Of a stretch of DNA of 64,000 nt, positions 1 to 64,000 are shown piece by piece. Location: positions 170,535-234,534 of the forward strand of contig JAKLIX010000002.1 of the NCBI GenBank assembly GCA_022709385.1, given 5' to 3'. Source of the DNA: Bacteroidota bacterium. Lineage in GTDB: Bacteria > Bacteroidota > Bacteroidia > Bacteroidales > CAIXZF01. Every line of letters starts with the position of its first letter. Positions within the stretch are counted from its first letter, which is position 1. The translations under genes and the position numbers were made by a program. The notes beneath the pieces are model-generated. The model did not search any database, was not told where the DNA came from, and saw only the letters and a program-made list of their open reading frames with translations.

Positions 1-1
1 C

Positions 2-3000
2 ACTGAGATGATCCACCTGAACACAGCTTTTGCCAACCTTCCGTTTAAAGTCATATGCGAAGGCAGCATCGACTTCAGCCTCCTCACCACGGCCATCCGC
101 CATGTGATAAAGACCAATGAAGGCCTCAGAATACAACTTCGGGAAAAGGAAGTGAACGGCATGACGGAAATCGAACAATACGTCTGCATAGACGTGCCGG
201 AACAGTTTCCGGAATTCGATTTTTCCGGCCCGGGCGGCGCTGCGCGACTCAGTGAATGGCTCGGCCGCCAAAGCAGGCTGCCCTTCACACTCACCGGAAA
301 TCCCCTCTTTTATTTCGCCCTGCTGCGATATTCCGATACCGAATGGGGATATTTCCTCAATATCCATCACCTGATCGCCGACGGCTGGACTGTCAACCTG
401 ATTACCAAGGCTATCCAGGATAATTATCAAAAATTGCTGCGCCAGGAACCGCTGACGGAAGAAAGATATCCCTCCTTTATCGACAGCCTTCAGGATGAGG
501 AAAACTATCTTCAGTCCGATGCCTGTGCAAAAGACCGCGAATTCTGGTTCTCCGACCTCCTGCCCATGCCTGAGGAAATCGTACTTCCATTCAGTAAAAA
601 CAGAAGCGACAACATCCGGGCGAAAACCTGCAGTCTGACCTTCTCTTCCTCAGTCAGACAAAAGATGCATGCCTACTGCGAATCAACCCACAGCTCTGTT
701 TTCAAACTCGTTCTCTCTGCCCTGGCTGTCTATGTAAACCGCATCACCGGACTTGACGATGTGGTGATCTCCACGGTGAACCATGGCCGCGATAAACCGG
801 AACATAAGCTAATGACAGGCATGTTCGTGAGTACTTTCCCGGTCAGAATCAGCCTCGGTAAGGATCTCCCCTTCGAAAGCCTCGTAAGCAGCGCCGGTGA
901 AAAACTCAACAAGCTGGTGAGGAATCATTCGCGCTACCCGGCTGACCGCCTGATCAGCGAACTGAGAGAGAAAACAGGAAGCGATCCTTCCTGGATCATG
1001 AACCTGATGCTCGTGGGTCACCCCAATCTCAGCAGCGATTCACTGAAGCTGGAATACATCTTCCCCGCTTATGAGCCTTCCCCCCTCGCCATCCATATCA
1101 ACCCCTCAGGCAAAGATGCGCTGGGAGAACTGGAACTGCTGTTCAACTACCAGGTAGACTTGTTCGACGAAGCCGACATCGTCAGCATCTTCAAAACGAT
1201 AGAAACTATCCTCGACGACGGCCTCTCCCGCCCGGAACAAATCCTCAGCCATCTCAGGCTTGTTTCTGAACATGAGTACGACCTGATCATGAATCAGTTC
1301 AACAATACCGCGGTGGATTTTCCGAAACCCCTCTTCCTGAAAGATCTTTTTGAAGCACAGGTGGAAAGAAGCCCGGATAAACCAGCGGTGGTTTACCAAG
1401 ATATTGTATTAACATACAGAGAGTTAAACAATAAAGCCAATCAGTTGGCGGCTAAGCTCAGGCAACTCGGCGGGAAACCGGATGCCGTGGTGGGTATCCT
1501 GGCTGAACGATCGCATGCCATGATCGTTGCCCTGATGGCCACGGTCAAAGCGGGCTGTGCTTACGTCCCCATCGATGCCGCCTACCCGGCCGAACGCATC
1601 CAATATATGCTGGAAAACAGCCAGGCCTTCGTGCTGCTGTCGAATCCGCAACTCGTTGAGAAAACAGGCTATACAGGCCCCTTTGTGGATATTGAAGATG
1701 AGGCCGTTTACCGGGGCGATGAAGGCAATCCGGTAACCATCAACAGTCCCCACGACCTCTTGTATATCATTTATACCTCCGGTTCAACGGGAACACCCAA
1801 AGGCGTTATGATAGAACAATGGTCGGTTACCCATTTCGTCCTCTGGCATATCAGCCTGAACGGACTGAATGAACATGACAGGGTCAGCAAGTTCGCCTCC
1901 TTTGGTTTCGATGTGTCGGTGATCGAGATGTATCCCACCCTGATCACCGGGGCTACCCTGCATATCATCGGGGATGACATCCGTCTGTCACTTTTCCAGT
2001 TAAATGAATACTTTGAGAAAAACGGCATCACGGTAGCATTTCTTCCCACGCAGTTCGGCGAACAGTTTATCGAAAACGTGGACAACAAATCCCTGCGCTG
2101 GCTCGATGTGGCCGGAGAAAAACTGCGTTCCTTCAAAAAACAGCCCTACACCATCCTGAACGGTTATGGTCCCACAGAATATACTGTCTATACCACGGCA
2201 TTCGTGGTGGACCGCTTTTATAACAATATTCCTATCGGCGTACCCCTCTGGAACACAAAAATATACATATTAGACAAGTACGACCAGCTGCGGCCCGTCG
2301 GCATACCCGGAGAATTGTGCGTGGCCGGTTGCGGCATTGCCAGGGGTTACCTGGGCCGGCCCGACCTGACTGATCAGAAGTTTGTACCGGATCCTTTCAG
2401 GCCCGGCGAAAAGATGTACCGCACCGGCGACCTCTGCCGGTGGCTGCCCGACGGCAACATCGAGTACCTCGGCAGGATGGATTTCCAGGTAAAAATACGG
2501 GGATTCAGGGTCGAACTGGGTGAGATCGAACAAGCGATCAAAGGCATGGAACATATCACCGATGCCGTCGTGGTGGACAGGCAGGATGCTTCGGGAAGGA
2601 CTTACCTGGCTGGCTTTTTCGTGGCTTCTGCCACCGTGGATCCCTCGAAGATCAAGGAAAGGCTGGAGACCGACCTGCCTGAATACATGATTCCGCCCTA
2701 TCTAAGCCAGATCGAAACCATGCCCCTGACACCCAACGGGAAGATCAACAGGAAAGCACTGCCGGAAACCGGACATCTTCAGGCCGGCAGCAGGGATTTC
2801 ATCCCGCCTTCCACGGTGACGGAGAAAAAACTCGCCTCCCTGTGGGAACAAATACTCGGAGTGGACAGTGTGGGAGCCGGCGACGACTTCTTCAAACTCG
2901 GCGGACATTCACTGAAAGCGGTCTTGCTGCAGGCGCGCATCCGCAAAGAATACGGTATCAACCTCTCCCTGCAAAACATCTTCCATCATGCAGTGCTGAG

Positions 3001-6000
3001 CGATCTTGCAGCCCTGATGGACAGCAGCACACGCGAGGATTATCCCAAAATAACCCACCTCCCCGACAGGGAATATTATCCCGCCTCGGCAGCTCAGAAA
3101 AGACTGTTCATTGTGAACCAGATGGAAAACATCGGCATCACTTACAACATCCCCATCGTTACCCTTCTGGAGGGTGAAGCGGATCAGGCCCGGCTGAGCG
3201 CAGCACTGGACACCATGGCCGAAAGACACGAAATCCTGAGAACTTCTTTCGAAGTAAGGGACGGAGAGATTGTCCAGGTGGTTCATCCCGGAGCCAGGAT
3301 CAAACGTATCTACCAGGAAGCGGAAAACAGTGATCCAGCCAAGCTGATCAGGGATTTCATCAGGCCTTTCGACCTGGAAACAGCACCCCTGTTCAGGGCA
3401 GGACTGATCAGAATCTCCCGTGAAAGCTGCCTTTTCATTCTCGACTTTCATCATATCATTTTTGATGGCGGCTCCACGGAAGTCTTCATGGATGAATTGT
3501 GGGAACTGTATAAAGGAAAGAAGCTCCCGCGAAAAAAGTTACAGTACCGCGACTACGCCGGCTGGCAGCAGAAAATGGCAGCATCCGGACTTTACGGGAA
3601 ACAGCAGGCATACTGGATCAGACAGTTTGAAGGCGAAATCCCGGTACTCAATATGGAAACCGATTTCCCCAGGGCATCCACCCTTAGCTTTGAGGGAGCC
3701 CGTTTCAGGGTGGAAGCAGATGCAACACTCGCTTCCGGGCTGAAAGACCTGGCCATGGAGGAAGGTGTGACCCTGTTTATGGTCCTGCTTTCTGCCTATG
3801 CCATCCTGCTGACAAAATATACCGGTCAGGAAGACCTTGTGATCGGTATCCCTTCTTCAGGAAGAACGGTGCCGGAACTCCAACGGATGATCGGCATGTT
3901 CGTGAACTCACTTCCCGTCAGGATCCGGCCGGAAGGAGAAATGAGCATCCACAGCCTGCTTGGAGAAGTTAAAACCCTGGTTCTCGAAGCGAGCGATAAG
4001 CAGGATTACCAGCTCGATTCCCTGATCGAAAAACTTGGCATCACCCGCGATCCAAGCCGCAACCCACTCTTCGACGTGATGTTCGCTTACCGGCAGCAGG
4101 CCGCTGATATCAGGATGAAATCCCTTACAGTGAAACACTTCGATTTCATCTTCAATATCACTAAATTCGATCTTACGATTGAAGCCGTGGAACTGCCTGA
4201 CACCATCGGGCTCGAAATTGAATACCGCAAATCCCTCTTCCACGAAAACACCATCAGAAACCTGGCATCCCATTATCTCGCCGTGCTGAACGAAATGGTA
4301 AGGAACAGGAACCAGAAGATCAGGGAGATGGATATACTGCAACCCGCCGAGAAACACTTCCTTTTTCATATCTACAATGATACCACGACACCATATCCGG
4401 AACACCTGACCGTTTATGAGCTGTTCGAACAACAGGCTGACAGGACGCCGGACAAAGCTGCCGTTATACAGGATGAAAGATCCGTCAGTTTCAGAGAACT
4501 CGACATCGCCTCCTCGAACTTTGCCGGCATGCTCAGGCAGGAAGGCATCCGGCCAGGTCAGGTGATCGGGGTGATGATGGAACAAAGCATCGAATTCATC
4601 ACCGTGATCATGGGGGTCATCCGGGCCGGGGCCGCCTATCTGCCCATCGATCCCGAATACCCTGAGGACAGGATACAGTACATCCTGGAAAACAGTGCAT
4701 CACCCCTGCTGGTGTGTACCGCTGAAGCGAAACAAAAGGCAGGGTCGTTTCAGGGCAATGTGCTGCTGGTGGACAAAGGACATCCATTTGAAGGAAACGG
4801 AGAAAGACCGGGAAAAATGAACCGGCCGGAAGACCTGGTGTATATCATCTATACATCCGGATCCACGGGAAAACCCAAGGGCGTGATGATCACCCACAAG
4901 GGACTGGTGAATTATATCTGCTGGGCGGAAAAGGTTTACCTGGAAGGAGAGGCCATGGATTTCCCCCTGTATTCATCCATCTCCTTCGACCTGACGGTCA
5001 CTTCCATCTTCACCCCCCTGGTTTCAGGGAACAGCATTGTGGTGTATGCGGGCGGGGATAAGAGCACGCTGATCAAACGCCTGGTGGAAGACAAACGAAC
5101 GGATATCGTGAAACTTACCCCGACCCACCTCGCGATGATCGAAAACCTGGACTGCAGCGGCTCCCGGCTGAGAAAATTCATCGTGGGAGGCGAAGAGCTC
5201 CGGACGGTGGCAGCCAGGAAAATCATGTCGAAATTTCCGTATGACGTGAAGATCTTTAACGAATACGGTCCCACTGAAACCGTGGTGGGATGCATGATCC
5301 ACAGCTTTGATCCCGCCAGGGACACCAGGCCTGCCGTTCCCATCGGTGTGCCTGCAGACAATGCACATATTTACCTGCTCGACAAATACCTGATGCCGGT
5401 TCCGCCGGGAGTTGCAGGCGAGATGTATATCGCCGGAGACGGCGTTGCAAGGGGCTATATCAACCGGCCAGACATCACCGCAGAACGCTTTCTCCCCGAT
5501 CCGTTCTTCCCGGAAACCCGGATGTATAAAACCGGTGACCTGGCCAAATTCCTGGCAGACGGAACAATAGAATTTCTCGGAAGGGTCGACTTTCAGGTCA
5601 AGATCAGGGGATTCCGCATCGAACTCGGCGAAATCGAAAGCAAACTGTCGAAACACCCCGACCTGAAAGATGCTGTGGTGCTGCCTCAACAGGATGAAAA
5701 CGGACAGCACTACCTTTGTGCATATGTTGTCTCCGGAAGGCAGATCCCTGTGGGCGAACTCAAATCATTCCTCTCAGAAGACCTGCCCGACTATATGATT
5801 CCCTCCTATTTCATCCCCCTGGAGGTCATCCCGCTTACCCCGAACGGGAAAGTCGACAGAAACAAACTTCCCAAAACAGGTGACACTGTTTTTACGGGAG
5901 TCGCTTACATCGAACCCAGGAATGAAACGGAAACACTAATCCGCGATATTTTCACTAAAATCCTTAAAGTCAGTCATATAGGAATAAACGACAATTTCTT

Positions 6001-7831
6001 TGACCTCGGGGGTAACAGCCTGCGTGCCGTTGCCCTGGTGGCTGAACTTCAGAAACACTTTGAAATCACCGTGAACGATGTATTTCAATATCAGACGGTA
6101 GCCATGCTGGCCAAAAACGCCAGAAAGTCAGGAAACCTGATCCTCACCCGCCTGCAGGAAATACGCGATCACCTGGATGACATGCCTGATCCCGAAATCC
6201 TCGCAAAAGAAGATATTTCTTTCGTCAAGGAAATGACAGGGTACAGGGCAAGCATTGATCCCTATAAATCAGTTGATTATGAACAGAAACGGGTTTACCG
6301 GACCATCCTTCTCACCGGAGCCACGGGCTTTCTGGGTGCCTATCTGCTGAGAGAAGTCCTCAGTATCCCCGGTACCGAGGTGCTCCTGCCTGTAAGAGCC
6401 GGAAGCGATCAGGAGGCATGGGACAGGCTGCAGGCAAAAACCGCCTGGTACTTCGGACAAGACTTTCTGAGCCTGAACAGCGATCGCATCAGGGTGATAC
6501 CGGCCGACCTGGCCGAAGCACAACTCGGCATGAAAGCCGATACCTACCGGGAACTTCTCGAAAAGACGGACTGTATCCTCCATCCGGCAGCCCTGGTGAA
6601 ACATTACGGCCACTACAGCGATTTTTATAACAACAACGTCAGGTCGGTGGAGAACCTGATTGCCTTTGCCCTCAGTGGTAAACAAAAAGATTTCCACCAC
6701 ATCAGCACCATTTCTGTCGGCATGGGTCAGCTGGAAAACAGGAATTACCACATTTTCACTGAAGACAAACTGGACGAAGGCCAGAAGAGCGAATTGTATT
6801 ATCTCACCACCAAACTGCAGGCCGAGAAAATCCTGCACGAGGCCCGAAAAAATGGCCTGATGGCCAATATTTACAGGGTCGGTAACATCACCTTCGACGC
6901 TGAAACCGGCACATCCCAGGAAAACATCAACGACAATGCCTTTTTCCATATTTTCCGCGCCTTCCTTACCCTGGGTTTTATCCCCGACAAAATGGACAGC
7001 GTGGAGTTTTCCTTTGTAGACAAGCTGGGTGAAGCCATTATCCGCCTGATGCATTGTGCTTCGCTGCGGAATGAGACCTTCCACCTGCGGAATACGGAAC
7101 TATTGAGGCAATCGGAATTTCTCACAAAGGAGGAACTCGGGCTGCGTGCCCTGAAGGTGCGCTTCAGACAATTCATCGACCGTCTTGTTGAAAACTACCA
7201 GGTCCCGGAATTCCGGCCGCACATCGAAGCACTCATCCTGCATTTCGGCTGGATGGAAGATCTTCCGGCCGGAAGCCTTCCCTGTCTGTATCTTCCCATG
7301 GGTGAACGTACCGACTATGTGCTCTCACGACTGGGATTTGCATGGCCGCGCCTGCAAACCGCCATGCTCGGAAAATTCATCAGCCAGGCGCTGGCAGAAA
7401 GAACGCAGACGCTGAAAACCATGAACTTATTCGCTGGCCTCTCCGGTGAAGAGCTTGAACGTATTGCCAGACTCGCCGTGCAGCGCAATGTGGAGGAAGA
7501 TTCCGGAATTGTATGGGAAGGAGAAAGAGACGATTACTTCTATGTCTTCAGCAGGGGCAGTGTCGAGCTCAGCCGCCACTCCAGGGCAGGCTGGGCGGGA
7601 ACCGTGATGGTAGCCGGCAGAGGCGATTTCATTGGCGCCGATCGCCTTTTCAACGACCGGGAATCCAACGAAACGGCCGAAGCCATCCTTGGTGATGTAC
7701 ACCTCTTCGCCTTCCGGCTTGCAGATATGAAAGACCTGGTGTCGGCCTCCCCCACCCTCGGCGCCAACCTGGTGAAGATACTGGCCGAAAGGGTGAGCCG
7801 CCTCAGCGACCTGTTCGTAAACCTTGCCTGA
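2..7831 (+). CDS. Nonribosomal peptide synthetase C-A-T-C-A-T-R with C-terminal cNMP-binding-type domain (5' truncated)
   Basis: Cytoplasmic assembly-line enzyme joining two amino acids and releasing the product reductively. The frame is open to the left edge and the preceding codons read T-E, so the ATG at 8 is internal; about 15-20 residues of the first condensation domain, and possibly more modules, lie outside. Counting from that Met: C1 with HHLIADG at ~120; A1 ~444-950 (YTSGSTG ~590, NGYGPTE, PNGKINRK ~907); carrier Ser in GGHS ~968; C2 with HHIIFDG ~1147; A2 ~1470-1945; carrier Ser in GGNS ~2004; thioester reductase from ~2095 with TGATGFLG and YLTTK; Crp-like cNMP-binding fold ~2473-2607. 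My manual specificity code for A2 is DLTKIGEVGK, one change from the known Asn code. A1 reads DVIFDAGVYK, which I cannot assign. The phosphate-binding-cassette region lacks the usual Gly-Glu and Arg, so nucleotide binding is uncertain. Confidence 0.95.
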   Translation, partial: TEMIHLNTAFANLPFKVICEGSIDFSLLTTAIRHVIKTNEGLRIQLREKEVNGMTEIEQYVCIDVPEQFPEFDFSGPGGAARLSEWLGRQSRLPFTLTGNPLFYFALLRYSDTEWGYFLNIHHLIADGWTVNLITKAIQDNYQKLLRQEPLTEERYPSFIDSLQDEENYLQSDACAKDREFWFSDLLPMPEEIVLPFSKNRSDNIRAKTCSLTFSSSVRQKMHAYCESTHSSVFKLVLSALAVYVNRITGLDDVVISTVNHGRDKPEHKLMTGMFVSTFPVRISLGKDLPFESLVSSAGEKLNKLVRNHSRYPADRLISELREKTGSDPSWIMNLMLVGHPNLSSDSLKLEYIFPAYEPSPLAIHINPSGKDALGELELLFNYQVDLFDEADIVSIFKTIETILDDGLSRPEQILSHLRLVSEHEYDLIMNQFNNTAVDFPKPLFLKDLFEAQVERSPDKPAVVYQDIVLTYRELNNKANQLAAKLRQLGGKPDAVVGILAERSHAMIVALMATVKAGCAYVPIDAAYPAERIQYMLENSQAFVLLSNPQLVEKTGYTGPFVDIEDEAVYRGDEGNPVTINSPHDLLYIIYTSGSTGTPKGVMIEQWSVTHFVLWHISLNGLNEHDRVSKFASFGFDVSVIEMYPTLITGATLHIIGDDIRLSLFQLNEYFEKNGITVAFLPTQFGEQFIENVDNKSLRWLDVAGEKLRSFKKQPYTILNGYGPTEYTVYTTAFVVDRFYNNIPIGVPLWNTKIYILDKYDQLRPVGIPGELCVAGCGIARGYLGRPDLTDQKFVPDPFRPGEKMYRTGDLCRWLPDGNIEYLGRMDFQVKIRGFRVELGEIEQAIKGMEHITDAVVVDRQDASGRTYLAGFFVASATVDPSKIKERLETDLPEYMIPPYLSQIETMPLTPNGKINRKALPETGHLQAGSRDFIPPSTVTEKKLASLWEQILGVDSVGAGDDFFKLGGHSLKAVLLQARIRKEYGINLSLQNIFHHAVLSDLAALMDSSTREDYPKITHLPDREYYPASAAQKRLFIVNQMENIGITYNIPIVTLLEGEADQARLSAALDTMAERHEILRTSFEVRDGEIVQVVHPGARIKRIYQEAENSDPAKLIRDFIRPFDLETAPLFRAGLIRISRESCLFILDFHHIIFDGGSTEVFMDELWELYKGKKLPRKKLQYRDYAGWQQKMAASGLYGKQQAYWIRQFEGEIPVLNMETDFPRASTLSFEGARFRVEADATLASGLKDLAMEEGVTLFMVLLSAYAILLTKYTGQEDLVIGIPSSGRTVPELQRMIGMFVNSLPVRIRPEGEMSIHSLLGEVKTLVLEASDKQDYQLDSLIEKLGITRDPSRNPLFDVMFAYRQQAADIRMKSLTVKHFDFIFNITKFDLTIEAVELPDTIGLEIEYRKSLFHENTIRNLASHYLAVLNEMVRNRNQKIREMDILQPAEKHFLFHIYNDTTTPYPEHLTVYELFEQQADRTPDKAAVIQDERSVSFRELDIASSNFAGMLRQEGIRPGQVIGVMMEQSIEFITVIMGVIRAGAAYLPIDPEYPEDRIQYILENSASPLLVCTAEAKQKAGSFQGNVLLVDKGHPFEGNGERPGKMNRPEDLVYIIYTSGSTGKPKGVMITHKGLVNYICWAEKVYLEGEAMDFPLYSSISFDLTVTSIFTPLVSGNSIVVYAGGDKSTLIKRLVEDKRTDIVKLTPTHLAMIENLDCSGSRLRKFIVGGEELRTVAARKIMSKFPYDVKIFNEYGPTETVVGCMIHSFDPARDTRPAVPIGVPADNAHIYLLDKYLMPVPPGVAGEMYIAGDGVARGYINRPDITAERFLPDPFFPETRMYKTGDLAKFLADGTIEFLGRVDFQVKIRGFRIELGEIESKLSKHPDLKDAVVLPQQDENGQHYLCAYVVSGRQIPVGELKSFLSEDLPDYMIPSYFIPLEVIPLTPNGKVDRNKLPKTGDTVFTGVAYIEPRNETETLIRDIFTKILKVSHIGINDNFFDLGGNSLRAVALVAELQKHFEITVNDVFQYQTVAMLAKNARKSGNLILTRLQEIRDHLDDMPDPEILAKEDISFVKEMTGYRASIDPYKSVDYEQKRVYRTILLTGATGFLGAYLLREVLSIPGTEVLLPVRAGSDQEAWDRLQAKTAWYFGQDFLSLNSDRIRVIPADLAEAQLGMKADTYRELLEKTDCILHPAALVKHYGHYSDFYNNNVRSVENLIAFALSGKQKDFHHISTISVGMGQLENRNYHIFTEDKLDEGQKSELYYLTTKLQAEKILHEARKNGLMANIYRVGNITFDAETGTSQENINDNAFFHIFRAFLTLGFIPDKMDSVEFSFVDKLGEAIIRLMHCASLRNETFHLRNTELLRQSEFLTKEELGLRALKVRFRQFIDRLVENYQVPEFRPHIEALILHFGWMEDLPAGSLPCLYLPMGERTDYVLSRLGFAWPRLQTAMLGKFISQALAERTQTLKTMNLFAGLSGEELERIARLAVQRNVEEDSGIVWEGERDDYFYVFSRGSVELSRHSRAGWAGTVMVAGRGDFIGADRLFNDRESNETAEAILGDVHLFAFRLADMKDLVSASPTLGANLVKILAERVSRLSDLFVNLA

Positions 7832-7840
7832 AACAGAAAA

Positions 7841-8497
7841 GTGAACATCTGCCGTTTCCGCCAGATAAGCCTGGCACAGCAAGCGCCCTCACCCGCAATG
7901 GCCGCCGGGAATCTGCCGCCTGCCAAATACAGGCGGTATATGGCCTTGCAGAGAAATGAAGACAGGCTGAGAATGTGGGAAGCACACCGCCTCCTGATCG
8001 ATACCCTCGACAGTCAGTTTACTCTGAATCATGCCCTGATCCAATATGTCGAACAGCCCGGAAAAAAGCCTTACCTCCCGGGACAAACAGGCATTCGCTT
8101 CAACCTCGCCCATTCCGGAACGCTGGCCGCCCTTGCCCTCTCGGAATCGGAAACAGGCATCGATATCGAGGAAATCGTGGCACACGATCATCTTTCTCAA
8201 ACTGCCCGCGTCTTTATGTCGGATACGGAATGGGTTACATTCAATCAACTACCTGAAAATGAAAGTTTAAGATTCTTCTACCGGATCTGGACCCTGAAGG
8301 AAAGCCTGCTGAAAAATATGGGAACAGGAATTCTGGACAATCTCCGGGCATACAGTTTCGACCTGGACGGAAAATCTCCGCTTGTCAGACTGAACGGAAA
8401 ACGCCTCCGGGGATACCACTTTTTTGAAATTGACATTAACCCGGCCTATGCCGCCAGTGTATGCAGTTGTTCCCCTGATCCTTTGGTCATGATGTGA
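7841..8497 (+). CDS. 4'-phosphopantetheinyl transferase (Sfp type)
   Basis: Transfers phosphopantetheine from CoA to the carrier-domain serines, converting the NRPS to its holo form. The 218-residue protein has the Mg-binding motif GIDIEEI near residue 105 and the second signature WTLKESLLKNMGTG near 150, and its length fits Sfp-type enzymes. It starts at GTG 9 bp after the NRPS stop codon, with no clear Shine-Dalgarno sequence, so it is probably co-transcribed with the synthetase. Family assignment is firm. The NRPS as substrate is inferred from position; a role for other carrier proteins is possible. Confidence 0.9.
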   Translation: MNICRFRQISLAQQAPSPAMAAGNLPPAKYRRYMALQRNEDRLRMWEAHRLLIDTLDSQFTLNHALIQYVEQPGKKPYLPGQTGIRFNLAHSGTLAALALSESETGIDIEEIVAHDHLSQTARVFMSDTEWVTFNQLPENESLRFFYRIWTLKESLLKNMGTGILDNLRAYSFDLDGKSPLVRLNGKRLRGYHFFEIDINPAYAASVCSCSPDPLVMM

Positions 8498-8560
8498 CAC
8501 ATCGGTAACGGATAAACCAACGGACTGTATACGAGCATAATAATTAGAAAAACAGGGAAA

Positions 8561-10153
8561 CTACTGTCCCAGGGTCAGCCGCTGGTATTCATCCACGTCC
8601 TCTATCACTTCCGATGCCCTGATCAGCATGGGATCAAGCTCACCCAGCACCCGGTGGAAGGCATTCAGTCCGTAAAGGCTCCGGGCCAGGCTGGCCTTCA
8701 CCTGGGTACGTATCAGCAGGGAGGAAACTGCGATCTGTTCATCATTGCGGGCGATTTCTCTCTGATCTGCAAGCCTGAGCAGGCCTTCCATCATCGCATC
8801 ATCCACCTGGAACTCCCTGATAAAGGCGGTCTCATCCCTGAAGCGCTTTTTGAGGTTGCTGCGTTGCTTATCGATAAAGCCGACGCAATACTCGGTAATT
8901 ACGGCTTTTCTGACGAGCTGACCGTAGTAAGCCGATTGCAGGCTTGAATCCACGGCCATAAAAAGATCAGGCATGATACCGCCGCCGCCGAAAACAAGCC
9001 GGCCTGATGCGGTGTAATATTTCAGTGAATCAGGAAAACGGATGCTGTCGGCATGAACCAGTTCGCCATGCTTCAATCTGCGGGAATACTCCCGGAAATA
9101 GTTTTCGTTACCTTCGCCGTAAGGCCGCTGGATACAACGGCCTGAAGGAGTATAATAGCGCGCCGTGGTTATTCTGACCTGCGAGCCGTCGGGCAGGAAA
9201 TAGGACTTCTGCACCAGTCCCTTGCCGTAAGAACGCCGGCCCATGAGCAGCCCCCTGTCGTTGTCCTGTACCGCTCCAGATACAATCTCGCTGGCCGAAG
9301 CCGAACCTTCATCCAGCAGGAGGATGATGCGGCCATGCCGGCAAAGCCCGTTGCCGTCGGAAACATAATCCTGGCGAGGACTGTGGAGTCCCTGGGTGTA
9401 AACTACCGTCTTCCCCTTTTCGAGAAACTCACTGGCAATGTCCACCGCCACATTCATGTAGCCTCCCGAATTACCCCTCAGGTCGAAGACCAGGTTCTCC
9501 ATCCCTTCCTCCTTAAGCTTCTTCAACTCCGCCCTGAATTCCCTGGCCGATTGCGATGAAAACCTGTTCAGGCGGATATAGCCCGTATTTTCATCCAGCA
9601 TGTAGGAAGCCACTATCGTCTGAATGGGGATTTTGTCCCGCGTGACTTTAAAAGTAAGGATGCTGTCGTGCCCAAACCTGAGTACCCCGATCGCCACCTC
9701 TGTACCTCTTTTTCCCCTAAGCCTCGATCTGACAAAGGTTTCATCCAGCGTTTTCCCTGTAGCATTTTCACTGTCAATGCATACGATCCTGTCGCCCCCG
9801 GTGATGCCGGCCTCCTCGGAAGGCCCCCCCGGGGTGGCAGAAATCACCCTGATGGTGTCCCGCATGATCTGATAGGTGATCCCTACCCCATCGTAGCTGC
9901 CCACAAGGGGCTCATTGGTCTTTTCCACATCTTTCTGTGCAATGTACACAGAGTGTGGATCAAGTTCCTTCAGCATGGCCTTGATGGCTGATTCAGTCAA
10001 AACGGAAAGATCTACCGAATCGAGATAATTCAGCTCCAGCAAGCCAAGCAGCGAGCTGAACTTACGCCCGCTCTGCTCGCGGTCGTTTTCCTGCGCCGCA
10101 ACTGTCAGCCAGAGCACGCAGGCCAGAAACCCGGTGATGATGCGCTTGTTCAT
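8561..10153 (-). CDS. S41 family C-terminal processing peptidase
   Basis: Secreted or periplasmic serine protease that cleaves C-terminal tails, of the Ctp/Prc/Tsp family. N-terminal signal peptide (hydrophobic to about residue 20), PDZ domain about 85-165 and the S41 catalytic domain about 170-370. The catalytic pair is visible as Ser286 in GSASASE and Lys311 in YGKG, the 25-residue spacing seen in E. coli Tsp. The length of 530 residues suits the Bacteroidota members of the family. It lies 42 bp downstream of the secreted protein ending at 10195 on the same strand, so the two may share a transcript, and it is convergent with the NRPS operon. Physiological substrate unknown. Confidence 0.93.
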   Translation of the reverse strand: MNKRIITGFLACVLWLTVAAQENDREQSGRKFSSLLGLLELNYLDSVDLSVLTESAIKAMLKELDPHSVYIAQKDVEKTNEPLVGSYDGVGITYQIMRDTIRVISATPGGPSEEAGITGGDRIVCIDSENATGKTLDETFVRSRLRGKRGTEVAIGVLRFGHDSILTFKVTRDKIPIQTIVASYMLDENTGYIRLNRFSSQSAREFRAELKKLKEEGMENLVFDLRGNSGGYMNVAVDIASEFLEKGKTVVYTQGLHSPRQDYVSDGNGLCRHGRIILLLDEGSASASEIVSGAVQDNDRGLLMGRRSYGKGLVQKSYFLPDGSQVRITTARYYTPSGRCIQRPYGEGNENYFREYSRRLKHGELVHADSIRFPDSLKYYTASGRLVFGGGGIMPDLFMAVDSSLQSAYYGQLVRKAVITEYCVGFIDKQRSNLKKRFRDETAFIREFQVDDAMMEGLLRLADQREIARNDEQIAVSSLLIRTQVKASLARSLYGLNAFHRVLGELDPMLIRASEVIEDVDEYQRLTLGQ

Positions 10154-10194
10154 ATCCCTGTAACCAAACTAAAGGCATTATTGTTCATCAGACA

Positions 10195-11289
10195 TCAGGC
10201 TTGCGGTTTCTTTACCAGGAATAACAATTGTCCGATATCATCTGCCTCTGCCCTGCCCGGGTTGACCATCAGCAGGGGTTTGACAGCCAGCTTTTCCTTG
10301 TGAAGCAGGTCGAGCAATTCCCATTTTACCTCTTCATAAAGGATCACCAGGGCCTGTTTCTGATCACGAAGATAATAACGATCCGCCATGGTCTGAAGAG
10401 CGGCCTCCCTCAGGATGACCTTGCTGATCTCTGATGCAAGGCTGCTGCAGTGCCTCCATAAAAGCTGATCTCCCCCCTCTTCGATCAGCGGGATCAGCAG
10501 CCTGCCCCTGTCATCCACCATGCGGAACTTTTCGAAGGTCTCCTGCAGTTCCCGGCTTCTGATAACGCCACCCTGCCCGATCTCGCCAAGCGCAAGCAGG
10601 ATGTTCCGCTTTTCATTCAACAGATCCTGCAGGATCACCCTGGACCCCTCGCGGTATAACATCCGCATCTCCAGTCCGCCTGTCGCGTAGTTCCGGCTCT
10701 CACACTGAAAGATCCGCCGGGGACGGACAGCCCAGAATTCACCGGCCCAGTGAACGTTTCCGCCCACGATGACCGGCCTTGTAATCACTCCGGCAGAATC
10801 AAAGACCCTGATCACAAGATCGTCCAGCACATAGGCCGAAAGAAGAGAAAAAAGCGTTTTCTGATGCTTCATCGCAGTCAGCGACTCCTGCAGCGACTTA
10901 AACAAAGGCATCCCTGACTGCATCACCTTCATCGCGATTTCCTTCGCCGTCATCCTCAGTTCCCGTGTTTCCTTATCCTTTATCACAGGAAAAGCCGTGA
11001 AAAACTTAGTCTCCCGCTGTTCCACCAGGCTCCATTCCTTCAACAGCAGTAACTGGCTGTCGGTAATTTTCCCCGTCTTCAGGTCTATCTCCGTCCGGGT
11101 TCTCCCCTTGACCAGGTTCAGCACAATCTCAGCATTGTTGTCAAGCCCGAGGATAAACTCCGGACCAGGTTCGCGAACATCACAGTAACAATAATACTGA
11201 AACTCATTCATTACCTGATCCTGTGCAGACAGCATCCCCCCTGCCATCATCACGATCATCCATGCCAAAGCTATAATTCTATTCATCAT
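10195..11289 (-). CDS. Secreted protein of unknown function
   Basis: I do not recognise this family. The annotated start is the ATG-ATG at 11289; the frame extends to 11313, but the extra codons lie in a repetitive GCATTC-type stretch and the signal peptide (hydrophobic run ending MLSAQ) begins right at the chosen Met. The mature part (~340 residues) is soluble-looking with no obvious catalytic motif, membrane segment or T9SS sorting tail. It directly precedes the S41 protease gene on the same strand and could be a partner or substrate of it; that is only a context inference. Confidence 0.7.
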   Translation of the reverse strand: MMNRIIALAWMIVMMAGGMLSAQDQVMNEFQYYCYCDVREPGPEFILGLDNNAEIVLNLVKGRTRTEIDLKTGKITDSQLLLLKEWSLVEQRETKFFTAFPVIKDKETRELRMTAKEIAMKVMQSGMPLFKSLQESLTAMKHQKTLFSLLSAYVLDDLVIRVFDSAGVITRPVIVGGNVHWAGEFWAVRPRRIFQCESRNYATGGLEMRMLYREGSRVILQDLLNEKRNILLALGEIGQGGVIRSRELQETFEKFRMVDDRGRLLIPLIEEGGDQLLWRHCSSLASEISKVILREAALQTMADRYYLRDQKQALVILYEEVKWELLDLLHKEKLAVKPLLMVNPGRAEADDIGQLLFLVKKPQA

Positions 11290-11454
11290 TCCTGCATTCT
11301 CGCATTCCAGCATTCTTGCATTCTTGCACTATCAATTATCATATTCCGCAAGCCTCCTCACCGAATCCAGCCCGCTAAGTTAAACGAAAGACCACAAACC
11401 ATAGACCTTAAACTTTAAACCTTAGGCTGTGTACTCCAAACCACTCCTCGCATA

Positions 11455-11513
11455 AAAAACCACTGCCCGCGGGTGCCCGGTCATGGACAGACCCGGGCCC
11501 CGGGACAGTGTGG
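11455..11513 (-). terminator. Rho-independent terminator after the BNR-repeat T9SS gene
   Basis: Read on the minus strand, a GC-rich hairpin (arms including CCCGGGTC and GACCGGG, with further CCCG/CGGG and ACTG/CAGT pairing) is followed by a TTTTTT run. It lies about 40-100 bp past the stop of the gene ending at 11551. Confidence 0.75.
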
Positions 11514-11550
11514 CGGAAGGAGGAGTGTTATTTCCGCGCAGGTTTGATTT

Positions 11551-13488
11551 TTAGTAAATGATCATCCGTCTGCTGTGTTTCTCCCGGCCGCTTGTCACTG
11601 TATAACAGTAGACTCCGGGTTTCAGGTGCTGCACATCCACATCGAGCAGGTGACGACCCTGGGAGAGCAGTCCTTCATCCTGCACCCCCACTGTTCTGCC
11701 GTTCAGGTCGCTGATCACGATCCTGGTTCGGGCAGGGCGGTTCAGAATAAGCACAATATTTGTTTTGTCATGGCAGGGATTCGGGTAATTCTGACCCACG
11801 CCGGCGATAAGCGTTTCCTGGCCTTCAATACCCGTAAAATCGCTCTTCAGAACCTTGGCATAATAGATCATGTTGTCATCATAAGGATCTTCATCCCCTC
11901 TCACGGCAAGGCCGGGTTCGTCATCGGCCTGGTAGGTATAATGGATGAAGGCATTGCTCTGACGGGCAACGGCCGGAAAAATACATTCATGGAAATTGTG
12001 TACGAGTCCGTCGTTCAGGTCGAAGAAATCGCCCCACTCGCCGCTTGCATGGTCAAACTTCCTGGCCAGCAGGTGCTTGTAGTTCTGGGTCCCATTGTCG
12101 TGATCCTCCATCTCCGATGACATAATCAGGTACATATCGTGCTGATCATCGATGGTAACCGTCGGCCAGTTTGTCATGGAAAGGGCATATTTGGGCAGGT
12201 CGAGCATGTCGCCGTAAACCGTATCGTTCCCGTTCACATCCTGCGCCCAGCCGACGAGGTTGCCCCTGTCGTATACACTGTCGACGTGCAGTGTGGAGAA
12301 AGGCTCCTCTCCTTCCTTCCAATACACCAGCCCGTCGGTGAAAGGCCAGTAGCTGTATTCCTCATCCGTGGTGTCGGTATTGTTCACGCGCATCAGGCCG
12401 AAGAATGCATTCACGTCCCCGTTGTGATCCAGGGCAACCGCCATGGTGGCATCGCAAACCCATATGGTATCTATGATCAGGGTGTGATTGTGTTCGTATC
12501 TCGGGAATGGATGGGTGAAGATGATGGTCTTCGTCCAGCTTGCACCATTGTCGGTGGATTTGAGCATGAATACATCGAACCATTTATCGCCCACCAGCAG
12601 GGCAAGGGTATCTCCCCTGGGTTCGGCCCAGGCATAGGTGTCTCCGCCCAGTCCCACGTACTGATCGAAACCGGTACCCGGCAATTGCACATGGTGGAGA
12701 TCCCAGGTCTGACCCCCGTCCTGGGAACGCGAATAAAGCAGCGCCCCGTCCATACCGTTGTAAAGCGTGCCTCCGTTGCTCACGGGCGATGTCAGGTAGA
12801 TCAGGTGGATCGTCTGGTGGTTGGGGCCATTGGTGACCACCTGTGGCCAGGACAGTTTCGTACAGGACGGGGGTCCGGAGAAGGTAGTTTCCGTCCAGTT
12901 TCCGATGCCTTTCACCGGGCGTGTAAGGATCTCGAGGCCATTGGTAAGGTTGTGGTTTACAATGATTTCACCACCGGCACCCCAGGGAGCAATGGCAGGC
13001 CAGCCCGTTTTTACATTATCGATACGCATGGCCGGAGCAGCTCCCCACTGGCTTCCGTCGTAATAATTGTATCCGCTTCCCCTGTCCGGAAAATCCGGAT
13101 CGGAAAAACCCATGGTCCAGGTGGCCGACAAGGTCATGTCGTCCCAGAGTACCAGCCTGTTCTGCATGCTGCCGTTGGTCTGCAGATCGTAGCGGGTGTT
13201 CCCGATCATGCTTTCGTTGGGTGTCGGAGCCGACATCACAAACGGATTTACCGGCTTACTCAGCAGATTGGCCGGTGAGGGCGCCCATGGCCGGTTTGGT
13301 GCCATGCGGCTGAGATTGATCCCGGCACATTGCCCGGGATGGTATTTTGCGGTGTAACGGACAACATTCCCGCGGACGGGAATCCCATCCCCCTCCGCTC
13401 CGTTTTGCCCGGCAGGCGATGCCCCGGCCGGTGCAAGAAACATGCAAGGCAACAGAGCCGCACATGTCAGTAAGATAATTCTTCTCAT
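11551..13488 (-). CDS. T9SS-exported BNR/Asp-box repeat protein
   Basis: Large secreted protein with a sialidase-like beta-propeller signature and a type IX secretion sorting domain. The start is placed at the ATG at 13488, where a clean signal peptide begins (MRRIILLTC, ending near APAGAS); the frame continues 23 codons upstream without signal character. Two Asp-box motifs are visible, SQDGGQTW and STDNGASW. The C-terminus has NYPNP and ends in a ~75-residue beta domain, the usual type A T9SS sorting region. No catalytic residues of true sialidases could be identified, so it is more likely a binding or structural surface protein. It is a single-gene unit with its own terminator. Confidence 0.85.
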   Translation of the reverse strand: MRRIILLTCAALLPCMFLAPAGASPAGQNGAEGDGIPVRGNVVRYTAKYHPGQCAGINLSRMAPNRPWAPSPANLLSKPVNPFVMSAPTPNESMIGNTRYDLQTNGSMQNRLVLWDDMTLSATWTMGFSDPDFPDRGSGYNYYDGSQWGAAPAMRIDNVKTGWPAIAPWGAGGEIIVNHNLTNGLEILTRPVKGIGNWTETTFSGPPSCTKLSWPQVVTNGPNHQTIHLIYLTSPVSNGGTLYNGMDGALLYSRSQDGGQTWDLHHVQLPGTGFDQYVGLGGDTYAWAEPRGDTLALLVGDKWFDVFMLKSTDNGASWTKTIIFTHPFPRYEHNHTLIIDTIWVCDATMAVALDHNGDVNAFFGLMRVNNTDTTDEEYSYWPFTDGLVYWKEGEEPFSTLHVDSVYDRGNLVGWAQDVNGNDTVYGDMLDLPKYALSMTNWPTVTIDDQHDMYLIMSSEMEDHDNGTQNYKHLLARKFDHASGEWGDFFDLNDGLVHNFHECIFPAVARQSNAFIHYTYQADDEPGLAVRGDEDPYDDNMIYYAKVLKSDFTGIEGQETLIAGVGQNYPNPCHDKTNIVLILNRPARTRIVISDLNGRTVGVQDEGLLSQGRHLLDVDVQHLKPGVYCYTVTSGREKHSRRMIIY

Positions 13489-13657
13489 AACATTTTTTTT
13501 TGATATCCATTGAATTTTGACGCAAACAAAGATCTCCACCTGTTTCTTTACATTCAAAAGAAATCGATAAAACCCCGCATTCTCCCGGCCTGGCGTATAG
13601 CGGTGTTTTTTGGTGTTTTAAAGATAAATTACCGGGATTAGACGAAAACAGGCAGAT

Positions 13658-13697
13658 GCATGCCGACACGGAATGGAGTTTTGAAAAAATTGCAAAC
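13658..13697 (+). repeat. Partial copy of the two-hairpin element (core half)
   Basis: The sequence TGCCGACACGGAATGGAGTT followed by an A-rich tract matches the start of the elements at 62324, 62554 and 63128. The second half is not recognisable next to it. It is likely a decayed or solo copy. Confidence 0.6.
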
Positions 13698-13882
13698 CAA
13701 GAGTCTACGGCTTTGCACCTGGGACGAAGGAAACCCTATTCCGGGATTGGCAGCGTAAGCTGGGGGAGCGGACTGAGGTTCATGCTTGCATAAACCGCAG
13801 GAGCTTCCCAGTTTCGGGGCCAATCCGAGGCCAGGCGGCCTGACTGTTTTGGCTAAAGCCTGACCAGACCGCTTGCCTCAAT

Positions 13883-13902
13883 CCGTCGGCTGAAGCCGAC
13901 GG
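13883..13902. repeat. REP-like palindrome, copy 1
   Basis: CCGTCGGCTGAAGCCGACGG is a perfect 9-bp stem with a GA loop. A second copy with a related stem in inverted orientation lies 60 bp away, a BIME-like arrangement. No RAYT transposase gene is in the window. Confidence 0.75.
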
Positions 13903-13962
13903 TAAAGCTTTAGTCACATTTGAATAATAATGAATGATGCTGAATATGATTCTTTAAAATTG

Positions 13963-13982
13963 CCGTCAGCTTCAGCTGACGG
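13963..13982. repeat. REP-like palindrome, copy 2 (inverted)
   Basis: CCGTCAGCTTCAGCTGACGG is a 9-bp stem with a TC loop. Relative to copy 1 the stem has one compensated pair change (G-C to A-T), so the fold is kept while the sequence differs. Confidence 0.75.
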
Positions 13983-14071
13983 ATCATGGAGCAGGGAAAT
14001 TTCCGGGCTTCAGCCCAAAAACACAGTGTCCTGATTCACCAATGCATAATCAGCAAAAAACAAATATAGCT

Positions 14072-14123
14072 ATACTGAAACTTTGTGAAAATGCAAAGCA
14101 ATTTTCATTAAGATTCATTATAA
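14072..14123. repeat. Solo variable-type hairpin related to the two-hairpin element
   Basis: ACTGAAACTTTGTGAAAATG pairs imperfectly with a downstream CAATTTTCATTAAGATTCAT arm around GCAAAGC. It closely resembles the variable hairpin at 62941-62987. Confidence 0.55.
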
Positions 14124-14142
14124 CAAAGGCAATACAGTTTGG

Positions 14143-14177
14143 AAAAAAAACAGGCGTCCCTGTCTGAGACGCCTGTT
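14143..14177 (-). terminator. Rho-independent terminator of the BlaI/M56 operon
   Basis: On the minus strand AACAGGCGTC and GACGCCTGTT form a 10-bp stem followed directly by TTTTTTTT, about 25 bp after the M56 gene stop. Confidence 0.9.
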
Positions 14178-14198
14178 CTTGAACTTCCGGCTGAATCC

Positions 14199-15533
14199 TT
14201 ACTTTTTCTTATCGTCAAGCTTGAATTTTACCGGCAGTACCATGGAAACCTTCACGGGCTTTTCCTTTTCCATGCCCGGTTTCCACTTTTCCGGCAGGGC
14301 CTTGATTACCCGGACAGCTTCCGCTTCCATTTGCTTCAGCGCCTCCTTGTAAACACCCTCCTCCGGCTTCTTTCCCGCTTCGTCCGGATAACCACCCTTT
14401 ACTTTCAACACTTTGGTTTTGATTAAGTTACCCTTCTCATCAATCACAAACTGCACATACACCACCGCATGTATCCCCCATTTCTTTGCAAGTTCGGGAT
14501 ACTTGATGTTCGAAGCGATAAACTGCACCATCTTGTCATGTCCGCTGCCGTATTCCGGCATATTCTCCACTTTGTCGAAAACCCCCTCTTCCTTCATCTG
14601 CTGCTGCTCTTTAAACTGAATTTCCTTTTTCTTCTTCTCGTCAGCCTGCTTGTCCTGGGCATAAACCGGTACTGTAAACATATTCAGTACAAAGGCGAGG
14701 GAAACGAACAGCAAAGGCAGCACCACGGCTATCCTAAGGCTTGCCATGGCGCCTGATTTTGATTTTGTCATCATCATGAACCTCCTTTTAATTAATGATT
14801 TGTTAAAATGATTGAATAATATATTGGTTCTTCCCGTCACACTCTGCCTGAAAAGCAGGTCGAGATAGGTGGCAGGATCGGCATTGCCCGTTAAAACGGT
14901 CCGGTCGGCAAGATACTCGTGGATCTCCATGAAATGCCGCTTGTAATACCAAACGGCAGGGTGAAACCATAACAGCAGGCGTACCAGCTCGGTAAGCATG
15001 ATATCAAAGGTGTGCAACTGCCTGGCATGTACCAGTTCATGCTTCAGGATCAGGTCGGCACGTTCCTTCTCCAGTGTTTCCCTGTCAATAAAGATCCACC
15101 GGCCAAAGGTAAATGGAGGGATAGGCTCCCTGGGAATATAGATACGCTGTCCCTGAAGGCTGACAAGCCGCGATTTCCGCCTGATATTCAGGATCAGTAT
15201 CAGGTTCCGCAACAACAACACTCCAAAGACGACCAGACCGCCGATGTAGGCAAACCTGATCCACAGGAAGATGTCCGGTCCCTGTTCCGCAGCCACGCCT
15301 GCCGCCGCCTGTCCGACCGGCACTGCCTCAAGCATCATGCCGGGCATTATTTCACCGATACTGCCCGCCGGAACAGGCAGCAAAGGTAATAATACCGATA
15401 CGGTAAGGGTCGTCAGCAGGTAAACCCGGCTGAAACGGAAAAAGGTCTCTCTTCTGACAAGGGCGGTGTAAAATGCGAAAAACAACATCAGCACCAGCGA
15501 CACTTTCAACAGGTAAAGCAGGAAGGGATCCAT
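14199..15533 (-). CDS. BlaR1-like M56 membrane metallopeptidase with TonB-type C-terminal domain
   Basis: Membrane-bound sensor protease of the BlaR1/MecR1 class, expected to inactivate the BlaI-type repressor encoded just upstream. Three hydrophobic segments lie in the first ~115 residues and a fourth near 260-280. The zinc site HELVH lies near residue 185 with a downstream MEIHEYLADR that could supply the third ligand. The C-terminal ~120 residues carry a TonB_C-like domain (IKYPELAKKWGIHAVVYVQF), so the sensor end resembles TonB rather than a penicillin-binding domain, as is common in Bacteroidota. It starts 2 bp after the repressor stop and the operon ends at the terminator near 14160. 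The inducing signal is unknown; beta-lactam sensing should not be assumed. Confidence 0.9.
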   Translation of the reverse strand: MDPFLLYLLKVSLVLMLFFAFYTALVRRETFFRFSRVYLLTTLTVSVLLPLLPVPAGSIGEIMPGMMLEAVPVGQAAAGVAAEQGPDIFLWIRFAYIGGLVVFGVLLLRNLILILNIRRKSRLVSLQGQRIYIPREPIPPFTFGRWIFIDRETLEKERADLILKHELVHARQLHTFDIMLTELVRLLLWFHPAVWYYKRHFMEIHEYLADRTVLTGNADPATYLDLLFRQSVTGRTNILFNHFNKSLIKRRFMMMTKSKSGAMASLRIAVVLPLLFVSLAFVLNMFTVPVYAQDKQADEKKKKEIQFKEQQQMKEEGVFDKVENMPEYGSGHDKMVQFIASNIKYPELAKKWGIHAVVYVQFVIDEKGNLIKTKVLKVKGGYPDEAGKKPEEGVYKEALKQMEAEAVRVIKALPEKWKPGMEKEKPVKVSMVLPVKFKLDDKKK

Positions 15534-15535
15534 GG

Positions 15536-15925
15536 CTATGTTTTTGATTTTTGTTGAATGGCGTGTTCTATCAGCGTCCTGATCTCCTCCAGCTCTGTGA
15601 CGCTCAGGGTCTCATCCCTGGAGAAAAAGGAGGCCAGCGATGCATAGGAGCCGTCAAAGTAATTCCGCATGAACTGCTTCAGATAACTCCGGGTGTATTG
15701 TTTCTTGCTTACCAGGGGATAGTACTCGTGCGTCCTGCCATAGGCCTTGTGCGATACAAAGCCCTTCTGCTCAAGTATCCGGATAATGGTGGATACGGTG
15801 TTGTAGGCCGGCCGCGGCTCCGGCAGCATCGACAGTACATCGTTCACAAAGCCCTTCCGCAAGTCCCATAGTACCTGCATGATCTGCTCCTCTGCCCTTG
15901 TTAATTCTTTCATTGTTGCTTGCAT
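15536..15925 (-). CDS. BlaI/MecI family transcriptional repressor
   Basis: Winged-helix dimeric repressor of 129 residues; the N-terminal part (LTRAEEQIMQVLW, then AYNTVSTIIRILEQKGFV) is the family's DNA-binding domain and the C-terminal half the dimerisation and cleavage region. It is the first gene of a two-gene operon with the M56 protease. A Bacteroidota promoter and overlapping palindromes lie immediately upstream, so autoregulation is likely. ATG at 15925 was taken; the ATG four codons in is also possible. Confidence 0.93.
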   Translation of the reverse strand: MQATMKELTRAEEQIMQVLWDLRKGFVNDVLSMLPEPRPAYNTVSTIIRILEQKGFVSHKAYGRTHEYYPLVSKKQYTRSYLKQFMRNYFDGSYASLASFFSRDETLSVTELEEIRTLIEHAIQQKSKT

Positions 15926-15941
15926 GATTAACTAAACGCTA

Positions 15942-15973
15942 CAAATATACAACTAATTTTTTAGTTATGCAAC
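15942..15973 (-). promoter_or_regulatory. Promoter of the BlaI/M56 operon
   Basis: On the minus strand a -7 box TATATTTG (15942-15949) lies 17 bp from the start codon. A GTTG at 15970-15973 sits about 20 bp upstream, where the -33 element is expected in Bacteroidota. Confidence 0.65.
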
Positions 15974-15975
15974 TA
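15951..15975. promoter_or_regulatory. Candidate BlaI-type operator
   Basis: Two overlapping palindromes lie between the -7 and -33 boxes: AACTAATTTTTTAGTT (15951-15966) and TAGTTATGCAACTA (15962-15975). Binding here would block the promoter. The assignment to this repressor rests on position. Confidence 0.6.
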
Positions 15976-16046
15976 TTTTTGTAATATTTTTTTATACTAT
16001 TGATAATCATCAGATTAACTAAAGAAAAAATCGATAGCCTATGGCT

Positions 16047-17273
16047 TCATTTCCAGAAAATTTCGTACACTTGCGGGCCGGTTACCAGGGTCGACCTGGG
16101 GATATTCCGCTTCCTTCTCAGGGTGATCTTGCCGTCTTCCGGTTCAAGAAGGTACTGCCGTTTCACCACATAGGGCCCTGATTTCTGAAAAAGCAGGTTC
16201 GAAGGGGAAGTTGTTTCTATCACCAGCTGTTCCGCTTCTGTATGGATCACCTTCACCCGGTTGGGTTCAAGGCCCGGGTCGTCCAGTAGTTCCAGTATCA
16301 GGGCGGCATCCGGGATTCCGTATCCCACGTAATTGTTGGGGTAAGGATAAAGGTTTGATGCCTTTTGCAGGATACGTTTAACCTGCAAGGGGGTCAGGGT
16401 GCTGTCGGTCTCGAGCATCAGGGCGATCAGGGAGGTAATGACGGGTGTTGAGAGGGAGGTTCCCCAGGTGGAATAACACACCACATCCGGTTTGACAAAA
16501 TCAACCAGCGGGTTTCCGATACTGCTGTAGGAGACGCGGTGCGGGACGCTGAGACGGTTGCAGGCTCCCACGGTAATCACCTCTTCCACGTCGGCCGGCG
16601 TCCAGACGATCCGCCAGGCATACTCCCCGGTATTGCCGGCTGCCGTTACGATAATCATTCCCTTTGCAGCAAACTCCCTGCATATCTTCGCGATCCTGGT
16701 GGTTTTGCCGTCCATCATGGCTGGGCTGTAATTTTCCTCATCATTTTCAAATTCATCCCAGTAACCCAGGGAGAAATTCACCAGCCTGACGCCCCGCTGG
16801 TAAAGATCCTCCAGCGCGATCCTCACGTTGTTCTCCTCATCCCCGAAGGTCTTGTTCTCAAAGGTGCTCTTCCCGATCTTGGCCAGGTAATAGTCCGCAT
16901 CCACCGCCAGGGCTCCGCCAAAGCAGGTATCCCGTTTCGACTGCCCTCCCATCATAAAGGTAACGGCAAACCCATGGGTTTCCCCCGGAGAAAAAAACAC
17001 CGGAAGTGAGTCAGGATAATACTGCTTTGCAAAAACGATACGAGCCCGTTCAAACAGATTACGCGTGGCCGGATTTTCATTCAATCCACTGAATCCCAGG
17101 TCGATAATCCCAATCTTCACACCATGGCCGCTAAGACCGGCTTCCTTCAGCACCCCTGCATTGAGCTGTGTCAGGGCCTCCACATAGGAAGCCTTGGCCG
17201 GTTCTTCCATATGGCCGCATGAAGCAATCAGAAGTGACAGGATGATATATCCAAGGCGCGTCAGCGTGGTCAT
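16047..17273 (-). CDS. S8 subtilisin-like serine protease, lipoprotein
   Basis: Secreted, lipid-anchored subtilase. The start at 17273 gives a lipoprotein signal peptide (ILSLLIASC) with Cys at position 19; the frame extends 49 codons upstream with no signal character. Catalytic Asp in IGIIDLGFSG, His in ETHGFAVTFM, oxyanion Asn in TAAGNTGEY and Ser in GTSLSTP are all in order. About 408 residues, typical for a minimal S8 domain plus a short C-terminal beta domain; no T9SS tail. A minus-strand promoter box lies at 17291-17298. It stands as a single gene between the BlaI operon and the outer-membrane receptor. Confidence 0.9.
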   Translation of the reverse strand: MTTLTRLGYIILSLLIASCGHMEEPAKASYVEALTQLNAGVLKEAGLSGHGVKIGIIDLGFSGLNENPATRNLFERARIVFAKQYYPDSLPVFFSPGETHGFAVTFMMGGQSKRDTCFGGALAVDADYYLAKIGKSTFENKTFGDEENNVRIALEDLYQRGVRLVNFSLGYWDEFENDEENYSPAMMDGKTTRIAKICREFAAKGMIIVTAAGNTGEYAWRIVWTPADVEEVITVGACNRLSVPHRVSYSSIGNPLVDFVKPDVVCYSTWGTSLSTPVITSLIALMLETDSTLTPLQVKRILQKASNLYPYPNNYVGYGIPDAALILELLDDPGLEPNRVKVIHTEAEQLVIETTSPSNLLFQKSGPYVVKRQYLLEPEDGKITLRRKRNIPRSTLVTGPQVYEIFWK

Positions 17274-17290
17274 TGGCGGATATTGTCGGG

Positions 17291-17298
17291 CAAATGTA
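17291..17298 (-). promoter_or_regulatory. Promoter -7 box of the S8 protease gene
   Basis: TACATTTG on the minus strand fits TAnnTTTG and lies 17 bp before the chosen ATG, which also supports that start. No clear -33 element. Confidence 0.55.
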
Positions 17299-17442
17299 GG
17301 ATTATTGCGATAAGAATAAAAGGAAGAAATGAGGCATCCGGAAAAGGAGAAGGGCTGCTTCCCTGTGACACAATGGCTATGTTTAACCCAATTATACCCA
17401 ATGTTATGAGAACCCGGCATGCCTCATTTCTTCCTTAAAACT

Positions 17443-19875
17443 TTATATATTACCCTGGTCGGTTTCTACGGCATCGTTGCGCCGTATCACCCGTTTATAA
17501 TTGTTGATCCTGTAACTCAGGCTCAGCCCGAAAGTGTTCTTCTCCATCTCAAGGCTTTGCCATATCAGGAACCTGTATCCTTCCAGTTCGTATACGTTCT
17601 TCGACAGTCCGAACACATTGGTTCCCCTGACGGCCACCGTCAGTCGCTTTTTCAGAAAATCCTGCCTGATCACCATATCAAGTTGTCCGCTCGCCTTCGC
17701 CACCCCTTGCGCAAAGGTCTGGTCACTGTAATAATAACCCACCAGCTGCACCTGGGTCCCCGTCTTAAAATTCAGGCGGGGAATCAGCTGCACCGACCAG
17801 GGCGTGGCCTCGCTTTCGCTGATCTGGTACTGATCCATGGTGCTGATCTGCTGATGATACAACCTGGCCACCACATTCAGGCTGAACCAGGATTTCAGCG
17901 TCAGGCTGGTATTCAGCTCCAGTCCCGTCTGGCTGATACTGCCCAGGTTATCGAAAGTGCTTTCCAGAATACCCTCCCCGTTCAATTTGAATGCCTGACT
18001 GATGTTTTGCTTTGTAAGGCTGTGAAAAAGCTCCATGCTGACGGATGACTTTTTAAAACGTCTCAGGTAGTTAAGTTCGGTATTATAACTAAAGTCCGGC
18101 TTCAGATATGGATTGCCCCTGTTGATAAACGTGCCGTCGGAATACATGGGAAAAGGGTTGAGCATCCACTCGGCCGGACGGTTGATCCGCTTGCTGAAAC
18201 TGAGCTGCAGCTGCTGTTCATGCTTCATTTTCCTAGTAAGATGAAAGCTCGGAAAGAAATGCTCAAACACAATTCCGACCTGCTGACCACTGGTTTGCTG
18301 GTCGACTGTCCGGTCCATTTTTTCGTAACGCAATCCTGCCTGGTACTCAAAGCCGGCGGCCTCACCAGTCCAGGTAAGATAAGTCGAGTAAAGGTTCTGC
18401 CTGAAAATGAATGCATTGGTAAACTCCGGGTTGACAACCCAACTGCCCTGTCCGGGTTCATACTCCTTCAGCAGATAATCAAAATCGGAGTGGTTATCAT
18501 CAAATTGTATTCCTGCCTCAAGTTTGTGCTTTTCCCCGAAGGGTCTTGCATAGTCAGCCTTCACCCGCAGCGTCACCCTGTCCGTGTTGTTTTCCGACTG
18601 ATCCATGGCCGCTGCTTCCCCCGAAGGGGTGAAATCCGGATTGGCCGGCTGATCAAGCCTTGAATCGGTGCGGGTTCCCCGCCACCCCGAACGGTAGGCC
18701 GTGAAACTGATCTCATGACCCGGAACAGCGAATTTGTGCTGGTAATAGAGGGTCGCCATGGTGTAGCGGCCTTCCAGATCGAAGGAATTGTCATTCACTG
18801 TCCATCTTTCCGACTGCTGAGGCCTGGTCAGCATATAGTAACGATTGGGGAAAAGCCGGTCAAATCCGTTTATTCCGTGATCGATATTCAAGGAAACCAG
18901 ATCAGAGGCACTCATATCAAAATCAATCCCTCCCCTGAGCGTCTTCCCCGTATTGCAATGCTCCCTGAGGGTGGATGCCCTGATGAACAAGGTTGAATCA
19001 TCATACTGGTTCTCCCGCTCAAGCTTCTGCGGGATCTTCATTTTCCGCTGCATGATGTCAGCCCCGACAAAGCAGTTCCATTTGCCGACCCTGCGCGTAA
19101 GCGTGAAATCCCCGTTGTACTTATCTCCCGTCATCACTCCCCCGTTCACGATCCCGGTAAAACCTTCCGCTTTCTGCTTTTTCATGATCAGGTTGATGAT
19201 ACCGGCAGTGCCGTCGGGATCGTATCTGGCCGAAGGATTGGTGATCACCTCTATATTGTCTATGGTAGATGCCGGAGTCGTTTTCAGCACATCCGCAGCA
19301 CTCAGTGCCGTAGGCCGGCCGTCGATGAGTACTGTATAATTGGAACTTCCCCGCACTGTCACATTCCCTTCCGCATCCACTGAAACCGAAGGAACATTCT
19401 GAAGCGCATCTGCGGCCGTACCGCCGGAAGCAGCAGGATTGGAGGCCACATTGACTACCTTCTTGTCCACCTTGTATTCCACCGCCGGCTTCTCAGCGCT
19501 GATCTCAACCTCCCTGAGTCCCGACACCGACGGTTCGATCTCCAGAGAGTCGAACCGCAGGTCGGGTTGTTGCCTGTTGAGCCGTATATCTTGGATGGTT
19601 TTCTTCTTGTATCCGATGAACTGAACCACCAGGTAATATTCCCCGTAAGGAATCTTCCTGATCATAAACTGCCCATCCGGGCCGGTCACGGTTCCTGTGA
19701 CAAGAGCGGAATCCCCCGCCCGGTAGAGTACCACATTGGCATATTCCAGAACGCCGCGACTGCCCTGATCCACCACCTTCCCGGCTATTCTGCCGTCGCC
19801 CGGCGCTTCCTTTACGGAAGCCCGTAAAGGCAATACCATGGAATAAATAATGATCAGGATGAGAATGGATTTCAT
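17443..19875 (-). CDS. TonB-dependent-receptor-like outer membrane beta-barrel protein
   Basis: Outer-membrane protein of 810 residues. Order: signal peptide (1-20), CarboxypepD_reg-like beta domain (~28-115), plug domain (~130-235; ADALQNVPSVSVDAEG, VLIDGRPTAL, IEVITNPSARYDP) and a C-terminal barrel of the OMP_b-brl_3 type (~380-800). It is not a SusC: there is no SusD partner and the length is short. The substrate is not evident. It is transcribed alone from a good promoter at 19902-19932. The family is often found near regulators and proteases in Bacteroidota. Confidence 0.88.
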   Translation of the reverse strand: MKSILILIIIYSMVLPLRASVKEAPGDGRIAGKVVDQGSRGVLEYANVVLYRAGDSALVTGTVTGPDGQFMIRKIPYGEYYLVVQFIGYKKKTIQDIRLNRQQPDLRFDSLEIEPSVSGLREVEISAEKPAVEYKVDKKVVNVASNPAASGGTAADALQNVPSVSVDAEGNVTVRGSSNYTVLIDGRPTALSAADVLKTTPASTIDNIEVITNPSARYDPDGTAGIINLIMKKQKAEGFTGIVNGGVMTGDKYNGDFTLTRRVGKWNCFVGADIMQRKMKIPQKLERENQYDDSTLFIRASTLREHCNTGKTLRGGIDFDMSASDLVSLNIDHGINGFDRLFPNRYYMLTRPQQSERWTVNDNSFDLEGRYTMATLYYQHKFAVPGHEISFTAYRSGWRGTRTDSRLDQPANPDFTPSGEAAAMDQSENNTDRVTLRVKADYARPFGEKHKLEAGIQFDDNHSDFDYLLKEYEPGQGSWVVNPEFTNAFIFRQNLYSTYLTWTGEAAGFEYQAGLRYEKMDRTVDQQTSGQQVGIVFEHFFPSFHLTRKMKHEQQLQLSFSKRINRPAEWMLNPFPMYSDGTFINRGNPYLKPDFSYNTELNYLRRFKKSSVSMELFHSLTKQNISQAFKLNGEGILESTFDNLGSISQTGLELNTSLTLKSWFSLNVVARLYHQQISTMDQYQISESEATPWSVQLIPRLNFKTGTQVQLVGYYYSDQTFAQGVAKASGQLDMVIRQDFLKKRLTVAVRGTNVFGLSKNVYELEGYRFLIWQSLEMEKNTFGLSLSYRINNYKRVIRRNDAVETDQGNI

Positions 19876-19901
19876 TTCCGAGGCGATCCGTTAACAGCCC
19901 G

Positions 19902-19932
19902 CAAACATAATCCTGCCCTCTCCCCCTTCAAA
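19902..19932 (-). promoter_or_regulatory. Promoter of the outer-membrane receptor gene
   Basis: Minus strand: -33 TTTG (19929-19932), 19 bp spacer, -7 TATGTTTG (19902-19909), then 26 bp to the ATG. This is one of the best Bacteroidota-type promoters in the window. Confidence 0.7.
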
Positions 19933-20107
19933 ATAATTTCGATAAGCACCCCAAAAACCTATTCAAAACACTGATAGTGAAAATTCAGGCTTTGAGCGAC
20001 CGGAAGCGGCCGTTAAAAGATTTTCATGCCCTCCGGAAAGGAAAAGCGCTTAAGCTGCTGCGACCGGTATTTATTTTTTTCTACATTAGCAGGCCATCAG
20101 GAAAATC

Positions 20108-21130
20108 ATGCCCAGAAAAACCATTTTGCTTATCCATTGCTGCTTTTGGATACTCTTCTCCCTCGTTCCGGAACTGCCGTACATTTTCCCCGACAGAAAA
20201 TACCCGCTCTGGCTGATCCATTACAACATCACTACCGAATGCCTGAATTTCATGAATTTCTACGCGGTCTATTTCCTGATCACCGTCAACCACTTCCAGC
20301 GTAAGGAATACCTGCGCATCATGAGCATTCTCTTCGGTATTATACTGATTTTCAGTACACTGCGTGTGTTCGGGACCCGCATGGTATCCCATTACATATC
20401 CATGATGGAAGAATTGCCGGGTATCCGCTTCGTGAATGTCATGGTGGAGATAGTCAACAGCTTGTTATTCACTACCTTCGGCATCCTGATGAAGTTCATG
20501 ATCGACTGGTTCAGCACCCAGAAATTAAAAGCCGAGCTGCTGGCGCAGAAGCAAAGCAGCGAACTGGCCCTGCTCCGTACCCAGATCAATCCGCACTTCC
20601 TTTTTAATACGCTGAACAACCTGTACAGTCTGGTGTACAAGAAGTCGGATGTTGCTCCCTCGGTAGTCATGAAACTGTCGGAGATCATGCGCTATATGCT
20701 CTATGACACCAATGCGGAAAAAGTCCCGCTCGACAAGGAGATCAATTACCTCAGAAGTTTCATTGAACTGCAGCAGTTGCGGATTCGCGTCGACAACTTC
20801 ATCCACCTTGAGATCAGGGGAGAAACAAGCGACCGGATGATCCCGCCCATGCTGCTGATCCCTTTTGTCGAAAATGCATTCAAACATGGTAAAAAGGATG
20901 TCCCTGCCCCCGGAATCTCAGTCATGATTGATGTGGACGGCGATACCATGCACTTTGAAATCTGGAACTACTGTAGCATGCCCAACAGTTCGGCTACCGA
21001 CCCTTACCACGGAATAGGACTGAAGAATGTAGCCCGCAGGCTTCAACTGATGTACCCCGGGGCACATGAACTCAGCGTGGCACCCTGCGGGGAAAAATTT
21101 CTGGTGAAACTGAATATCAGAAGTCTATGA
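20108..21130 (+). CDS. LytS-type sensor histidine kinase
   Basis: Membrane histidine kinase of the His_kinase (PF06580-like) class. Four hydrophobic segments fill residues ~5-135, then the phosphoacceptor region LRTQINPHFLFNTLNNLY (His near 162) and a C-terminal ATPase domain with PPMLLIPFVENAFKHG and GIGLKNVARRL. It lies 106 bp upstream of the LytTR response regulator, its evident partner. The periplasmic side is minimal, so the signal is probably sensed within the membrane. Confidence 0.92.
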   Translation: MPRKTILLIHCCFWILFSLVPELPYIFPDRKYPLWLIHYNITTECLNFMNFYAVYFLITVNHFQRKEYLRIMSILFGIILIFSTLRVFGTRMVSHYISMMEELPGIRFVNVMVEIVNSLLFTTFGILMKFMIDWFSTQKLKAELLAQKQSSELALLRTQINPHFLFNTLNNLYSLVYKKSDVAPSVVMKLSEIMRYMLYDTNAEKVPLDKEINYLRSFIELQQLRIRVDNFIHLEIRGETSDRMIPPMLLIPFVENAFKHGKKDVPAPGISVMIDVDGDTMHFEIWNYCSMPNSSATDPYHGIGLKNVARRLQLMYPGAHELSVAPCGEKFLVKLNIRSL

Positions 21131-21154
21131 AATATCCAGGTTTGGCAGACACCA

Positions 21155-21213
21155 ACCGAAAATGATAATAAGCATGGATATTCTCCCCCATGAAGCGGGA
21201 CAGGCATCTGACC
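21155..21213 (+). repeat. Leader repeat, copy 1 (upstream of the LytTR regulator)
   Basis: About 58 bp similar to 28156-28212: AACCGAARATGAT, then ATGGATATTC, a CCCC-CATGAAG-CGGG hairpin and ACAGGCATCTGACC. The copy ends 23 bp before the start codon, so it sits in the leader of the gene. Confidence 0.75.
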
Positions 21214-21236
21214 ATTGAAATCAAAATGATAAGCAC

Positions 21237-21974
21237 ATGAAAATCAAATGTATTGCAGTTGACGACGAACCGCTCGCCCTGGATATCATCGAGGATTACA
21301 TTTCCCGTATCCCCTTCCTTGAGTTGCAGAAAAGCTTCCATAATGCCCTGGATTGTATCGATTACCTCAAGCACAATGAGGTGGACCTCCTTTTCCTCGA
21401 TATCCAGATGCAGGAACTTACGGGGATACAATTGCTGAAAGTACTGAAAACAAGACCACTGGTCATTTTCACCACCGCTTACGACAGTTTTGCACTGGAA
21501 GGCTATGAGCTTGATGTGTGCGATTACCTGCTGAAACCCATTTCTTTTGAACGTTTCGTTAAAGCGGTGGACAAGGTATATGACAAACTGTCAGACCAGC
21601 AGAAACCCGCTCGTTCTGATCAGGCGGAAATCAATATCTACAATCCCCAGCATGATTATTTCTTTGTGAAAACCGAATTCCGCCTTCAGAAAGTAAATTT
21701 CTCCGATATCCTGTATATCGAAGGAATGGGCGATTACCTCCGCATCGTGACGCCCCAGGAAAGGATCATGACGCTGCAGAATTTCAAGAGCATGGAGGAT
21801 ATTCTGCCACCACGACAGTTTGTGAGGGTGCACAGGTCGTACATCGTGAATATCGGTAAAATCCTTTCCATCGAAAGAAACCGCATCAAAATCGCCGACC
21901 AGTTGCTACCCATCGGTGAGAACTACCGCAAGCAATTCTTCGGCATTATCGGAAACGGGCATATGCTGGGCTGA
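21237..21974 (+). CDS. LytTR-family response regulator
   Basis: Receiver domain (1-120; acceptor Asp near 57 in LLFLDIQMQ; KPI switch near 100) followed by a LytTR DNA-binding domain (~140-245; FVKTEFRLQKVNFSDILYIE, FVRVHRSYIVN). At 245 residues it is a typical member of the family. It pairs with the kinase ending at 21130. A ~58-bp repeat with a short hairpin, also present before the gene at 28226, occupies its leader. Confidence 0.94.
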   Translation: MKIKCIAVDDEPLALDIIEDYISRIPFLELQKSFHNALDCIDYLKHNEVDLLFLDIQMQELTGIQLLKVLKTRPLVIFTTAYDSFALEGYELDVCDYLLKPISFERFVKAVDKVYDKLSDQQKPARSDQAEINIYNPQHDYFFVKTEFRLQKVNFSDILYIEGMGDYLRIVTPQERIMTLQNFKSMEDILPPRQFVRVHRSYIVNIGKILSIERNRIKIADQLLPIGENYRKQFFGIIGNGHMLG

Positions 21975-22076
21975 TCACTGCCGGCTCAGGCTTTTGTCCG
22001 CCTGCTGAATTCCTCACCGGTTCCGCCCGTATGTGACTTAAATAATAATGGTAAGGTTCTTGCACGGACTGCCCCC

Positions 22077-22805
22077 ATGGAACAGGAACCGAAAAAGATC
22101 ATTCACAGCCTCCTGCCGCCGCTGCTGCTGGTCATCCTGATGTGGATAGTCAAAGCCTGTGAACTTTATTTTCGTTTCGACCTTTCATTCCTGGGGATCT
22201 ATCCCCTGCACTGGAAAGGACTGCCGGGCATCGTCACCGGGATCTTCATTCACGGCGATTTATCCCATTTGTCGGCCAATTCGGGTCCTGTCATCATCCT
22301 GGGCGGCGTCATCTTCTACTTCTACCGCCGCATTGCCTGGACCATCCTTGCCACGCTTACCCTGATGACCGGCCTGTGGGTGTGGGTGATGGCCCGCGAA
22401 TCATGGCATATCGGGGCCAGCGGACTGGTGTATGCCATGGCCTCCTTTGTCTTTGCATCCGGAATGATCAGGCGCGACAACCGCCTGCTCGCTGTTTCAC
22501 TGCTGGTAGTCTTCCTCTACGGCGGACTTATCTGGGGCGTTTTCCCCGAGCTCTTCCCGGAAAAAAACATCTCCTGGGAAAGCCACCTGATGGGTATCGT
22601 GGCCGGAATCGTGGCTGCCGTCTATTTTAAAAATGAAGGCCCTGCCAGGAAAAAATACGCCTGGGAGGATGAAACGGATGATGAAGTGCCGGATTGGTAC
22701 CCGGATGAACCCCCGGCTCCCCCCCCACCTTCCGATCAGACACCTGATAATCAGGAAATTAATATCCGCTACGATTATAAAGAAAAAAAAGGCGAGCCAT
22801 CCTGA
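22077..22805 (+). CDS. Rhomboid-family intramembrane serine protease
   Basis: Polytopic membrane protease of 242 residues with about six transmembrane helices. Key motifs: HGDLSHLSANS after the first loop, catalytic Ser in HIGASGLVYA and His in SWESHLMGIVAG, which together make the Ser-His dyad of rhomboids. The ~50-residue C-terminal tail is acidic and proline-rich (PPAPPPPS) and cytoplasmic. It stands alone; substrate unknown. Confidence 0.88.
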   Translation: MEQEPKKIIHSLLPPLLLVILMWIVKACELYFRFDLSFLGIYPLHWKGLPGIVTGIFIHGDLSHLSANSGPVIILGGVIFYFYRRIAWTILATLTLMTGLWVWVMARESWHIGASGLVYAMASFVFASGMIRRDNRLLAVSLLVVFLYGGLIWGVFPELFPEKNISWESHLMGIVAGIVAAVYFKNEGPARKKYAWEDETDDEVPDWYPDEPPAPPPPSDQTPDNQEINIRYDYKEKKGEPS

Positions 22806-22856
22806 TTTTTTTTTCAGCGCTTTTAAACATGGCATCAGAAATGCCTTATTCTTTCG

Positions 22857-22864
22857 TATCTTTC
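22857..22864 (+). promoter_or_regulatory. Possible promoter -7 box of the dockerin-like protein gene
   Basis: TATCTTTC differs from TAnnTTTG by one base and lies 32 bp before the ATG at 22897. A small GGCAT/ATGCC hairpin (22831-22845) lies just upstream. Confidence 0.35.
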
Positions 22865-22896
22865 ATGCAAGTTTTAATTATTAAACCAAGATTAAT

Positions 22897-23910
22897 ATGA
22901 AAAGAAAGATACTTACATTCATCACTTTGGGATTGAGCCTTATAGCGATCATCCCGTCCTTTTTAACTGCCGGACCCCTGAACCAGAGTGTCAGCGGCAG
23001 CACAGTATTTACAGCCAGTACGGCTGTAGCATACCAGAGCATGATAAATAACCCGGTCATCGGACTGGAGATCACACTCACCGGCAGCGGAGCACCCCTT
23101 TCCCTTACAGGCATATCGCTCAATGCCTCCCTCTGCACCAATTTTTCGACCGATGTGAGCATGGTCAGGGTTTACTATACCGGGAGTGATTCTGCCTTTG
23201 CCATCACCAACCAGTTCTGGGCAGGTTATGACCCTTCGCAGACGCTGGCCGGCAACCAGGAATTGAGCACGGGGAAAAATTATTTCTGGATCAGTTTCGA
23301 TGTCTTTTATTACGCCATCGTGGGCGACATCCTCGATGCAGCCATAAACTGGTTCACCCTGAGTGACTACAGCGGCCTTTACCTGCCCGATGTCACTTCA
23401 CCACCGGGTCACCGGCTGGTGGCCGCGCATACACCCGTGCCCCGGTCCATTTCGGGCAGGGTGATGTACGATAACCAGGCAGAAACAGGCCTGAACAATG
23501 TGCTGCTTTTATTGAACTCGGGATACAATGCACAGCAGACAACCACCGGAAGCAACGGGCAGTTCCAGTTCAACAACCTGATGCCAGGAACCTACCAGAT
23601 CGTGGCAGTGTGTTACAAACCCTGGGGTGGTGTCAATGCGGTGGATGCACTGGGTATCCTTCGCTACTTCGTCGGGGTGGACCCGCTTTCTCCTTTGCAG
23701 CAGATGGCAGCCGACGTGGATGCCAGCTACTTCATCAATTCAACGGATGCACTGTTGGTATTAAAACGCTTTACCGGAATCATCAACTATTTTCCGCTGG
23801 GCGACTGGATATTTGAACCGACCATGGTGGTGGTAGACGGTACAGGCAACATCGTCCGTAACATCAAGGGTTTGTGTGTGGGAGATGTGAACCGCTCCTA
23901 CGTTCCCTGA
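22897..23910 (+). CDS. Secreted protein with BNR-associated N-terminal, CarboxypepD-like and dockerin-like domains
   Basis: Secreted, 337 residues. Signal peptide 1-26; residues ~30-165 resemble the BNR-associated N-terminal domain (VYYTGSDSAFA, STGKNYFWISFDV); ~185-240 a CarboxypepD_reg/SdrD-like beta domain (ISGRVMYDNQ, GQFQFNNLMPGTYQI); ~240-295 two dockerin-like calcium loops (VNAVDALGILRYFVG and ADVDASYFINSTDALLVLKRF). No cohesin is in the window; in Bacteroidota such repeats often occur outside cellulosomes. There is no T9SS tail. Function unknown, probably surface binding. Confidence 0.75.
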   Translation: MKRKILTFITLGLSLIAIIPSFLTAGPLNQSVSGSTVFTASTAVAYQSMINNPVIGLEITLTGSGAPLSLTGISLNASLCTNFSTDVSMVRVYYTGSDSAFAITNQFWAGYDPSQTLAGNQELSTGKNYFWISFDVFYYAIVGDILDAAINWFTLSDYSGLYLPDVTSPPGHRLVAAHTPVPRSISGRVMYDNQAETGLNNVLLLLNSGYNAQQTTTGSNGQFQFNNLMPGTYQIVAVCYKPWGGVNAVDALGILRYFVGVDPLSPLQQMAADVDASYFINSTDALLVLKRFTGIINYFPLGDWIFEPTMVVVDGTGNIVRNIKGLCVGDVNRSYVP

Positions 23911-23913
23911 CGG

Positions 23914-24942
23914 TCAGATCGATTTCTCATCAAGCTTGCGGCCCCATCCGGCAAAAGGACGGTTTTTCCAGTTGCTGTTGTGATAGGCGTAACTGGCGAT
24001 GAGAGGCAACACGGAGGTGGCCTCGGCAAATACCATTTGTTCGTAAAGGGTATCCACCTTACCCCATGAGGATGCTTCCTTCAGGGTGCTGCTGGAACAG
24101 GCGCCGTCCCTGGCATCAGCCACCGTGATCTGAACGGCATACTGGTGCATGGGAACCTCCTTGTCGAGGATCTCGGCACAAATCACCGTATCCTGCGCGA
24201 AGTTCTTTGGAACGCCGCCCCCAACCATGAATAGTCCGGAGGTTTTTGCCGCCATCTTTATCCTGGTCAGTTCCAGGAAGTCTTTTACCGAATCGATGCT
24301 TACGTGCCGATCGGGATGATCCCACTGGTGACGAACCAGCCCAAAACCGGCACTGCTGTCGGAAAAAGCCGGGCAGAAAACCGGAACATCATGCTCAAAG
24401 GCAAGCTGCACCAGTGATTTCGGCTTGCGTGCATGCTCTGTTAGATACCTGCCCATCTCCCGGATAAACTCCCTGGAGGAATAAGGACGGGGTTCCAGCT
24501 TATCGGCAATCTCGCGTATGGTCATGTCGCAGACCTGCAGTTCCTCTTCATCGATAAAGGTATCATATATCCGGTCGATATAAAGATTGCGCAACAGTGC
24601 ATCGTCAATCCAGGGCGTACCTTTGTAATGCTTGAATCCCAATGCTTCGAAAAAGTCCATGTCGACAATGCTGGCACCCGTGGCCACCACGGCGTCCACC
24701 ATACGGTAGCGGATCATGTCGGCGTACAGGTCGAGGCAGCCGCCGGCTCCGGTGCTTCCGGCAAGGGTCAGGATAATGGTGCAGTCCGGATCGTCTATCA
24801 TCCGTGTGAGAATATCGGCAGCCACAGCAGTATCCCTGGAGGTGAAGGACATGTCGCGCATGGCATTGATCAAAGGTGTGGAATCGAATGCCGTGAAATC
24901 GATGTGTTTCACAACATCTTTCAGTAAATCAGATTTTTCCAT
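23914..24942 (-). CDS. Deoxyhypusine-synthase-like enzyme (polyamine pathway)
   Basis: Rossmann-like NAD-dependent aminobutyl transferase family. The motif TLAGSTGAGG in the NAD region and the family lysine in SSWGKV are present, so the catalytic machinery looks intact. Bacteria lack eIF5A, so the true acceptor is unlikely to be a protein; by analogy with homospermidine synthase, a diamine such as putrescine or agmatine-derived substrate is plausible (inference). ATG at 24942 was chosen over the TTG at 24960. It is third in an operon after arginine decarboxylase and agmatinase, 110 bp downstream of the latter. Confidence 0.88.
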   Translation of the reverse strand: MEKSDLLKDVVKHIDFTAFDSTPLINAMRDMSFTSRDTAVAADILTRMIDDPDCTIILTLAGSTGAGGCLDLYADMIRYRMVDAVVATGASIVDMDFFEALGFKHYKGTPWIDDALLRNLYIDRIYDTFIDEEELQVCDMTIREIADKLEPRPYSSREFIREMGRYLTEHARKPKSLVQLAFEHDVPVFCPAFSDSSAGFGLVRHQWDHPDRHVSIDSVKDFLELTRIKMAAKTSGLFMVGGGVPKNFAQDTVICAEILDKEVPMHQYAVQITVADARDGACSSSTLKEASSWGKVDTLYEQMVFAEATSVLPLIASYAYHNSNWKNRPFAGWGRKLDEKSI

Positions 24943-25052
24943 ACTGTTAAATTTGTGCAAAAGTAGTACTATTCAACGAAACATGAAAACAGCCGCCACA
25001 GGCCGTAGCAAGACTCCGGACATGCAGGGAATAAAAAGTCCTGCAGCTGCAA

Positions 25053-25895
25053 CTAAAGATTGATATACGACAGAATCTTATACAGCAGTTTGGCGGCAAG
25101 AAAGTCGGGAGCTTTGTTGTGCTCGCGCGGACAAAGCTCCACAATGTCAAATCCTGCGATTTTCTTCCTGCCTGCCACGTATTTCAGAAATGCAAGGCTT
25201 TCATACCAGTGCAGTCCGCCCGGCTCGGGTGTCCCGGTGGAAGACATGATGGACGGATCGAAATAGTCCAGGTCGATGGTTAAATATACATGGTCTGTCA
25301 GCTGATCAAGCGCCCTTTCCCACCAGTCGGTCCGCCCCTGTACCTGCTGTGCCCAAAAGACATGCTGCGGAATCAATCTGTCCTTCTCACCTGTATCCAT
25401 GCTCCGGATACCCACCTGCACCACAGGGCAACCAAGATCCTGCGCCCGCGCCATGACACAGGCGTGATTATACCGGCTGCCCTCGTATTCATCCCTCAGG
25501 TCGGTATGCGCGTCAAGCTGCAATACCGACAGATCGGGAAATATTTCGCGGTATGCCCGGATGGGACCTGCACTCACCGAGTGCTCCCCACCAATGGTGA
25601 TCACGGTCTTTCCCTTCTTCAGCCAAGCCAGGCAAGCCCGGTATGATGCTTCTTCCATCGCCTCAGGAGAAGTGTTTTCGCTGACAGGCAGGGCGGTATG
25701 GATCCCTTTCAGATAAACCTCTGTATCCGTTTCAATATCATACAATTCCATATTAGCCGATGCCTCCAGCAGGGCTTCGGGTCCCCGGTCGGAGCCCTTC
25801 ACCCAGGTGGAAGTACCGTCATAAGGCACAGGCAGGATCACGTAAGGTGCGTCAGGCCCGGCAAATTCCATGGGAATATCACCAAAATGTTTCAT
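25053..25895 (-). CDS. speB: Agmatinase
   Basis: Ureohydrolase converting agmatine to putrescine and urea with a binuclear manganese centre. Metal ligands are visible in GGEHSVSAGP, LQLDAHTDLRDEYEG and TIDLDYFDPS. The length of 280 residues from the ATG at 25895 is typical; the open frame extends to 26045 but those codons overlap the upstream gene. It lies 70 bp after arginine decarboxylase on the same strand, so the two make putrescine from arginine. Confidence 0.92.
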   Translation of the reverse strand: MKHFGDIPMEFAGPDAPYVILPVPYDGTSTWVKGSDRGPEALLEASANMELYDIETDTEVYLKGIHTALPVSENTSPEAMEEASYRACLAWLKKGKTVITIGGEHSVSAGPIRAYREIFPDLSVLQLDAHTDLRDEYEGSRYNHACVMARAQDLGCPVVQVGIRSMDTGEKDRLIPQHVFWAQQVQGRTDWWERALDQLTDHVYLTIDLDYFDPSIMSSTGTPEPGGLHWYESLAFLKYVAGRKKIAGFDIVELCPREHNKAPDFLAAKLLYKILSYINL

Positions 25896-25965
25896 AGAAA
25901 AGAGAAAGCTAGTGTTCGACAGCAAAATTACGATTTTCCGGCAATAGGGTTCCAGGCAGCAGGAC

Positions 25966-27357
25966 TCAGTATCCCAGTGTTTTAAGCATGGATTTATAAC
26001 TCTGTTCTTTGGCGAAAAGGCGGGTATAGTATTCGCCGCTTTCATCGGTTTCGATGATGATGTGCTTGGGTGCGGGGATCAGGCAATGCTGGATTCCGCC
26101 GAAGCCGCCGAGCGATTCCTGGTAAGCGCCGGTATGGAAAAGCCCGATGTATTGCTCCACTCCCTCAGTGATCTTCGGAAGAAAAACCGCGTTGGCATGT
26201 GCTTCCGCATTGTAATAATCGTGGGAGTCGCAGGTGAGTCCGCCGAGAAAGACCCGCTGGTATTCGAAATCCCAGTTATTGATCGCAAGCAGGATAAAGC
26301 GCTGGTGAATGGCCCAGGTATCCGGAAGGGTGGTCATGAAAGAACTGTCGATCATATTCCACAACTCCCTGTCGTTCTGCTGCTTCTGATTAATGATGCT
26401 GAAGAGCACCGCACCCGACTCCCCTACCGTATAGCTTCCGAATTCAGTAAAAATGTGGGGTTCGGGAACATTGTTCACAGTACACTGGTTCTTTATCTGG
26501 GCTATGATCTCTTCGGCCATGTATTCATAATCGTAGAGGAAGGCCATGCTGTTCTTGATCGGGAATCCTCCGCCAATATTGAAGTACTCCAGTTCGGGGC
26601 ATAGCTTTTTCAGCTCACAATATAAGTTGATGCACTTGCTGAGCTCATTCCAGTAATAGGCCGAATCCTTGATTCCGGTATTAATGAAAAAGTGCAGCAT
26701 TTTCAGTTCAAAAGTGGGATTGTTGCGGATTTTCTCATTGTAGAAACTGATCACATCGCCCACACGAATACCAAGCCGGCTTGTATAGAAATCGAACATG
26801 GGTTCTTCCTCTGATGCGATTCTGAGGCCGATGTTGATCTTCCTATTACTTTTTCCTGTGTAGTCTTCTATCTCCTGTTTGTTGTCAAGTACCGGTATGA
26901 TATTATCAAAACCATTGTTAATCAGATCGATAATTCCCTGGGTATACTGAGGGCGTTTAAAGCCGTTACAAATCACGTAAATGTCTTTTCCGATCTTCCC
27001 GGATTCAAGTAAAGATTCGATAATAGGAAGATCAAATGCGCTCGATGTCTCCAGATGTACGTCATTTTTCAGGACTTCCTCGAGTACAAATGAGAAATGT
27101 GAGCTCTTGGTGCAGTAGCAGTAGTGATAGTCCCCCTGGTAATCTACTTTGGCCATGGCCACGTTAAAAAGACGCTTAGCCTTTTTTATATTCTGTGTAA
27201 TTCTTGGTAAGTACGTGATTTTTAATGGTGTACCATATTGCTCAATGATATCCATCAAGGGAATCTGATGAAAATGGAGTTCATTGTCTTCGACCTTGAA
27301 TTCTTCCTGGGGGAATTCAAATGTCTGTTCAATAAGGTCGATATATTTATTTTTCAT
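25966..27357 (-). CDS. speA: Arginine decarboxylase (short fold-III PLP type)
   Basis: PLP-dependent decarboxylase of the alanine-racemase-fold type, making agmatine from arginine. The 463-residue protein has the PLP-lysine context YHYCYCTKSSHF near residue 80, a glycine-rich phosphate loop YFNIGGGFPIK and a C-terminal active-site segment LTCDSHD. It is shorter than the ~630-residue E. coli SpeA and matches the short Bacteroidota form that precedes agmatinase. It is the first gene of the polyamine operon, with a promoter at 27427-27458 and a 70-nt leader. Confidence 0.87.
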   Translation of the reverse strand: MKNKYIDLIEQTFEFPQEEFKVEDNELHFHQIPLMDIIEQYGTPLKITYLPRITQNIKKAKRLFNVAMAKVDYQGDYHYCYCTKSSHFSFVLEEVLKNDVHLETSSAFDLPIIESLLESGKIGKDIYVICNGFKRPQYTQGIIDLINNGFDNIIPVLDNKQEIEDYTGKSNRKINIGLRIASEEEPMFDFYTSRLGIRVGDVISFYNEKIRNNPTFELKMLHFFINTGIKDSAYYWNELSKCINLYCELKKLCPELEYFNIGGGFPIKNSMAFLYDYEYMAEEIIAQIKNQCTVNNVPEPHIFTEFGSYTVGESGAVLFSIINQKQQNDRELWNMIDSSFMTTLPDTWAIHQRFILLAINNWDFEYQRVFLGGLTCDSHDYYNAEAHANAVFLPKITEGVEQYIGLFHTGAYQESLGGFGGIQHCLIPAPKHIIIETDESGEYYTRLFAKEQSYKSMLKTLGY

Positions 27358-27426
27358 GATGTATCCGTCTTATTTAGTTTGATAATACAATCCCGATTCA
27401 GAATAACCGGATATAATCCGGGGGTG

Positions 27427-27458
27427 CAAATATATTTAAACAATTTACAAGGTCAAAA
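27427..27458 (-). promoter_or_regulatory. Promoter of the polyamine operon
   Basis: Minus strand: -33 TTTG-like box at 27455-27458, a spacer of about 20 bp and a -7 TATATTTG at 27427-27434. This is a close match to the Bacteroidota consensus. Confidence 0.65.
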
Positions 27459-27535
27459 AGAATTTTATGTAATCCGCGTTCAGGCACCTTTTGTATGACC
27501 AATCAATTGAAAGTAAACAGCAGTGAAGGGTAATG

Positions 27536-27897
27536 GCGTTGTCATGCTGAGCGTAGTCGAAGCATTGTTTCGTACTGGGATCAGTTTCCCTCCTGGTGAC
27601 CGGTTTAGGGGTTTATTGGTTTAGAAGTTTAGGTAATAGTTTAAGGTTCAAAGTTTAAGGTTTAAGGAGTTCTGGCCGTCATCGGAGACCGGTTTAGATG
27701 TTTATTGGTTTAGAAGTTTAGTGAAACTCCGTGCATAACTCCGTGTAACTCTGTGGTTATAAAAGCCGGGCGTGGAGAAGCATCGTTTCATACCGGAAAC
27801 AGTTTCCGGCTGGATGCCGGTTTAGGGGTTTGTTGGTTTGGAGTTCAGGTACCAGTTTAAGGTTTAAAGTTTAAGGTTTAAGGAGTTCTGGCCGTCT
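27536..27897. repeat. Imperfect tandem repeat in a long non-coding gap (27358-28225)
   Basis: The 868-bp gap holds no gene. Two ~125-bp units (27557-27680 and 27775-27897) share AAGCATYGTTTC, CAGTTTCC, GCCGGTTTAGGGGTTT, AGTTTAAGGTTTAAGGAG and TTCTGGCCGTC; a third partial CCGGTTTAGATGTTTATTGG lies at 27689-27718. The motif GTCATGCTGAGCGTAGTCGA at 27541 belongs to a widespread Bacteroidota interspersed repeat. The AAGTTTAAGG/TTTAGGTTT strings resemble others at 11400-11425. Confidence 0.65.
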
Positions 27898-28155
27898 CGG
27901 AAATTCATTTCTTTACTTAATACTTCACTTCTAAACTCAATTTTCTTCCCTCTCACTTAAAAGCCGGGTCTTCGGGCCTTTGGTGTTGATTGAAAAGTAT
28001 AATGTTTAGGGTCTAAAGTCTAATGAGGACTCAAGTGAAAAAAAGGTTCTAACTCAAGGATCTAAAGTTTAATATCCTGATTGACGGATTCTTCGTATAT
28101 TTACTATAAATTTTCCACCTTCATGAAACTTCCATACAGACTATCATTCATACAA

Positions 28156-28212
28156 ACCGAAGATGATCATATATGGATATTCCCCCGCATGAAGCGGGAC
28201 AGGCATCTGACC
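28156..28212 (+). repeat. Leader repeat, copy 2 (upstream of the C25-like gene)
   Basis: ATGGATATTC, a perfect CCCGC-ATGAA-GCGGG hairpin and ACAGGCATCTGACC, ending 13 bp before the ATG at 28226. It is nearly identical to the copy at 21155-21213. Confidence 0.75.
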
Positions 28213-28225
28213 TAATCTAAAAAAT

Positions 28226-30112
28226 ATGAAAAAGTTCCTCCTCCCTGTATTTCTGGCATTTCTGCTACCCTGGAATACCATAGGAAATACGCTGCAGGAC
28301 AGCACTTACCTGGTGCTGACAAGTGTCAATGAATCTGACCCCTACTACGCTGCCGCCCTGCAGGTAGCTGCCTACCGGAATGCCCAGATCGTACATTTTC
28401 ACCCCGACAGCCTGGACGAGCTTCTGCCCGTTCTTGTCAACCTTGAACCACGCTACGCAGCCATCGTGATTAAGCCCACAGAGCTGGAAATCAATTTTAT
28501 ACGAAAGTTTTTAATGATGAGCACCAGCCTCGACGGTGATCCTTTCACCGACTTTTCTTACGGCTACATCACCGGGGCTACGGCTGCGGATGCCCTGGCT
28601 TTTGTGAACCGTATCATCCAGGCCGAAGCCGACGGCATCCAGGACTATCCCCTGAATATCGGCGGCTATGCGGCATCCTCCCTGAATTTCGTCTTCACAG
28701 GCGCCAACGACTTCATGAAATACCTCGATCCGCCGCTTGTAAGCTCCATCTACATGGAGACCAATAACTCAGGCAGCGGAAGGAATTTCTTTCTGAACAA
28801 CACCCAGTATATGCTGGGCAACAAACTGCTCGATATCGGTTACAACGGCGATCCTCACATGCTTTGGCTGTTTGAGGGCGGTAACATGAACCCGGATCCG
28901 CCCGTGTGGCTGTACGACCCGGCAAAGATCGAAGATCCCGCCTATGCCCGGATGGGACTCACCAGCTTCGATATCAGCACCTTATACCTCTACCCTGCCG
29001 TGGCTTTCAACGGCGCCTGCCATGCCGGCGAACCAAAAAAAGTGATGGTGGAAAGCGATATCGCCGCCACATTCGGCAACACCAACGGCCTGATACAATT
29101 CTACACCATGTCCGATACCTTCAGCTACTGCCTTTCCATCCTGAATACCGGTATCACGGGTTATTTCGCCCCCTGTGGCGCCAATAACGCCAACGACCAG
29201 GGGGAAGAGATCTACCAGGCTTTTCTCTTCCATGAGCCCCTGGGCGACATCCACAAACGATCCATGGACGGCGTGGTGATGGGATTCCTCGGGAACAAGC
29301 CCAAACTGAAGATCTACCAGTGGGGCGGTTCAACCTCCGGCTGTGACGTGCTTGCTTCAGGAACATTCAACCCCGCCCAGTGGAGCGGCGCCTGTTATAT
29401 GCTGGGAGGCAAGGCAAACCGTATCTATTTCGGCGATCCCCTCTACCATCCTTTTAAAAAACATCATTCCGATTCTCTTTCCATCACTACCACCATAACA
29501 GATTCCATCAGTCCGGACAGCCTGCACATCCACCTGGAATACCATAAACCGGATGCCTCAGTGGCTTATTTCCCCGTCTGGGACAAGTTTCACTTCAGCG
29601 ACACCAGAATCTACACACCTGTAGAACTTCCCGACTATGTGGCTGACATCACCTCCTGCAGCGTCATCAGCGCATCGGGACCATACCATATATATATTTA
29701 TGCCCTCGAGCATTTTGCCGGGAAAACCATCCTGCACCTGGAGATCGACATTCCGGATGACATGTATGATAAAATCGACTTCAGCATGTCCTTTTGTATC
29801 ACCTTTACCAACACCGGTCTGGAAGAAATTCACAGCGGCAGGCAGGCGGTGCTCACCGATCTGAATTGTTATCCCAACCCGGCCCGTGATCTGGTCGAAT
29901 TCAGTTTCCGGCTTGCCGAGCCACTCAGCCTTTCCGTGACACTTGCCGATGCCGGCGGCCGACCCGTATGGCAGGGCTTACCGGAAAAACTGGAACCCGG
30001 TTTACATAAAAAACAACTTCAGATCAGTGTGATCCCTGACAGCGGGCAATACTTTCTTATCCTGAATGCAGGTAAACAAAGCTTCACGCGCAAAATCAGC
30101 ATTGTCAGATAG
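28226..30112 (+). CDS. T9SS cargo protein with C25 (gingipain)-like fold
   Basis: Secreted, 628 residues. Signal peptide 1-20, a large N-terminal region with features reminiscent of the C25 peptidase fold (a strand-rich segment FSYGYITGATAADALAFVNRI like the gingipain xGRxPxxT block, and a Cys in FNGACHAGEP), a beta domain ~420-530 and a type A T9SS sorting tail with NCYPNPARDLVEFSF. The position where C25 enzymes have the catalytic GHG reads FEGGNM, so peptidase activity is doubtful. The fold assignment is from motif resemblance only. The shared leader repeat precedes it. Confidence 0.6.
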   Translation: MKKFLLPVFLAFLLPWNTIGNTLQDSTYLVLTSVNESDPYYAAALQVAAYRNAQIVHFHPDSLDELLPVLVNLEPRYAAIVIKPTELEINFIRKFLMMSTSLDGDPFTDFSYGYITGATAADALAFVNRIIQAEADGIQDYPLNIGGYAASSLNFVFTGANDFMKYLDPPLVSSIYMETNNSGSGRNFFLNNTQYMLGNKLLDIGYNGDPHMLWLFEGGNMNPDPPVWLYDPAKIEDPAYARMGLTSFDISTLYLYPAVAFNGACHAGEPKKVMVESDIAATFGNTNGLIQFYTMSDTFSYCLSILNTGITGYFAPCGANNANDQGEEIYQAFLFHEPLGDIHKRSMDGVVMGFLGNKPKLKIYQWGGSTSGCDVLASGTFNPAQWSGACYMLGGKANRIYFGDPLYHPFKKHHSDSLSITTTITDSISPDSLHIHLEYHKPDASVAYFPVWDKFHFSDTRIYTPVELPDYVADITSCSVISASGPYHIYIYALEHFAGKTILHLEIDIPDDMYDKIDFSMSFCITFTNTGLEEIHSGRQAVLTDLNCYPNPARDLVEFSFRLAEPLSLSVTLADAGGRPVWQGLPEKLEPGLHKKQLQISVIPDSGQYFLILNAGKQSFTRKISIVR

Positions 30113-30155
30113 GCCGGCTGCTCCCTTTCCCCTTCCAGGGCTTCCTTTTTTTGAG

Positions 30156-30163
30156 TATGTTTG
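30156..30163 (+). promoter_or_regulatory. Promoter -7 box of the antiporter gene
   Basis: TATGTTTG matches TAnnTTTG, 33 bp before the ATG at 30196. It decides against the upstream TTG and ATG starts, which would lie in or before the box. Confidence 0.45.
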
Positions 30164-30195
30164 TGCTGCCACAGGCAAATTACAAACCTGATAAC

Positions 30196-32334
30196 ATGCT
30201 GCACGACCTTAGCCTGAGTTTTCCCCTTGAGAATCCGATTCTGCAGTTCTCCCTGATCCTCTTTATCATCCTGTTCGCACCCATCCTGCTGAACAAAGTG
30301 AAAATACCCCACCTGATCGGACTGATACTGGCAGGTGTGCTCATTGGTCCCTACGGCTTGAATATCATGCTGCGCGACAGCAGCATCATCCTTTTCGGAA
30401 CGGTGGGACTGCTCTATATCATGTTTCTTGCCGGATTGGAGATAGACCTGCTGGAGTTCAGAAAAAATATCGGGCGAAGCACTGTTTTCGGTTTGTACAC
30501 CTTTATCATCCCGATGGGACTGGGTACCGCGATGTCTTATTACATCCTGCGCTTCCCCCTGCCTACCTCCATCCTGCTGGCCAGCATGTTTGCCTCCCAC
30601 ACCCTGATCGCTTACCCTGTCATCAGCAAGCTGGGCGTGGCCAGAAACAGGGCAGTAACGATCGCCGTTGGCGGGACGGTGATCACCGACACCCTCGCCC
30701 TGCTGGTACTTGCAGTAATCGCAGGAATGTCGACCGGCACCATTGGCCAGGATTTCTGGATCAGGCTCGGCCTTTCCATGCTGATATTCATCCTTGCGGT
30801 AGTGCTGTTGTTTCCCCTGATCACCCGCTGGTTCTTTAAACGCTATGACGACAGCATCCTGCAATACATTTTCGTACTGGGCATGCTTTTCCTGGGCGCT
30901 TTCATGGCCGAAGCGGCAGGTATAGAACCCATCATCGGGGCATTCCTGGCCGGACTCGCCCTGAACCGCCTCATTCCCAAAACCTCCCCCCTGATGAACC
31001 GGGTGGAATTTGTCGGCAATGCCCTCTTTATCCCCTTCTTCCTGATTGGTGTGGGCATGCTGATCAACACCAGGATGTTTATCAAAGACTGGGAGACGAT
31101 CTTCGTGGCAATCTGCATGACATTGACTGCCACCTTCAGCAAGTTCATTGCCGCATGGTTCACGCAAAAGACCTTCAGGCTTTCCCTCGACGAAAGACGG
31201 TTGATCTTCGGCCTGAGCAACGCCCAGGCAGCCGCTACCCTGGCTGCAGTCCTGGTGGGTTACAATATCATCCTTGGCCATACCGAAACCGGAGAGCCCA
31301 TCCGCCTGCTGAGCGAAAGCGTACTCAACGGCACTATCCTGATGATCCTGGTAACCTGTACCATTGCCTCCTTCATCGCCCAGAAAGGCGCCCGCAACCT
31401 GGCCCTGGCTGAAACCAGCGAGCTGAAAGAAGAATCCGACCTTCACGAAAAGATCCTGGTCGCCGTCAAAGATCTGCCTTCAACCGAAGAGCTGATCAAC
31501 CTCAGCACCACCATCAAATCCCCGAAAAACCTCAGCGGACTCTATGCCATCACAGTGCTGGATGATATCAGTCCGGAGGTGTCAACCGAAAAAAAAGCCG
31601 CCAGGATACTCGAACAGGCCAGCATGACGGCCGCAGCCACCGACAACCACCTGCATACCCTGCTGCGGAACGACCCGAATGTGGTGAACGGCATCAGCCA
31701 GGCGGTGAAAGACTATAAAATCACCGATCTTATCCTCGGTCTGCATGAAAAAAAAGGAATATCCACCTCCTTCCTCGGCAACCTGACCGAGGGCATCCTC
31801 AACCGCTGCAATACCACCACGCTGATCTACAAACCGTCACAACCACTCGCCACCGTTAAAAGACACCTGGTCATCGTGCCGGAGAAAGCCGAAAAAGAGA
31901 TCGGCTTTGCCTTCTGGATCATCCGCTTATGGAATGTCTCACGGAATACCGGTGCAAGGCTGATGTTCTTTGCACCCGGACAAACCCTGCAGATCATCCG
32001 GGAAATCAAGGACAAACACCCGGTCTCGGCAGAATTCAGCGAGTTCTCCGATTGGGATGACTTCCTTATCCTTTCCAGGGAAGTGAAAAACGACGACAAC
32101 CTGGTCATCATCCTGAGCCGTAAAGACAGACCCTCATGGCATAACAACATGTCGCGTATCCCGACATATCTGAACAAGTATTTCCAATCCACCAGTTTCC
32201 TGCTGGTCTTTCCGGTACAGTCCGGTGTCGCCGACATCCCAAACATGGACCTGAAAAATCCCTCCGTACCCGAATCCATTGAAAAGCTCGATGAAATCGG
32301 CAAAACCATCTCGAAACTGTTCAAACGTAAATAA
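30196..32334 (+). CDS. CPA2-family cation/proton antiporter with C-terminal UspA-like domain
   Basis: Membrane exchanger with about 12 hydrophobic helices over residues ~15-410, followed by ~300 cytoplasmic residues resembling tandem universal-stress domains. Family motifs include HLIGLILAGVLIGPYG and the FLAGLEIDLLEF region. The frame starts at TTG 30151, but TATGTTTG at 30156-30163 looks like a -7 box, so the ATG at 30196 is the more likely start. Probably Na+/H+ or K+/H+ exchange for pH and salt balance; ion specificity cannot be read from the sequence. Confidence 0.87.
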   Translation: MLHDLSLSFPLENPILQFSLILFIILFAPILLNKVKIPHLIGLILAGVLIGPYGLNIMLRDSSIILFGTVGLLYIMFLAGLEIDLLEFRKNIGRSTVFGLYTFIIPMGLGTAMSYYILRFPLPTSILLASMFASHTLIAYPVISKLGVARNRAVTIAVGGTVITDTLALLVLAVIAGMSTGTIGQDFWIRLGLSMLIFILAVVLLFPLITRWFFKRYDDSILQYIFVLGMLFLGAFMAEAAGIEPIIGAFLAGLALNRLIPKTSPLMNRVEFVGNALFIPFFLIGVGMLINTRMFIKDWETIFVAICMTLTATFSKFIAAWFTQKTFRLSLDERRLIFGLSNAQAAATLAAVLVGYNIILGHTETGEPIRLLSESVLNGTILMILVTCTIASFIAQKGARNLALAETSELKEESDLHEKILVAVKDLPSTEELINLSTTIKSPKNLSGLYAITVLDDISPEVSTEKKAARILEQASMTAAATDNHLHTLLRNDPNVVNGISQAVKDYKITDLILGLHEKKGISTSFLGNLTEGILNRCNTTTLIYKPSQPLATVKRHLVIVPEKAEKEIGFAFWIIRLWNVSRNTGARLMFFAPGQTLQIIREIKDKHPVSAEFSEFSDWDDFLILSREVKNDDNLVIILSRKDRPSWHNNMSRIPTYLNKYFQSTSFLLVFPVQSGVADIPNMDLKNPSVPESIEKLDEIGKTISKLFKRK

Positions 32335-32352
32335 TAACAGATAACACCCCAC

Positions 32353-34593
32353 ATGATGAACACAAGAATCAATCACAGCAAAAGCGGCCATTTCCCCTGG
32401 AATTGGTTAGTACCGGCATTTCTGGCTGTAAACTGCATGATGATGCCCGCAACAGCGCAGCCCCTGGCCGGTAATTACAGCATTGACGCAACCCAGGCCA
32501 CAGGCGGTACCAACTTTCATTCTTTCGGAGATTTTGCTTCCGCGCTGAATATCAATGGGATATCGGCCACGGTCACCGCAACGGTAGTACCCGGCTCCGG
32601 ACCCTATACAGAACAGGTGGTAATCAACACCATCCAGGGCAGCGGCCCGAATGCCTGGGTAAACCTGGAAGGAAACGGGGAGATACTGACGGCTGTGACC
32701 AACACCACCGACAGACATGTGCTCCGCTTAGCCAACGTGCAGTATTTCACGGTCAATAACCTGCACATCGTCAGAGATACCACCTCCCCTGCCGGCTTCT
32801 ACGGTATCCACATATACGGCAGCGGTAATTTTATCAACATCACCAACTGCGAGGTGGATATGAGCGGTACCACCAGCACCCTTTACGGCGGTATCGTTGC
32901 TTCAGGCTCCCTGACCAGCATCCTGGTGACCGGGGATTTCCACAACCTGAACATCACAGGCAACACCACCTGGGGAGGAGGTTACGGGGCATCGGTATTC
33001 GGACTGATCAATCCCCTGGCATCCAATATTGTGATCAGTAACAACCAGTTCACCAACTTTCACTCCAACGGGGTTTACCTGAGAGAAACCGACGGAGCCA
33101 TTGTCAGTGGCAACTATTTCGACAAAACCACCTCCAATGTCACCTCCTGCAACGCCATCCAGCTGGCCCAGGCTGCCAACATCAACGCCCAGGTTTTCAA
33201 TAACTTTATCCAGATCACCCAAACCCAGAACGGCAGCATGACCATCAGGGGAATCTACCTGTTCAACGGCACCGGCCATAAGGTGTACAACAACGTGATT
33301 CACAACATCAATCTACAGGCAGGTAATTTTACCGCCATCGAGGTACGGACCGGAGCTACAGCACCACAGATCTGTTTTAACACCATCTCCATCGACAATC
33401 CCAATCCCTGTACGGGAAATTTTTACGGGATCAAGGAGGAACTGTCGAATACGAATGCTGTGCTCAGGAATAACATGCTCAGCATGACCGCAACAACCAG
33501 CGGTTTCAAATCCGCCCTGGTACTCGGCAGCTCTGCCACCGTAACAACGGCCTTCAACAGCGACTATAACGACATCTGGATACCCGGCGGGAATGTCGCC
33601 CAGAAGGGAGGAGGACTCACCACACCGGTTTTATATACCGACCTGGCCACATGGCAGTCGGTCAGCAGCCAGGATATACATACGGTGACCATAGATCCGG
33701 TCTTTGTGTCGCCTTTGTATCCGCAGCCTGCAAATACCTTCCTGGATAACCTGGGGATCGCCATTCCGTGGGTTCCCCTCGATGTCACGGGCATCACCCG
33801 CGGTGACCCTCCCGATATGGGCGCTTACGAGCTGAGCAGCACTCCGCCGCCAACACCCGACACGATCTACGGTGTCACTGAAGCATGTGAGTTCTCCGTT
33901 CAAAACTTTACCGTGAGTACGGTGCCTGGTGCCAGCTCGTATGTGTGGACTGTGACGGGCGCCAGCCTGGTCAGCGGGCAGGGAAGCGCTTCGATCGTGG
34001 TTGCCTTCAGCAATACGGCCGCACAGATATCAGTGTATGCCAGCAATGCCATGGGGAACAGCGGCACGCTGAGTCTTGCGGTCGGCATCCTCCCCCTGCC
34101 GGCGGTCACACTGAACCTGCCACCCGACACCCTCTGCCTGAACTGGCCGCCTCTGACGCTGACAGGAGGAAATCCCCCCGGTGGGACATACACCGGTCCC
34201 GGTGTCAGCAACGGACAGTTTGACCCTGCAGGCGCCGGTACCGGAACCCATACCATCACCTATACTTTTACCGCAACCAACGGATGCAGTGCCTCTGACA
34301 CCACCTTCTTCAATGTCGCGGTGTGCACAGGCATTACGGACACAAAGCCTGAAACGCATGTCAGGGCGGTTCCGAACCCTCTTAGCCTGCAAAGCATGCT
34401 CCATGCACCCGCCGGTAGCCACATTACGGGCCTGAGCCTCTTCGATGCAAGAGGACAACTGCTCAAAACCCTGAGCATGAAAAGTGACCTGATTCCCCTG
34501 GCAGGAATCGTAACGGAACCTGGCCTTTACATCCTGAGGGTCATCACCGACAAACCTTCAGCGGAAACCCTGAAGCTGGTGGTGGCGGAATAG
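32353..34593 (+). CDS. T9SS-exported parallel beta-helix protein with PKD-like domains
   Basis: Secreted surface protein of 746 residues. After the signal peptide (~residues 17-36) comes a right-handed beta-helix region (~60-430) with repeated short blocks such as NISGNTTWGG-like and ISNNQFTNFHSNGVYLRE, as in NosD/pectate-lyase-like proteins. Two PKD/SprB-like beta domains follow (~500-660; SYVWTVTGA and GGTYTGPGVSNGQFDP), then a T9SS-type tail with VRAVPNPLSLQ. Likely a polysaccharide-binding or adhesive protein. It begins 18 bp after the antiporter gene but need not be functionally linked. Confidence 0.8.
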   Translation: MMNTRINHSKSGHFPWNWLVPAFLAVNCMMMPATAQPLAGNYSIDATQATGGTNFHSFGDFASALNINGISATVTATVVPGSGPYTEQVVINTIQGSGPNAWVNLEGNGEILTAVTNTTDRHVLRLANVQYFTVNNLHIVRDTTSPAGFYGIHIYGSGNFINITNCEVDMSGTTSTLYGGIVASGSLTSILVTGDFHNLNITGNTTWGGGYGASVFGLINPLASNIVISNNQFTNFHSNGVYLRETDGAIVSGNYFDKTTSNVTSCNAIQLAQAANINAQVFNNFIQITQTQNGSMTIRGIYLFNGTGHKVYNNVIHNINLQAGNFTAIEVRTGATAPQICFNTISIDNPNPCTGNFYGIKEELSNTNAVLRNNMLSMTATTSGFKSALVLGSSATVTTAFNSDYNDIWIPGGNVAQKGGGLTTPVLYTDLATWQSVSSQDIHTVTIDPVFVSPLYPQPANTFLDNLGIAIPWVPLDVTGITRGDPPDMGAYELSSTPPPTPDTIYGVTEACEFSVQNFTVSTVPGASSYVWTVTGASLVSGQGSASIVVAFSNTAAQISVYASNAMGNSGTLSLAVGILPLPAVTLNLPPDTLCLNWPPLTLTGGNPPGGTYTGPGVSNGQFDPAGAGTGTHTITYTFTATNGCSASDTTFFNVAVCTGITDTKPETHVRAVPNPLSLQSMLHAPAGSHITGLSLFDARGQLLKTLSMKSDLIPLAGIVTEPGLYILRVITDKPSAETLKLVVAE

Positions 34594-34599
34594 GAGACG

Positions 34600-36045
34600 C
34601 TACTTTTTGCGGATCACGGCTGTCCGGACCGGAGCGACACCCGGAATGTCAGGATTCGCACCAAGGTACCCGATAAGCGCCTGGTCGGTAGTCTCAAGCC
34701 TTGTCTCCCCCGGATCGGCATGATCAAAGGTATAGGCTGAAGCAATATAAGAGTTTAAAGCCACCGTATAAGTATGGTCGGGTAAATTCCTGCCATTGGC
34801 ATCCATCATCATGACGTCCACGGCTTTACCCTCCTCATCAGTCTCCACCGTATAATGCATCCCTGAGACCTCGAGATCCAGCTTCTTACGTATGTTGTAT
34901 GAATTGATAATCAGGCTTCTGATCTCAGGAAGGGTCAACCGGAACACCACAAGCTGGTTGCCGAAAGGATCCAGGCGGTAAATATCGTTCAGCGTAAGCG
35001 GTCCCGCTGCCAGTGAATCGATCCGGATGCCGCCCCTGTTCTGAAAAGAAAGATCACAGGCAGTGAAGGAACGGTAGGCATCTGTCATCAGTGAACCGAG
35101 GGCAGCAAGGCCGGTGAGCGGCTGCGGCAGCTCAATGACAATCTTCTTAAACTCATCATTGTCATTATATTGCGCAATCATTTCCTTTACATCCTTTCTT
35201 TCACCCCTGATGTTACCGATGGGAATCAGTTCGTCCTGTCTTTGAATGATTCGGTTACCGGACACCAGCAGGGTGATTTTCCCGACATATTTCAGGTAAT
35301 AGCCGGCCTGGGTGATCATGACACCATTGACGATCAGAGGGGTATCGAGGGTGGTATGGCTGTGGCCACCAATGATCAGGTCGAACTCAGGCATCACAGA
35401 GGCAAGACGCTGATCGCCGCCCACGCCCAGGTGGGTCAGGCCGATAAGGTTGCCGTATGTGGATTTCAGGTAACGGTATTCCTGGGCTTTGGTGATGCCA
35501 TCGGTGAATTTCAGTCCGCCGACCCGCAGCGGGTGTGTATCCGGTATGCCGGCAGCTGTGAGTTGAATGATGCCGAGAAAAGCCAGCCTGATTTGTTCTC
35601 CTGCCTGCAACACCGCAAATGGATCCGGCTGCTTCAGGGGAGTGCCTGCAGTCTCTATATTGCAGCAGATGTATGGGAAATGAGCCTGTTCCACCCTTTT
35701 CTGCAGTGAGATCTGCCCCATGTCGAATTCATGGTTGCCAAATACACAGAGATCGAAGCCGCAGCGGTTCATCAGGTCGATCATCGGGTAGCCCTTCTCC
35801 TTTACCATATCCACCACCGGATTACCTGTAAAGTTATCGCCGGCCGAAATCAGAAACACATAGGGATGATCCCGCGCCAGGCTGTCCTTCAGGTAAGCCA
35901 GCCGGGCCATCTGGTCGATTTTGGAATGCATATCGTTGACATGCAGGATGATGACCCGGGAACTGCCTGCTGTATCCTGTGCCCTGACGACCAGGCAGGG
36001 AAAAAAGAATAAAAACAACAACAGGCGGAATGCAAAGATTCTCAT
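34600..36045 (-). CDS. UshA-like 5'-nucleotidase / bifunctional metallophosphatase
   Basis: Exported phosphatase acting on nucleotides. Signal peptide 1-22; calcineurin-like metal domain with ILHVNDMHSK, SAGDNFTGNP, VFGNHEFDMG and IIGGHSHTTLD; C-terminal 5'-nucleotidase domain (~290-470) with QNRGGIRID. The length of 481 residues fits the family. Its promoter box is at 36087-36094. It is convergent with the beta-helix gene and divergent from the P-type ATPase. Confidence 0.9.
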   Translation of the reverse strand: MRIFAFRLLLFLFFFPCLVVRAQDTAGSSRVIILHVNDMHSKIDQMARLAYLKDSLARDHPYVFLISAGDNFTGNPVVDMVKEKGYPMIDLMNRCGFDLCVFGNHEFDMGQISLQKRVEQAHFPYICCNIETAGTPLKQPDPFAVLQAGEQIRLAFLGIIQLTAAGIPDTHPLRVGGLKFTDGITKAQEYRYLKSTYGNLIGLTHLGVGGDQRLASVMPEFDLIIGGHSHTTLDTPLIVNGVMITQAGYYLKYVGKITLLVSGNRIIQRQDELIPIGNIRGERKDVKEMIAQYNDNDEFKKIVIELPQPLTGLAALGSLMTDAYRSFTACDLSFQNRGGIRIDSLAAGPLTLNDIYRLDPFGNQLVVFRLTLPEIRSLIINSYNIRKKLDLEVSGMHYTVETDEEGKAVDVMMMDANGRNLPDHTYTVALNSYIASAYTFDHADPGETRLETTDQALIGYLGANPDIPGVAPVRTAVIRKK

Positions 36046-36086
36046 ACAGATATTATTTCGTTTCAGTCAAAAGCCATTGATTGATA

Positions 36087-36094
36087 CAAAGATA
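36087..36094 (-). promoter_or_regulatory. Promoter -7 box of the 5'-nucleotidase gene
   Basis: TATCTTTG on the minus strand, about 42 bp before the ATG at 36045. No clear -33 element. Confidence 0.5.
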
Positions 36095-36143
36095 CAACAA
36101 GTGAGGGATGTGCGCATGCCCTCCTGGAAAATGAACGAAAGGC

Positions 36144-36151
36144 TATCTTTG
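36144..36151 (+). promoter_or_regulatory. Promoter -7 box of the P-type ATPase gene
   Basis: TATCTTTG matches the consensus exactly and lies 42 bp before the ATG at 36194. It is divergent from the 5'-nucleotidase promoter 50 bp away. Confidence 0.6.
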
Positions 36152-36193
36152 CAGTAATCTGAATCAAGCAGGCTGTGATGTCAACTCGTATAT

Positions 36194-38746
36194 ATGATGT
36201 TCGAAAACGATTATCTTAAGAAAGGACTGCATCAGGAAGAAGTCCGGAAACGCTTACTGGAAGAGGGTTTCAATGAACTCTCAACCTCCCGTCCGAAGGG
36301 GATCTGGCCTATTATAGGAGGTGTGATCCGTGAGCCCATGTTCATCCTGTTGGTGATTTGCAGCGTTCTGTACATGGCCCTGGGCGACATCACCGAAGGT
36401 CTGATCCTGGCAAGTTTTGTGGTGGTGATCATGTGGATAGAATTCTATCAGGAAAGCAAGACTGAAAGGGCTTTGGAGGCATTGCGCGACCTGTCGAGTC
36501 CGAGGGCACTCGTGATCAGGGACGGAAGGGAGATCAGGATAGCCGGGCGGGAGGTGGTCAGAGACGACCTGCTGGTATTGCAGGAGGGGGACAGGGTGCC
36601 GGCGGATGCCCTGGTGCTTCAATGTACCAACCTGCTGGCCGATGAATCGCTGCTTACGGGGGAGTCAGCGGCGGTGCGGAAAAGAGAATGGGACGGCAGC
36701 TCAAAGGCATACCCTCCCGGGGGAGACGACCTGCCTGTGGTATTTTCGGGCTCGATGATCGTGCAGGGCAACGGCCTGGCAAGGGTGACGGCATGCGGCA
36801 TGCAGACAGAACTGGGTAAGATCGGGAAAGCCCTTGAAGCTGTGCCCCGGGAACCCACACGCCTGAAGGCAGAGATCGGCAAAATGGTCAGGCTGACGGC
36901 CATGGTCAGTATCATCCTGTGTATCCTGGTGGTGGTGGCTTATGCCCTGAGCAGGGGCGACTGGATCAAGGGATTCCTTGCGGGGATTACCCTGGCCATG
37001 GCCATGCTGCCAGAAGAATTTCCTGTGGTCATGACCGTTTTCCTTGCCCTTGGTGCATGGCGTATCAGCCGGAGGAATGTGCTTACCCGCAAACCCGCAG
37101 CCATCGAAAGCCTTGGCTCGGCCAGCGTGCTTTGTACCGACAAGACAGGAACACTCACAGAAAACCGAATGGCCGTCACCTGCCTGTACAACGGCAGGTC
37201 GGTCCTGGAGACTGAAAAGATCACACAACTTCCGGAGGACTTTCACGAGGTCATTGAATATGGCATCCTTGCCTCCCAGACCCGTCCGTTCGACCCCATG
37301 GAAAAGGCCATCATCGGCATGGGCAACCTTTATCTGCAACAGACCGAACACCTTCACTTCGATAAGGCAATGGTGCGGGAATATCCTCTTTCGCCGGAGC
37401 TGCTTGCCATGTCAAGGGTATTCAACGATGAAACCAACGACCGTTACCTGATCGCGGCCAAAGGAGCGCCGGAAGCCATCTTCGACCTTTGTCACCTGAA
37501 GGCGGAAGTGATCGGCCACATCGGGCACACTGTCAGGCTGTTCGCCTCCAAAGGCATGCGGGTCATCGCTGTGGCCCGGGCCGTCATCAGCAGAACGGCC
37601 ATCCCGAAGATCCAGCATGATTTTGACTTTGCTTTTACGGGGCTTATCGGGCTTCACGACCCGGTGAGGGAAGGTGTGGCAGAAGCAGTGGCGGATTGTC
37701 ACAGGGCCGGGATCCGCGTGATCATGATCACGGGGGATTACCCGGAAACGGCAGTCCAGATCGCCCGGCAATGCGGGCTGAAAGAGCCGGAACGCTGCAT
37801 CAGCGGACAGGATCTGGCCCGGATGAGCGAGGATGAACTGGATCATGAAATCAGCGAAGTACAGGTCTTTGCCCGGGTGGTACCGGAACAGAAGCTGAAG
37901 ATTGTCAATGCATTGAAGCGAAACGGGGAAACCGTTGCGATGACTGGCGACGGGATCAACGACGCGCCGGCCCTCAAGGCGGCCCATATCGGCATTGCCA
38001 TGGGCGACAAGGGGACGGACGTTGCCAGGGAGGCTTCGGACCTGGTGCTGATGGACGATAATTTCCTTTCCATCGTCAATGCCATCCGCATGGGCCGGAG
38101 GATCTTCGACAACCTTCAGAAGGCACTCAGTTACATCATCGCCATCCACCTTCCGATTGCCGGTATCTCCCTGATCCCGGTGCTGGCCGGAAAACTGCCC
38201 CTCATCCTCTGGCCTGTGCATATCGTTTTCCTGGAGCTCATCATCGACCCGGCCTGTACCCTGATCTTCGAAGCGGAAAAAGATGAAAAGGACCTGATGC
38301 GCCGCCCGCCCGCTTCACCCTCCCGCCGCTTCTTCGGTTCACAACGTCTGATGATCAGCATGATACAAGGAATGAATATCCTGGCGGTGGTGCTGGCCGT
38401 ATACTTTGCAGGGCTCGCCCTTGACCTGTCCGAAGAAAAAACCAGGGCCATGACCTTCTCAACCCTCATCATTGCCAACCTGGCCGTCATCCTCAGCAAC
38501 CGAAGCAGGCATGACAGCATCTTCCGGATCATCACCGTGAAGAACAACATGGTGAAGTGGATTCTCAGCGGCGCCTTGCTCTTCCTGCTGCTGACCCTGG
38601 AGCTTCCCTTCCTGAGAGCGCTCTTCGAATTCAGCTCACTCACGCCCACAGAGCTGGCCATAAGCGCATTGGCAGGAATGCTTTCGGTTACATGGTTTGA
38701 GGCATACAAATGGACAGGAAGGAAAAAGGCAGCAATGCTCAGATAA
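36194..38746 (+). CDS. P2-like cation-transporting P-type ATPase
   Basis: Membrane ATP-driven cation pump of 850 residues. The cation_ATPase_N region, actuator motif LLTGES, phosphorylation site DKTGTLTEN (Asp ~315), MTGDGINDAPAL hinge and six C-terminal helices are in order. In helix M4 the usual PEGLP of calcium pumps is replaced by PEEFP (near 275), so the transported ion may differ. The stop overlaps the end of the convergent phosphatase gene by 8 bp. No metal-binding N-terminal domain is present. Confidence 0.9.
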   Translation: MMFENDYLKKGLHQEEVRKRLLEEGFNELSTSRPKGIWPIIGGVIREPMFILLVICSVLYMALGDITEGLILASFVVVIMWIEFYQESKTERALEALRDLSSPRALVIRDGREIRIAGREVVRDDLLVLQEGDRVPADALVLQCTNLLADESLLTGESAAVRKREWDGSSKAYPPGGDDLPVVFSGSMIVQGNGLARVTACGMQTELGKIGKALEAVPREPTRLKAEIGKMVRLTAMVSIILCILVVVAYALSRGDWIKGFLAGITLAMAMLPEEFPVVMTVFLALGAWRISRRNVLTRKPAAIESLGSASVLCTDKTGTLTENRMAVTCLYNGRSVLETEKITQLPEDFHEVIEYGILASQTRPFDPMEKAIIGMGNLYLQQTEHLHFDKAMVREYPLSPELLAMSRVFNDETNDRYLIAAKGAPEAIFDLCHLKAEVIGHIGHTVRLFASKGMRVIAVARAVISRTAIPKIQHDFDFAFTGLIGLHDPVREGVAEAVADCHRAGIRVIMITGDYPETAVQIARQCGLKEPERCISGQDLARMSEDELDHEISEVQVFARVVPEQKLKIVNALKRNGETVAMTGDGINDAPALKAAHIGIAMGDKGTDVAREASDLVLMDDNFLSIVNAIRMGRRIFDNLQKALSYIIAIHLPIAGISLIPVLAGKLPLILWPVHIVFLELIIDPACTLIFEAEKDEKDLMRRPPASPSRRFFGSQRLMISMIQGMNILAVVLAVYFAGLALDLSEEKTRAMTFSTLIIANLAVILSNRSRHDSIFRIITVKNNMVKWILSGALLFLLLTLELPFLRALFEFSSLTPTELAISALAGMLSVTWFEAYKWTGRKKAAMLR

Positions 38747-39923
38747 AGTTCATCTTCACTTCCTTCAGAAATTTCTCCTCAAGAATACCAGCAATCCTGC
38801 GGATCACCGTGCGCCTGATCTCCAGTTCCACCGGCAGGCTGGGATCCTGGTGGGCCTCGTTGATCCGCGTACCGATCAGAAAATCAATCTCATCGCTGTC
38901 GAGAAACTGCCTGACGATCTGGTCGGCCGGTCCTTTGCCCAGTCGTGTGGTGTTGTTGTAACGCTTCAGTATCTCAGCCACTTTGCTGAGGGTCAGGATT
39001 CCTTCCGTTACCAGGTCGATACCCTCCATGCTGGAAACCGGCGGCAGGTCGGGATCGTGAAATTCAAAGCTGTCGATGATCTCCTTACCGAGTTCACGGC
39101 CAAGGATTTCGATGGTCGTGGCACCGCAAACGATCTTCTTTCCATTAAACTGTGATACGGTTTGGGCGAGCTCCCTGTCCTTGTCCGCTTCGTAGGGCGG
39201 CCCTGTGAGCAACAGCAGCTTCCTGGGTTCCCTGAAATAGATCACGGCAGCGGTGGTATCATCCTTGGGCTGGTGTTCATCATTGGCAACAGCCATGTTC
39301 AGCAGTTTGGCAGAGAGTCGTGTGGCTGAGATGTCGGGCGTGGTAGACACCAGGCGGAGGATATAGGCCTGCATGGCCTCCCTGCCCCAGCCAAAGGGAT
39401 ATCTGGCAGTTCCCATGCCAGACTGGACGATCCCGTCGGAACAGATCACGATACGATCTTCTTTAACAGGAGTGAAACTGCAGCAGCGCAGTTCCTTCCC
39501 CCTCACTTTCTCCCCCGGTATCAGGATATCCCACCATACAGGCTCGAGGAGGGTATTCTGCCGGAGCACGATGGCCTGGGGATTGTCGTATTCAAGGATG
39601 CGGGTTTCGCCGTTCAGGTCGATATCGATAATGGTGAAAGTGGCATAGGAGATCTTCCGTTCGCTGTCCTCGGGCAGCGTATTCATGATGATCTCTGCGA
39701 TCTTGTTGAATTCCTTGTGCTCTCTGGTAAAATTCATGGCCATGGTGGCCGTGAGCGCCGAAAGTACGCTGGCTTTCACACCGTGACCGAGGCCGTCGGA
39801 GAGTACGACGATCACCCGGTTCTCCTCCTTGATCTTTCCCGAAAGAAAAACATCCCCGCAAATACGTCCCTCCCAGTGGTTCACCTGCTGACTGTCAATT
39901 TCCACATGAAAAGCCTGCTTCAT
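38739..39923 (-). CDS. SpoIIE-family protein phosphatase (hydrogenase sensor module)
   Basis: PP2C-type serine/threonine phosphatase of 394 residues. The catalytic domain (~20-230) shows the metal-binding motifs VVLSDGLGHG, VICSDGIVQSG and PKDDTTAAVIYF. The C-terminal ~160 residues are of unclear function. It overlaps the stop of the H-cluster-like sensor gene by 4 bp, so it is translationally coupled to it and probably is its output domain on a separate chain. Phosphatases of this kind commonly accompany group C [FeFe]-hydrogenase-like sensors. Confidence 0.88.
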   Translation of the reverse strand: MKQAFHVEIDSQQVNHWEGRICGDVFLSGKIKEENRVIVVLSDGLGHGVKASVLSALTATMAMNFTREHKEFNKIAEIIMNTLPEDSERKISYATFTIIDIDLNGETRILEYDNPQAIVLRQNTLLEPVWWDILIPGEKVRGKELRCCSFTPVKEDRIVICSDGIVQSGMGTARYPFGWGREAMQAYILRLVSTTPDISATRLSAKLLNMAVANDEHQPKDDTTAAVIYFREPRKLLLLTGPPYEADKDRELAQTVSQFNGKKIVCGATTIEILGRELGKEIIDSFEFHDPDLPPVSSMEGIDLVTEGILTLSKVAEILKRYNNTTRLGKGPADQIVRQFLDSDEIDFLIGTRINEAHQDPSLPVELEIRRTVIRRIAGILEEKFLKEVKMNFI

Positions 39924-41785
39924 TCCGTCCTGCCTTTCTTCTCGTTCTGGTGAAACTCGATGATGGAGTTAAGGGTCTTTTCTGTCCGGCTGGCACCTTC
40001 ACCCAGCAGAAAGGCGATTTTCTGCACAAGCTCCAGGTTCTCGTTGATGGCTTCACTTACCCTGCGGATCACCTCCTCCTTGCGCACCTCCGGCATGAAC
40101 ATGTCGCGGACCACGGCTCCCACCACTTTGTTCCTCCGGATGGTAAACACCGAAACATTCAGGATACGTTCCTCGTAATGCACATCCCTGTTCACCACAT
40201 CATCGTCTTTCTCAAGCACATACGAGAAAAGATTGTAAAAAGGGTAAGGGATCAGGGTTTTCAGATCGGCTCCCTTCAGACCCTGGATCACCTCGCTGAT
40301 CTCCCCGGCTTCCCGTCCCAGAATTTCGATAAAACGCCGGTTCGACTGCATTATTCTGAGTTTGTCGTCCACGATGACCACCCCCGACGGCAGTTTCTGC
40401 AACATGGCGGCCGTGGTTTCCATGGCTTCACTGGCATGCTGCTGTTCAAGCCTGGCTTTTTTCTCCGATTCCTTCAGGGCTTCCTGGGTCTTGGCGAGCT
40501 TCTCATTGGTCTGTCGCAACGTCTTGATGTATTCCTGCCTGTTTTTCAGGGAGAAGGTCAGGCACATCTCCGTCTTTGCGAGTCCCTGCGCCACCGCAAC
40601 GGCAAAATCACGGCAGGAAGCATAACCGCAATTCCCGCAGGAACTACCGTCATCCTCCTCTTTTTTACCCAGCACTTTAAGCACCTCCCTGATCCTGGAT
40701 TCGGGCGGAGCAGGCAGACGCCTGTCATCCGCGTTGAAAGTCCGGGAAAGATCCAGCCCTGAAAACTCCTCCATATCCTTTTTCCATTGCCCCCAGTCCA
40801 TCTGCGACATCCGCTTGGCGGTATAATCAACCACCCACGCCCTCCTTACAATACGGCTGATGTCGCGGGTCATCCCTTCGGCAGGGGCACAACCTTCTCT
40901 GTAGAACACATTGAAATGATGGTTCACCTCTTCCATCTGTTCATCAAGCACCCTGAGCAGTTCGATCAGGTTTTCCCTTCCTTCGGTGGTGATGATACGG
41001 TTGGTGAGCAAATCTTCCGTAATATTCCCGGCCTGCAGGTAGCCCTGTGGTATCGGATAGAGCGCACCCTTATATCCGAATGGCGGATCGAAGCCGGAAT
41101 ATTCCAGGGTGCTTTCCGTGATGTTGTATTCTTCAAACAGCCTGCGCAGCTCGGCAAAGGTAAGCACCGCATCTGTGCGCTCATCATCCCGGGCCCGGGC
41201 AGCTTCGAGCATGGCGTTCACGGACGGGCCGATATACACCAGGCTGATCTGCGCTCCGTAACGTTGCCTGATGACTTTAGCCATGGCTGTCATGGGATTG
41301 ACAAACGGAGCCAGGTTGGGAACCAGTTTCGGATGGAATTTTTCCACAAAGGCAACCACCGACGGGCAATTCGAAGAAATATAATACTTGCCCCTGAAGT
41401 GTGTGAAAAGATCGGCATAACGGGCAGCCACCAGGTCGACCCCGAATGATACCTCACATACATCATGGAATCCCAGCTTCTTGATCATTGTGACGAATTT
41501 GCGGTAATCCGTCACATCTCCGAATTCTGCCGCAATTTCAGGTGCAAGCATGGCAACGATTGTTTGTTCGCCACCCAGGAGCATTTTAACCTTGTCGATA
41601 TCCGATCGGTGACTGACGGCAGACTGGTTGCACACCAGGATACAGGAGCCGCAACCGATACAACGGTCTTCTGCTATCCGGGGAAAATCATCCTCAGCAT
41701 TTACCCCGATGGCTTTGACCGGACATATCCTGACACAGGCATAACTCATCCGGCACTTCGAGTAATCTATTTCTATGATTCCCAT
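39920..41785 (-). CDS. [FeFe]-hydrogenase-like sensor with PAS domain and degenerate H-cluster site
   Basis: Soluble iron-sulfur sensor of 621 residues. Order: two-cluster ferredoxin domain (~1-55), hydrogenase large-subunit-like domain (~70-330), Fes [4Fe-4S] domain (SSCGNCGYASCRDFA, ~384-410), coiled coil (~420-460) and PAS domain (~465-570). The H-cluster loops are eroded: L1 is SSNCPS (Cys140 kept, partner Cys replaced by Asn), L2 reads GPSVNAM with Ser188 instead of Cys, and L3 has one Cys in EGCAPAEG. The first ferredoxin motif also has Ser14 where Cys is expected. It probably senses redox or another ligand without a functional H-cluster. It lies between the [2Fe-2S] protein and the phosphatase in one operon. 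Confidence 0.85.
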   Translation of the reverse strand: MGIIEIDYSKCRMSYACVRICPVKAIGVNAEDDFPRIAEDRCIGCGSCILVCNQSAVSHRSDIDKVKMLLGGEQTIVAMLAPEIAAEFGDVTDYRKFVTMIKKLGFHDVCEVSFGVDLVAARYADLFTHFRGKYYISSNCPSVVAFVEKFHPKLVPNLAPFVNPMTAMAKVIRQRYGAQISLVYIGPSVNAMLEAARARDDERTDAVLTFAELRRLFEEYNITESTLEYSGFDPPFGYKGALYPIPQGYLQAGNITEDLLTNRIITTEGRENLIELLRVLDEQMEEVNHHFNVFYREGCAPAEGMTRDISRIVRRAWVVDYTAKRMSQMDWGQWKKDMEEFSGLDLSRTFNADDRRLPAPPESRIREVLKVLGKKEEDDGSSCGNCGYASCRDFAVAVAQGLAKTEMCLTFSLKNRQEYIKTLRQTNEKLAKTQEALKESEKKARLEQQHASEAMETTAAMLQKLPSGVVIVDDKLRIMQSNRRFIEILGREAGEISEVIQGLKGADLKTLIPYPFYNLFSYVLEKDDDVVNRDVHYEERILNVSVFTIRRNKVVGAVVRDMFMPEVRKEEVIRRVSEAINENLELVQKIAFLLGEGASRTEKTLNSIIEFHQNEKKGRTE

Positions 41786-41795
41786 GGCAATGGTC

Positions 41796-42053
41796 TTAGG
41801 GGCGGTTAAAAAACTGATCGAGAAGTTCCGTCACGTTGTTTTCGTCCACATGCTCATAAATCAACTCATTGATTTTCAATACAGGGCCATTCTGGCAGTG
41901 ATTAAAGCATCGGGCCCCGTGAAACACAACCTTGTCCCAGAGACCATGCAGCCTGATGTAATCTTCTATCACCCTGCGTGTGGTATTGTTGCCCCTGGCA
42001 AAACAGGCGCTTCCAAGGCATATCGCGATCTCGGTCTTGTTTTCGTTTCCCAT
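41796..42053 (-). CDS. [2Fe-2S] thioredoxin-like ferredoxin (NuoE/HydC C-domain type)
   Basis: Small electron carrier of 85 residues with the four-cysteine pattern C-LGSA-C and C-FNH-C of thioredoxin-like [2Fe-2S] domains. The start is the ATG at 42053; the in-frame TTG at 42071 lies next to the promoter box. It is the first gene of the leftward sensor operon, 10 bp upstream of the H-cluster-like sensor, and may pass electrons or a redox signal to it. Confidence 0.85.
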   Translation of the reverse strand: MGNENKTEIAICLGSACFARGNNTTRRVIEDYIRLHGLWDKVVFHGARCFNHCQNGPVLKINELIYEHVDENNVTELLDQFFNRP

Positions 42054-42075
42054 GGGGGTATGTTTAATCAAGGGT

Positions 42076-42083
42076 CAAAGGTA
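42076..42083 (-). promoter_or_regulatory. Promoter -7 box of the leftward sensor operon
   Basis: TACCTTTG on the minus strand, 22 bp before the ATG at 42053. No convincing -33 element. Confidence 0.5.
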
Positions 42084-42224
42084 ATGAATTTCCGGGCGTG
42101 AAGGGAAAGCCGGTCCGGCTGTGATGTGCAATACAAGGCAGTTTCATCATCGGTTTCGTGTGCGTCGATCAGAATTCATCTTATTGTAAATCAAATATTT
42201 ATATTAATTTCAACTCAAAAGTAA

Positions 42225-42259
42225 TTGTTAATTGATTAACATTGTTATTTTTTTAACAA
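42225..42259. promoter_or_regulatory. Two abutting Rex-type operators
   Basis: TTGTTAATTGATTAACAT (42225-42242) matches the clostridial-type Rex consensus TTGTTAAnnnnTTAACAA at 13 of 14 fixed positions. TTGTTATTTTTTTAACAA (42242-42259) matches with one change. The sites share one base and lie about 30 bp upstream of the hydC -7 box. The rex gene is in the operon they precede, so NADH-relieved repression and autoregulation are expected (inference). Confidence 0.75.
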
Positions 42260-42288
42260 TATTTTCTGATCTGTATTCGCTACTTATT

Positions 42289-42296
42289 TATCTTTG
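42289..42296 (+). promoter_or_regulatory. Promoter -7 box of the hydrogenase operon
   Basis: TATCTTTG matches the Bacteroidota consensus exactly and lies 30 bp before the hydC ATG. Confidence 0.65.
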
Positions 42297-42325
42297 CACA
42301 ACAAATTTCAATTTCCGTTTCTCCC

Positions 42326-42808
42326 ATGGAAAACGATATCGATCTGATACTGAACAAGTACATCAAGACCAGAAGGGAATCGCTGATACCGGCACTGCAG
42401 GAGATCCAATTGCTTACGGGAAGCATCAGTGAGGAAGTGATCAGGAAAAGTGCCCGGTATTTCGGTATTGCTCCTGCCAGGGTATACGGACTCAGTACTT
42501 TTTACGACCAGTTCAGGACGGAGCCTGCTTCAAAAATCCAGATTGAGTGCTGCAGAGGCACAGCCTGCCACCTGAACCATGCTGCCGGCCTGTTGCGCGA
42601 AACTGAAGACATGCTTGGCATCAGGGCCGGACAACAGAGCCGTGATGCCATCTTCAGTATTCGCCTGGTAAATTGCCTTGGCGGTTGCAACCATGGACCT
42701 GTCGTCAGAATAAACGGAAAAGCATACGGCCACATGTCGCTGGAAAAAATGAAAGAGATCATTGCCAGGGAACTGGATGACAACAATAATGCACATGAAC
42801 GGGCATGA
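42326..42808 (+). CDS. hydC: [FeFe]-hydrogenase subunit HydC (NuoE-like [2Fe-2S])
   Basis: Smallest subunit of a trimeric NAD- and ferredoxin-linked [FeFe] hydrogenase. At 160 residues it has the NuoE helical bundle followed by a thioredoxin-like domain with C-RGTA-C and C-LGG-C ligands for one [2Fe-2S] cluster. It is the first gene of the rightward operon and overlaps hydB by about 20 bp. It is expected to relay electrons between HydB and HydA. Confidence 0.92.
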   Translation: MENDIDLILNKYIKTRRESLIPALQEIQLLTGSISEEVIRKSARYFGIAPARVYGLSTFYDQFRTEPASKIQIECCRGTACHLNHAAGLLRETEDMLGIRAGQQSRDAIFSIRLVNCLGGCNHGPVVRINGKAYGHMSLEKMKEIIARELDDNNNAHERA

Positions 42809-44744
42809 TCATGACATATTAACGAAGGTGTTGACAGCAGGCCTGAGGACTCCCGTCCCGCCAGCCCTCACTGAAGAAGAACAGTGGCATCTGGAAGGCC
42901 TTCAGCTGAAACGGGTCGACCGGCCGCTCATTTTCGTGGGAACAGGCAGTTGCGGACAAATTGCAGGTGCAGGCGAAACGCTGCATGCTGTCAATGCCTA
43001 TCTTCAGTTGCCGGGAATCGATGCTGCCGTCGAAGAAACCGGCTGTAAAGGTTACTGCAGCATGGAACCCATGCTGGATATTCAATTGCCGGGCAAGGCG
43101 CGACTCTCGTTCGGACATGTGACGGCAGGCGATGTTCCTGAAATCCTGGATGCGGTACTCAACCGCACTGTTCCTGAGAATCTGCTGTTGGGACAGTATC
43201 CGCAGGATGGACTTGAAAACTGGGCAAGGGTTCCCCTGGTGAAAGACCTGCGCTTTTTCAGGCTTCAGCAACGTCACCTGATGGAAAGATGCGGGATGAT
43301 CAATCCCCGGAAAATAGAGCAAACCCTTGCCACAGGAGGATACTCCGCTTTCCTGAAGACCATCTTCACCTATCGCCCTGCACAGGTTTGCGATATCATC
43401 GACGCTGCAGGTCTTCTGGGAAGGGGTGGTAGTGCATTCCCTGCAGGTCAGAAATGGAAAAGCGCCTTCAATACGGCGGGGAACGACAAATACCTGGTAT
43501 GCAATGCCGATGACGCCGATCCCGGAGGAGCCATCAGCCGCGTGCTGCTCGAATCCGATCCCCATCTGGTAATCGAAGGACTTGCCATTGCTGCCTATGC
43601 CTGTGGAGCATCCCGGGCCTTCATCACCATCAGCGAGCGTTGCGGGCAAGCCATCAACAGAATGCAGGAGGCACTGCTTCAGGCTGCCGGTTTCGGTCTC
43701 TGGGGAAACAACATCTTCGGCTCGGGTTTCGACTTGCTGATCAGTCTGAAGATCACACCCGGTGCCTTTATCTGTGGTGAGGAAACAGCCCTGATCAGCA
43801 GCCTCGAAGGCAAACGCGGAATGCCCCGCTTCAGGCCGCCCTACCCCACTCAAAAAGGGTTTCTGGGAAACCCGACCGTGGTCAACAATATTGAAACCCT
43901 GGCCAATGTCCCGGGGATCATGAAACATGGTCCCGCCTGGTTCAAAAGCACCGGAACGGCCACATCCCCGGGCACCAAGCTGGTCTCTTTGTACGGAAGA
44001 ACCATGAACACGGGGCTCGTCGAAGTACCCATGGGAATCACCTACAGAGACATTATCTACAGCATCGGCGAAGGCATCCGCGACCAAAAGCAACTGAAGG
44101 CAATCCATCTCGGCGGTCCCATGGGCGCATTCACGGGTATTTCCGGACTTGATACCCCGCTTGAACTGGACAGCTCCCGCGACATGGCGGAAGGCATCGG
44201 ATCGGGAAGCATGCTGGTGCTTGATGAGGACCAGTGCCTGGTAGATGTTACCAGACACTTTATGGATTTCCTCAGGGATGAAAGTTGCGGTAAGTGTATT
44301 CCATGCCGGGAAGGAATCCGTCAAATGTCCCTTATCCTCGGGAGTATTACAGGTAAACCCGGCAAAGAGGGTGCTCATGAAACCCTGGAACGTTTCAAAG
44401 GAGCCATGCAGATCGAAGGGCTCGGAGCAGTGATACGGAGTACTTCCCTCTGCGGCCTGGGCAGGAATGCACCAAATACTGTCCTGAGTGCCATGAAACT
44501 GTTCAGGGAAGAAATCGAAGAACACATCTTCGACCGCCATTGCAAGGCCGGCATATGTATTCATTTACGGACCTTCATCATCGATACGGAAAAATGCACC
44601 GGTTGCAGCGCTTGTGCAAAGAAATGTCCGGCAGCAGCGATCATCGGGTCTCCTACCCAGGCTCATTTTATCATTGCCTCAAAATGTACCGGCTGCGGCA
44701 TCTGCTTCGAAACCTGCAAATTCGGAGCCATATCCATGCTTTAA
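42789..44744 (+). CDS. hydB: [FeFe]-hydrogenase subunit HydB (NuoF-like flavoprotein)
   Basis: FMN-binding subunit that exchanges electrons with NAD(H). N-terminal thioredoxin-like domain, 51-kDa FMN/NADH domain (GRGGSAFPAGQKW, VCNADDADPGG, GEETALISSLEG), SLBB domain, iron-sulfur motif ESCGKCIPC plus LCGLG, and a C-terminal two-cluster ferredoxin (CTGCSACAKKC, CTGCGICFETC). The start among ATGs at 42777, 42789 and 42795 is uncertain. Two departures: the N-terminal [2Fe-2S] site keeps only three of four cysteines (GTGSCG, GCKGYC), and the NADH motif has DDADPGG where NuoF proteins have DEGDPGA. Confidence 0.9.
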   Translation: MHMNGHDHDILTKVLTAGLRTPVPPALTEEEQWHLEGLQLKRVDRPLIFVGTGSCGQIAGAGETLHAVNAYLQLPGIDAAVEETGCKGYCSMEPMLDIQLPGKARLSFGHVTAGDVPEILDAVLNRTVPENLLLGQYPQDGLENWARVPLVKDLRFFRLQQRHLMERCGMINPRKIEQTLATGGYSAFLKTIFTYRPAQVCDIIDAAGLLGRGGSAFPAGQKWKSAFNTAGNDKYLVCNADDADPGGAISRVLLESDPHLVIEGLAIAAYACGASRAFITISERCGQAINRMQEALLQAAGFGLWGNNIFGSGFDLLISLKITPGAFICGEETALISSLEGKRGMPRFRPPYPTQKGFLGNPTVVNNIETLANVPGIMKHGPAWFKSTGTATSPGTKLVSLYGRTMNTGLVEVPMGITYRDIIYSIGEGIRDQKQLKAIHLGGPMGAFTGISGLDTPLELDSSRDMAEGIGSGSMLVLDEDQCLVDVTRHFMDFLRDESCGKCIPCREGIRQMSLILGSITGKPGKEGAHETLERFKGAMQIEGLGAVIRSTSLCGLGRNAPNTVLSAMKLFREEIEEHIFDRHCKAGICIHLRTFIIDTEKCTGCSACAKKCPAAAIIGSPTQAHFIIASKCTGCGICFETCKFGAISML

Positions 44745-44754
44745 CAACTGGCCC

Positions 44755-46476
44755 ATGATGATCAACATTGAAGTCAATCACAAGCAAATCCAGGCCAGGC
44801 ATGGAGAAACCATCCTCTCGGCACTGCGGAGAAACGGTATCGACGTGCCTACCCTCTGTCATCTTGAGGAACTCACTCCCACCGGAGCCTGCAGGATCTG
44901 TGCCGTGGAAATCGAAGGCCGGCAGGAATTGGTGACCTCCTGTTCTCAACCGGTGGAAGAATGGATGAAAATACAAACCCATTCCCCCCGTGTGCTCGAG
45001 GCCCGGAAAACCCTTATCGAACTGATCCTGGCCAATCACCCCGGCGACTGCCTGTATTGCCAGAAAAACGGTAATTGCGAATTGCAGCGCCTGGCCTGGT
45101 CGCTGAATATCCGGGAAAGACGCTTCCACCAAAACACCCTTCCTTCCCGCATCGATCAAAGCTCCCCCGCCCTGGTGTTTGAACCGGCAAAATGTATCCT
45201 CTGCGGCCGCTGTGTCAGAATCTGTGGAGAAGTCATCGGTGTCACCGCCCTGGAATTCATTTACCGCGGACAGCATACCGCTGTCGCCACCACCGGCAAT
45301 AAAGCACTGAACCTTTCCTGCTGTATCACCTGCGGACAATGCATACAGGTCTGTCCAACCGCTGCCCTCCGCGAAAAAGACCAAACCACGGAAATTCAGC
45401 AAGTCCTGCACAACAAAGCCGTTTTCCCCGTAATCCATTACAGCCCTGCCCTTCCGGTCTCCATTGCCGAAACCCTCGGATTCAAGCCAGGCAGAGACAT
45501 GCAGAAACACCTGCATGCCATCCTGAGAAACATGGGCTTTCGTAAAGTTTTCGACACGTCTTTTGCGATTGATTTCCTTGTAAATGAACAGATTGAACTT
45601 TTCCTCAAACGCCTTAAAGCCAAATCCGGTCTTCCGCTCATCAGCAGTTGCTGCCCAGCCTGGGTTAAACATGCAGAACAGTCGCTTCCCGATCTGCTTC
45701 CCTTGCTGGCTCCGCTCCGCTCACCCCAGCAGATCATGGGCCGGCTGGTAAAGAAATATCTCAGCGATCAGTTCAGGCTGCAGCCACACCAGGTCATCAG
45801 CTGTTCACTGACACCCTGTACAGCCAAAAAGTTTGAAGCACAGCGTGAAGAGATGATGGAGAACGGTACCGCCGATGTCGATTACGTGATCACTACCCGG
45901 GAACTCATCCGTCTGATCAACCTGAACGGGATCGATGTACGCCGGCAGGAAGAAGATGTTCCCGATCCTCCCTTTGCCTCGGGCAGCGCCGCAGCCAGGC
46001 TCTATTCCTCGACGGGAGGCGTCGCCGAAGCCTTTGCCCGCGCCCTTTATTACAAACTGGAAGGAAAGGAAATGTCCTCCCCAAAAATCAATAAACTCAG
46101 AAGCAGCAAAGAAACGAAAGTGTTTTCTTTCACCGCGGGAGGCAGGGAGTTCGGAGTGGCTGCCATTCAGTCTTTTAACTCGCTGCTGCCCCTGCTCGAA
46201 GAGATAAAAAGTGGCAAAAAACACATACAGTTTATCGAAGTCATGGCCTGCCCTGGAGGTTGTGTAAACGGAGGCGGACAAGCCCTGAACGATGACAGGG
46301 AAGCCTGGAGTCAACGGATGAAAACCATCTATGAGCTGGATGAAAGGGATCCGGTCAGGGTCAGCGCAAAAAATCCAGGCCTACTCGCATATTATAAAAG
46401 CACACAGACAGAACCCGGAAGCAGGGAGGCGGCCTCCCTCTGCCAGGCTGTCTTCAGGGAAAGGAAGGTATTGTGA
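44755..46476 (+). CDS. hydA: [FeFe]-hydrogenase catalytic subunit HydA
   Basis: Catalytic subunit reducing protons or oxidising H2, with about 573 residues from the ATG at 44755 (10 bp after hydB). N-terminal [2Fe-2S] ferredoxin domain, His-Cys cluster motif (HPGDCLYCQKNGNC), two [4Fe-4S] clusters (CILCGRCVRIC, CITCGQCIQVC), then the H domain with complete ligands: L1 SSCCPAW ~296, L2 TPCTAKKFE ~352, L3 MACPGGCVNGGG ~496. This is the group A M3-type architecture found with HydBC in electron-bifurcating enzymes. Bifurcation is inferred from the trimer, not from sequence alone. Confidence 0.95.
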   Translation: MMINIEVNHKQIQARHGETILSALRRNGIDVPTLCHLEELTPTGACRICAVEIEGRQELVTSCSQPVEEWMKIQTHSPRVLEARKTLIELILANHPGDCLYCQKNGNCELQRLAWSLNIRERRFHQNTLPSRIDQSSPALVFEPAKCILCGRCVRICGEVIGVTALEFIYRGQHTAVATTGNKALNLSCCITCGQCIQVCPTAALREKDQTTEIQQVLHNKAVFPVIHYSPALPVSIAETLGFKPGRDMQKHLHAILRNMGFRKVFDTSFAIDFLVNEQIELFLKRLKAKSGLPLISSCCPAWVKHAEQSLPDLLPLLAPLRSPQQIMGRLVKKYLSDQFRLQPHQVISCSLTPCTAKKFEAQREEMMENGTADVDYVITTRELIRLINLNGIDVRRQEEDVPDPPFASGSAAARLYSSTGGVAEAFARALYYKLEGKEMSSPKINKLRSSKETKVFSFTAGGREFGVAAIQSFNSLLPLLEEIKSGKKHIQFIEVMACPGGCVNGGGQALNDDREAWSQRMKTIYELDERDPVRVSAKNPGLLAYYKSTQTEPGSREAASLCQAVFRERKVL

Positions 46477-48497
46477 AGATGGGACGCTCTGAAAGGAAGC
46501 AACTGGTATTTACGGTCAAGGACAAATGCAGGGTCTGCTATACCTGCCTGAGGGAATGTCCGGCCAAGGCCATCCGGATTATCAACGGCCAGGCTGAAGT
46601 GATCCACGAACGCTGCATCGGATGCGGGAATTGTGTAAAGGTCTGCAGCCAGGATGCCAAAGTCTACCTGAAGACCACCACAGAAGCAGCATCCCTGCTC
46701 CTGGCAGACGAGCCGGTGGTAGCCTGCCTGGCACCCAGCTTCGCCGCTGAATTCACCGATATTCCCGACCACCGGCTGCTCGTCGGGATGATCCGGGCCC
46801 TCGGTTTCAGCCACGTGGTGGAAGTAGCCTTCGGTGCGGATATGATCGCAAGGGAATACCACAAACTGATGAAAGACAATGAACGCAGGGCAACGATTAC
46901 TTCCGACTGTCCGGCCATCGTCTATTTCATCGAACATTACCACCCCGACCTGGTTCCCTGCCTTGCTCCCATCGCTTCTCCCATGGTAGCCACGGTTCGT
47001 ATCGTGCACAAAAAGTACGGGGCAAACTGCAAAACCATCTTTATAGGTCCGTGCATTGCCAAGAAGGCTGAAAGTGATGAGGTTGATGAAGTATTGACAT
47101 TCAGAGAATTAAGAGAGCTGTTCCAGTTGAATGGGATAAGCCCCGACCAGGTGGAGGCGGCAGATTTTGACCCTCCCTATGCCGGAAAAGGGGCTATTTT
47201 CCCGATCAGCGGCGGACTGCTTCAAAGCTCGGAGATATCCTCCAGCCTTTACGAAGGCGGAGTTCTCCTGGCGGAAGGACGGGTCAATATCCGGGATGCC
47301 GTGAAAGAATTTGAGGAAGGACTGGTGCAGGCACGTCACCTGGAACTGCTTTGCTGCGAAGGCTGCATCATGGGCGCCGGCATGTCGCCGCAAGGCAAGA
47401 AATACGCCCGCCGCAATGCATTGAACCGATATGTAAGCGCAAAGCTTGAACAGGCCGATGAACAGCAGACGGAAAAGCAGCAGGCGGAATTTTCGGCAAT
47501 GGACTTTTCACAATCGTTTGATGCGCTGGACCGCAGGATCAACGATCCTTCAAACGAAGAAATTACCCGTGTGCTGCATTCCATGGGTAAGTTCACGGCG
47601 ACCGACATGCTGAACTGCTGTGCCTGCGGCTACGACACCTGCGTTGAACATGCCATCGCCGTGGTGCAGGGACTGGCCGAAAACGAAATGTGCCTGCCCT
47701 GGTCGATCGAGAAGCTTCACAATTATATCAAAGAACTTAATATCTCCAACGAAAAGCTTGCTTCCGCAAAACAGGCGCTGCAACAATCGGAGCGTCTGGC
47801 TTCCCTGGGACAACTCTCGGCCGGCATCGCCCATGAATTGAACAATCCTCTCGGAGTCATTACGATGTATTCAAATATCCTGATGGATGAATCGAAGGAA
47901 GATGACCCCATGCGGGAAGACCTGAACCTGATCGTGGAACAGGCCGACCGCTGCAAAAAGATCGTGTCAGGGCTCCTGAATTTTGCACGCAAAAACAAGG
48001 TCAATGTGCATGAAACCAAGCTGGATGTGCTGCTTGAGCACAGCCTCAACTCGGTGATCATTCCGGCGGATGTACAGTTGTCTGTCCGGATCGACCCCGC
48101 ATACCCCCTTGCCAGCCTGGATTACGACCAGATGACGCAGGTAATGGTGAACCTGCTGAAAAATGCCATCGATGCCATGCCGGAAGGGGGCAAGCTGAGC
48201 CTGGACATCGGGGGTGACGAATCACTGCTTGTCATGATCATCAGCGATACCGGCTGCGGAATCAGCCGGGAAGACATGACCAAAGTGTTTACGCCTTTTT
48301 TTACCACAAAAGGGATCGGCAAAGGAACCGGCCTGGGATTACCGATCATTTACGGAATTGTCAAGATGCACAAGGGGAATATCACCGTGGAATCCAATGC
48401 AGATCCACAACAGGGTCCCACGGGTACCCGCTTTACGCTGAGCATACCACGAAATACAGATCACACAATCAACAACTTAAACCAGGCACAGGCATGA
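46473..48497 (+). CDS. [FeFe]-hydrogenase-like sensor histidine kinase (HydS type)
   Basis: Sensor kinase of 674 residues. Ferredoxin domain (CRVCYTCLREC, CIGCGNCVKVC), H-cluster domain ~70-330 with L1 TSDCPA (~143), L2 GPCIAKK (~192) and L3 CCEGCIMGAG (~294), Fes domain ~383-408, then HisKA with GIAHELNNP (His ~453) and an ATPase domain. The three H-cluster loops keep the iron-binding cysteines but the proton-relay Cys of L1 is Asp, the usual picture for group C sensors. The GTG at 46473 overlaps the hydA stop; the ATG at 46479 is an alternative. Probably an H2 or redox sensor feeding the two receiver proteins downstream. Confidence 0.9.
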   Translation: MKMGRSERKQLVFTVKDKCRVCYTCLRECPAKAIRIINGQAEVIHERCIGCGNCVKVCSQDAKVYLKTTTEAASLLLADEPVVACLAPSFAAEFTDIPDHRLLVGMIRALGFSHVVEVAFGADMIAREYHKLMKDNERRATITSDCPAIVYFIEHYHPDLVPCLAPIASPMVATVRIVHKKYGANCKTIFIGPCIAKKAESDEVDEVLTFRELRELFQLNGISPDQVEAADFDPPYAGKGAIFPISGGLLQSSEISSSLYEGGVLLAEGRVNIRDAVKEFEEGLVQARHLELLCCEGCIMGAGMSPQGKKYARRNALNRYVSAKLEQADEQQTEKQQAEFSAMDFSQSFDALDRRINDPSNEEITRVLHSMGKFTATDMLNCCACGYDTCVEHAIAVVQGLAENEMCLPWSIEKLHNYIKELNISNEKLASAKQALQQSERLASLGQLSAGIAHELNNPLGVITMYSNILMDESKEDDPMREDLNLIVEQADRCKKIVSGLLNFARKNKVNVHETKLDVLLEHSLNSVIIPADVQLSVRIDPAYPLASLDYDQMTQVMVNLLKNAIDAMPEGGKLSLDIGGDESLLVMIISDTGCGISREDMTKVFTPFFTTKGIGKGTGLGLPIIYGIVKMHKGNITVESNADPQQGPTGTRFTLSIPRNTDHTINNLNQAQA

Positions 48498-48880
48498 AAA
48501 CGATCCTGATTGCGGACGATGATCCGGATTATTTATTCCAGATGAAAGTGAAACTTGAACGCTTCGGATACCGGGTCATAACGGCCGACAGTCAGAAGGA
48601 AGCCGGAAGGATCCTCGAAACGGTAAAACCTGACCTGGCCATCCTCGACCTGATGATGGAAACCGAAGACAGCGGCTTTATCCTGGCGCACAAGATCAGC
48701 CGGATGTATCCCGGCCTGCCCGTCATCATTGCGAGCGGAGTTACTGCCGAAACCGGCATGGACTTCGGACCTGCAGCCTCAGGCGACAGAAGCCTCATCA
48801 AGGCCGATCTCTTTATCGACAAAGGCATCACCGCCGAACGGCTGGAACGCGAAATACAAAACCTGATGCAAAAACACTGA
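48494..48880 (+). CDS. Single-domain response regulator
   Basis: A receiver domain only (128 residues) with the acidic pocket IADDDPD and acceptor Asp in LAILDLMME. It overlaps the sensor-kinase stop by 4 bp. With no output domain it probably acts by protein contact or as a phosphate relay between the sensor kinase and the hybrid protein that follows. Confidence 0.88.
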   Translation: MKTILIADDDPDYLFQMKVKLERFGYRVITADSQKEAGRILETVKPDLAILDLMMETEDSGFILAHKISRMYPGLPVIIASGVTAETGMDFGPAASGDRSLIKADLFIDKGITAERLEREIQNLMQKH

Positions 48881-48923
48881 ATACAACAGTACTGACAAAG
48901 AATCCGGTTAACGAAAAAGACTC

Positions 48924-50054
48924 ATGGCAACCTTCAGTGTATTGGTAGTGGATGACGAGGCAGGTATCCGGTCGGGTACCCGCCGCATCCTGCAGCATTT
49001 CAGGGTGGATTATCCCTTTATGGATGAGCAGGTTGAATTTGAAGTGCTGGAAGCGGCCAGCGGCGAAGAAGCCCTCGACCTGATCTGTCAGCAGCCACCC
49101 GACATTATCCTGCTCGACAATAAGCTTCCCGGTATCCAGGGCGTGGAAGTACTCGAATTCATCAAACAGAAAAACATCGACTCCCTGGTGGTGATGATCA
49201 CTTCCTATGCTTCGCTGGAAATTGCAGTGAAGGCAACACGCGACGGTGCCTTCGACTTCATCCCCAAACCTTTCACTCCCCAGGAACTCAGATCCTCCAT
49301 GGAAAACATAGCCAAGCAGTTGTTCCTCAGGAGGATGACCAGGAAAATGAACAAGGAGGGAAAACAGATCAGGTTTCAGTTCCTGTCTGTGCTTTCCCAT
49401 GAGTTGAAAGCACCCCTGAATGCCGTGGAAGGTTACCTGAGAATGATGCAGGAAAGACAGGCCGGAAACCGCCTGGAAGATTACCAGGACATGATCCTGC
49501 GTTCACTGGAGAGGATCAAGGGCATGAGAACCCTGATCCTCGACCTGCTGGACCTGACACGGATTGAGTCAGGCAGCGGGAAGGCAGAATATACAAAAGT
49601 GTGTATCAATGAGTTGGCACAAACGGCCATCGATACCATGCGCCCCTATGCCATTCAGAGAGATGTCAATGTGTACCTGAACGCCAGCGACCGGATTTGC
49701 CTGGCCGGCGATGCGAATGAGATGCAGATCATTCTGAACAACCTGATCTCGAACGCTGTGAAATACAACCGGGAAGGCGGCCGGGTGGATTGCACCCTGA
49801 AAGGAGATAAAGAAAATATTCATATTATTGTATCTGATACCGGGATCGGGATCGCTTCTGAAGACCAGGAGAATCTGTTCAGGGATTTTGTCAGGATCAG
49901 GACACCCGAGACCAGAAATATCGCCGGAAGCGGACTGGGACTGTCGATCGTGAAAAAGCTGGTGGATATATACGGAGGCATCATAGAAGTTAAAAGCAAA
50001 ACCGGGGAAGGAAGTATCTTTACCGTCACATTGCCGAGAAACAGGGAAAACTGA
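48924..50054 (+). CDS. Receiver-histidine kinase hybrid
   Basis: Receiver domain at the N-terminus (~1-125; VVDDEAGIRSG, acceptor Asp in IILLDNKLPG, KPF switch), HisKA with LSVLSHELKAPLNAVEG (~155) and an ATPase domain (NNLISNAVKYN, DTGIGIA, GSGLGLSIVKKL). The order receiver-kinase suggests its kinase activity is controlled by phosphorylation from another kinase, most simply the H-cluster sensor kinase two genes upstream. It is soluble with no membrane segment. Its downstream target is not evident. Confidence 0.88.
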   Translation: MATFSVLVVDDEAGIRSGTRRILQHFRVDYPFMDEQVEFEVLEAASGEEALDLICQQPPDIILLDNKLPGIQGVEVLEFIKQKNIDSLVVMITSYASLEIAVKATRDGAFDFIPKPFTPQELRSSMENIAKQLFLRRMTRKMNKEGKQIRFQFLSVLSHELKAPLNAVEGYLRMMQERQAGNRLEDYQDMILRSLERIKGMRTLILDLLDLTRIESGSGKAEYTKVCINELAQTAIDTMRPYAIQRDVNVYLNASDRICLAGDANEMQIILNNLISNAVKYNREGGRVDCTLKGDKENIHIIVSDTGIGIASEDQENLFRDFVRIRTPETRNIAGSGLGLSIVKKLVDIYGGIIEVKSKTGEGSIFTVTLPRNREN

Positions 50055-50059
50055 AATAT

Positions 50060-50707
50060 ATGACAATCATGCCAAAATTACCGGAAAAAACGATCGAACG
50101 CCTGAGCCAATACCGCAGGGCATTGCTCATCTGCCTGGGAAAGAACAAGCAGTACATCTTTTCCCATGAACTGGCGGGCATGCTGCACCTCACGCCGGTG
50201 CAGGTCCGCCGCGACATTATGCTGATCGGATACAGCGGTACACTGAGGCAGGGGTATGAAATCAGGGAAATGATCGCACTGATAGGAAAAATCATTGATT
50301 CGGAAGAGGGTCTGAAAGTGGCTGTGATCGGTCTTGGAAACCTCGGCCGGGCAATGATCAGCTACTTTAACGGGAAACGGACCAAACTCAGCATCGTGGC
50401 AGCCTTCGACATCAACCAGGAAAAGGTCAACCGCGTGTATGCAGGCGTTCCTTGTTACCATATCGACATGCTCAGCAAGATCATCCGCTCCGAAAACATT
50501 CCCATCGCCATCATGACCGTACCCGGAGACGAAGCGGCCAAGGTTACCGAATCGCTGGTCCTGGCCGGGATCAAGGGTATCCTGAACTACACTCCCACCC
50601 CGGTGAATGTTCCGGCCAATACCTACCTGCAGGAATATGACATGATCACTTCCCTAGAAAAAATCGCTTATTTCGTCAAACAGGGTAACAGGGAGGAGCA
50701 TATCTGA
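50060..50707 (+). CDS. rex: Redox-sensing transcriptional repressor Rex
   Basis: NADH-responsive repressor of 215 residues. Winged-helix domain 1-80 (LHLTPVQVRRDIMLIGYSG is the recognition region) and a Rossmann NAD(H) domain with VAVIGLGNLGRA (~90-105). Its presence in the operon and the two Rex-type operators upstream of hydC argue for direct control of the hydrogenase by the NADH/NAD+ ratio. It lies 5 bp after the hybrid kinase gene; the ATG at 50069 is an alternative start. Confidence 0.95.
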   Translation: MTIMPKLPEKTIERLSQYRRALLICLGKNKQYIFSHELAGMLHLTPVQVRRDIMLIGYSGTLRQGYEIREMIALIGKIIDSEEGLKVAVIGLGNLGRAMISYFNGKRTKLSIVAAFDINQEKVNRVYAGVPCYHIDMLSKIIRSENIPIAIMTVPGDEAAKVTESLVLAGIKGILNYTPTPVNVPANTYLQEYDMITSLEKIAYFVKQGNREEHI

Positions 50708-50709
50708 GC

Positions 50710-51651
50710 ATGAAAATCTATCACGACCTGGATCAGATCAGGGATATTTCCAGGGCGGTAGTCACTACAGGTTCGTTCGACGGAGTGCATATCGGGCACA
50801 AAGCGATCATGAAACGCCTTGGAAAACTGGCTCAACAGGTGAAAGGAGAAAGCGTGCTGATCACCTTTCATCCCCACCCCAGGAAGGTACTCTATCCTGA
50901 AACTGCCGGAAAAAACCTCTTCCTGATCAATTCCCAGCAGGAAAAAGTCGAACTGCTGCGAAAAACCGGTCTCGATCACCTGTTGATCATTCCCTTTACC
51001 CTTGAATTCTCCCAAATGACTTCATTCAACTTCATCCGGAAGATCCTGGTGGGGATACTGAACGTCCATACCGTGGTGGTGGGTTTTAACCACCACTTCG
51101 GCCATCAGCAGGAGGGAGATTTCCGGCATCTGTATGAACTGGGGAAATACCACGGATTTCAGGTCGAGGAGATTCCCGAACAGGAACTGGAAAACGAAAC
51201 CGTAAGTTCCACCCGCATCAGGCGTGCCCTGCAGGAAGGGAAGATCCAGCGCGCCAATGCATACCTCGACCACTATTACATGATCATGGGTACCGCCCGC
51301 AACACGCCATCCTGCACTGTCCCCGATGTCGGCAGCTGTTTTACCCTCCCTGTGGAAGAAAACTGCAAACTCATCCCCCCCTGCGGCTGCTATGCAGTCA
51401 GCCTGATATCTCCTGCCGGTAAGCACAAGGCCATGGCAATCATCACAGAATCAGACACAAACGGGCATGAATCCGGTCACAGGCAACAAGTGAACATCCT
51501 TCCGCTGGAAGAGATCAGGCTTACGGAAAAATGTGCCGTGAGTGTTTACTTTCACAAACTGATCCGACTTTTGCCCGATTCCGGCAACAAACTACCGGCA
51601 GCCGGGCTTTTAATTGAAGCAGGACAGGAGATCCGTGAACTCATCTTTTAA
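50710..51651 (+). CDS. ribF: Bifunctional riboflavin kinase / FAD synthetase
   Basis: Makes FMN and then FAD from riboflavin. N-terminal nucleotidyltransferase domain with TTGSFDGVHIGHK and VVVGFNHHFG, serine-threonine motif SSTRIRRAL, and a C-terminal flavokinase-like domain (~185-313) which is poorly conserved and lacks an obvious GTAxP-type PT-N core beyond MGTARNTPS. It starts 2 bp after rex. Cofactor supply for the flavoprotein HydB may explain its place here. Confidence 0.85.
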   Translation: MKIYHDLDQIRDISRAVVTTGSFDGVHIGHKAIMKRLGKLAQQVKGESVLITFHPHPRKVLYPETAGKNLFLINSQQEKVELLRKTGLDHLLIIPFTLEFSQMTSFNFIRKILVGILNVHTVVVGFNHHFGHQQEGDFRHLYELGKYHGFQVEEIPEQELENETVSSTRIRRALQEGKIQRANAYLDHYYMIMGTARNTPSCTVPDVGSCFTLPVEENCKLIPPCGCYAVSLISPAGKHKAMAIITESDTNGHESGHRQQVNILPLEEIRLTEKCAVSVYFHKLIRLLPDSGNKLPAAGLLIEAGQEIRELIF

Positions 51652-51656
51652 TTCAT

Positions 51657-51664
51657 TAACTTTG
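51657..51664 (+). promoter_or_regulatory. Promoter -7 box before hydG
   Basis: TAACTTTG matches TAnnTTTG and lies 25 bp before the hydG ATG, just after the ribF stop. hydG can thus be transcribed separately from the upstream operon. Confidence 0.5.
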
Positions 51665-51688
51665 TAAAACAGGTTTAACCCGCAAGCC

Positions 51689-53119
51689 ATGATATCCAAG
51701 CCTGAAACATGCAGGATCAAAGACCAGAGGATGCAGGCATTTATCGATCCTGATGAAATATGGTCCAAACTCGATAATACCAAAGCTGATCCTCTGAGGG
51801 TCAGGGAGATCATCGCCAAATCCCTCGAAAAAAACCGCCTCAGCCTGGAAGAAACCGCCTGCCTGATCAATTCCACCGATCCGGAACTGACGGAAGAAAT
51901 CAAAGCAGGGGCCAGGGAGTTGAAAGAGAAGGTCTACGGCAACCGTATCGTGCTTTTTGCCCCGCTTTATGTAGGAAACAAGTGTATCAACAACTGCTCC
52001 TACTGTGGCTTCCGTACCTCCAACAAAGCGGCGGTCAGAACCACCCTCAGCGATGAAGAACTGATCAGCGAAGTGGAAGCCTTGGAGGATACCGGCCAGA
52101 AGAGGTTGATCCTGGTCTATGGCGAACATCCCGAATACAGCCCGGAATTCATTGCCCACACGGTGCGCGTGGTTTATGGCGTTAAAAAAGGCAGAGGAGA
52201 GATCAGAAGGGTCAATATCAATGCCGCTCCGCTTGAAATCAGCGGTTTCCGAACAGTGAAGGATGCCGGCATCGGCACTTACCAGGTATTCCAGGAAACC
52301 TACCACCCCGAAGCCTACAAACAATACCACCTTGGGGGGATCAAACGCAATTACGAATACAGGCTCACGGCACTCGACAGGGCACAGGAAGCCGGTGTGG
52401 ACGATGTGGGTATCGGTGCTTTGTTCGGACTGTACGACTGGCGTTTTGAAGTGATGGGGCTCGTCAGGCACACCAACCACTTCGAAGCAGTGTACAATGT
52501 GGGACCTCACACCATCTCCTTCCCCCGCATCCAGCTGGCCTCTTCCATGCAGGTCGACAGAAATTACGCCGTCAGTGACCAGGATTTCGTCAAACTGGTC
52601 GCCATCCTCCGGCTGGCCGTCCCCTACACCGGCATGATCCTTACAGCCAGGGAAACTGCTGAGGTCAGACGCGAGGTACTGCGCTTCGGTGTCTCCCAGA
52701 TCGACGGAGGCACCAAACTGGAACTCGGCAGTTACCACGAAAAAGAAAAAGCCGCCCAACAAAACCTCGAGAAAGAACAATTCTTTATCAATGATTCCAG
52801 AAGCCTGGCGGAAATCATCGATGAACTTCTCGGACAGGGATATATGCCGTCCTTTTGCACCTCCTGCTACCGTGCGGGAAGAACCGGCGAACACTTTATG
52901 GAATTCTCCGTCCCGGGTTTCATCAAAAGGTACTGCTCCCCGAATGCCATGCTCACCCTTGCCGAATATCTCGAGGATTATGCCGATGAAACCCTAAAAC
53001 AAAAAGGTTATCTCGTGATTCAAAAGAATATCTTGGATCTGGCCCGCTTCCAGAAAGTGGATGAACTCAACCGCAGAATCGAAAGGATCAGGCAGGGTGA
53101 AAGAGACCTGTATTTTTAA
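51689..53119 (+). CDS. hydG: [FeFe]-hydrogenase H-cluster radical SAM maturase HydG
   Basis: Radical SAM tyrosine lyase that makes the CO and CN ligands of the H-cluster. Radical SAM cysteines C99, C103 and C106 in NKCINNCSYCGF; C-terminal auxiliary-cluster cysteines in FCTSCYRAGRTG and RYCSPNA. Length 476 matches the family. The other maturases HydE and HydF are not in this window. It is followed by two TM1266-like genes, the usual company of hydrogenase maturation genes. Confidence 0.95.
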   Translation: MISKPETCRIKDQRMQAFIDPDEIWSKLDNTKADPLRVREIIAKSLEKNRLSLEETACLINSTDPELTEEIKAGARELKEKVYGNRIVLFAPLYVGNKCINNCSYCGFRTSNKAAVRTTLSDEELISEVEALEDTGQKRLILVYGEHPEYSPEFIAHTVRVVYGVKKGRGEIRRVNINAAPLEISGFRTVKDAGIGTYQVFQETYHPEAYKQYHLGGIKRNYEYRLTALDRAQEAGVDDVGIGALFGLYDWRFEVMGLVRHTNHFEAVYNVGPHTISFPRIQLASSMQVDRNYAVSDQDFVKLVAILRLAVPYTGMILTARETAEVRREVLRFGVSQIDGGTKLELGSYHEKEKAAQQNLEKEQFFINDSRSLAEIIDELLGQGYMPSFCTSCYRAGRTGEHFMEFSVPGFIKRYCSPNAMLTLAEYLEDYADETLKQKGYLVIQKNILDLARFQKVDELNRRIERIRQGERDLYF

Positions 53120-53143
53120 TTGAAAAATTAAGCCGACGCGATC

Positions 53144-53401
53144 ATGACACAAACCAGGATTTTAGGTTTACTGATCAGAGACCGGATCAAGGAATCCGGC
53201 AGAACCCAGCAGGTACTCAGCCGGCATCAGCATCTTATCCGCAGCAGGCTGGGCTTCCATGAACTTTCTGATGAAAAATGCAGCCGCAGCGGCATCATCC
53301 TGCTCCAGCTCTCTGGGAATCCCGATGATTGGAAATCCCTGATGGCCGACCTGGAAAAGATCGGGGGAATAGAAGTGCAACAGATGGATTTTATTCATTG
53401 A
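53144..53401 (+). CDS. TM1266-like iron-only hydrogenase system putative regulator, copy 1
   Basis: Small ACT-like-fold protein of 85 residues, of the family found beside hydrogenase maturases. The ending IGGIEVQQMDFIH and the middle SRSGIILLQLSG are characteristic. The family role is described as regulatory but its mechanism is not established. It lies 24 bp after hydG and 20 bp before its paralogue. Confidence 0.8.
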   Translation: MTQTRILGLLIRDRIKESGRTQQVLSRHQHLIRSRLGFHELSDEKCSRSGIILLQLSGNPDDWKSLMADLEKIGGIEVQQMDFIH

Positions 53402-53421
53402 TCATCAATATCATACCTGAT

Positions 53422-53676
53422 ATGAAAGAAAGAATCATCCTGGGTGTGCAACTCAAACAGGGATCCGGACAAGCCCTGAAGCTTCAGCAGATATTCTCCA
53501 AATTCGGCTGTGTGATTAAAACACGGCTGGGACTCAATGATTCGGATGGGGAGGGTGGCACGCAACAAGGACTGATCATCCTGGAACTCCAGGGAGATCA
53601 ATCTGACTGTCAACATCTTATTAATGAATTACATCGCCTGGAAGACGCAGATGTACAGCAAATGAACTTCCTTTAA
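53422..53676 (+). CDS. TM1266-like iron-only hydrogenase system putative regulator, copy 2
   Basis: Paralogue of the preceding gene (84 residues; QQGLIILELQG, DADVQQMNFL). The start is the ATG at 53422; the frame continues upstream into the previous gene but without family similarity. The two copies are diverged, so the duplication is old; they could form a heterodimeric ACT-like unit (inference). Confidence 0.8.
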   Translation: MKERIILGVQLKQGSGQALKLQQIFSKFGCVIKTRLGLNDSDGEGGTQQGLIILELQGDQSDCQHLINELHRLEDADVQQMNFL

Positions 53677-53690
53677 AACCTGCCTCTGCC

Positions 53691-54941
53691 ATGCCGGGAA
53701 GAATACTGATCGTACTGATGTTCATCCTGTTGACAGATGTGATGCTGCACCTGATGCCGGGATGGTGCATCGTCAGCAGAAGCGTCAGGCGCAGGCTGAG
53801 GATGATCAACATGGTGGTGGCATGCACCTGGTATCTCTTCAGCATCATCTTTATCATTGCCAACGGATACCCTGACGAAGATCCCCTCGCCTACCGGCTG
53901 TATTTCCAATGGATGAACCTCGGCATTCTTCTTTACCTCTCGAAATTCATACTGCTCCTCTTCCTGATCCCGCTGATCCCGGCATGTCTGAGTATGAAAA
54001 AACGGAAAGAAAGCAGAAAACCAGGGTGGTTCTATTTGTATAAGTACTTTTGGACCATCACGGCCATCTTCTTTTCCCTGCTTACCTTTTACATCATCAC
54101 CGATGGCATCTACAGGGGCAATAAGCAATTCCAGGTCCGCAGGGTCGACATCGCTTTCCCAGACCTGCCTCCTGCATTCAACGAATTCACCATCGCCCAG
54201 TTTTCCGATATCCACCTGGGAAGCTGGAAGGATAAAAAAACTGTGGAAGACATGCTGGCCGCCATACAGTCGTTCCGGCCCGACATGATCGTGTTTACCG
54301 GCGATCTGATCAATGTAAATATTTCAGAAACAGATATTTATAAAGAAGATTTCCGGAAACTGACCGCCCTTGCCGGCAAATTTGCCATCCTCGGCAACCA
54401 TGATGTGGGTGATTTCGCCAGGCGTAAGCGGGAGGAAGCCATCGGCCGGCATATCCCGGCCCTGGAACGGTTTTATGAGGCCACGGGATTCAGCCTTCTG
54501 AGAAACCAACACCACTTCATCTACAAAGGACTGGATTCCATCGCTATCGCCGGCACCGACAACTGGAGCAAACACCGGCACCGCCAAATGGGAGATCTGG
54601 AAAAGGCAATCCGCGGCATTGGTGATTCCTGTTTTACCATCCTGCTTACCCATGATCCAAGTCACTGGACTGAAGAAGTACTCCCCTCCTCAAAGATCGG
54701 TCTCACCCTTTCCGGCCATACCCACGCAGGGCAACTGGTATTTACCTTTGCTGGCCGCACCTGGTCACCCGTAAGCCTCCTCTATCCAACCTGGTATGGC
54801 CTTTACCAAAAAGGAGAACGTTATTTGTACGTCAACCCCGGCTTGGGATTCGTAGGTTTCACCGCACGATCCGGCATCGCTCCCGAAATCACCCTCCTGA
54901 ACCTTAGGAAAAGCAGCCGGAACAAGACATTTCGTCAGTAA
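53691..54941 (+). CDS. Membrane-anchored calcineurin-like metallophosphoesterase
   Basis: About four transmembrane helices in residues 1-145, then a phosphoesterase domain with the metal-binding set DIHLGSW, FTGDLIN, GNHDVGDF and LSGHTHAGQL. At 416 residues it resembles the YkuE-like membrane phosphoesterases. The substrate is unknown. It starts 14 bp after the second TM1266-like gene, so it may be on the same transcript, but there is no known functional link with hydrogenase. Confidence 0.85.
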   Translation: MPGRILIVLMFILLTDVMLHLMPGWCIVSRSVRRRLRMINMVVACTWYLFSIIFIIANGYPDEDPLAYRLYFQWMNLGILLYLSKFILLLFLIPLIPACLSMKKRKESRKPGWFYLYKYFWTITAIFFSLLTFYIITDGIYRGNKQFQVRRVDIAFPDLPPAFNEFTIAQFSDIHLGSWKDKKTVEDMLAAIQSFRPDMIVFTGDLINVNISETDIYKEDFRKLTALAGKFAILGNHDVGDFARRKREEAIGRHIPALERFYEATGFSLLRNQHHFIYKGLDSIAIAGTDNWSKHRHRQMGDLEKAIRGIGDSCFTILLTHDPSHWTEEVLPSSKIGLTLSGHTHAGQLVFTFAGRTWSPVSLLYPTWYGLYQKGERYLYVNPGLGFVGFTARSGIAPEITLLNLRKSSRNKTFRQ

Positions 54942-55051
54942 AGCCCGGTTTCTTCCTGTCATTATTTCCGTATTCCCGTTTTTTCGATCAAAGGAACGCG
55001 GCTTGCGGCATTGTTTCAGTCCGCCGAACGGACAATTTCAATGCAATTACG

Positions 55052-57649
<2,598 letters not shown>

Positions 57650-57694
57650 TCCACGCCAGGGTGAACCAAGTCAAAGCCCTGTTGTTCGTTTATT

Positions 57695-58972
57695 ATGAAT
57701 ATGGCACCCAACCTTCCGGAACCTGCTTATAAGCGGATCGTCATTGCCGGCGGAGGCTTTGCGGGACTGCGGCTGGCCCGTTCGCTGCGCAACACGGCAT
57801 ACCAGGTCGTGCTGCTCGATAAAAACAATTACCACCAGTTTCAGCCCCTGCTTTACCAGGTAGCCACTGCCGGACTGGAACCCAGCGCCATCGCCTTCCC
57901 TTTCCGCAAAATCTTTCATCACCTGAAAAACATTCATTTCAGGTATTGTGAAGTCATGGGCATCAATCCCGCCGGGAAGGAAGTGCTGACCAGCATCGGA
58001 AACATCCCTTACGACCTGCTGGTGCTGGCCATGGGTGTGGATACCAATTATTACGGGAACGAAAACCTGCTCAGGCATGTCTTGCCGATGAAGTCTGTGT
58101 CCGAAGCCCTCACACTCAGAAACCGGCTTCTTCAAAACTATGAACAGGCGCTGATCAGCACAAGCGAAGATGAAAGGGAAAGCCTGATGAACATTGTGGT
58201 GGCGGGAGGCGGTCCCACCGGCGTAGAGATCTCCGGAACCCTGGCAGAAATGCGTAAAACCGTATTCCCGAAGGATTTTCCCGAGCTGTCTTTCAACAAG
58301 ATGCGGATTATCCTGCTGGAAGGCGGTCCCCGCTTGCTGAACGGGATGTCGGAACGCTCCGGGTTCAAAGCCTTGCAATCCCTTCAGAAAATGGGAGTGG
58401 AAATACGGACCAATACGCTGGTGCATGATTTCGACGGTACACGGGTTACAAGTGCCGACGGACAAAGCTTCCGGACAACTACCGTCATCTGGGCCGCAGG
58501 TGTTACTGGCAAAGCTTGCCCCGGTCTACCGGCGGAGGTGTGGACAAGGCAGAACCGTATCAGGACTGATGCTTACCTGCGTGTGACGGGCCTGAACGAT
58601 GTATTTGCCCTTGGGGATATTGCTGCCGTGGGACAACACCAAGCCTTTGCCGGTCACCCCCAGCTTGCCCAGCCTGCCATACAACAAGCCGCGCTGCTTG
58701 CTTCCAACCTTAAAAGGGAACTGAAAGGCCGGCCCTGGAAAGCCTTCCGTTACCGCGATCCGGGTAGCCTGGCCACCATCGGCCGCCACAAGGCCGTGGC
58801 CGAATTCCGGCTATTCCGCTTCAACGGCCCCCCGGCCTGGCTGCTCTGGCTCTTCATTCACCTGATGGCCATCGTGGGAGTGAAAAACCGCCTGTTCATC
58901 TTCCTGAACTGGCTCTGGGCCTACGTCACCTACGACCAGTCACTGAGGCTGATCCTGAAGAACAAGGAATAA
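57695..58972 (+). CDS. Type II NADH:quinone oxidoreductase (NDH-2)-like flavoprotein
   Basis: FAD-dependent pyridine nucleotide-disulfide-type oxidoreductase of 425 residues. FAD-binding IVIAGGGFAGLRLA (~12-25), NADH-binding VVAGGGPTGVE (~168), second FAD motif DVFALGDIAA (~308), and a C-terminal amphipathic/hydrophobic region (WLLWLFIHLMAIVGV) typical of membrane-associated NDH-2. It would oxidise NADH and reduce menaquinone without pumping protons. It ends before a strong terminator at 59005. Confidence 0.88.
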   Translation: MNMAPNLPEPAYKRIVIAGGGFAGLRLARSLRNTAYQVVLLDKNNYHQFQPLLYQVATAGLEPSAIAFPFRKIFHHLKNIHFRYCEVMGINPAGKEVLTSIGNIPYDLLVLAMGVDTNYYGNENLLRHVLPMKSVSEALTLRNRLLQNYEQALISTSEDERESLMNIVVAGGGPTGVEISGTLAEMRKTVFPKDFPELSFNKMRIILLEGGPRLLNGMSERSGFKALQSLQKMGVEIRTNTLVHDFDGTRVTSADGQSFRTTTVIWAAGVTGKACPGLPAEVWTRQNRIRTDAYLRVTGLNDVFALGDIAAVGQHQAFAGHPQLAQPAIQQAALLASNLKRELKGRPWKAFRYRDPGSLATIGRHKAVAEFRLFRFNGPPAWLLWLFIHLMAIVGVKNRLFIFLNWLWAYVTYDQSLRLILKNKE

Positions 58973-59004
58973 AAAGTCCAGGCTTGCAGTACCGCTGAAT
59001 AACA

Positions 59005-59042
59005 AATCCCGGCAGCCTTGCACCTGCAAGACTGCCGGGATT
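59005..59042. terminator. Bidirectional terminator hairpin
   Basis: AATCCCGGCAGCCTTGCA and TGCAAGACTGCCGGGATT form an 18-nt stem with one mismatch and a 2-nt loop, between the convergent NDH-2 and lipoprotein genes. It is A-rich on the left and T-containing on the right; the T-tract is weak. Confidence 0.8.
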
Positions 59043-59076
59043 GTTCCTGATCCGGACCGTCAAGGCTTCAGTGGGC

Positions 59077-59937
59077 TCAGGGCAGGGTGATGTTATAGGC
59101 AATGCCGAGGATGGTAACGGTAGCCACCTTGTCGCACTGGCTGTTGAGGTAGCTGTAGTCGAGCGTCCTGAGCGGCTTATTGGCCGGCTGTATCTCCACC
59201 ACACCCGACAGGGGATAATGGAACTGGCAGTCGCGCTCGATATAGAGCGGCGTGGTGATGGTCATGCTGCTGGTATTGCCGTTCACATGGGTTACCGTGG
59301 CATTCCCGCTGATCAGGAAAGTGTCGTCCCAGCGCTGGGGAGTGGATTCCCCGTCTACCCACTCACGGGTACGGTTTGAGATCCAGCCGAGGGTGCCGGC
59401 ATTGTTGGCCAGGATCACCGAGCCGTTCACACTGATGGTGAAGGTGAGGTGCCCTGCCGTGTTGTGACCGTTGTTGGTCACGGTCTTGGTGCCGGTCACC
59501 TGGTTGTCGTTCACGAAATAGTTGTTAAAGGTGACGGTGTGGGTGGCCAGCGAATCGATGAAATGACCCGTAAAGCTCACCAGGATGATCCCGCGCCGGT
59601 ATTTTCCGTCGGAACAAAGGCAGTTGACCGTCCCGAAGTCGATGGTGATCAGGTGAGGCACCGAGATGGTATCCACGGTGACCGTGGCACATTGCGACAG
59701 CAGCGAGGTGGCGTCCCCGCCTTTCATGCCCACGCCGCCGGTGGTTCCGGCCTCATCGGCAATATCAGCCACATCGTTGAAGATCTGCTCGGCACGGGCA
59801 AAATCAGAGGCCTGAGCCGTGTCATTGTCGGTATCGTTCTCGTCCTTTTTGCATCCTGCCATAAGGAAAGTGCCGGCCAACATAGCCAGCCACATAAAAT
59901 ACAATGCTTTGGTTTTCATAATTTTGTTTTTTGACAT
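59077..59937 (-). CDS. Lipoprotein of unknown function
   Basis: Not a recognised family. Lipobox FLMAGC (Cys near 29) followed by an acidic linker (KKDENDTDND), so it is a lipid-anchored surface or periplasmic protein. The mature part (~250 residues) is beta-rich with repeated short T/N/V blocks and two close cysteines (NCLCSDG). Start 59937, or the ATG at 59919 which gives a more usual signal peptide. Similar lipoproteins are common and uncharacterised in Bacteroidota. Confidence 0.75.
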   Translation of the reverse strand: MSKNKIMKTKALYFMWLAMLAGTFLMAGCKKDENDTDNDTAQASDFARAEQIFNDVADIADEAGTTGGVGMKGGDATSLLSQCATVTVDTISVPHLITIDFGTVNCLCSDGKYRRGIILVSFTGHFIDSLATHTVTFNNYFVNDNQVTGTKTVTNNGHNTAGHLTFTISVNGSVILANNAGTLGWISNRTREWVDGESTPQRWDDTFLISGNATVTHVNGNTSSMTITTPLYIERDCQFHYPLSGVVEIQPANKPLRTLDYSYLNSQCDKVATVTILGIAYNITLP

Positions 59938-59990
59938 TATATCCTTTTGACGGCATCATGACGGAATGGTTTAAAGCCCGGAGAAAATTT

Positions 59991-60131
59991 TACTCAAGCT
60001 TGACAGTTTTGCGAAAGCAAAGCTGTTGATTATGAGTAATGCCATACCCCGCTGCAGTCTGTATTTCCGGAAAAACCATTCTGTGCCGGCATAACTGAAT
60101 ATAACTCCGTATTCTCACTAAGATTCAGTAT
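59991..60131 (-). mobile_element. Two-hairpin element copy 6 (diverged, overlaps the racemase 3' end)
   Basis: On the minus strand TTATGCCGGCACAGAATGG, a spacer, GGTATGGCATTACTCAT and a hairpin with CTTTGC/GCAAA match the elements at 62324-63128. A second hairpin (ACTGAAT 60094-60100 with ATTCAGT 60123-60129), like that of the element at 62890, flanks the other side. The racemase stop codon (60118-60120) lies inside this second hairpin. Confidence 0.65.
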
Positions 60132-61203
60132 AACTAATTCTTTTCTCGATATATTTTGAATTTAATATTCTTAAGGTGCCCATATAATCCAACCTAAATT
60201 CAAGTAAATCTCCCACTTTATAGTTATTTTCATTGGCAAACAAATCGATGACAAACATATCAGAACTTCCACCCACGATGGAACAATTTTTATCCACTGG
60301 CATGATATGTTTCTGATCAACATCCAAAAGACCAAGGTCAATAATAGCCCTATAACTTGTTTTTCCGGATGAGTCCTCATTAAAAGAAGAGGAATATCCT
60401 TCCATGTTGAGTCCGAATTCTCCATCAGGTAACTGGGGCTTTTCAATTAATTCAATTATTTCAGCGAAAAGCAGGAAAACATCTGTTTCCATTTTCTTCA
60501 GGCGGGAATTATTATATACATCAGTGCCTAAAAAAAGGGATTCTCCTACCCTGAAATGATTTATTCCACCGGGTAAACAATTTTGAAAAATCAACGGTAT
60601 GGTTACCGAAGAACCACCGGAGACATAGGCTATTTTTGTATTGAACTTTGCTTCAATCAATTGCTTATACAGGCTTAACTGTATCAATTTATCATGGTTC
60701 GGAAGGACGCCATACATGCAGCTTAAGTTTGTTCCAATTCCAACCACCTGAATATTTTTTAAATTAAACACGCTGGAATAAAACGCTATCAGATCTTCCC
60801 TCATAACACCTTCCCTGAGTTCTCCCAATTCAATCATGATTATGATTTTGTGAACCTTATGCTGCTTTTGCGCTTCTTCCGAAAGCAATTTTATTGTTTC
60901 ATACCCGGTATTCATGCTGATATCAGCATATTGGATTATACTTTTTACAGCCCTTTTTGCTGGTGGTTTTATGTAAATTGTTTCAACATCAGGATTAATC
61001 TGTTTAACAATTTTCAGATTGGTGACACGCGAGTCACAAACCTGAGAAATGTTAAATTTGAGAAGCTCCTCTAAATAATCTCTGTTTCCGCACAGCAATT
61101 TAGTCACTACCGCCCATTGTATCTGTCTTTCCTGAAACAGCCGGTTAAGGTATTTAAAATTGGTCTTTAATTTCTCGATATTCAGTGTTATGAAAGCCAT
61201 CAC
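60118..61203 (-). CDS. Ornithine-racemase-like PLP enzyme (alanine racemase N-terminal fold)
   Basis: Fold-III PLP enzyme of 361 residues; PLP lysine in AVVTKLLCGN, then IELGELREG, VGIGTNLSC and YVSGGSSVTIP as in clostridial ornithine racemase. It probably interconverts amino-acid enantiomers; the substrate is by analogy. The start is the GTG at 61203, sharing its first base with the stop of the preceding gene, or the ATG at 61200. It is clearly more AT-rich than its neighbours, and the last few codons (SYTES and stop) lie in a repeat hairpin, so its C-terminus was altered by an element. Likely acquired by transfer. Confidence 0.85.
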   Translation of the reverse strand: MMAFITLNIEKLKTNFKYLNRLFQERQIQWAVVTKLLCGNRDYLEELLKFNISQVCDSRVTNLKIVKQINPDVETIYIKPPAKRAVKSIIQYADISMNTGYETIKLLSEEAQKQHKVHKIIIMIELGELREGVMREDLIAFYSSVFNLKNIQVVGIGTNLSCMYGVLPNHDKLIQLSLYKQLIEAKFNTKIAYVSGGSSVTIPLIFQNCLPGGINHFRVGESLFLGTDVYNNSRLKKMETDVFLLFAEIIELIEKPQLPDGEFGLNMEGYSSSFNEDSSGKTSYRAIIDLGLLDVDQKHIMPVDKNCSIVGGSSDMFVIDLFANENNYKVGDLLEFRLDYMGTLRILNSKYIEKRISYTES

Positions 61204-61646
61204 TACTTTTTTATATATCTCATTTCAAGATATTTACTGGTAAACCCGACTTTTTCATACAAAGACCTTGCAGGATTATCATGTTCAACGTGTAAAGCCA
61301 TATTTCCATCTGCAATTTCAATAGCCTTAAGTATCATCCTTTTTCCAATTCCCTTCCCTCTGAATTCATTATGTGTGGCGATATATACAAGAATATTTTC
61401 GGGAATATAGCCTTTCATTCCGGTTTGATTGACCACCAAAACACAAGCCATTGTGTCGCCTTCGAAAGCCTGTAATATAAAACCGCCAAAAGAGACCGTT
61501 TCTTTTAAAGCATAATTTACGGCTTTCTCAATATCTGTTTTTAAGTCACCGAAATTCTCCAAATGTTTAAAAAGAAACGCTATAATCTCCCTTTTTTCTT
61601 CAGGACCTGGTCTGTTTGTTTCATTAAAAATTTTAATTTCATTCAT
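61203..61646 (-). CDS. GNAT family N-acetyltransferase
   Basis: Acetyl-CoA-dependent transferase of about 147 residues with the core motif GKGIGKRMI and C-terminal DNPARSLYEKVGF. The ATG at 61646 is preceded by AAAGGAG at a 7-bp spacing, a strong Shine-Dalgarno of a kind not seen before the other genes here. It is AT-rich and translationally coupled to the racemase by a 1-bp overlap. The pair looks like a Firmicutes-derived two-gene unit, perhaps acting on the same amino acid (inference). Confidence 0.85.
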   Translation of the reverse strand: MNEIKIFNETNRPGPEEKREIIAFLFKHLENFGDLKTDIEKAVNYALKETVSFGGFILQAFEGDTMACVLVVNQTGMKGYIPENILVYIATHNEFRGKGIGKRMILKAIEIADGNMALHVEHDNPARSLYEKVGFTSKYLEMRYIKK

Positions 61647-61851
61647 AATTGGTACTCCTTTCAAATTAATGCCATGCCGGGTTCAAAATCTTCGTTATCA
61701 GATGAGGCATAAAACTGACGGCAATTCATAAGGTTTCACCATCAGGCCGGGATAGCGCATATCGGATGTAACGCATTTAAAATAAACACTTTCCACAGGC
61801 CTGATTTCAGCCTCGATTGAACGAAATCCCGCCCCAGCCTTATAGCTTTAG

Positions 61852-61859
61852 CAAATATA
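61852..61859 (-). promoter_or_regulatory. Possible promoter -7 box far upstream of the GNAT-racemase pair
   Basis: TATATTTG on the minus strand, about 205 bp before the GNAT start. There is no -33 element, and the stretch between holds no gene. A CCTGATTA/TAATCAGG hairpin lies just upstream (61896-61919). Confidence 0.3.
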
Positions 61860-61938
61860 CGTATTTTTCCCTTAAGCTCAGGATTATTAAGCTAAAATCC
61901 TGATTATGAATGTTTAATCAGGATGCATCCTGCTTCCT

Positions 61939-62026
61939 GCAGCTTTGCGAAGCAAATGGTGCCTAGAACCAGTTATGCCGTACACTGCATGGTAGTCCTT
62001 TTTTCGTAAACCCATTCCGTGTCGGT
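61939..62026 (-). mobile_element. Two-hairpin element copy 5 (in the truncated gene copy, distal arm decayed)
   Basis: About 95% identical to copy 1 (63029-63128) from the conserved core to the GCTTTGCGAAGC apex. The last arm of the variable hairpin reads GCTTCCTGCAG instead of GGTTCTTGGCAG and no second flanking TAT is seen. The 3-bp flank at 62027-62029 matches copy 1. Confidence 0.75.
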
Positions 62027-62029
62027 ATA

Positions 62030-62115
62030 ATTTCAGCCTTTTAGTAGGTTATCAGGTTGCGGTAGCCTCCGTGAACGGGAATAAAACCTTCGCTATTTTG
62101 CTCTTTTTCTTTCAG
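62030..62115 (-). pseudogene. Truncated second copy of the four-helix-bundle gene (5' end only)
   Basis: Encodes the same N-terminus as 63217 (GFIPVHGGYRNLITY then KAEI), but the start codon is CTG and the Gln codon after ITY is TAA. The reading frame then runs into element copy 5 and the homology ends at 61939. It is a clear non-functional remnant. Confidence 0.85.
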
Positions 62116-62135
62116 CTTTTACCTTATGTGACTTT

Positions 62136-62175
62136 GGGGACAGGGGGGACTGTCGTCAGAGTCCCCCACGTCCCC
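62136..62175. repeat. G-rich hairpin upstream of the truncated copy
   Basis: GGGGACAGGGGGGACTG pairs with CAGAGTCCCCCACGTCCCC around TCGT. The same structure precedes the main copy at 63238-63277, about 20 bp before the start codon in each case. Confidence 0.75.
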
Positions 62176-62323
62176 GGAAAATGTCATATTTCCGATGCTG
62201 CAGCCAATTGTTTAAGAATTGCTCACATTTAGCTTATTGTTTCTTGCGGTATTCAATTCTTGCCTTTGTCATACGTTCTCTCATACCGCCTTCCTGTAAA
62301 AAAGCTCTTTCCAAAGATTTTAT

Positions 62324-62424
62324 GCCGACACGGAATGTATGTGAGAAAGAATTGACTTTCCAGCGGTGTACGGCATAACTCATTCTAAACAGCTTTGCAT
62401 GCGCAAACCTGCTAAGAATGAGTA
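62324..62424 (+). mobile_element. Two-hairpin element copy 4
   Basis: 101 bp flanked by TAT (62321-62323, 62425-62427). Core: GCCGACACGGAATG ... GCGGTGTACGGCATA. Variable hairpin: ACTCATTCT with AGAATGAGT, apex TTTGC-ATGC-GCAAA. It lies after codon 162 of the four-helix-bundle gene, antisense to it. Confidence 0.85.
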
Positions 62425-62553
62425 TATCTGCCGGCTCAGCAGGTAACTCACAATATTAATGAGGCAGATCATCGAATTTGCTGAAATTTCCGGCTGTTCA
62501 TGCTCAATGGCTTTCCGGTAGGTTTCGTAAGTAGCATCGGGGGTTCGGTTTAT

Positions 62554-62653
62554 ACCGACACGGAATGGGTTCGAAAAAAATATACACTACAGCGGTGTAC
62601 GGCATTACTCATACTAAACAGCTTTGCATACGCAAACCTGTCAAGTATGAGTA
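62554..62653 (+). mobile_element. Two-hairpin element copy 3
   Basis: 100 bp flanked by TAT (62551-62553, 62654-62656). Core: ACCGACACGGAATGGGTT ... GCGGTGTACGGCATT. Variable hairpin: ACTCATACT with AGTATGAGT, apex TTTGC-ATAC-GCAAA. It lies after codon 120 of the gene, antisense to it. Confidence 0.85.
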
Positions 62654-62889
62654 TATTTGGCTGAAACGCCTGTATAATTGGTGGTCTCTGTCCCACAGCG
62701 GTAATTTATGCGTTCGCAGGAAATCCTTATAATCGATCATCAATTCTTCCAGGCTGGCTCTGGCCACATTTGTCAGCTTTATTTCAGCTTCTTTTGAAGT
62801 TGCAGAGGCCATGCTGGCTTCGGCAATGTTCTGTTTTCCACTGCGTGCAGCCTGCACCATCTGGTCTATGGTGCGGTCAAATTTTTTAT

Positions 62890-62987
62890 ACCGAAAGAAC
62901 ACAGGAATGCGAAAAAAGTGTTCACAGAGTTATCGGTATAACTGAATCTAAGCGAAAATTGCTTCGCATTTTCACTAAGATTCAATA
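62890..62987 (+). mobile_element. Two-hairpin element copy 2 (diverged core)
   Basis: 98 bp flanked by TAT (62887-62889) and TAA (62988-62990). The core is more diverged: ACCGAAAGAACACAGGAATG ... GTTATCGGTATA. Variable hairpin: ACTGAATCT with AGATTCAAT, apex GAAAATTGC-TTC-GCATTTTC. It interrupts codon 43, antisense to the gene. Confidence 0.8.
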
Positions 62988-63028
62988 TAAAGAAGCGTTT
63001 CGTAAAATAGAAAGTGCCATCATATATA

Positions 63029-63128
63029 TACTGGTTCTTGGCAGCTTTGCGAAGCAAATGGTGCCTAGAACCAGTTATGCCGTACACCGCATGGTAGTCC
63101 TTTTTTTGTAAACCCATTCCGTGTCGGT
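63029..63128 (-). mobile_element. Two-hairpin element copy 1
   Basis: 100 bp flanked by ATA on the plus strand (63026-63028, 63129-63131). Minus strand: ACCGACACGGAATGGGTT ... GCGGTGTACGGCATA, then ACTGGTTCT with AGAACCAGT, apex TTTGC-TTC-GCAAA. It interrupts codon 30 in the sense orientation, unlike copies 2-4. Confidence 0.85.
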
Positions 63129-63279
63129 ATAATTTCAGCCTTTTGGTAGGTTATCAGGTTGCGGTAGCCTCCGTGAACAGGAATAAAACCATCGCTGTTT
63201 TGCTCTTTTTCTTTCATCTTTTACCTTTTGTGACCTCGGGGACAGGGGGGGCTGTCGTCAGAGTCCCCCACGTCCCCCA
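63041..63279. repeat. Direct repeat A (~239 bp)
   Basis: Partner of the repeat at 61939-62176, about 1.1 kb away. It carries the 5' end of the intact-in-parts four-helix-bundle gene, element copy 1 and the G-rich hairpin. Confidence 0.85.
63238..63277. repeat. G-rich hairpin upstream of the four-helix-bundle gene
   Basis: GGGGACAGGGGGG and CCCCCACGTCCCC arms with an inner CTG/CAG pair around TCGT. It could act as a leader structure or be a small repeat of its own. The stretch 63278-63420 beyond it holds no gene I can recognise. Confidence 0.7.
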
Positions 63280-63420
63280 AATCGATCTTTGATAAGGCAG
63301 TACCACAAAGATAGCAGCTTTTTCCGGTTGAACCGGCTTCCCCGGAAGATGCAGGTGTATTCTGAAACCGCATTGCCTTTGATTTTCCGGCTGACCGCCA
63401 CATGATGCGCTGCATGTCCT

Positions 63421-63921
63421 CTAAAAAATCCTGATTACCTTCCCCAGGATGTTCATTTTATCAATCGTACCAAGCCGCTGGTCCCGGCTGTCAATACTGT
63501 TGTCCCGGTTATCACCCATAACAAAGAAATGATCCCTGGCTATCTGTTGTTGTTCTAAGCGGGAATAGGGACTGTTATGGGTTTCAAAATAAGCATAGCT
63601 CTCAGGGAGAAATGCATGCATAATAAACACTGAATCATTTGAAATCCTGATGGTTTCATTCGGCAATCCGATGATCCTTTTCGTAAGCACAGCCAGTTCG
63701 GTCAAGTCTGTGTGATTCCGTACAAGAATAATGTCTCCCCTTTGTAAACCCCGGATGTCCGGATGTAATTTAACCAGGAAATAATCTCCTTTTTTTAATG
63801 TCGGAAACATGGAAGCATTGGAATGCATGTTGTACATACGAAGTCCGGATATAAAAAGGACTATCATAGTACAGAGGAGCAATAAGGAGGTAGCTATGAT
63901 AATAACTTTAATCCTTGACAT
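63421..63921 (-). CDS. lepB: Signal peptidase I (S26 family)
   Basis: Membrane-bound leader peptidase of 166 residues. One N-terminal transmembrane helix (8-28), catalytic Ser37 in SNASMFPTLKKGD, Lys81 in LTKRIIGLP and the family motif FFVMGDNRDNSIDSR near 133. It is short compared with the main chromosomal LepB and lacks the large insertion of E. coli, resembling Gram-positive or accessory SipS-type enzymes, so it may be a second, specialised signal peptidase. It is AT-rich like its left neighbours. Confidence 0.88.
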   Translation of the reverse strand: MSRIKVIIIATSLLLLCTMIVLFISGLRMYNMHSNASMFPTLKKGDYFLVKLHPDIRGLQRGDIILVRNHTDLTELAVLTKRIIGLPNETIRISNDSVFIMHAFLPESYAYFETHNSPYSRLEQQQIARDHFFVMGDNRDNSIDSRDQRLGTIDKMNILGKVIRIF

Positions 63922-64000
63922 AAACCGAAAATGTTAATGATCACCTGCAGTCCCGGCAGTCTTTCGCCATTGCATCATCGCCCGGAGGGTTTTTTCATAT

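Follow-up and report, generated by a model that had tools for sequence, protein, structure and literature searches.

Rex is the best-known bacterial sensor of NADH/NAD+, and most work on it has dealt with single sites in Gram-positive bacteria; across the family, NAD+ favours DNA binding and NADH weakens it. In the 64,000-nucleotide stretch analysed here (the window), two Rex-type palindromes meet at a single base between divergent rows of hydrogenase genes, one of which includes rex itself. The locus thus raises the question of whether this 35-bp element is one operator built for two Rex dimers, or a pair of sites that one dimer at a time, another regulator, or chance could account for.

The twin operator, its promoter and its genes

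Operator 1 (TTGTTAATTGATTAACAT, 42225..42242, + strand) is distal and operator 2 (TTGTTATTTTTTTAACAA, 42242..42259, + strand) proximal to hydC, and each 18-mer departs by one mismatch from TTGTTAANNNNTTAACAA (TTGTTAA-N4-TTAACAA), with base 42242 common to both, as the sequence-only reading had reported. Both sites fit the 18-bp inverted repeat TTGTKAA-N4-TTMACAA, and their half-sites match the consensus TTGTGAA-N4-TTCACAA given for the Rex operator (ROP) of Gram-positive bacteria in PMC8376106. Sharing of one base is better worded as two 16-bp cores, TGTKAW-N4-WTMACA, with one base between them, and the composition of that base equals background. A lost wing contact deduced from this unconstrained base was considered and dropped, since opposite end-base preferences of the two sites would also give background.

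Statistically, loose single Rex-like sites are not rare, being expected about twice per 64 kb by chance (three seen at up to three mismatches, against 1.8 expected). The 35-bp twin pattern, also at up to three mismatches, occurred at one place in the 64 kb, with 0.00 expected, none in 100 shuffles of the window and none in 200,000 shuffles of the 130 AT-rich bp around the twin. Geometrically, the operator centres are 17 bp apart, or about 223 degrees in B-DNA, so two bound dimers would sit roughly on opposite sides of the helix, and the earlier proposal of a common helix face has to be given up.

The twin does lie between the divergent gene rows and beside the hydC promoter, as first described. 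The -7 box of this promoter, TATCTTTG (42289..42296, + strand), matches the Bacteroidota consensus TAnnTTTG (PMC7366714) and starts 30 bp past the twin, the preferred place, while a candidate -33 box, TCTG (42265..42268, + strand; class consensus YTTG), stands where YTTG is found in 55 aligned twin flanks. The hydC transcript is expected to start near 42300, and the twin would span about -75 to -41 if TATCTTTG is centred on -7. On the leftward side, AATATTTG (42192..42199, - strand) is a weak candidate -7 box with one mismatch to TAnnTTTG, and TTTG (42216-42219, - strand) is a weak, possible -33 box; TATATTTG occurs at +24/+25, on the same side as this candidate box, in four other loci (L055, L093, L132 and L138), likewise a weak signal.

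Functionally, the rightward row (all + strand) opens with hydC (42326..42808; NuoE-like 2Fe-2S subunit, PF01257), hydB (42762..44744; NuoF-like NADH-binding subunit, PF01512 and PF10589) and hydA ([FeFe] hydrogenase catalytic subunit, 44614..46476, PF02906), the start codons of the latter two being uncertain. For a tentative placement among the NADH-dependent bifurcating [FeFe] hydrogenases (group A), the genes for HydA, HydB and HydC are all present, but HydA scores 610 bits to its best model, NF040763 (NADH-dependent group A6), below the cut-off of 765. There follow a hydrogenase-domain histidine kinase (46473..48497; PF02906, PF00512, PF02518), a response regulator (48494..48880; receiver-domain matches), a response regulator-histidine kinase (48924..50054; PF00072, PF00512, PF02518) and rex (50060..50707), which is indeed the seventh open reading frame of the row, as had been claimed, and scores 183.8 bits to NF003995 (cut-off 126). 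Next in line are ribF (50710..51651; NF004160, 180 bits, below the cut-off of 295), probably a member of the hydC-rex operon, and the maturase gene hydG (51689..53119; TIGR03955, 490.6 bits, above cut-off), possibly a member. Past hydG, two small TM1266-like proteins are encoded in tandem (53144-53676), the first with 76 bits to NF052672, below cut-off, and the second similar by eye only. The leftward row (- strand) comprises a gene for a 2Fe-2S thioredoxin-like protein, the first of the row (41796..42071, PF01257), followed by those for an [FeFe]-hydrogenase-like PAS sensor (39920..41785, PF02906, with a weak PAS match) and a SpoIIE-type phosphatase (38739..39923, PF07228).

Among eight related hydC loci compared, six kept the full row hydC-hydB-hydA-kinase-response regulator-response regulator/kinase-rex-ribF, and five of these six had a twin in front, the sixth (L233) having at least one site and no exact twin. 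The layout for a putative Rex autoregulation is conserved, because the hydC-to-rex row is kept in six related loci, five of them behind a twin. In the window, rex is directly followed by ribF (50060-51651), a linkage kept in six relatives that may put the supply of flavin under common regulation with HydB, which binds flavin.

Recurrence of the twin across genomes

The genome-wide motif scan that the sequence-only reading had recommended yielded two further twins in the 4.08-Mb host genome, three in all with the same one-base overlap. One (C12:83761-83795) precedes another hydB-type gene, and the other (C27:29603-29637, equivalent to L002:3004-3038) falls outside hydrogen metabolism, 52 bp in front of a glutamate dehydrogenase gene. 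The host also carries one Rex-site pair 21 bp apart, and other Rex-like sites before two glutamate dehydrogenases, a malic enzyme, a nuoB row and a second hydB; a relative from the same family likewise has three twins.

We then considered close pairs, defined as Rex sites separated by any gap of 0-30, in 393 genomes of the order Bacteroidales, with the reversed pattern as a control. Exactly the 17-bp spacing, that is, the one-base overlap, was found in 24 of the 38 close pairs (about 15 families), and the reversed pattern gave 0; a relaxed twin, with the two outer bases dropped, occurred in 52/393 genomes of the order, again with 0 for the reversed control. In a phylum-wide sample, by comparison, just two of 395 genomes had a close pair, one being the host genome. 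When about 85,000 species genomes were scanned for the exact twin, 84 stretches matched; almost all carry a Bacteroidales or Bacteroidetes label, and the exceptions come under Alphaproteobacteria, Acidobacteriota and other labels (record labels taken as given). Records of Glassbacteria, Ignavibacteriae, Chitinivibrionales and Neomarinimicrobiota, four other phyla, have the twin 4-29 bp before rex itself. With this strict pattern no titles from Firmicutes, Thermotogota or Actinomycetota appeared, and, given also the rarity of close pairs in the phylum-wide sample, the idea that the twin is a general Rex habit found no support. Judged from these genomes, the twin geometry is a putative fixed-geometry switch that anaerobic Bacteroidales use repeatedly.

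The twin also holds a fixed place at promoters. TAnnTTTG starts 28-31 bp past the twin in 55 flanks and 8-11 bp past it in 18, with few elsewhere, so that 73 of 111 twins have a -7 box at one of two fixed distances, on exactly one side. When the 55 flanks were aligned on the -7 box, YTTG, which was not part of the query, emerged at the -33 place; in the nearer class (8-11 bp) the twin covers the -33 box. The two classes are 20 bp, or about two helical turns, apart, with the same gene families behind both. For the most part, single Rex sites at these loci instead overlap the -33 region or the transcript start. Two other layouts were observed. In one relative (L230:1622-1739), the hydC promoter is framed by a pair of 35-bp twins 83 bp apart, of which one is upstream of the -33 box and the other over the expected transcript start, and in L031, L036, L040 and L043 a Rex pair has its centres 42-45 bp apart and a -7-like box between the operators.

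Behind at least 84 of 89 unique twins, the next gene in line comes from a short list of families (seven of the 84 assigned by eye), namely a hydrogenase subunit or sensor, a 115-aa protein beside hydrogenase genes, rex, V-type ATPase subunit E and succinyl-CoA synthetase. A DRTGG-like identity for the 115-aa proteins was dropped, there being no Pfam match at 1e-6. The V-type ATP synthase subunit E-like gene was seen behind twins at L067:2608-3378 (110 bits to NF002424, below cut-off) and in L082, L100 and L115, and its position suggests possible Rex control of the V-type ATPase.

The Rex subfamily that accompanies the twin

The Rex protein encoded in the window matches the family profile (NF003995), with a winged helix (PF06971) and a Rossmann domain (PF02629), and among Rex chains in the PDB it matches 2vt2 at E=6e-37. 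In its recognition helix, R50 and R51 of VRRD correspond to Arg50/Arg51 of Streptococcus agalactiae Rex, and its wing, GTLRQGY, carries Leu62 in place of the basic residue equivalent to Arg62. The S. agalactiae Rex-DNA structure has Arg62 in contact with the adenine opposite the operator's first T (PMC8376106; numbering as read here), and this base pair is the outermost of the 18-mer, the very pair common to both operators of the twin. Position 62 is Leu or Pro in all twin-associated Rex examined, versus Lys or Arg in the four solved relatives compared; in these alignments, a non-basic position 62 marks a Rex subfamily that still matches the family profile. We hypothesize that the change in the wing allows two dimers to fit.

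All 29 strict-pair genomes and 51 of the 52 relaxed-twin genomes encode a Rex DNA-binding domain, versus 243 of 393. The window Rex has a close relative (E<=1e-50) in 46/50 twin genomes versus 141/364 overall (P=3e-17; here and in the other statistics, relatedness is ignored). Many genomes have the window-type Rex subfamily and no exact twin. Many Bacteroidales encode another Rex family (L179-L194), whose recognition helix mostly has AKD instead of RRD, which suggests that AKD-type Rex may read another operator.

Readings of the twin and their implications

We posit, with a probability of roughly 60%, that the 35-bp element is an operator dedicated to two Rex dimers, through which the hydrogenase operon that includes rex is repressed; Rex binding, simultaneous binding, cooperativity and repression at the twin are what we infer from the comparisons above. 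At low NADH, two dimers of the operon-encoded Rex would occupy the adjoining 16-bp cores, roughly on opposite sides of the helix and probably each aiding the other's binding. Placed between about -75 and -41, right next to the -33 box, they would hinder RNA polymerase at the hydC promoter. As NADH rises, Rex would leave, and the NADH-using hydrogenase, the sensors, Rex, RibF and probably HydG would be made, with rex inside its own target operon closing a negative feedback loop. A fixed spacing of about one footprint length speaks for two dimers that occupy the DNA together and affect one another, and its constancy across the order makes cooperative binding plausible. Likewise, repression in both promoter classes is favoured because the nearer class covers the -33 box and the same gene families lie behind both. 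Against a two-dimer repressing operator stand the upstream place, which is unusual for a repressor, the orthologous locus without an exact twin (L233), and the many genomes in which the window-type Rex is present and an exact twin absent. Both dimers may also not fit, because Rex footprints should touch or overlap at 17 bp; the Rex-DNA structure was solved with 22-bp DNA (PMC8376106).

This crowding is the starting point of an unlikely alternative, in which the sites are mutually exclusive and the second core merely raises the chance that a single dimer is bound, giving graded rather than cooperative repression. The S. agalactiae wing touches the outermost pair, common to both sites, and two such wings would meet there; yet the twin-associated subfamily is without the wing Arg62, and extra occupancy needs no fixed spacing, whereas 24 of 38 close pairs share one. 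The upstream place could instead mean that Rex is an activator, with a twin centred near -58 whose dimers touch RNA polymerase and raise transcription at low NADH, so that the hydrogenase would work towards H2 uptake. The tight distance upstream of the -33 box in 55 flanks, where single sites lie over the promoter instead, is in line with such a role, but we regard it as quite improbable, given that twins cover the -33 box before the same gene families in other genomes, that one L230 twin lies over the transcript start, and that Rex is described as a repressor in published work (PMC6391272, PMC3544828, PMC8376106).

Whether Rex is the reader at all can be weighed by the company that the twin keeps. 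The CRP/FNR site TGTGA-N6-TCACA overlaps the similar Rex consensus, and a protein of that family, or a reader of the junction palindrome TAACA-N-TGTTA, could recognize the element; in the same vein, PMC3544828 notes for S. aureus ArcR a consensus resembling that of Rex. The twin, though, is tightly linked to the presence of Rex and to one Rex subfamily, stands directly before rex in other phyla and precedes NAD(H)-linked genes, which makes another reader very unlikely. Chance in AT-rich intergenic DNA would readily supply loose single sites, about two per 64 kb, but we consider it ruled out for the twin by recurrence, empty shuffles and reversed controls, to which promoter phasing and gene association add.

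Compared with the Gram-positive ROP as covered in PMC6391272 and PMC8376106, the two-dimer operator proposed here has like half-sites, the 4-bp spacer and NAD(H)-linked targets, with hydrogenase and rex genes among them, and that Rex controls [FeFe] hydrogenase genes and rex is already on record in the former (PMC6391272). It differs in having two sites that overlap by one base at a fixed 17-bp spacing, in mostly TGTTA rather than TGTGA, and in its constant position at a promoter of the Bacteroidota type. Promoters that accommodate more than one Rex dimer are known from earlier reports, namely S. aureus ldh1, whose sites, at -160 and -218 relative to the start codon, are 58 bp apart and give two independent shifted bands (PMC3544828), S. 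mutans rex and adhE (PMC3441419) and S. agalactiae adhE (PMC8376106). The passages on these promoters describe no fixed overlapping geometry like that of the twin. In the open-access literature, outside which the main comparative Rex-regulon survey lies, searches on Rex in Bacteroidetes and on Rex operators that overlap turned up no match. Promoters with two Rex sites are thus already published, and the one-base-overlap geometry is new within the open-access literature searched. The unrelated proteins DtxR/IdeR and QacR also place two dimers on different faces of closely overlapping operator sites, at offsets much shorter than 17 bp.

More tentatively, and at somewhat less than even odds, the Rex subfamily with the altered wing may have evolved together with the 35-bp operator, such that two dimers on nearly opposite faces, with one unread base pair between them, would form a steep NADH switch for hydrogenase operons across an order. 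The 35-bp probe and the wing-residue prediction make cooperativity, sign and structure directly testable. With its fixed geometry and its near confinement to one order, and to genes of hydrogen metabolism and other energy genes, the double operator points to cooperative NADH sensing among anaerobes that are for the most part uncultured, and the twin pattern marks likely Rex-controlled hydrogenase operons in metagenomes.
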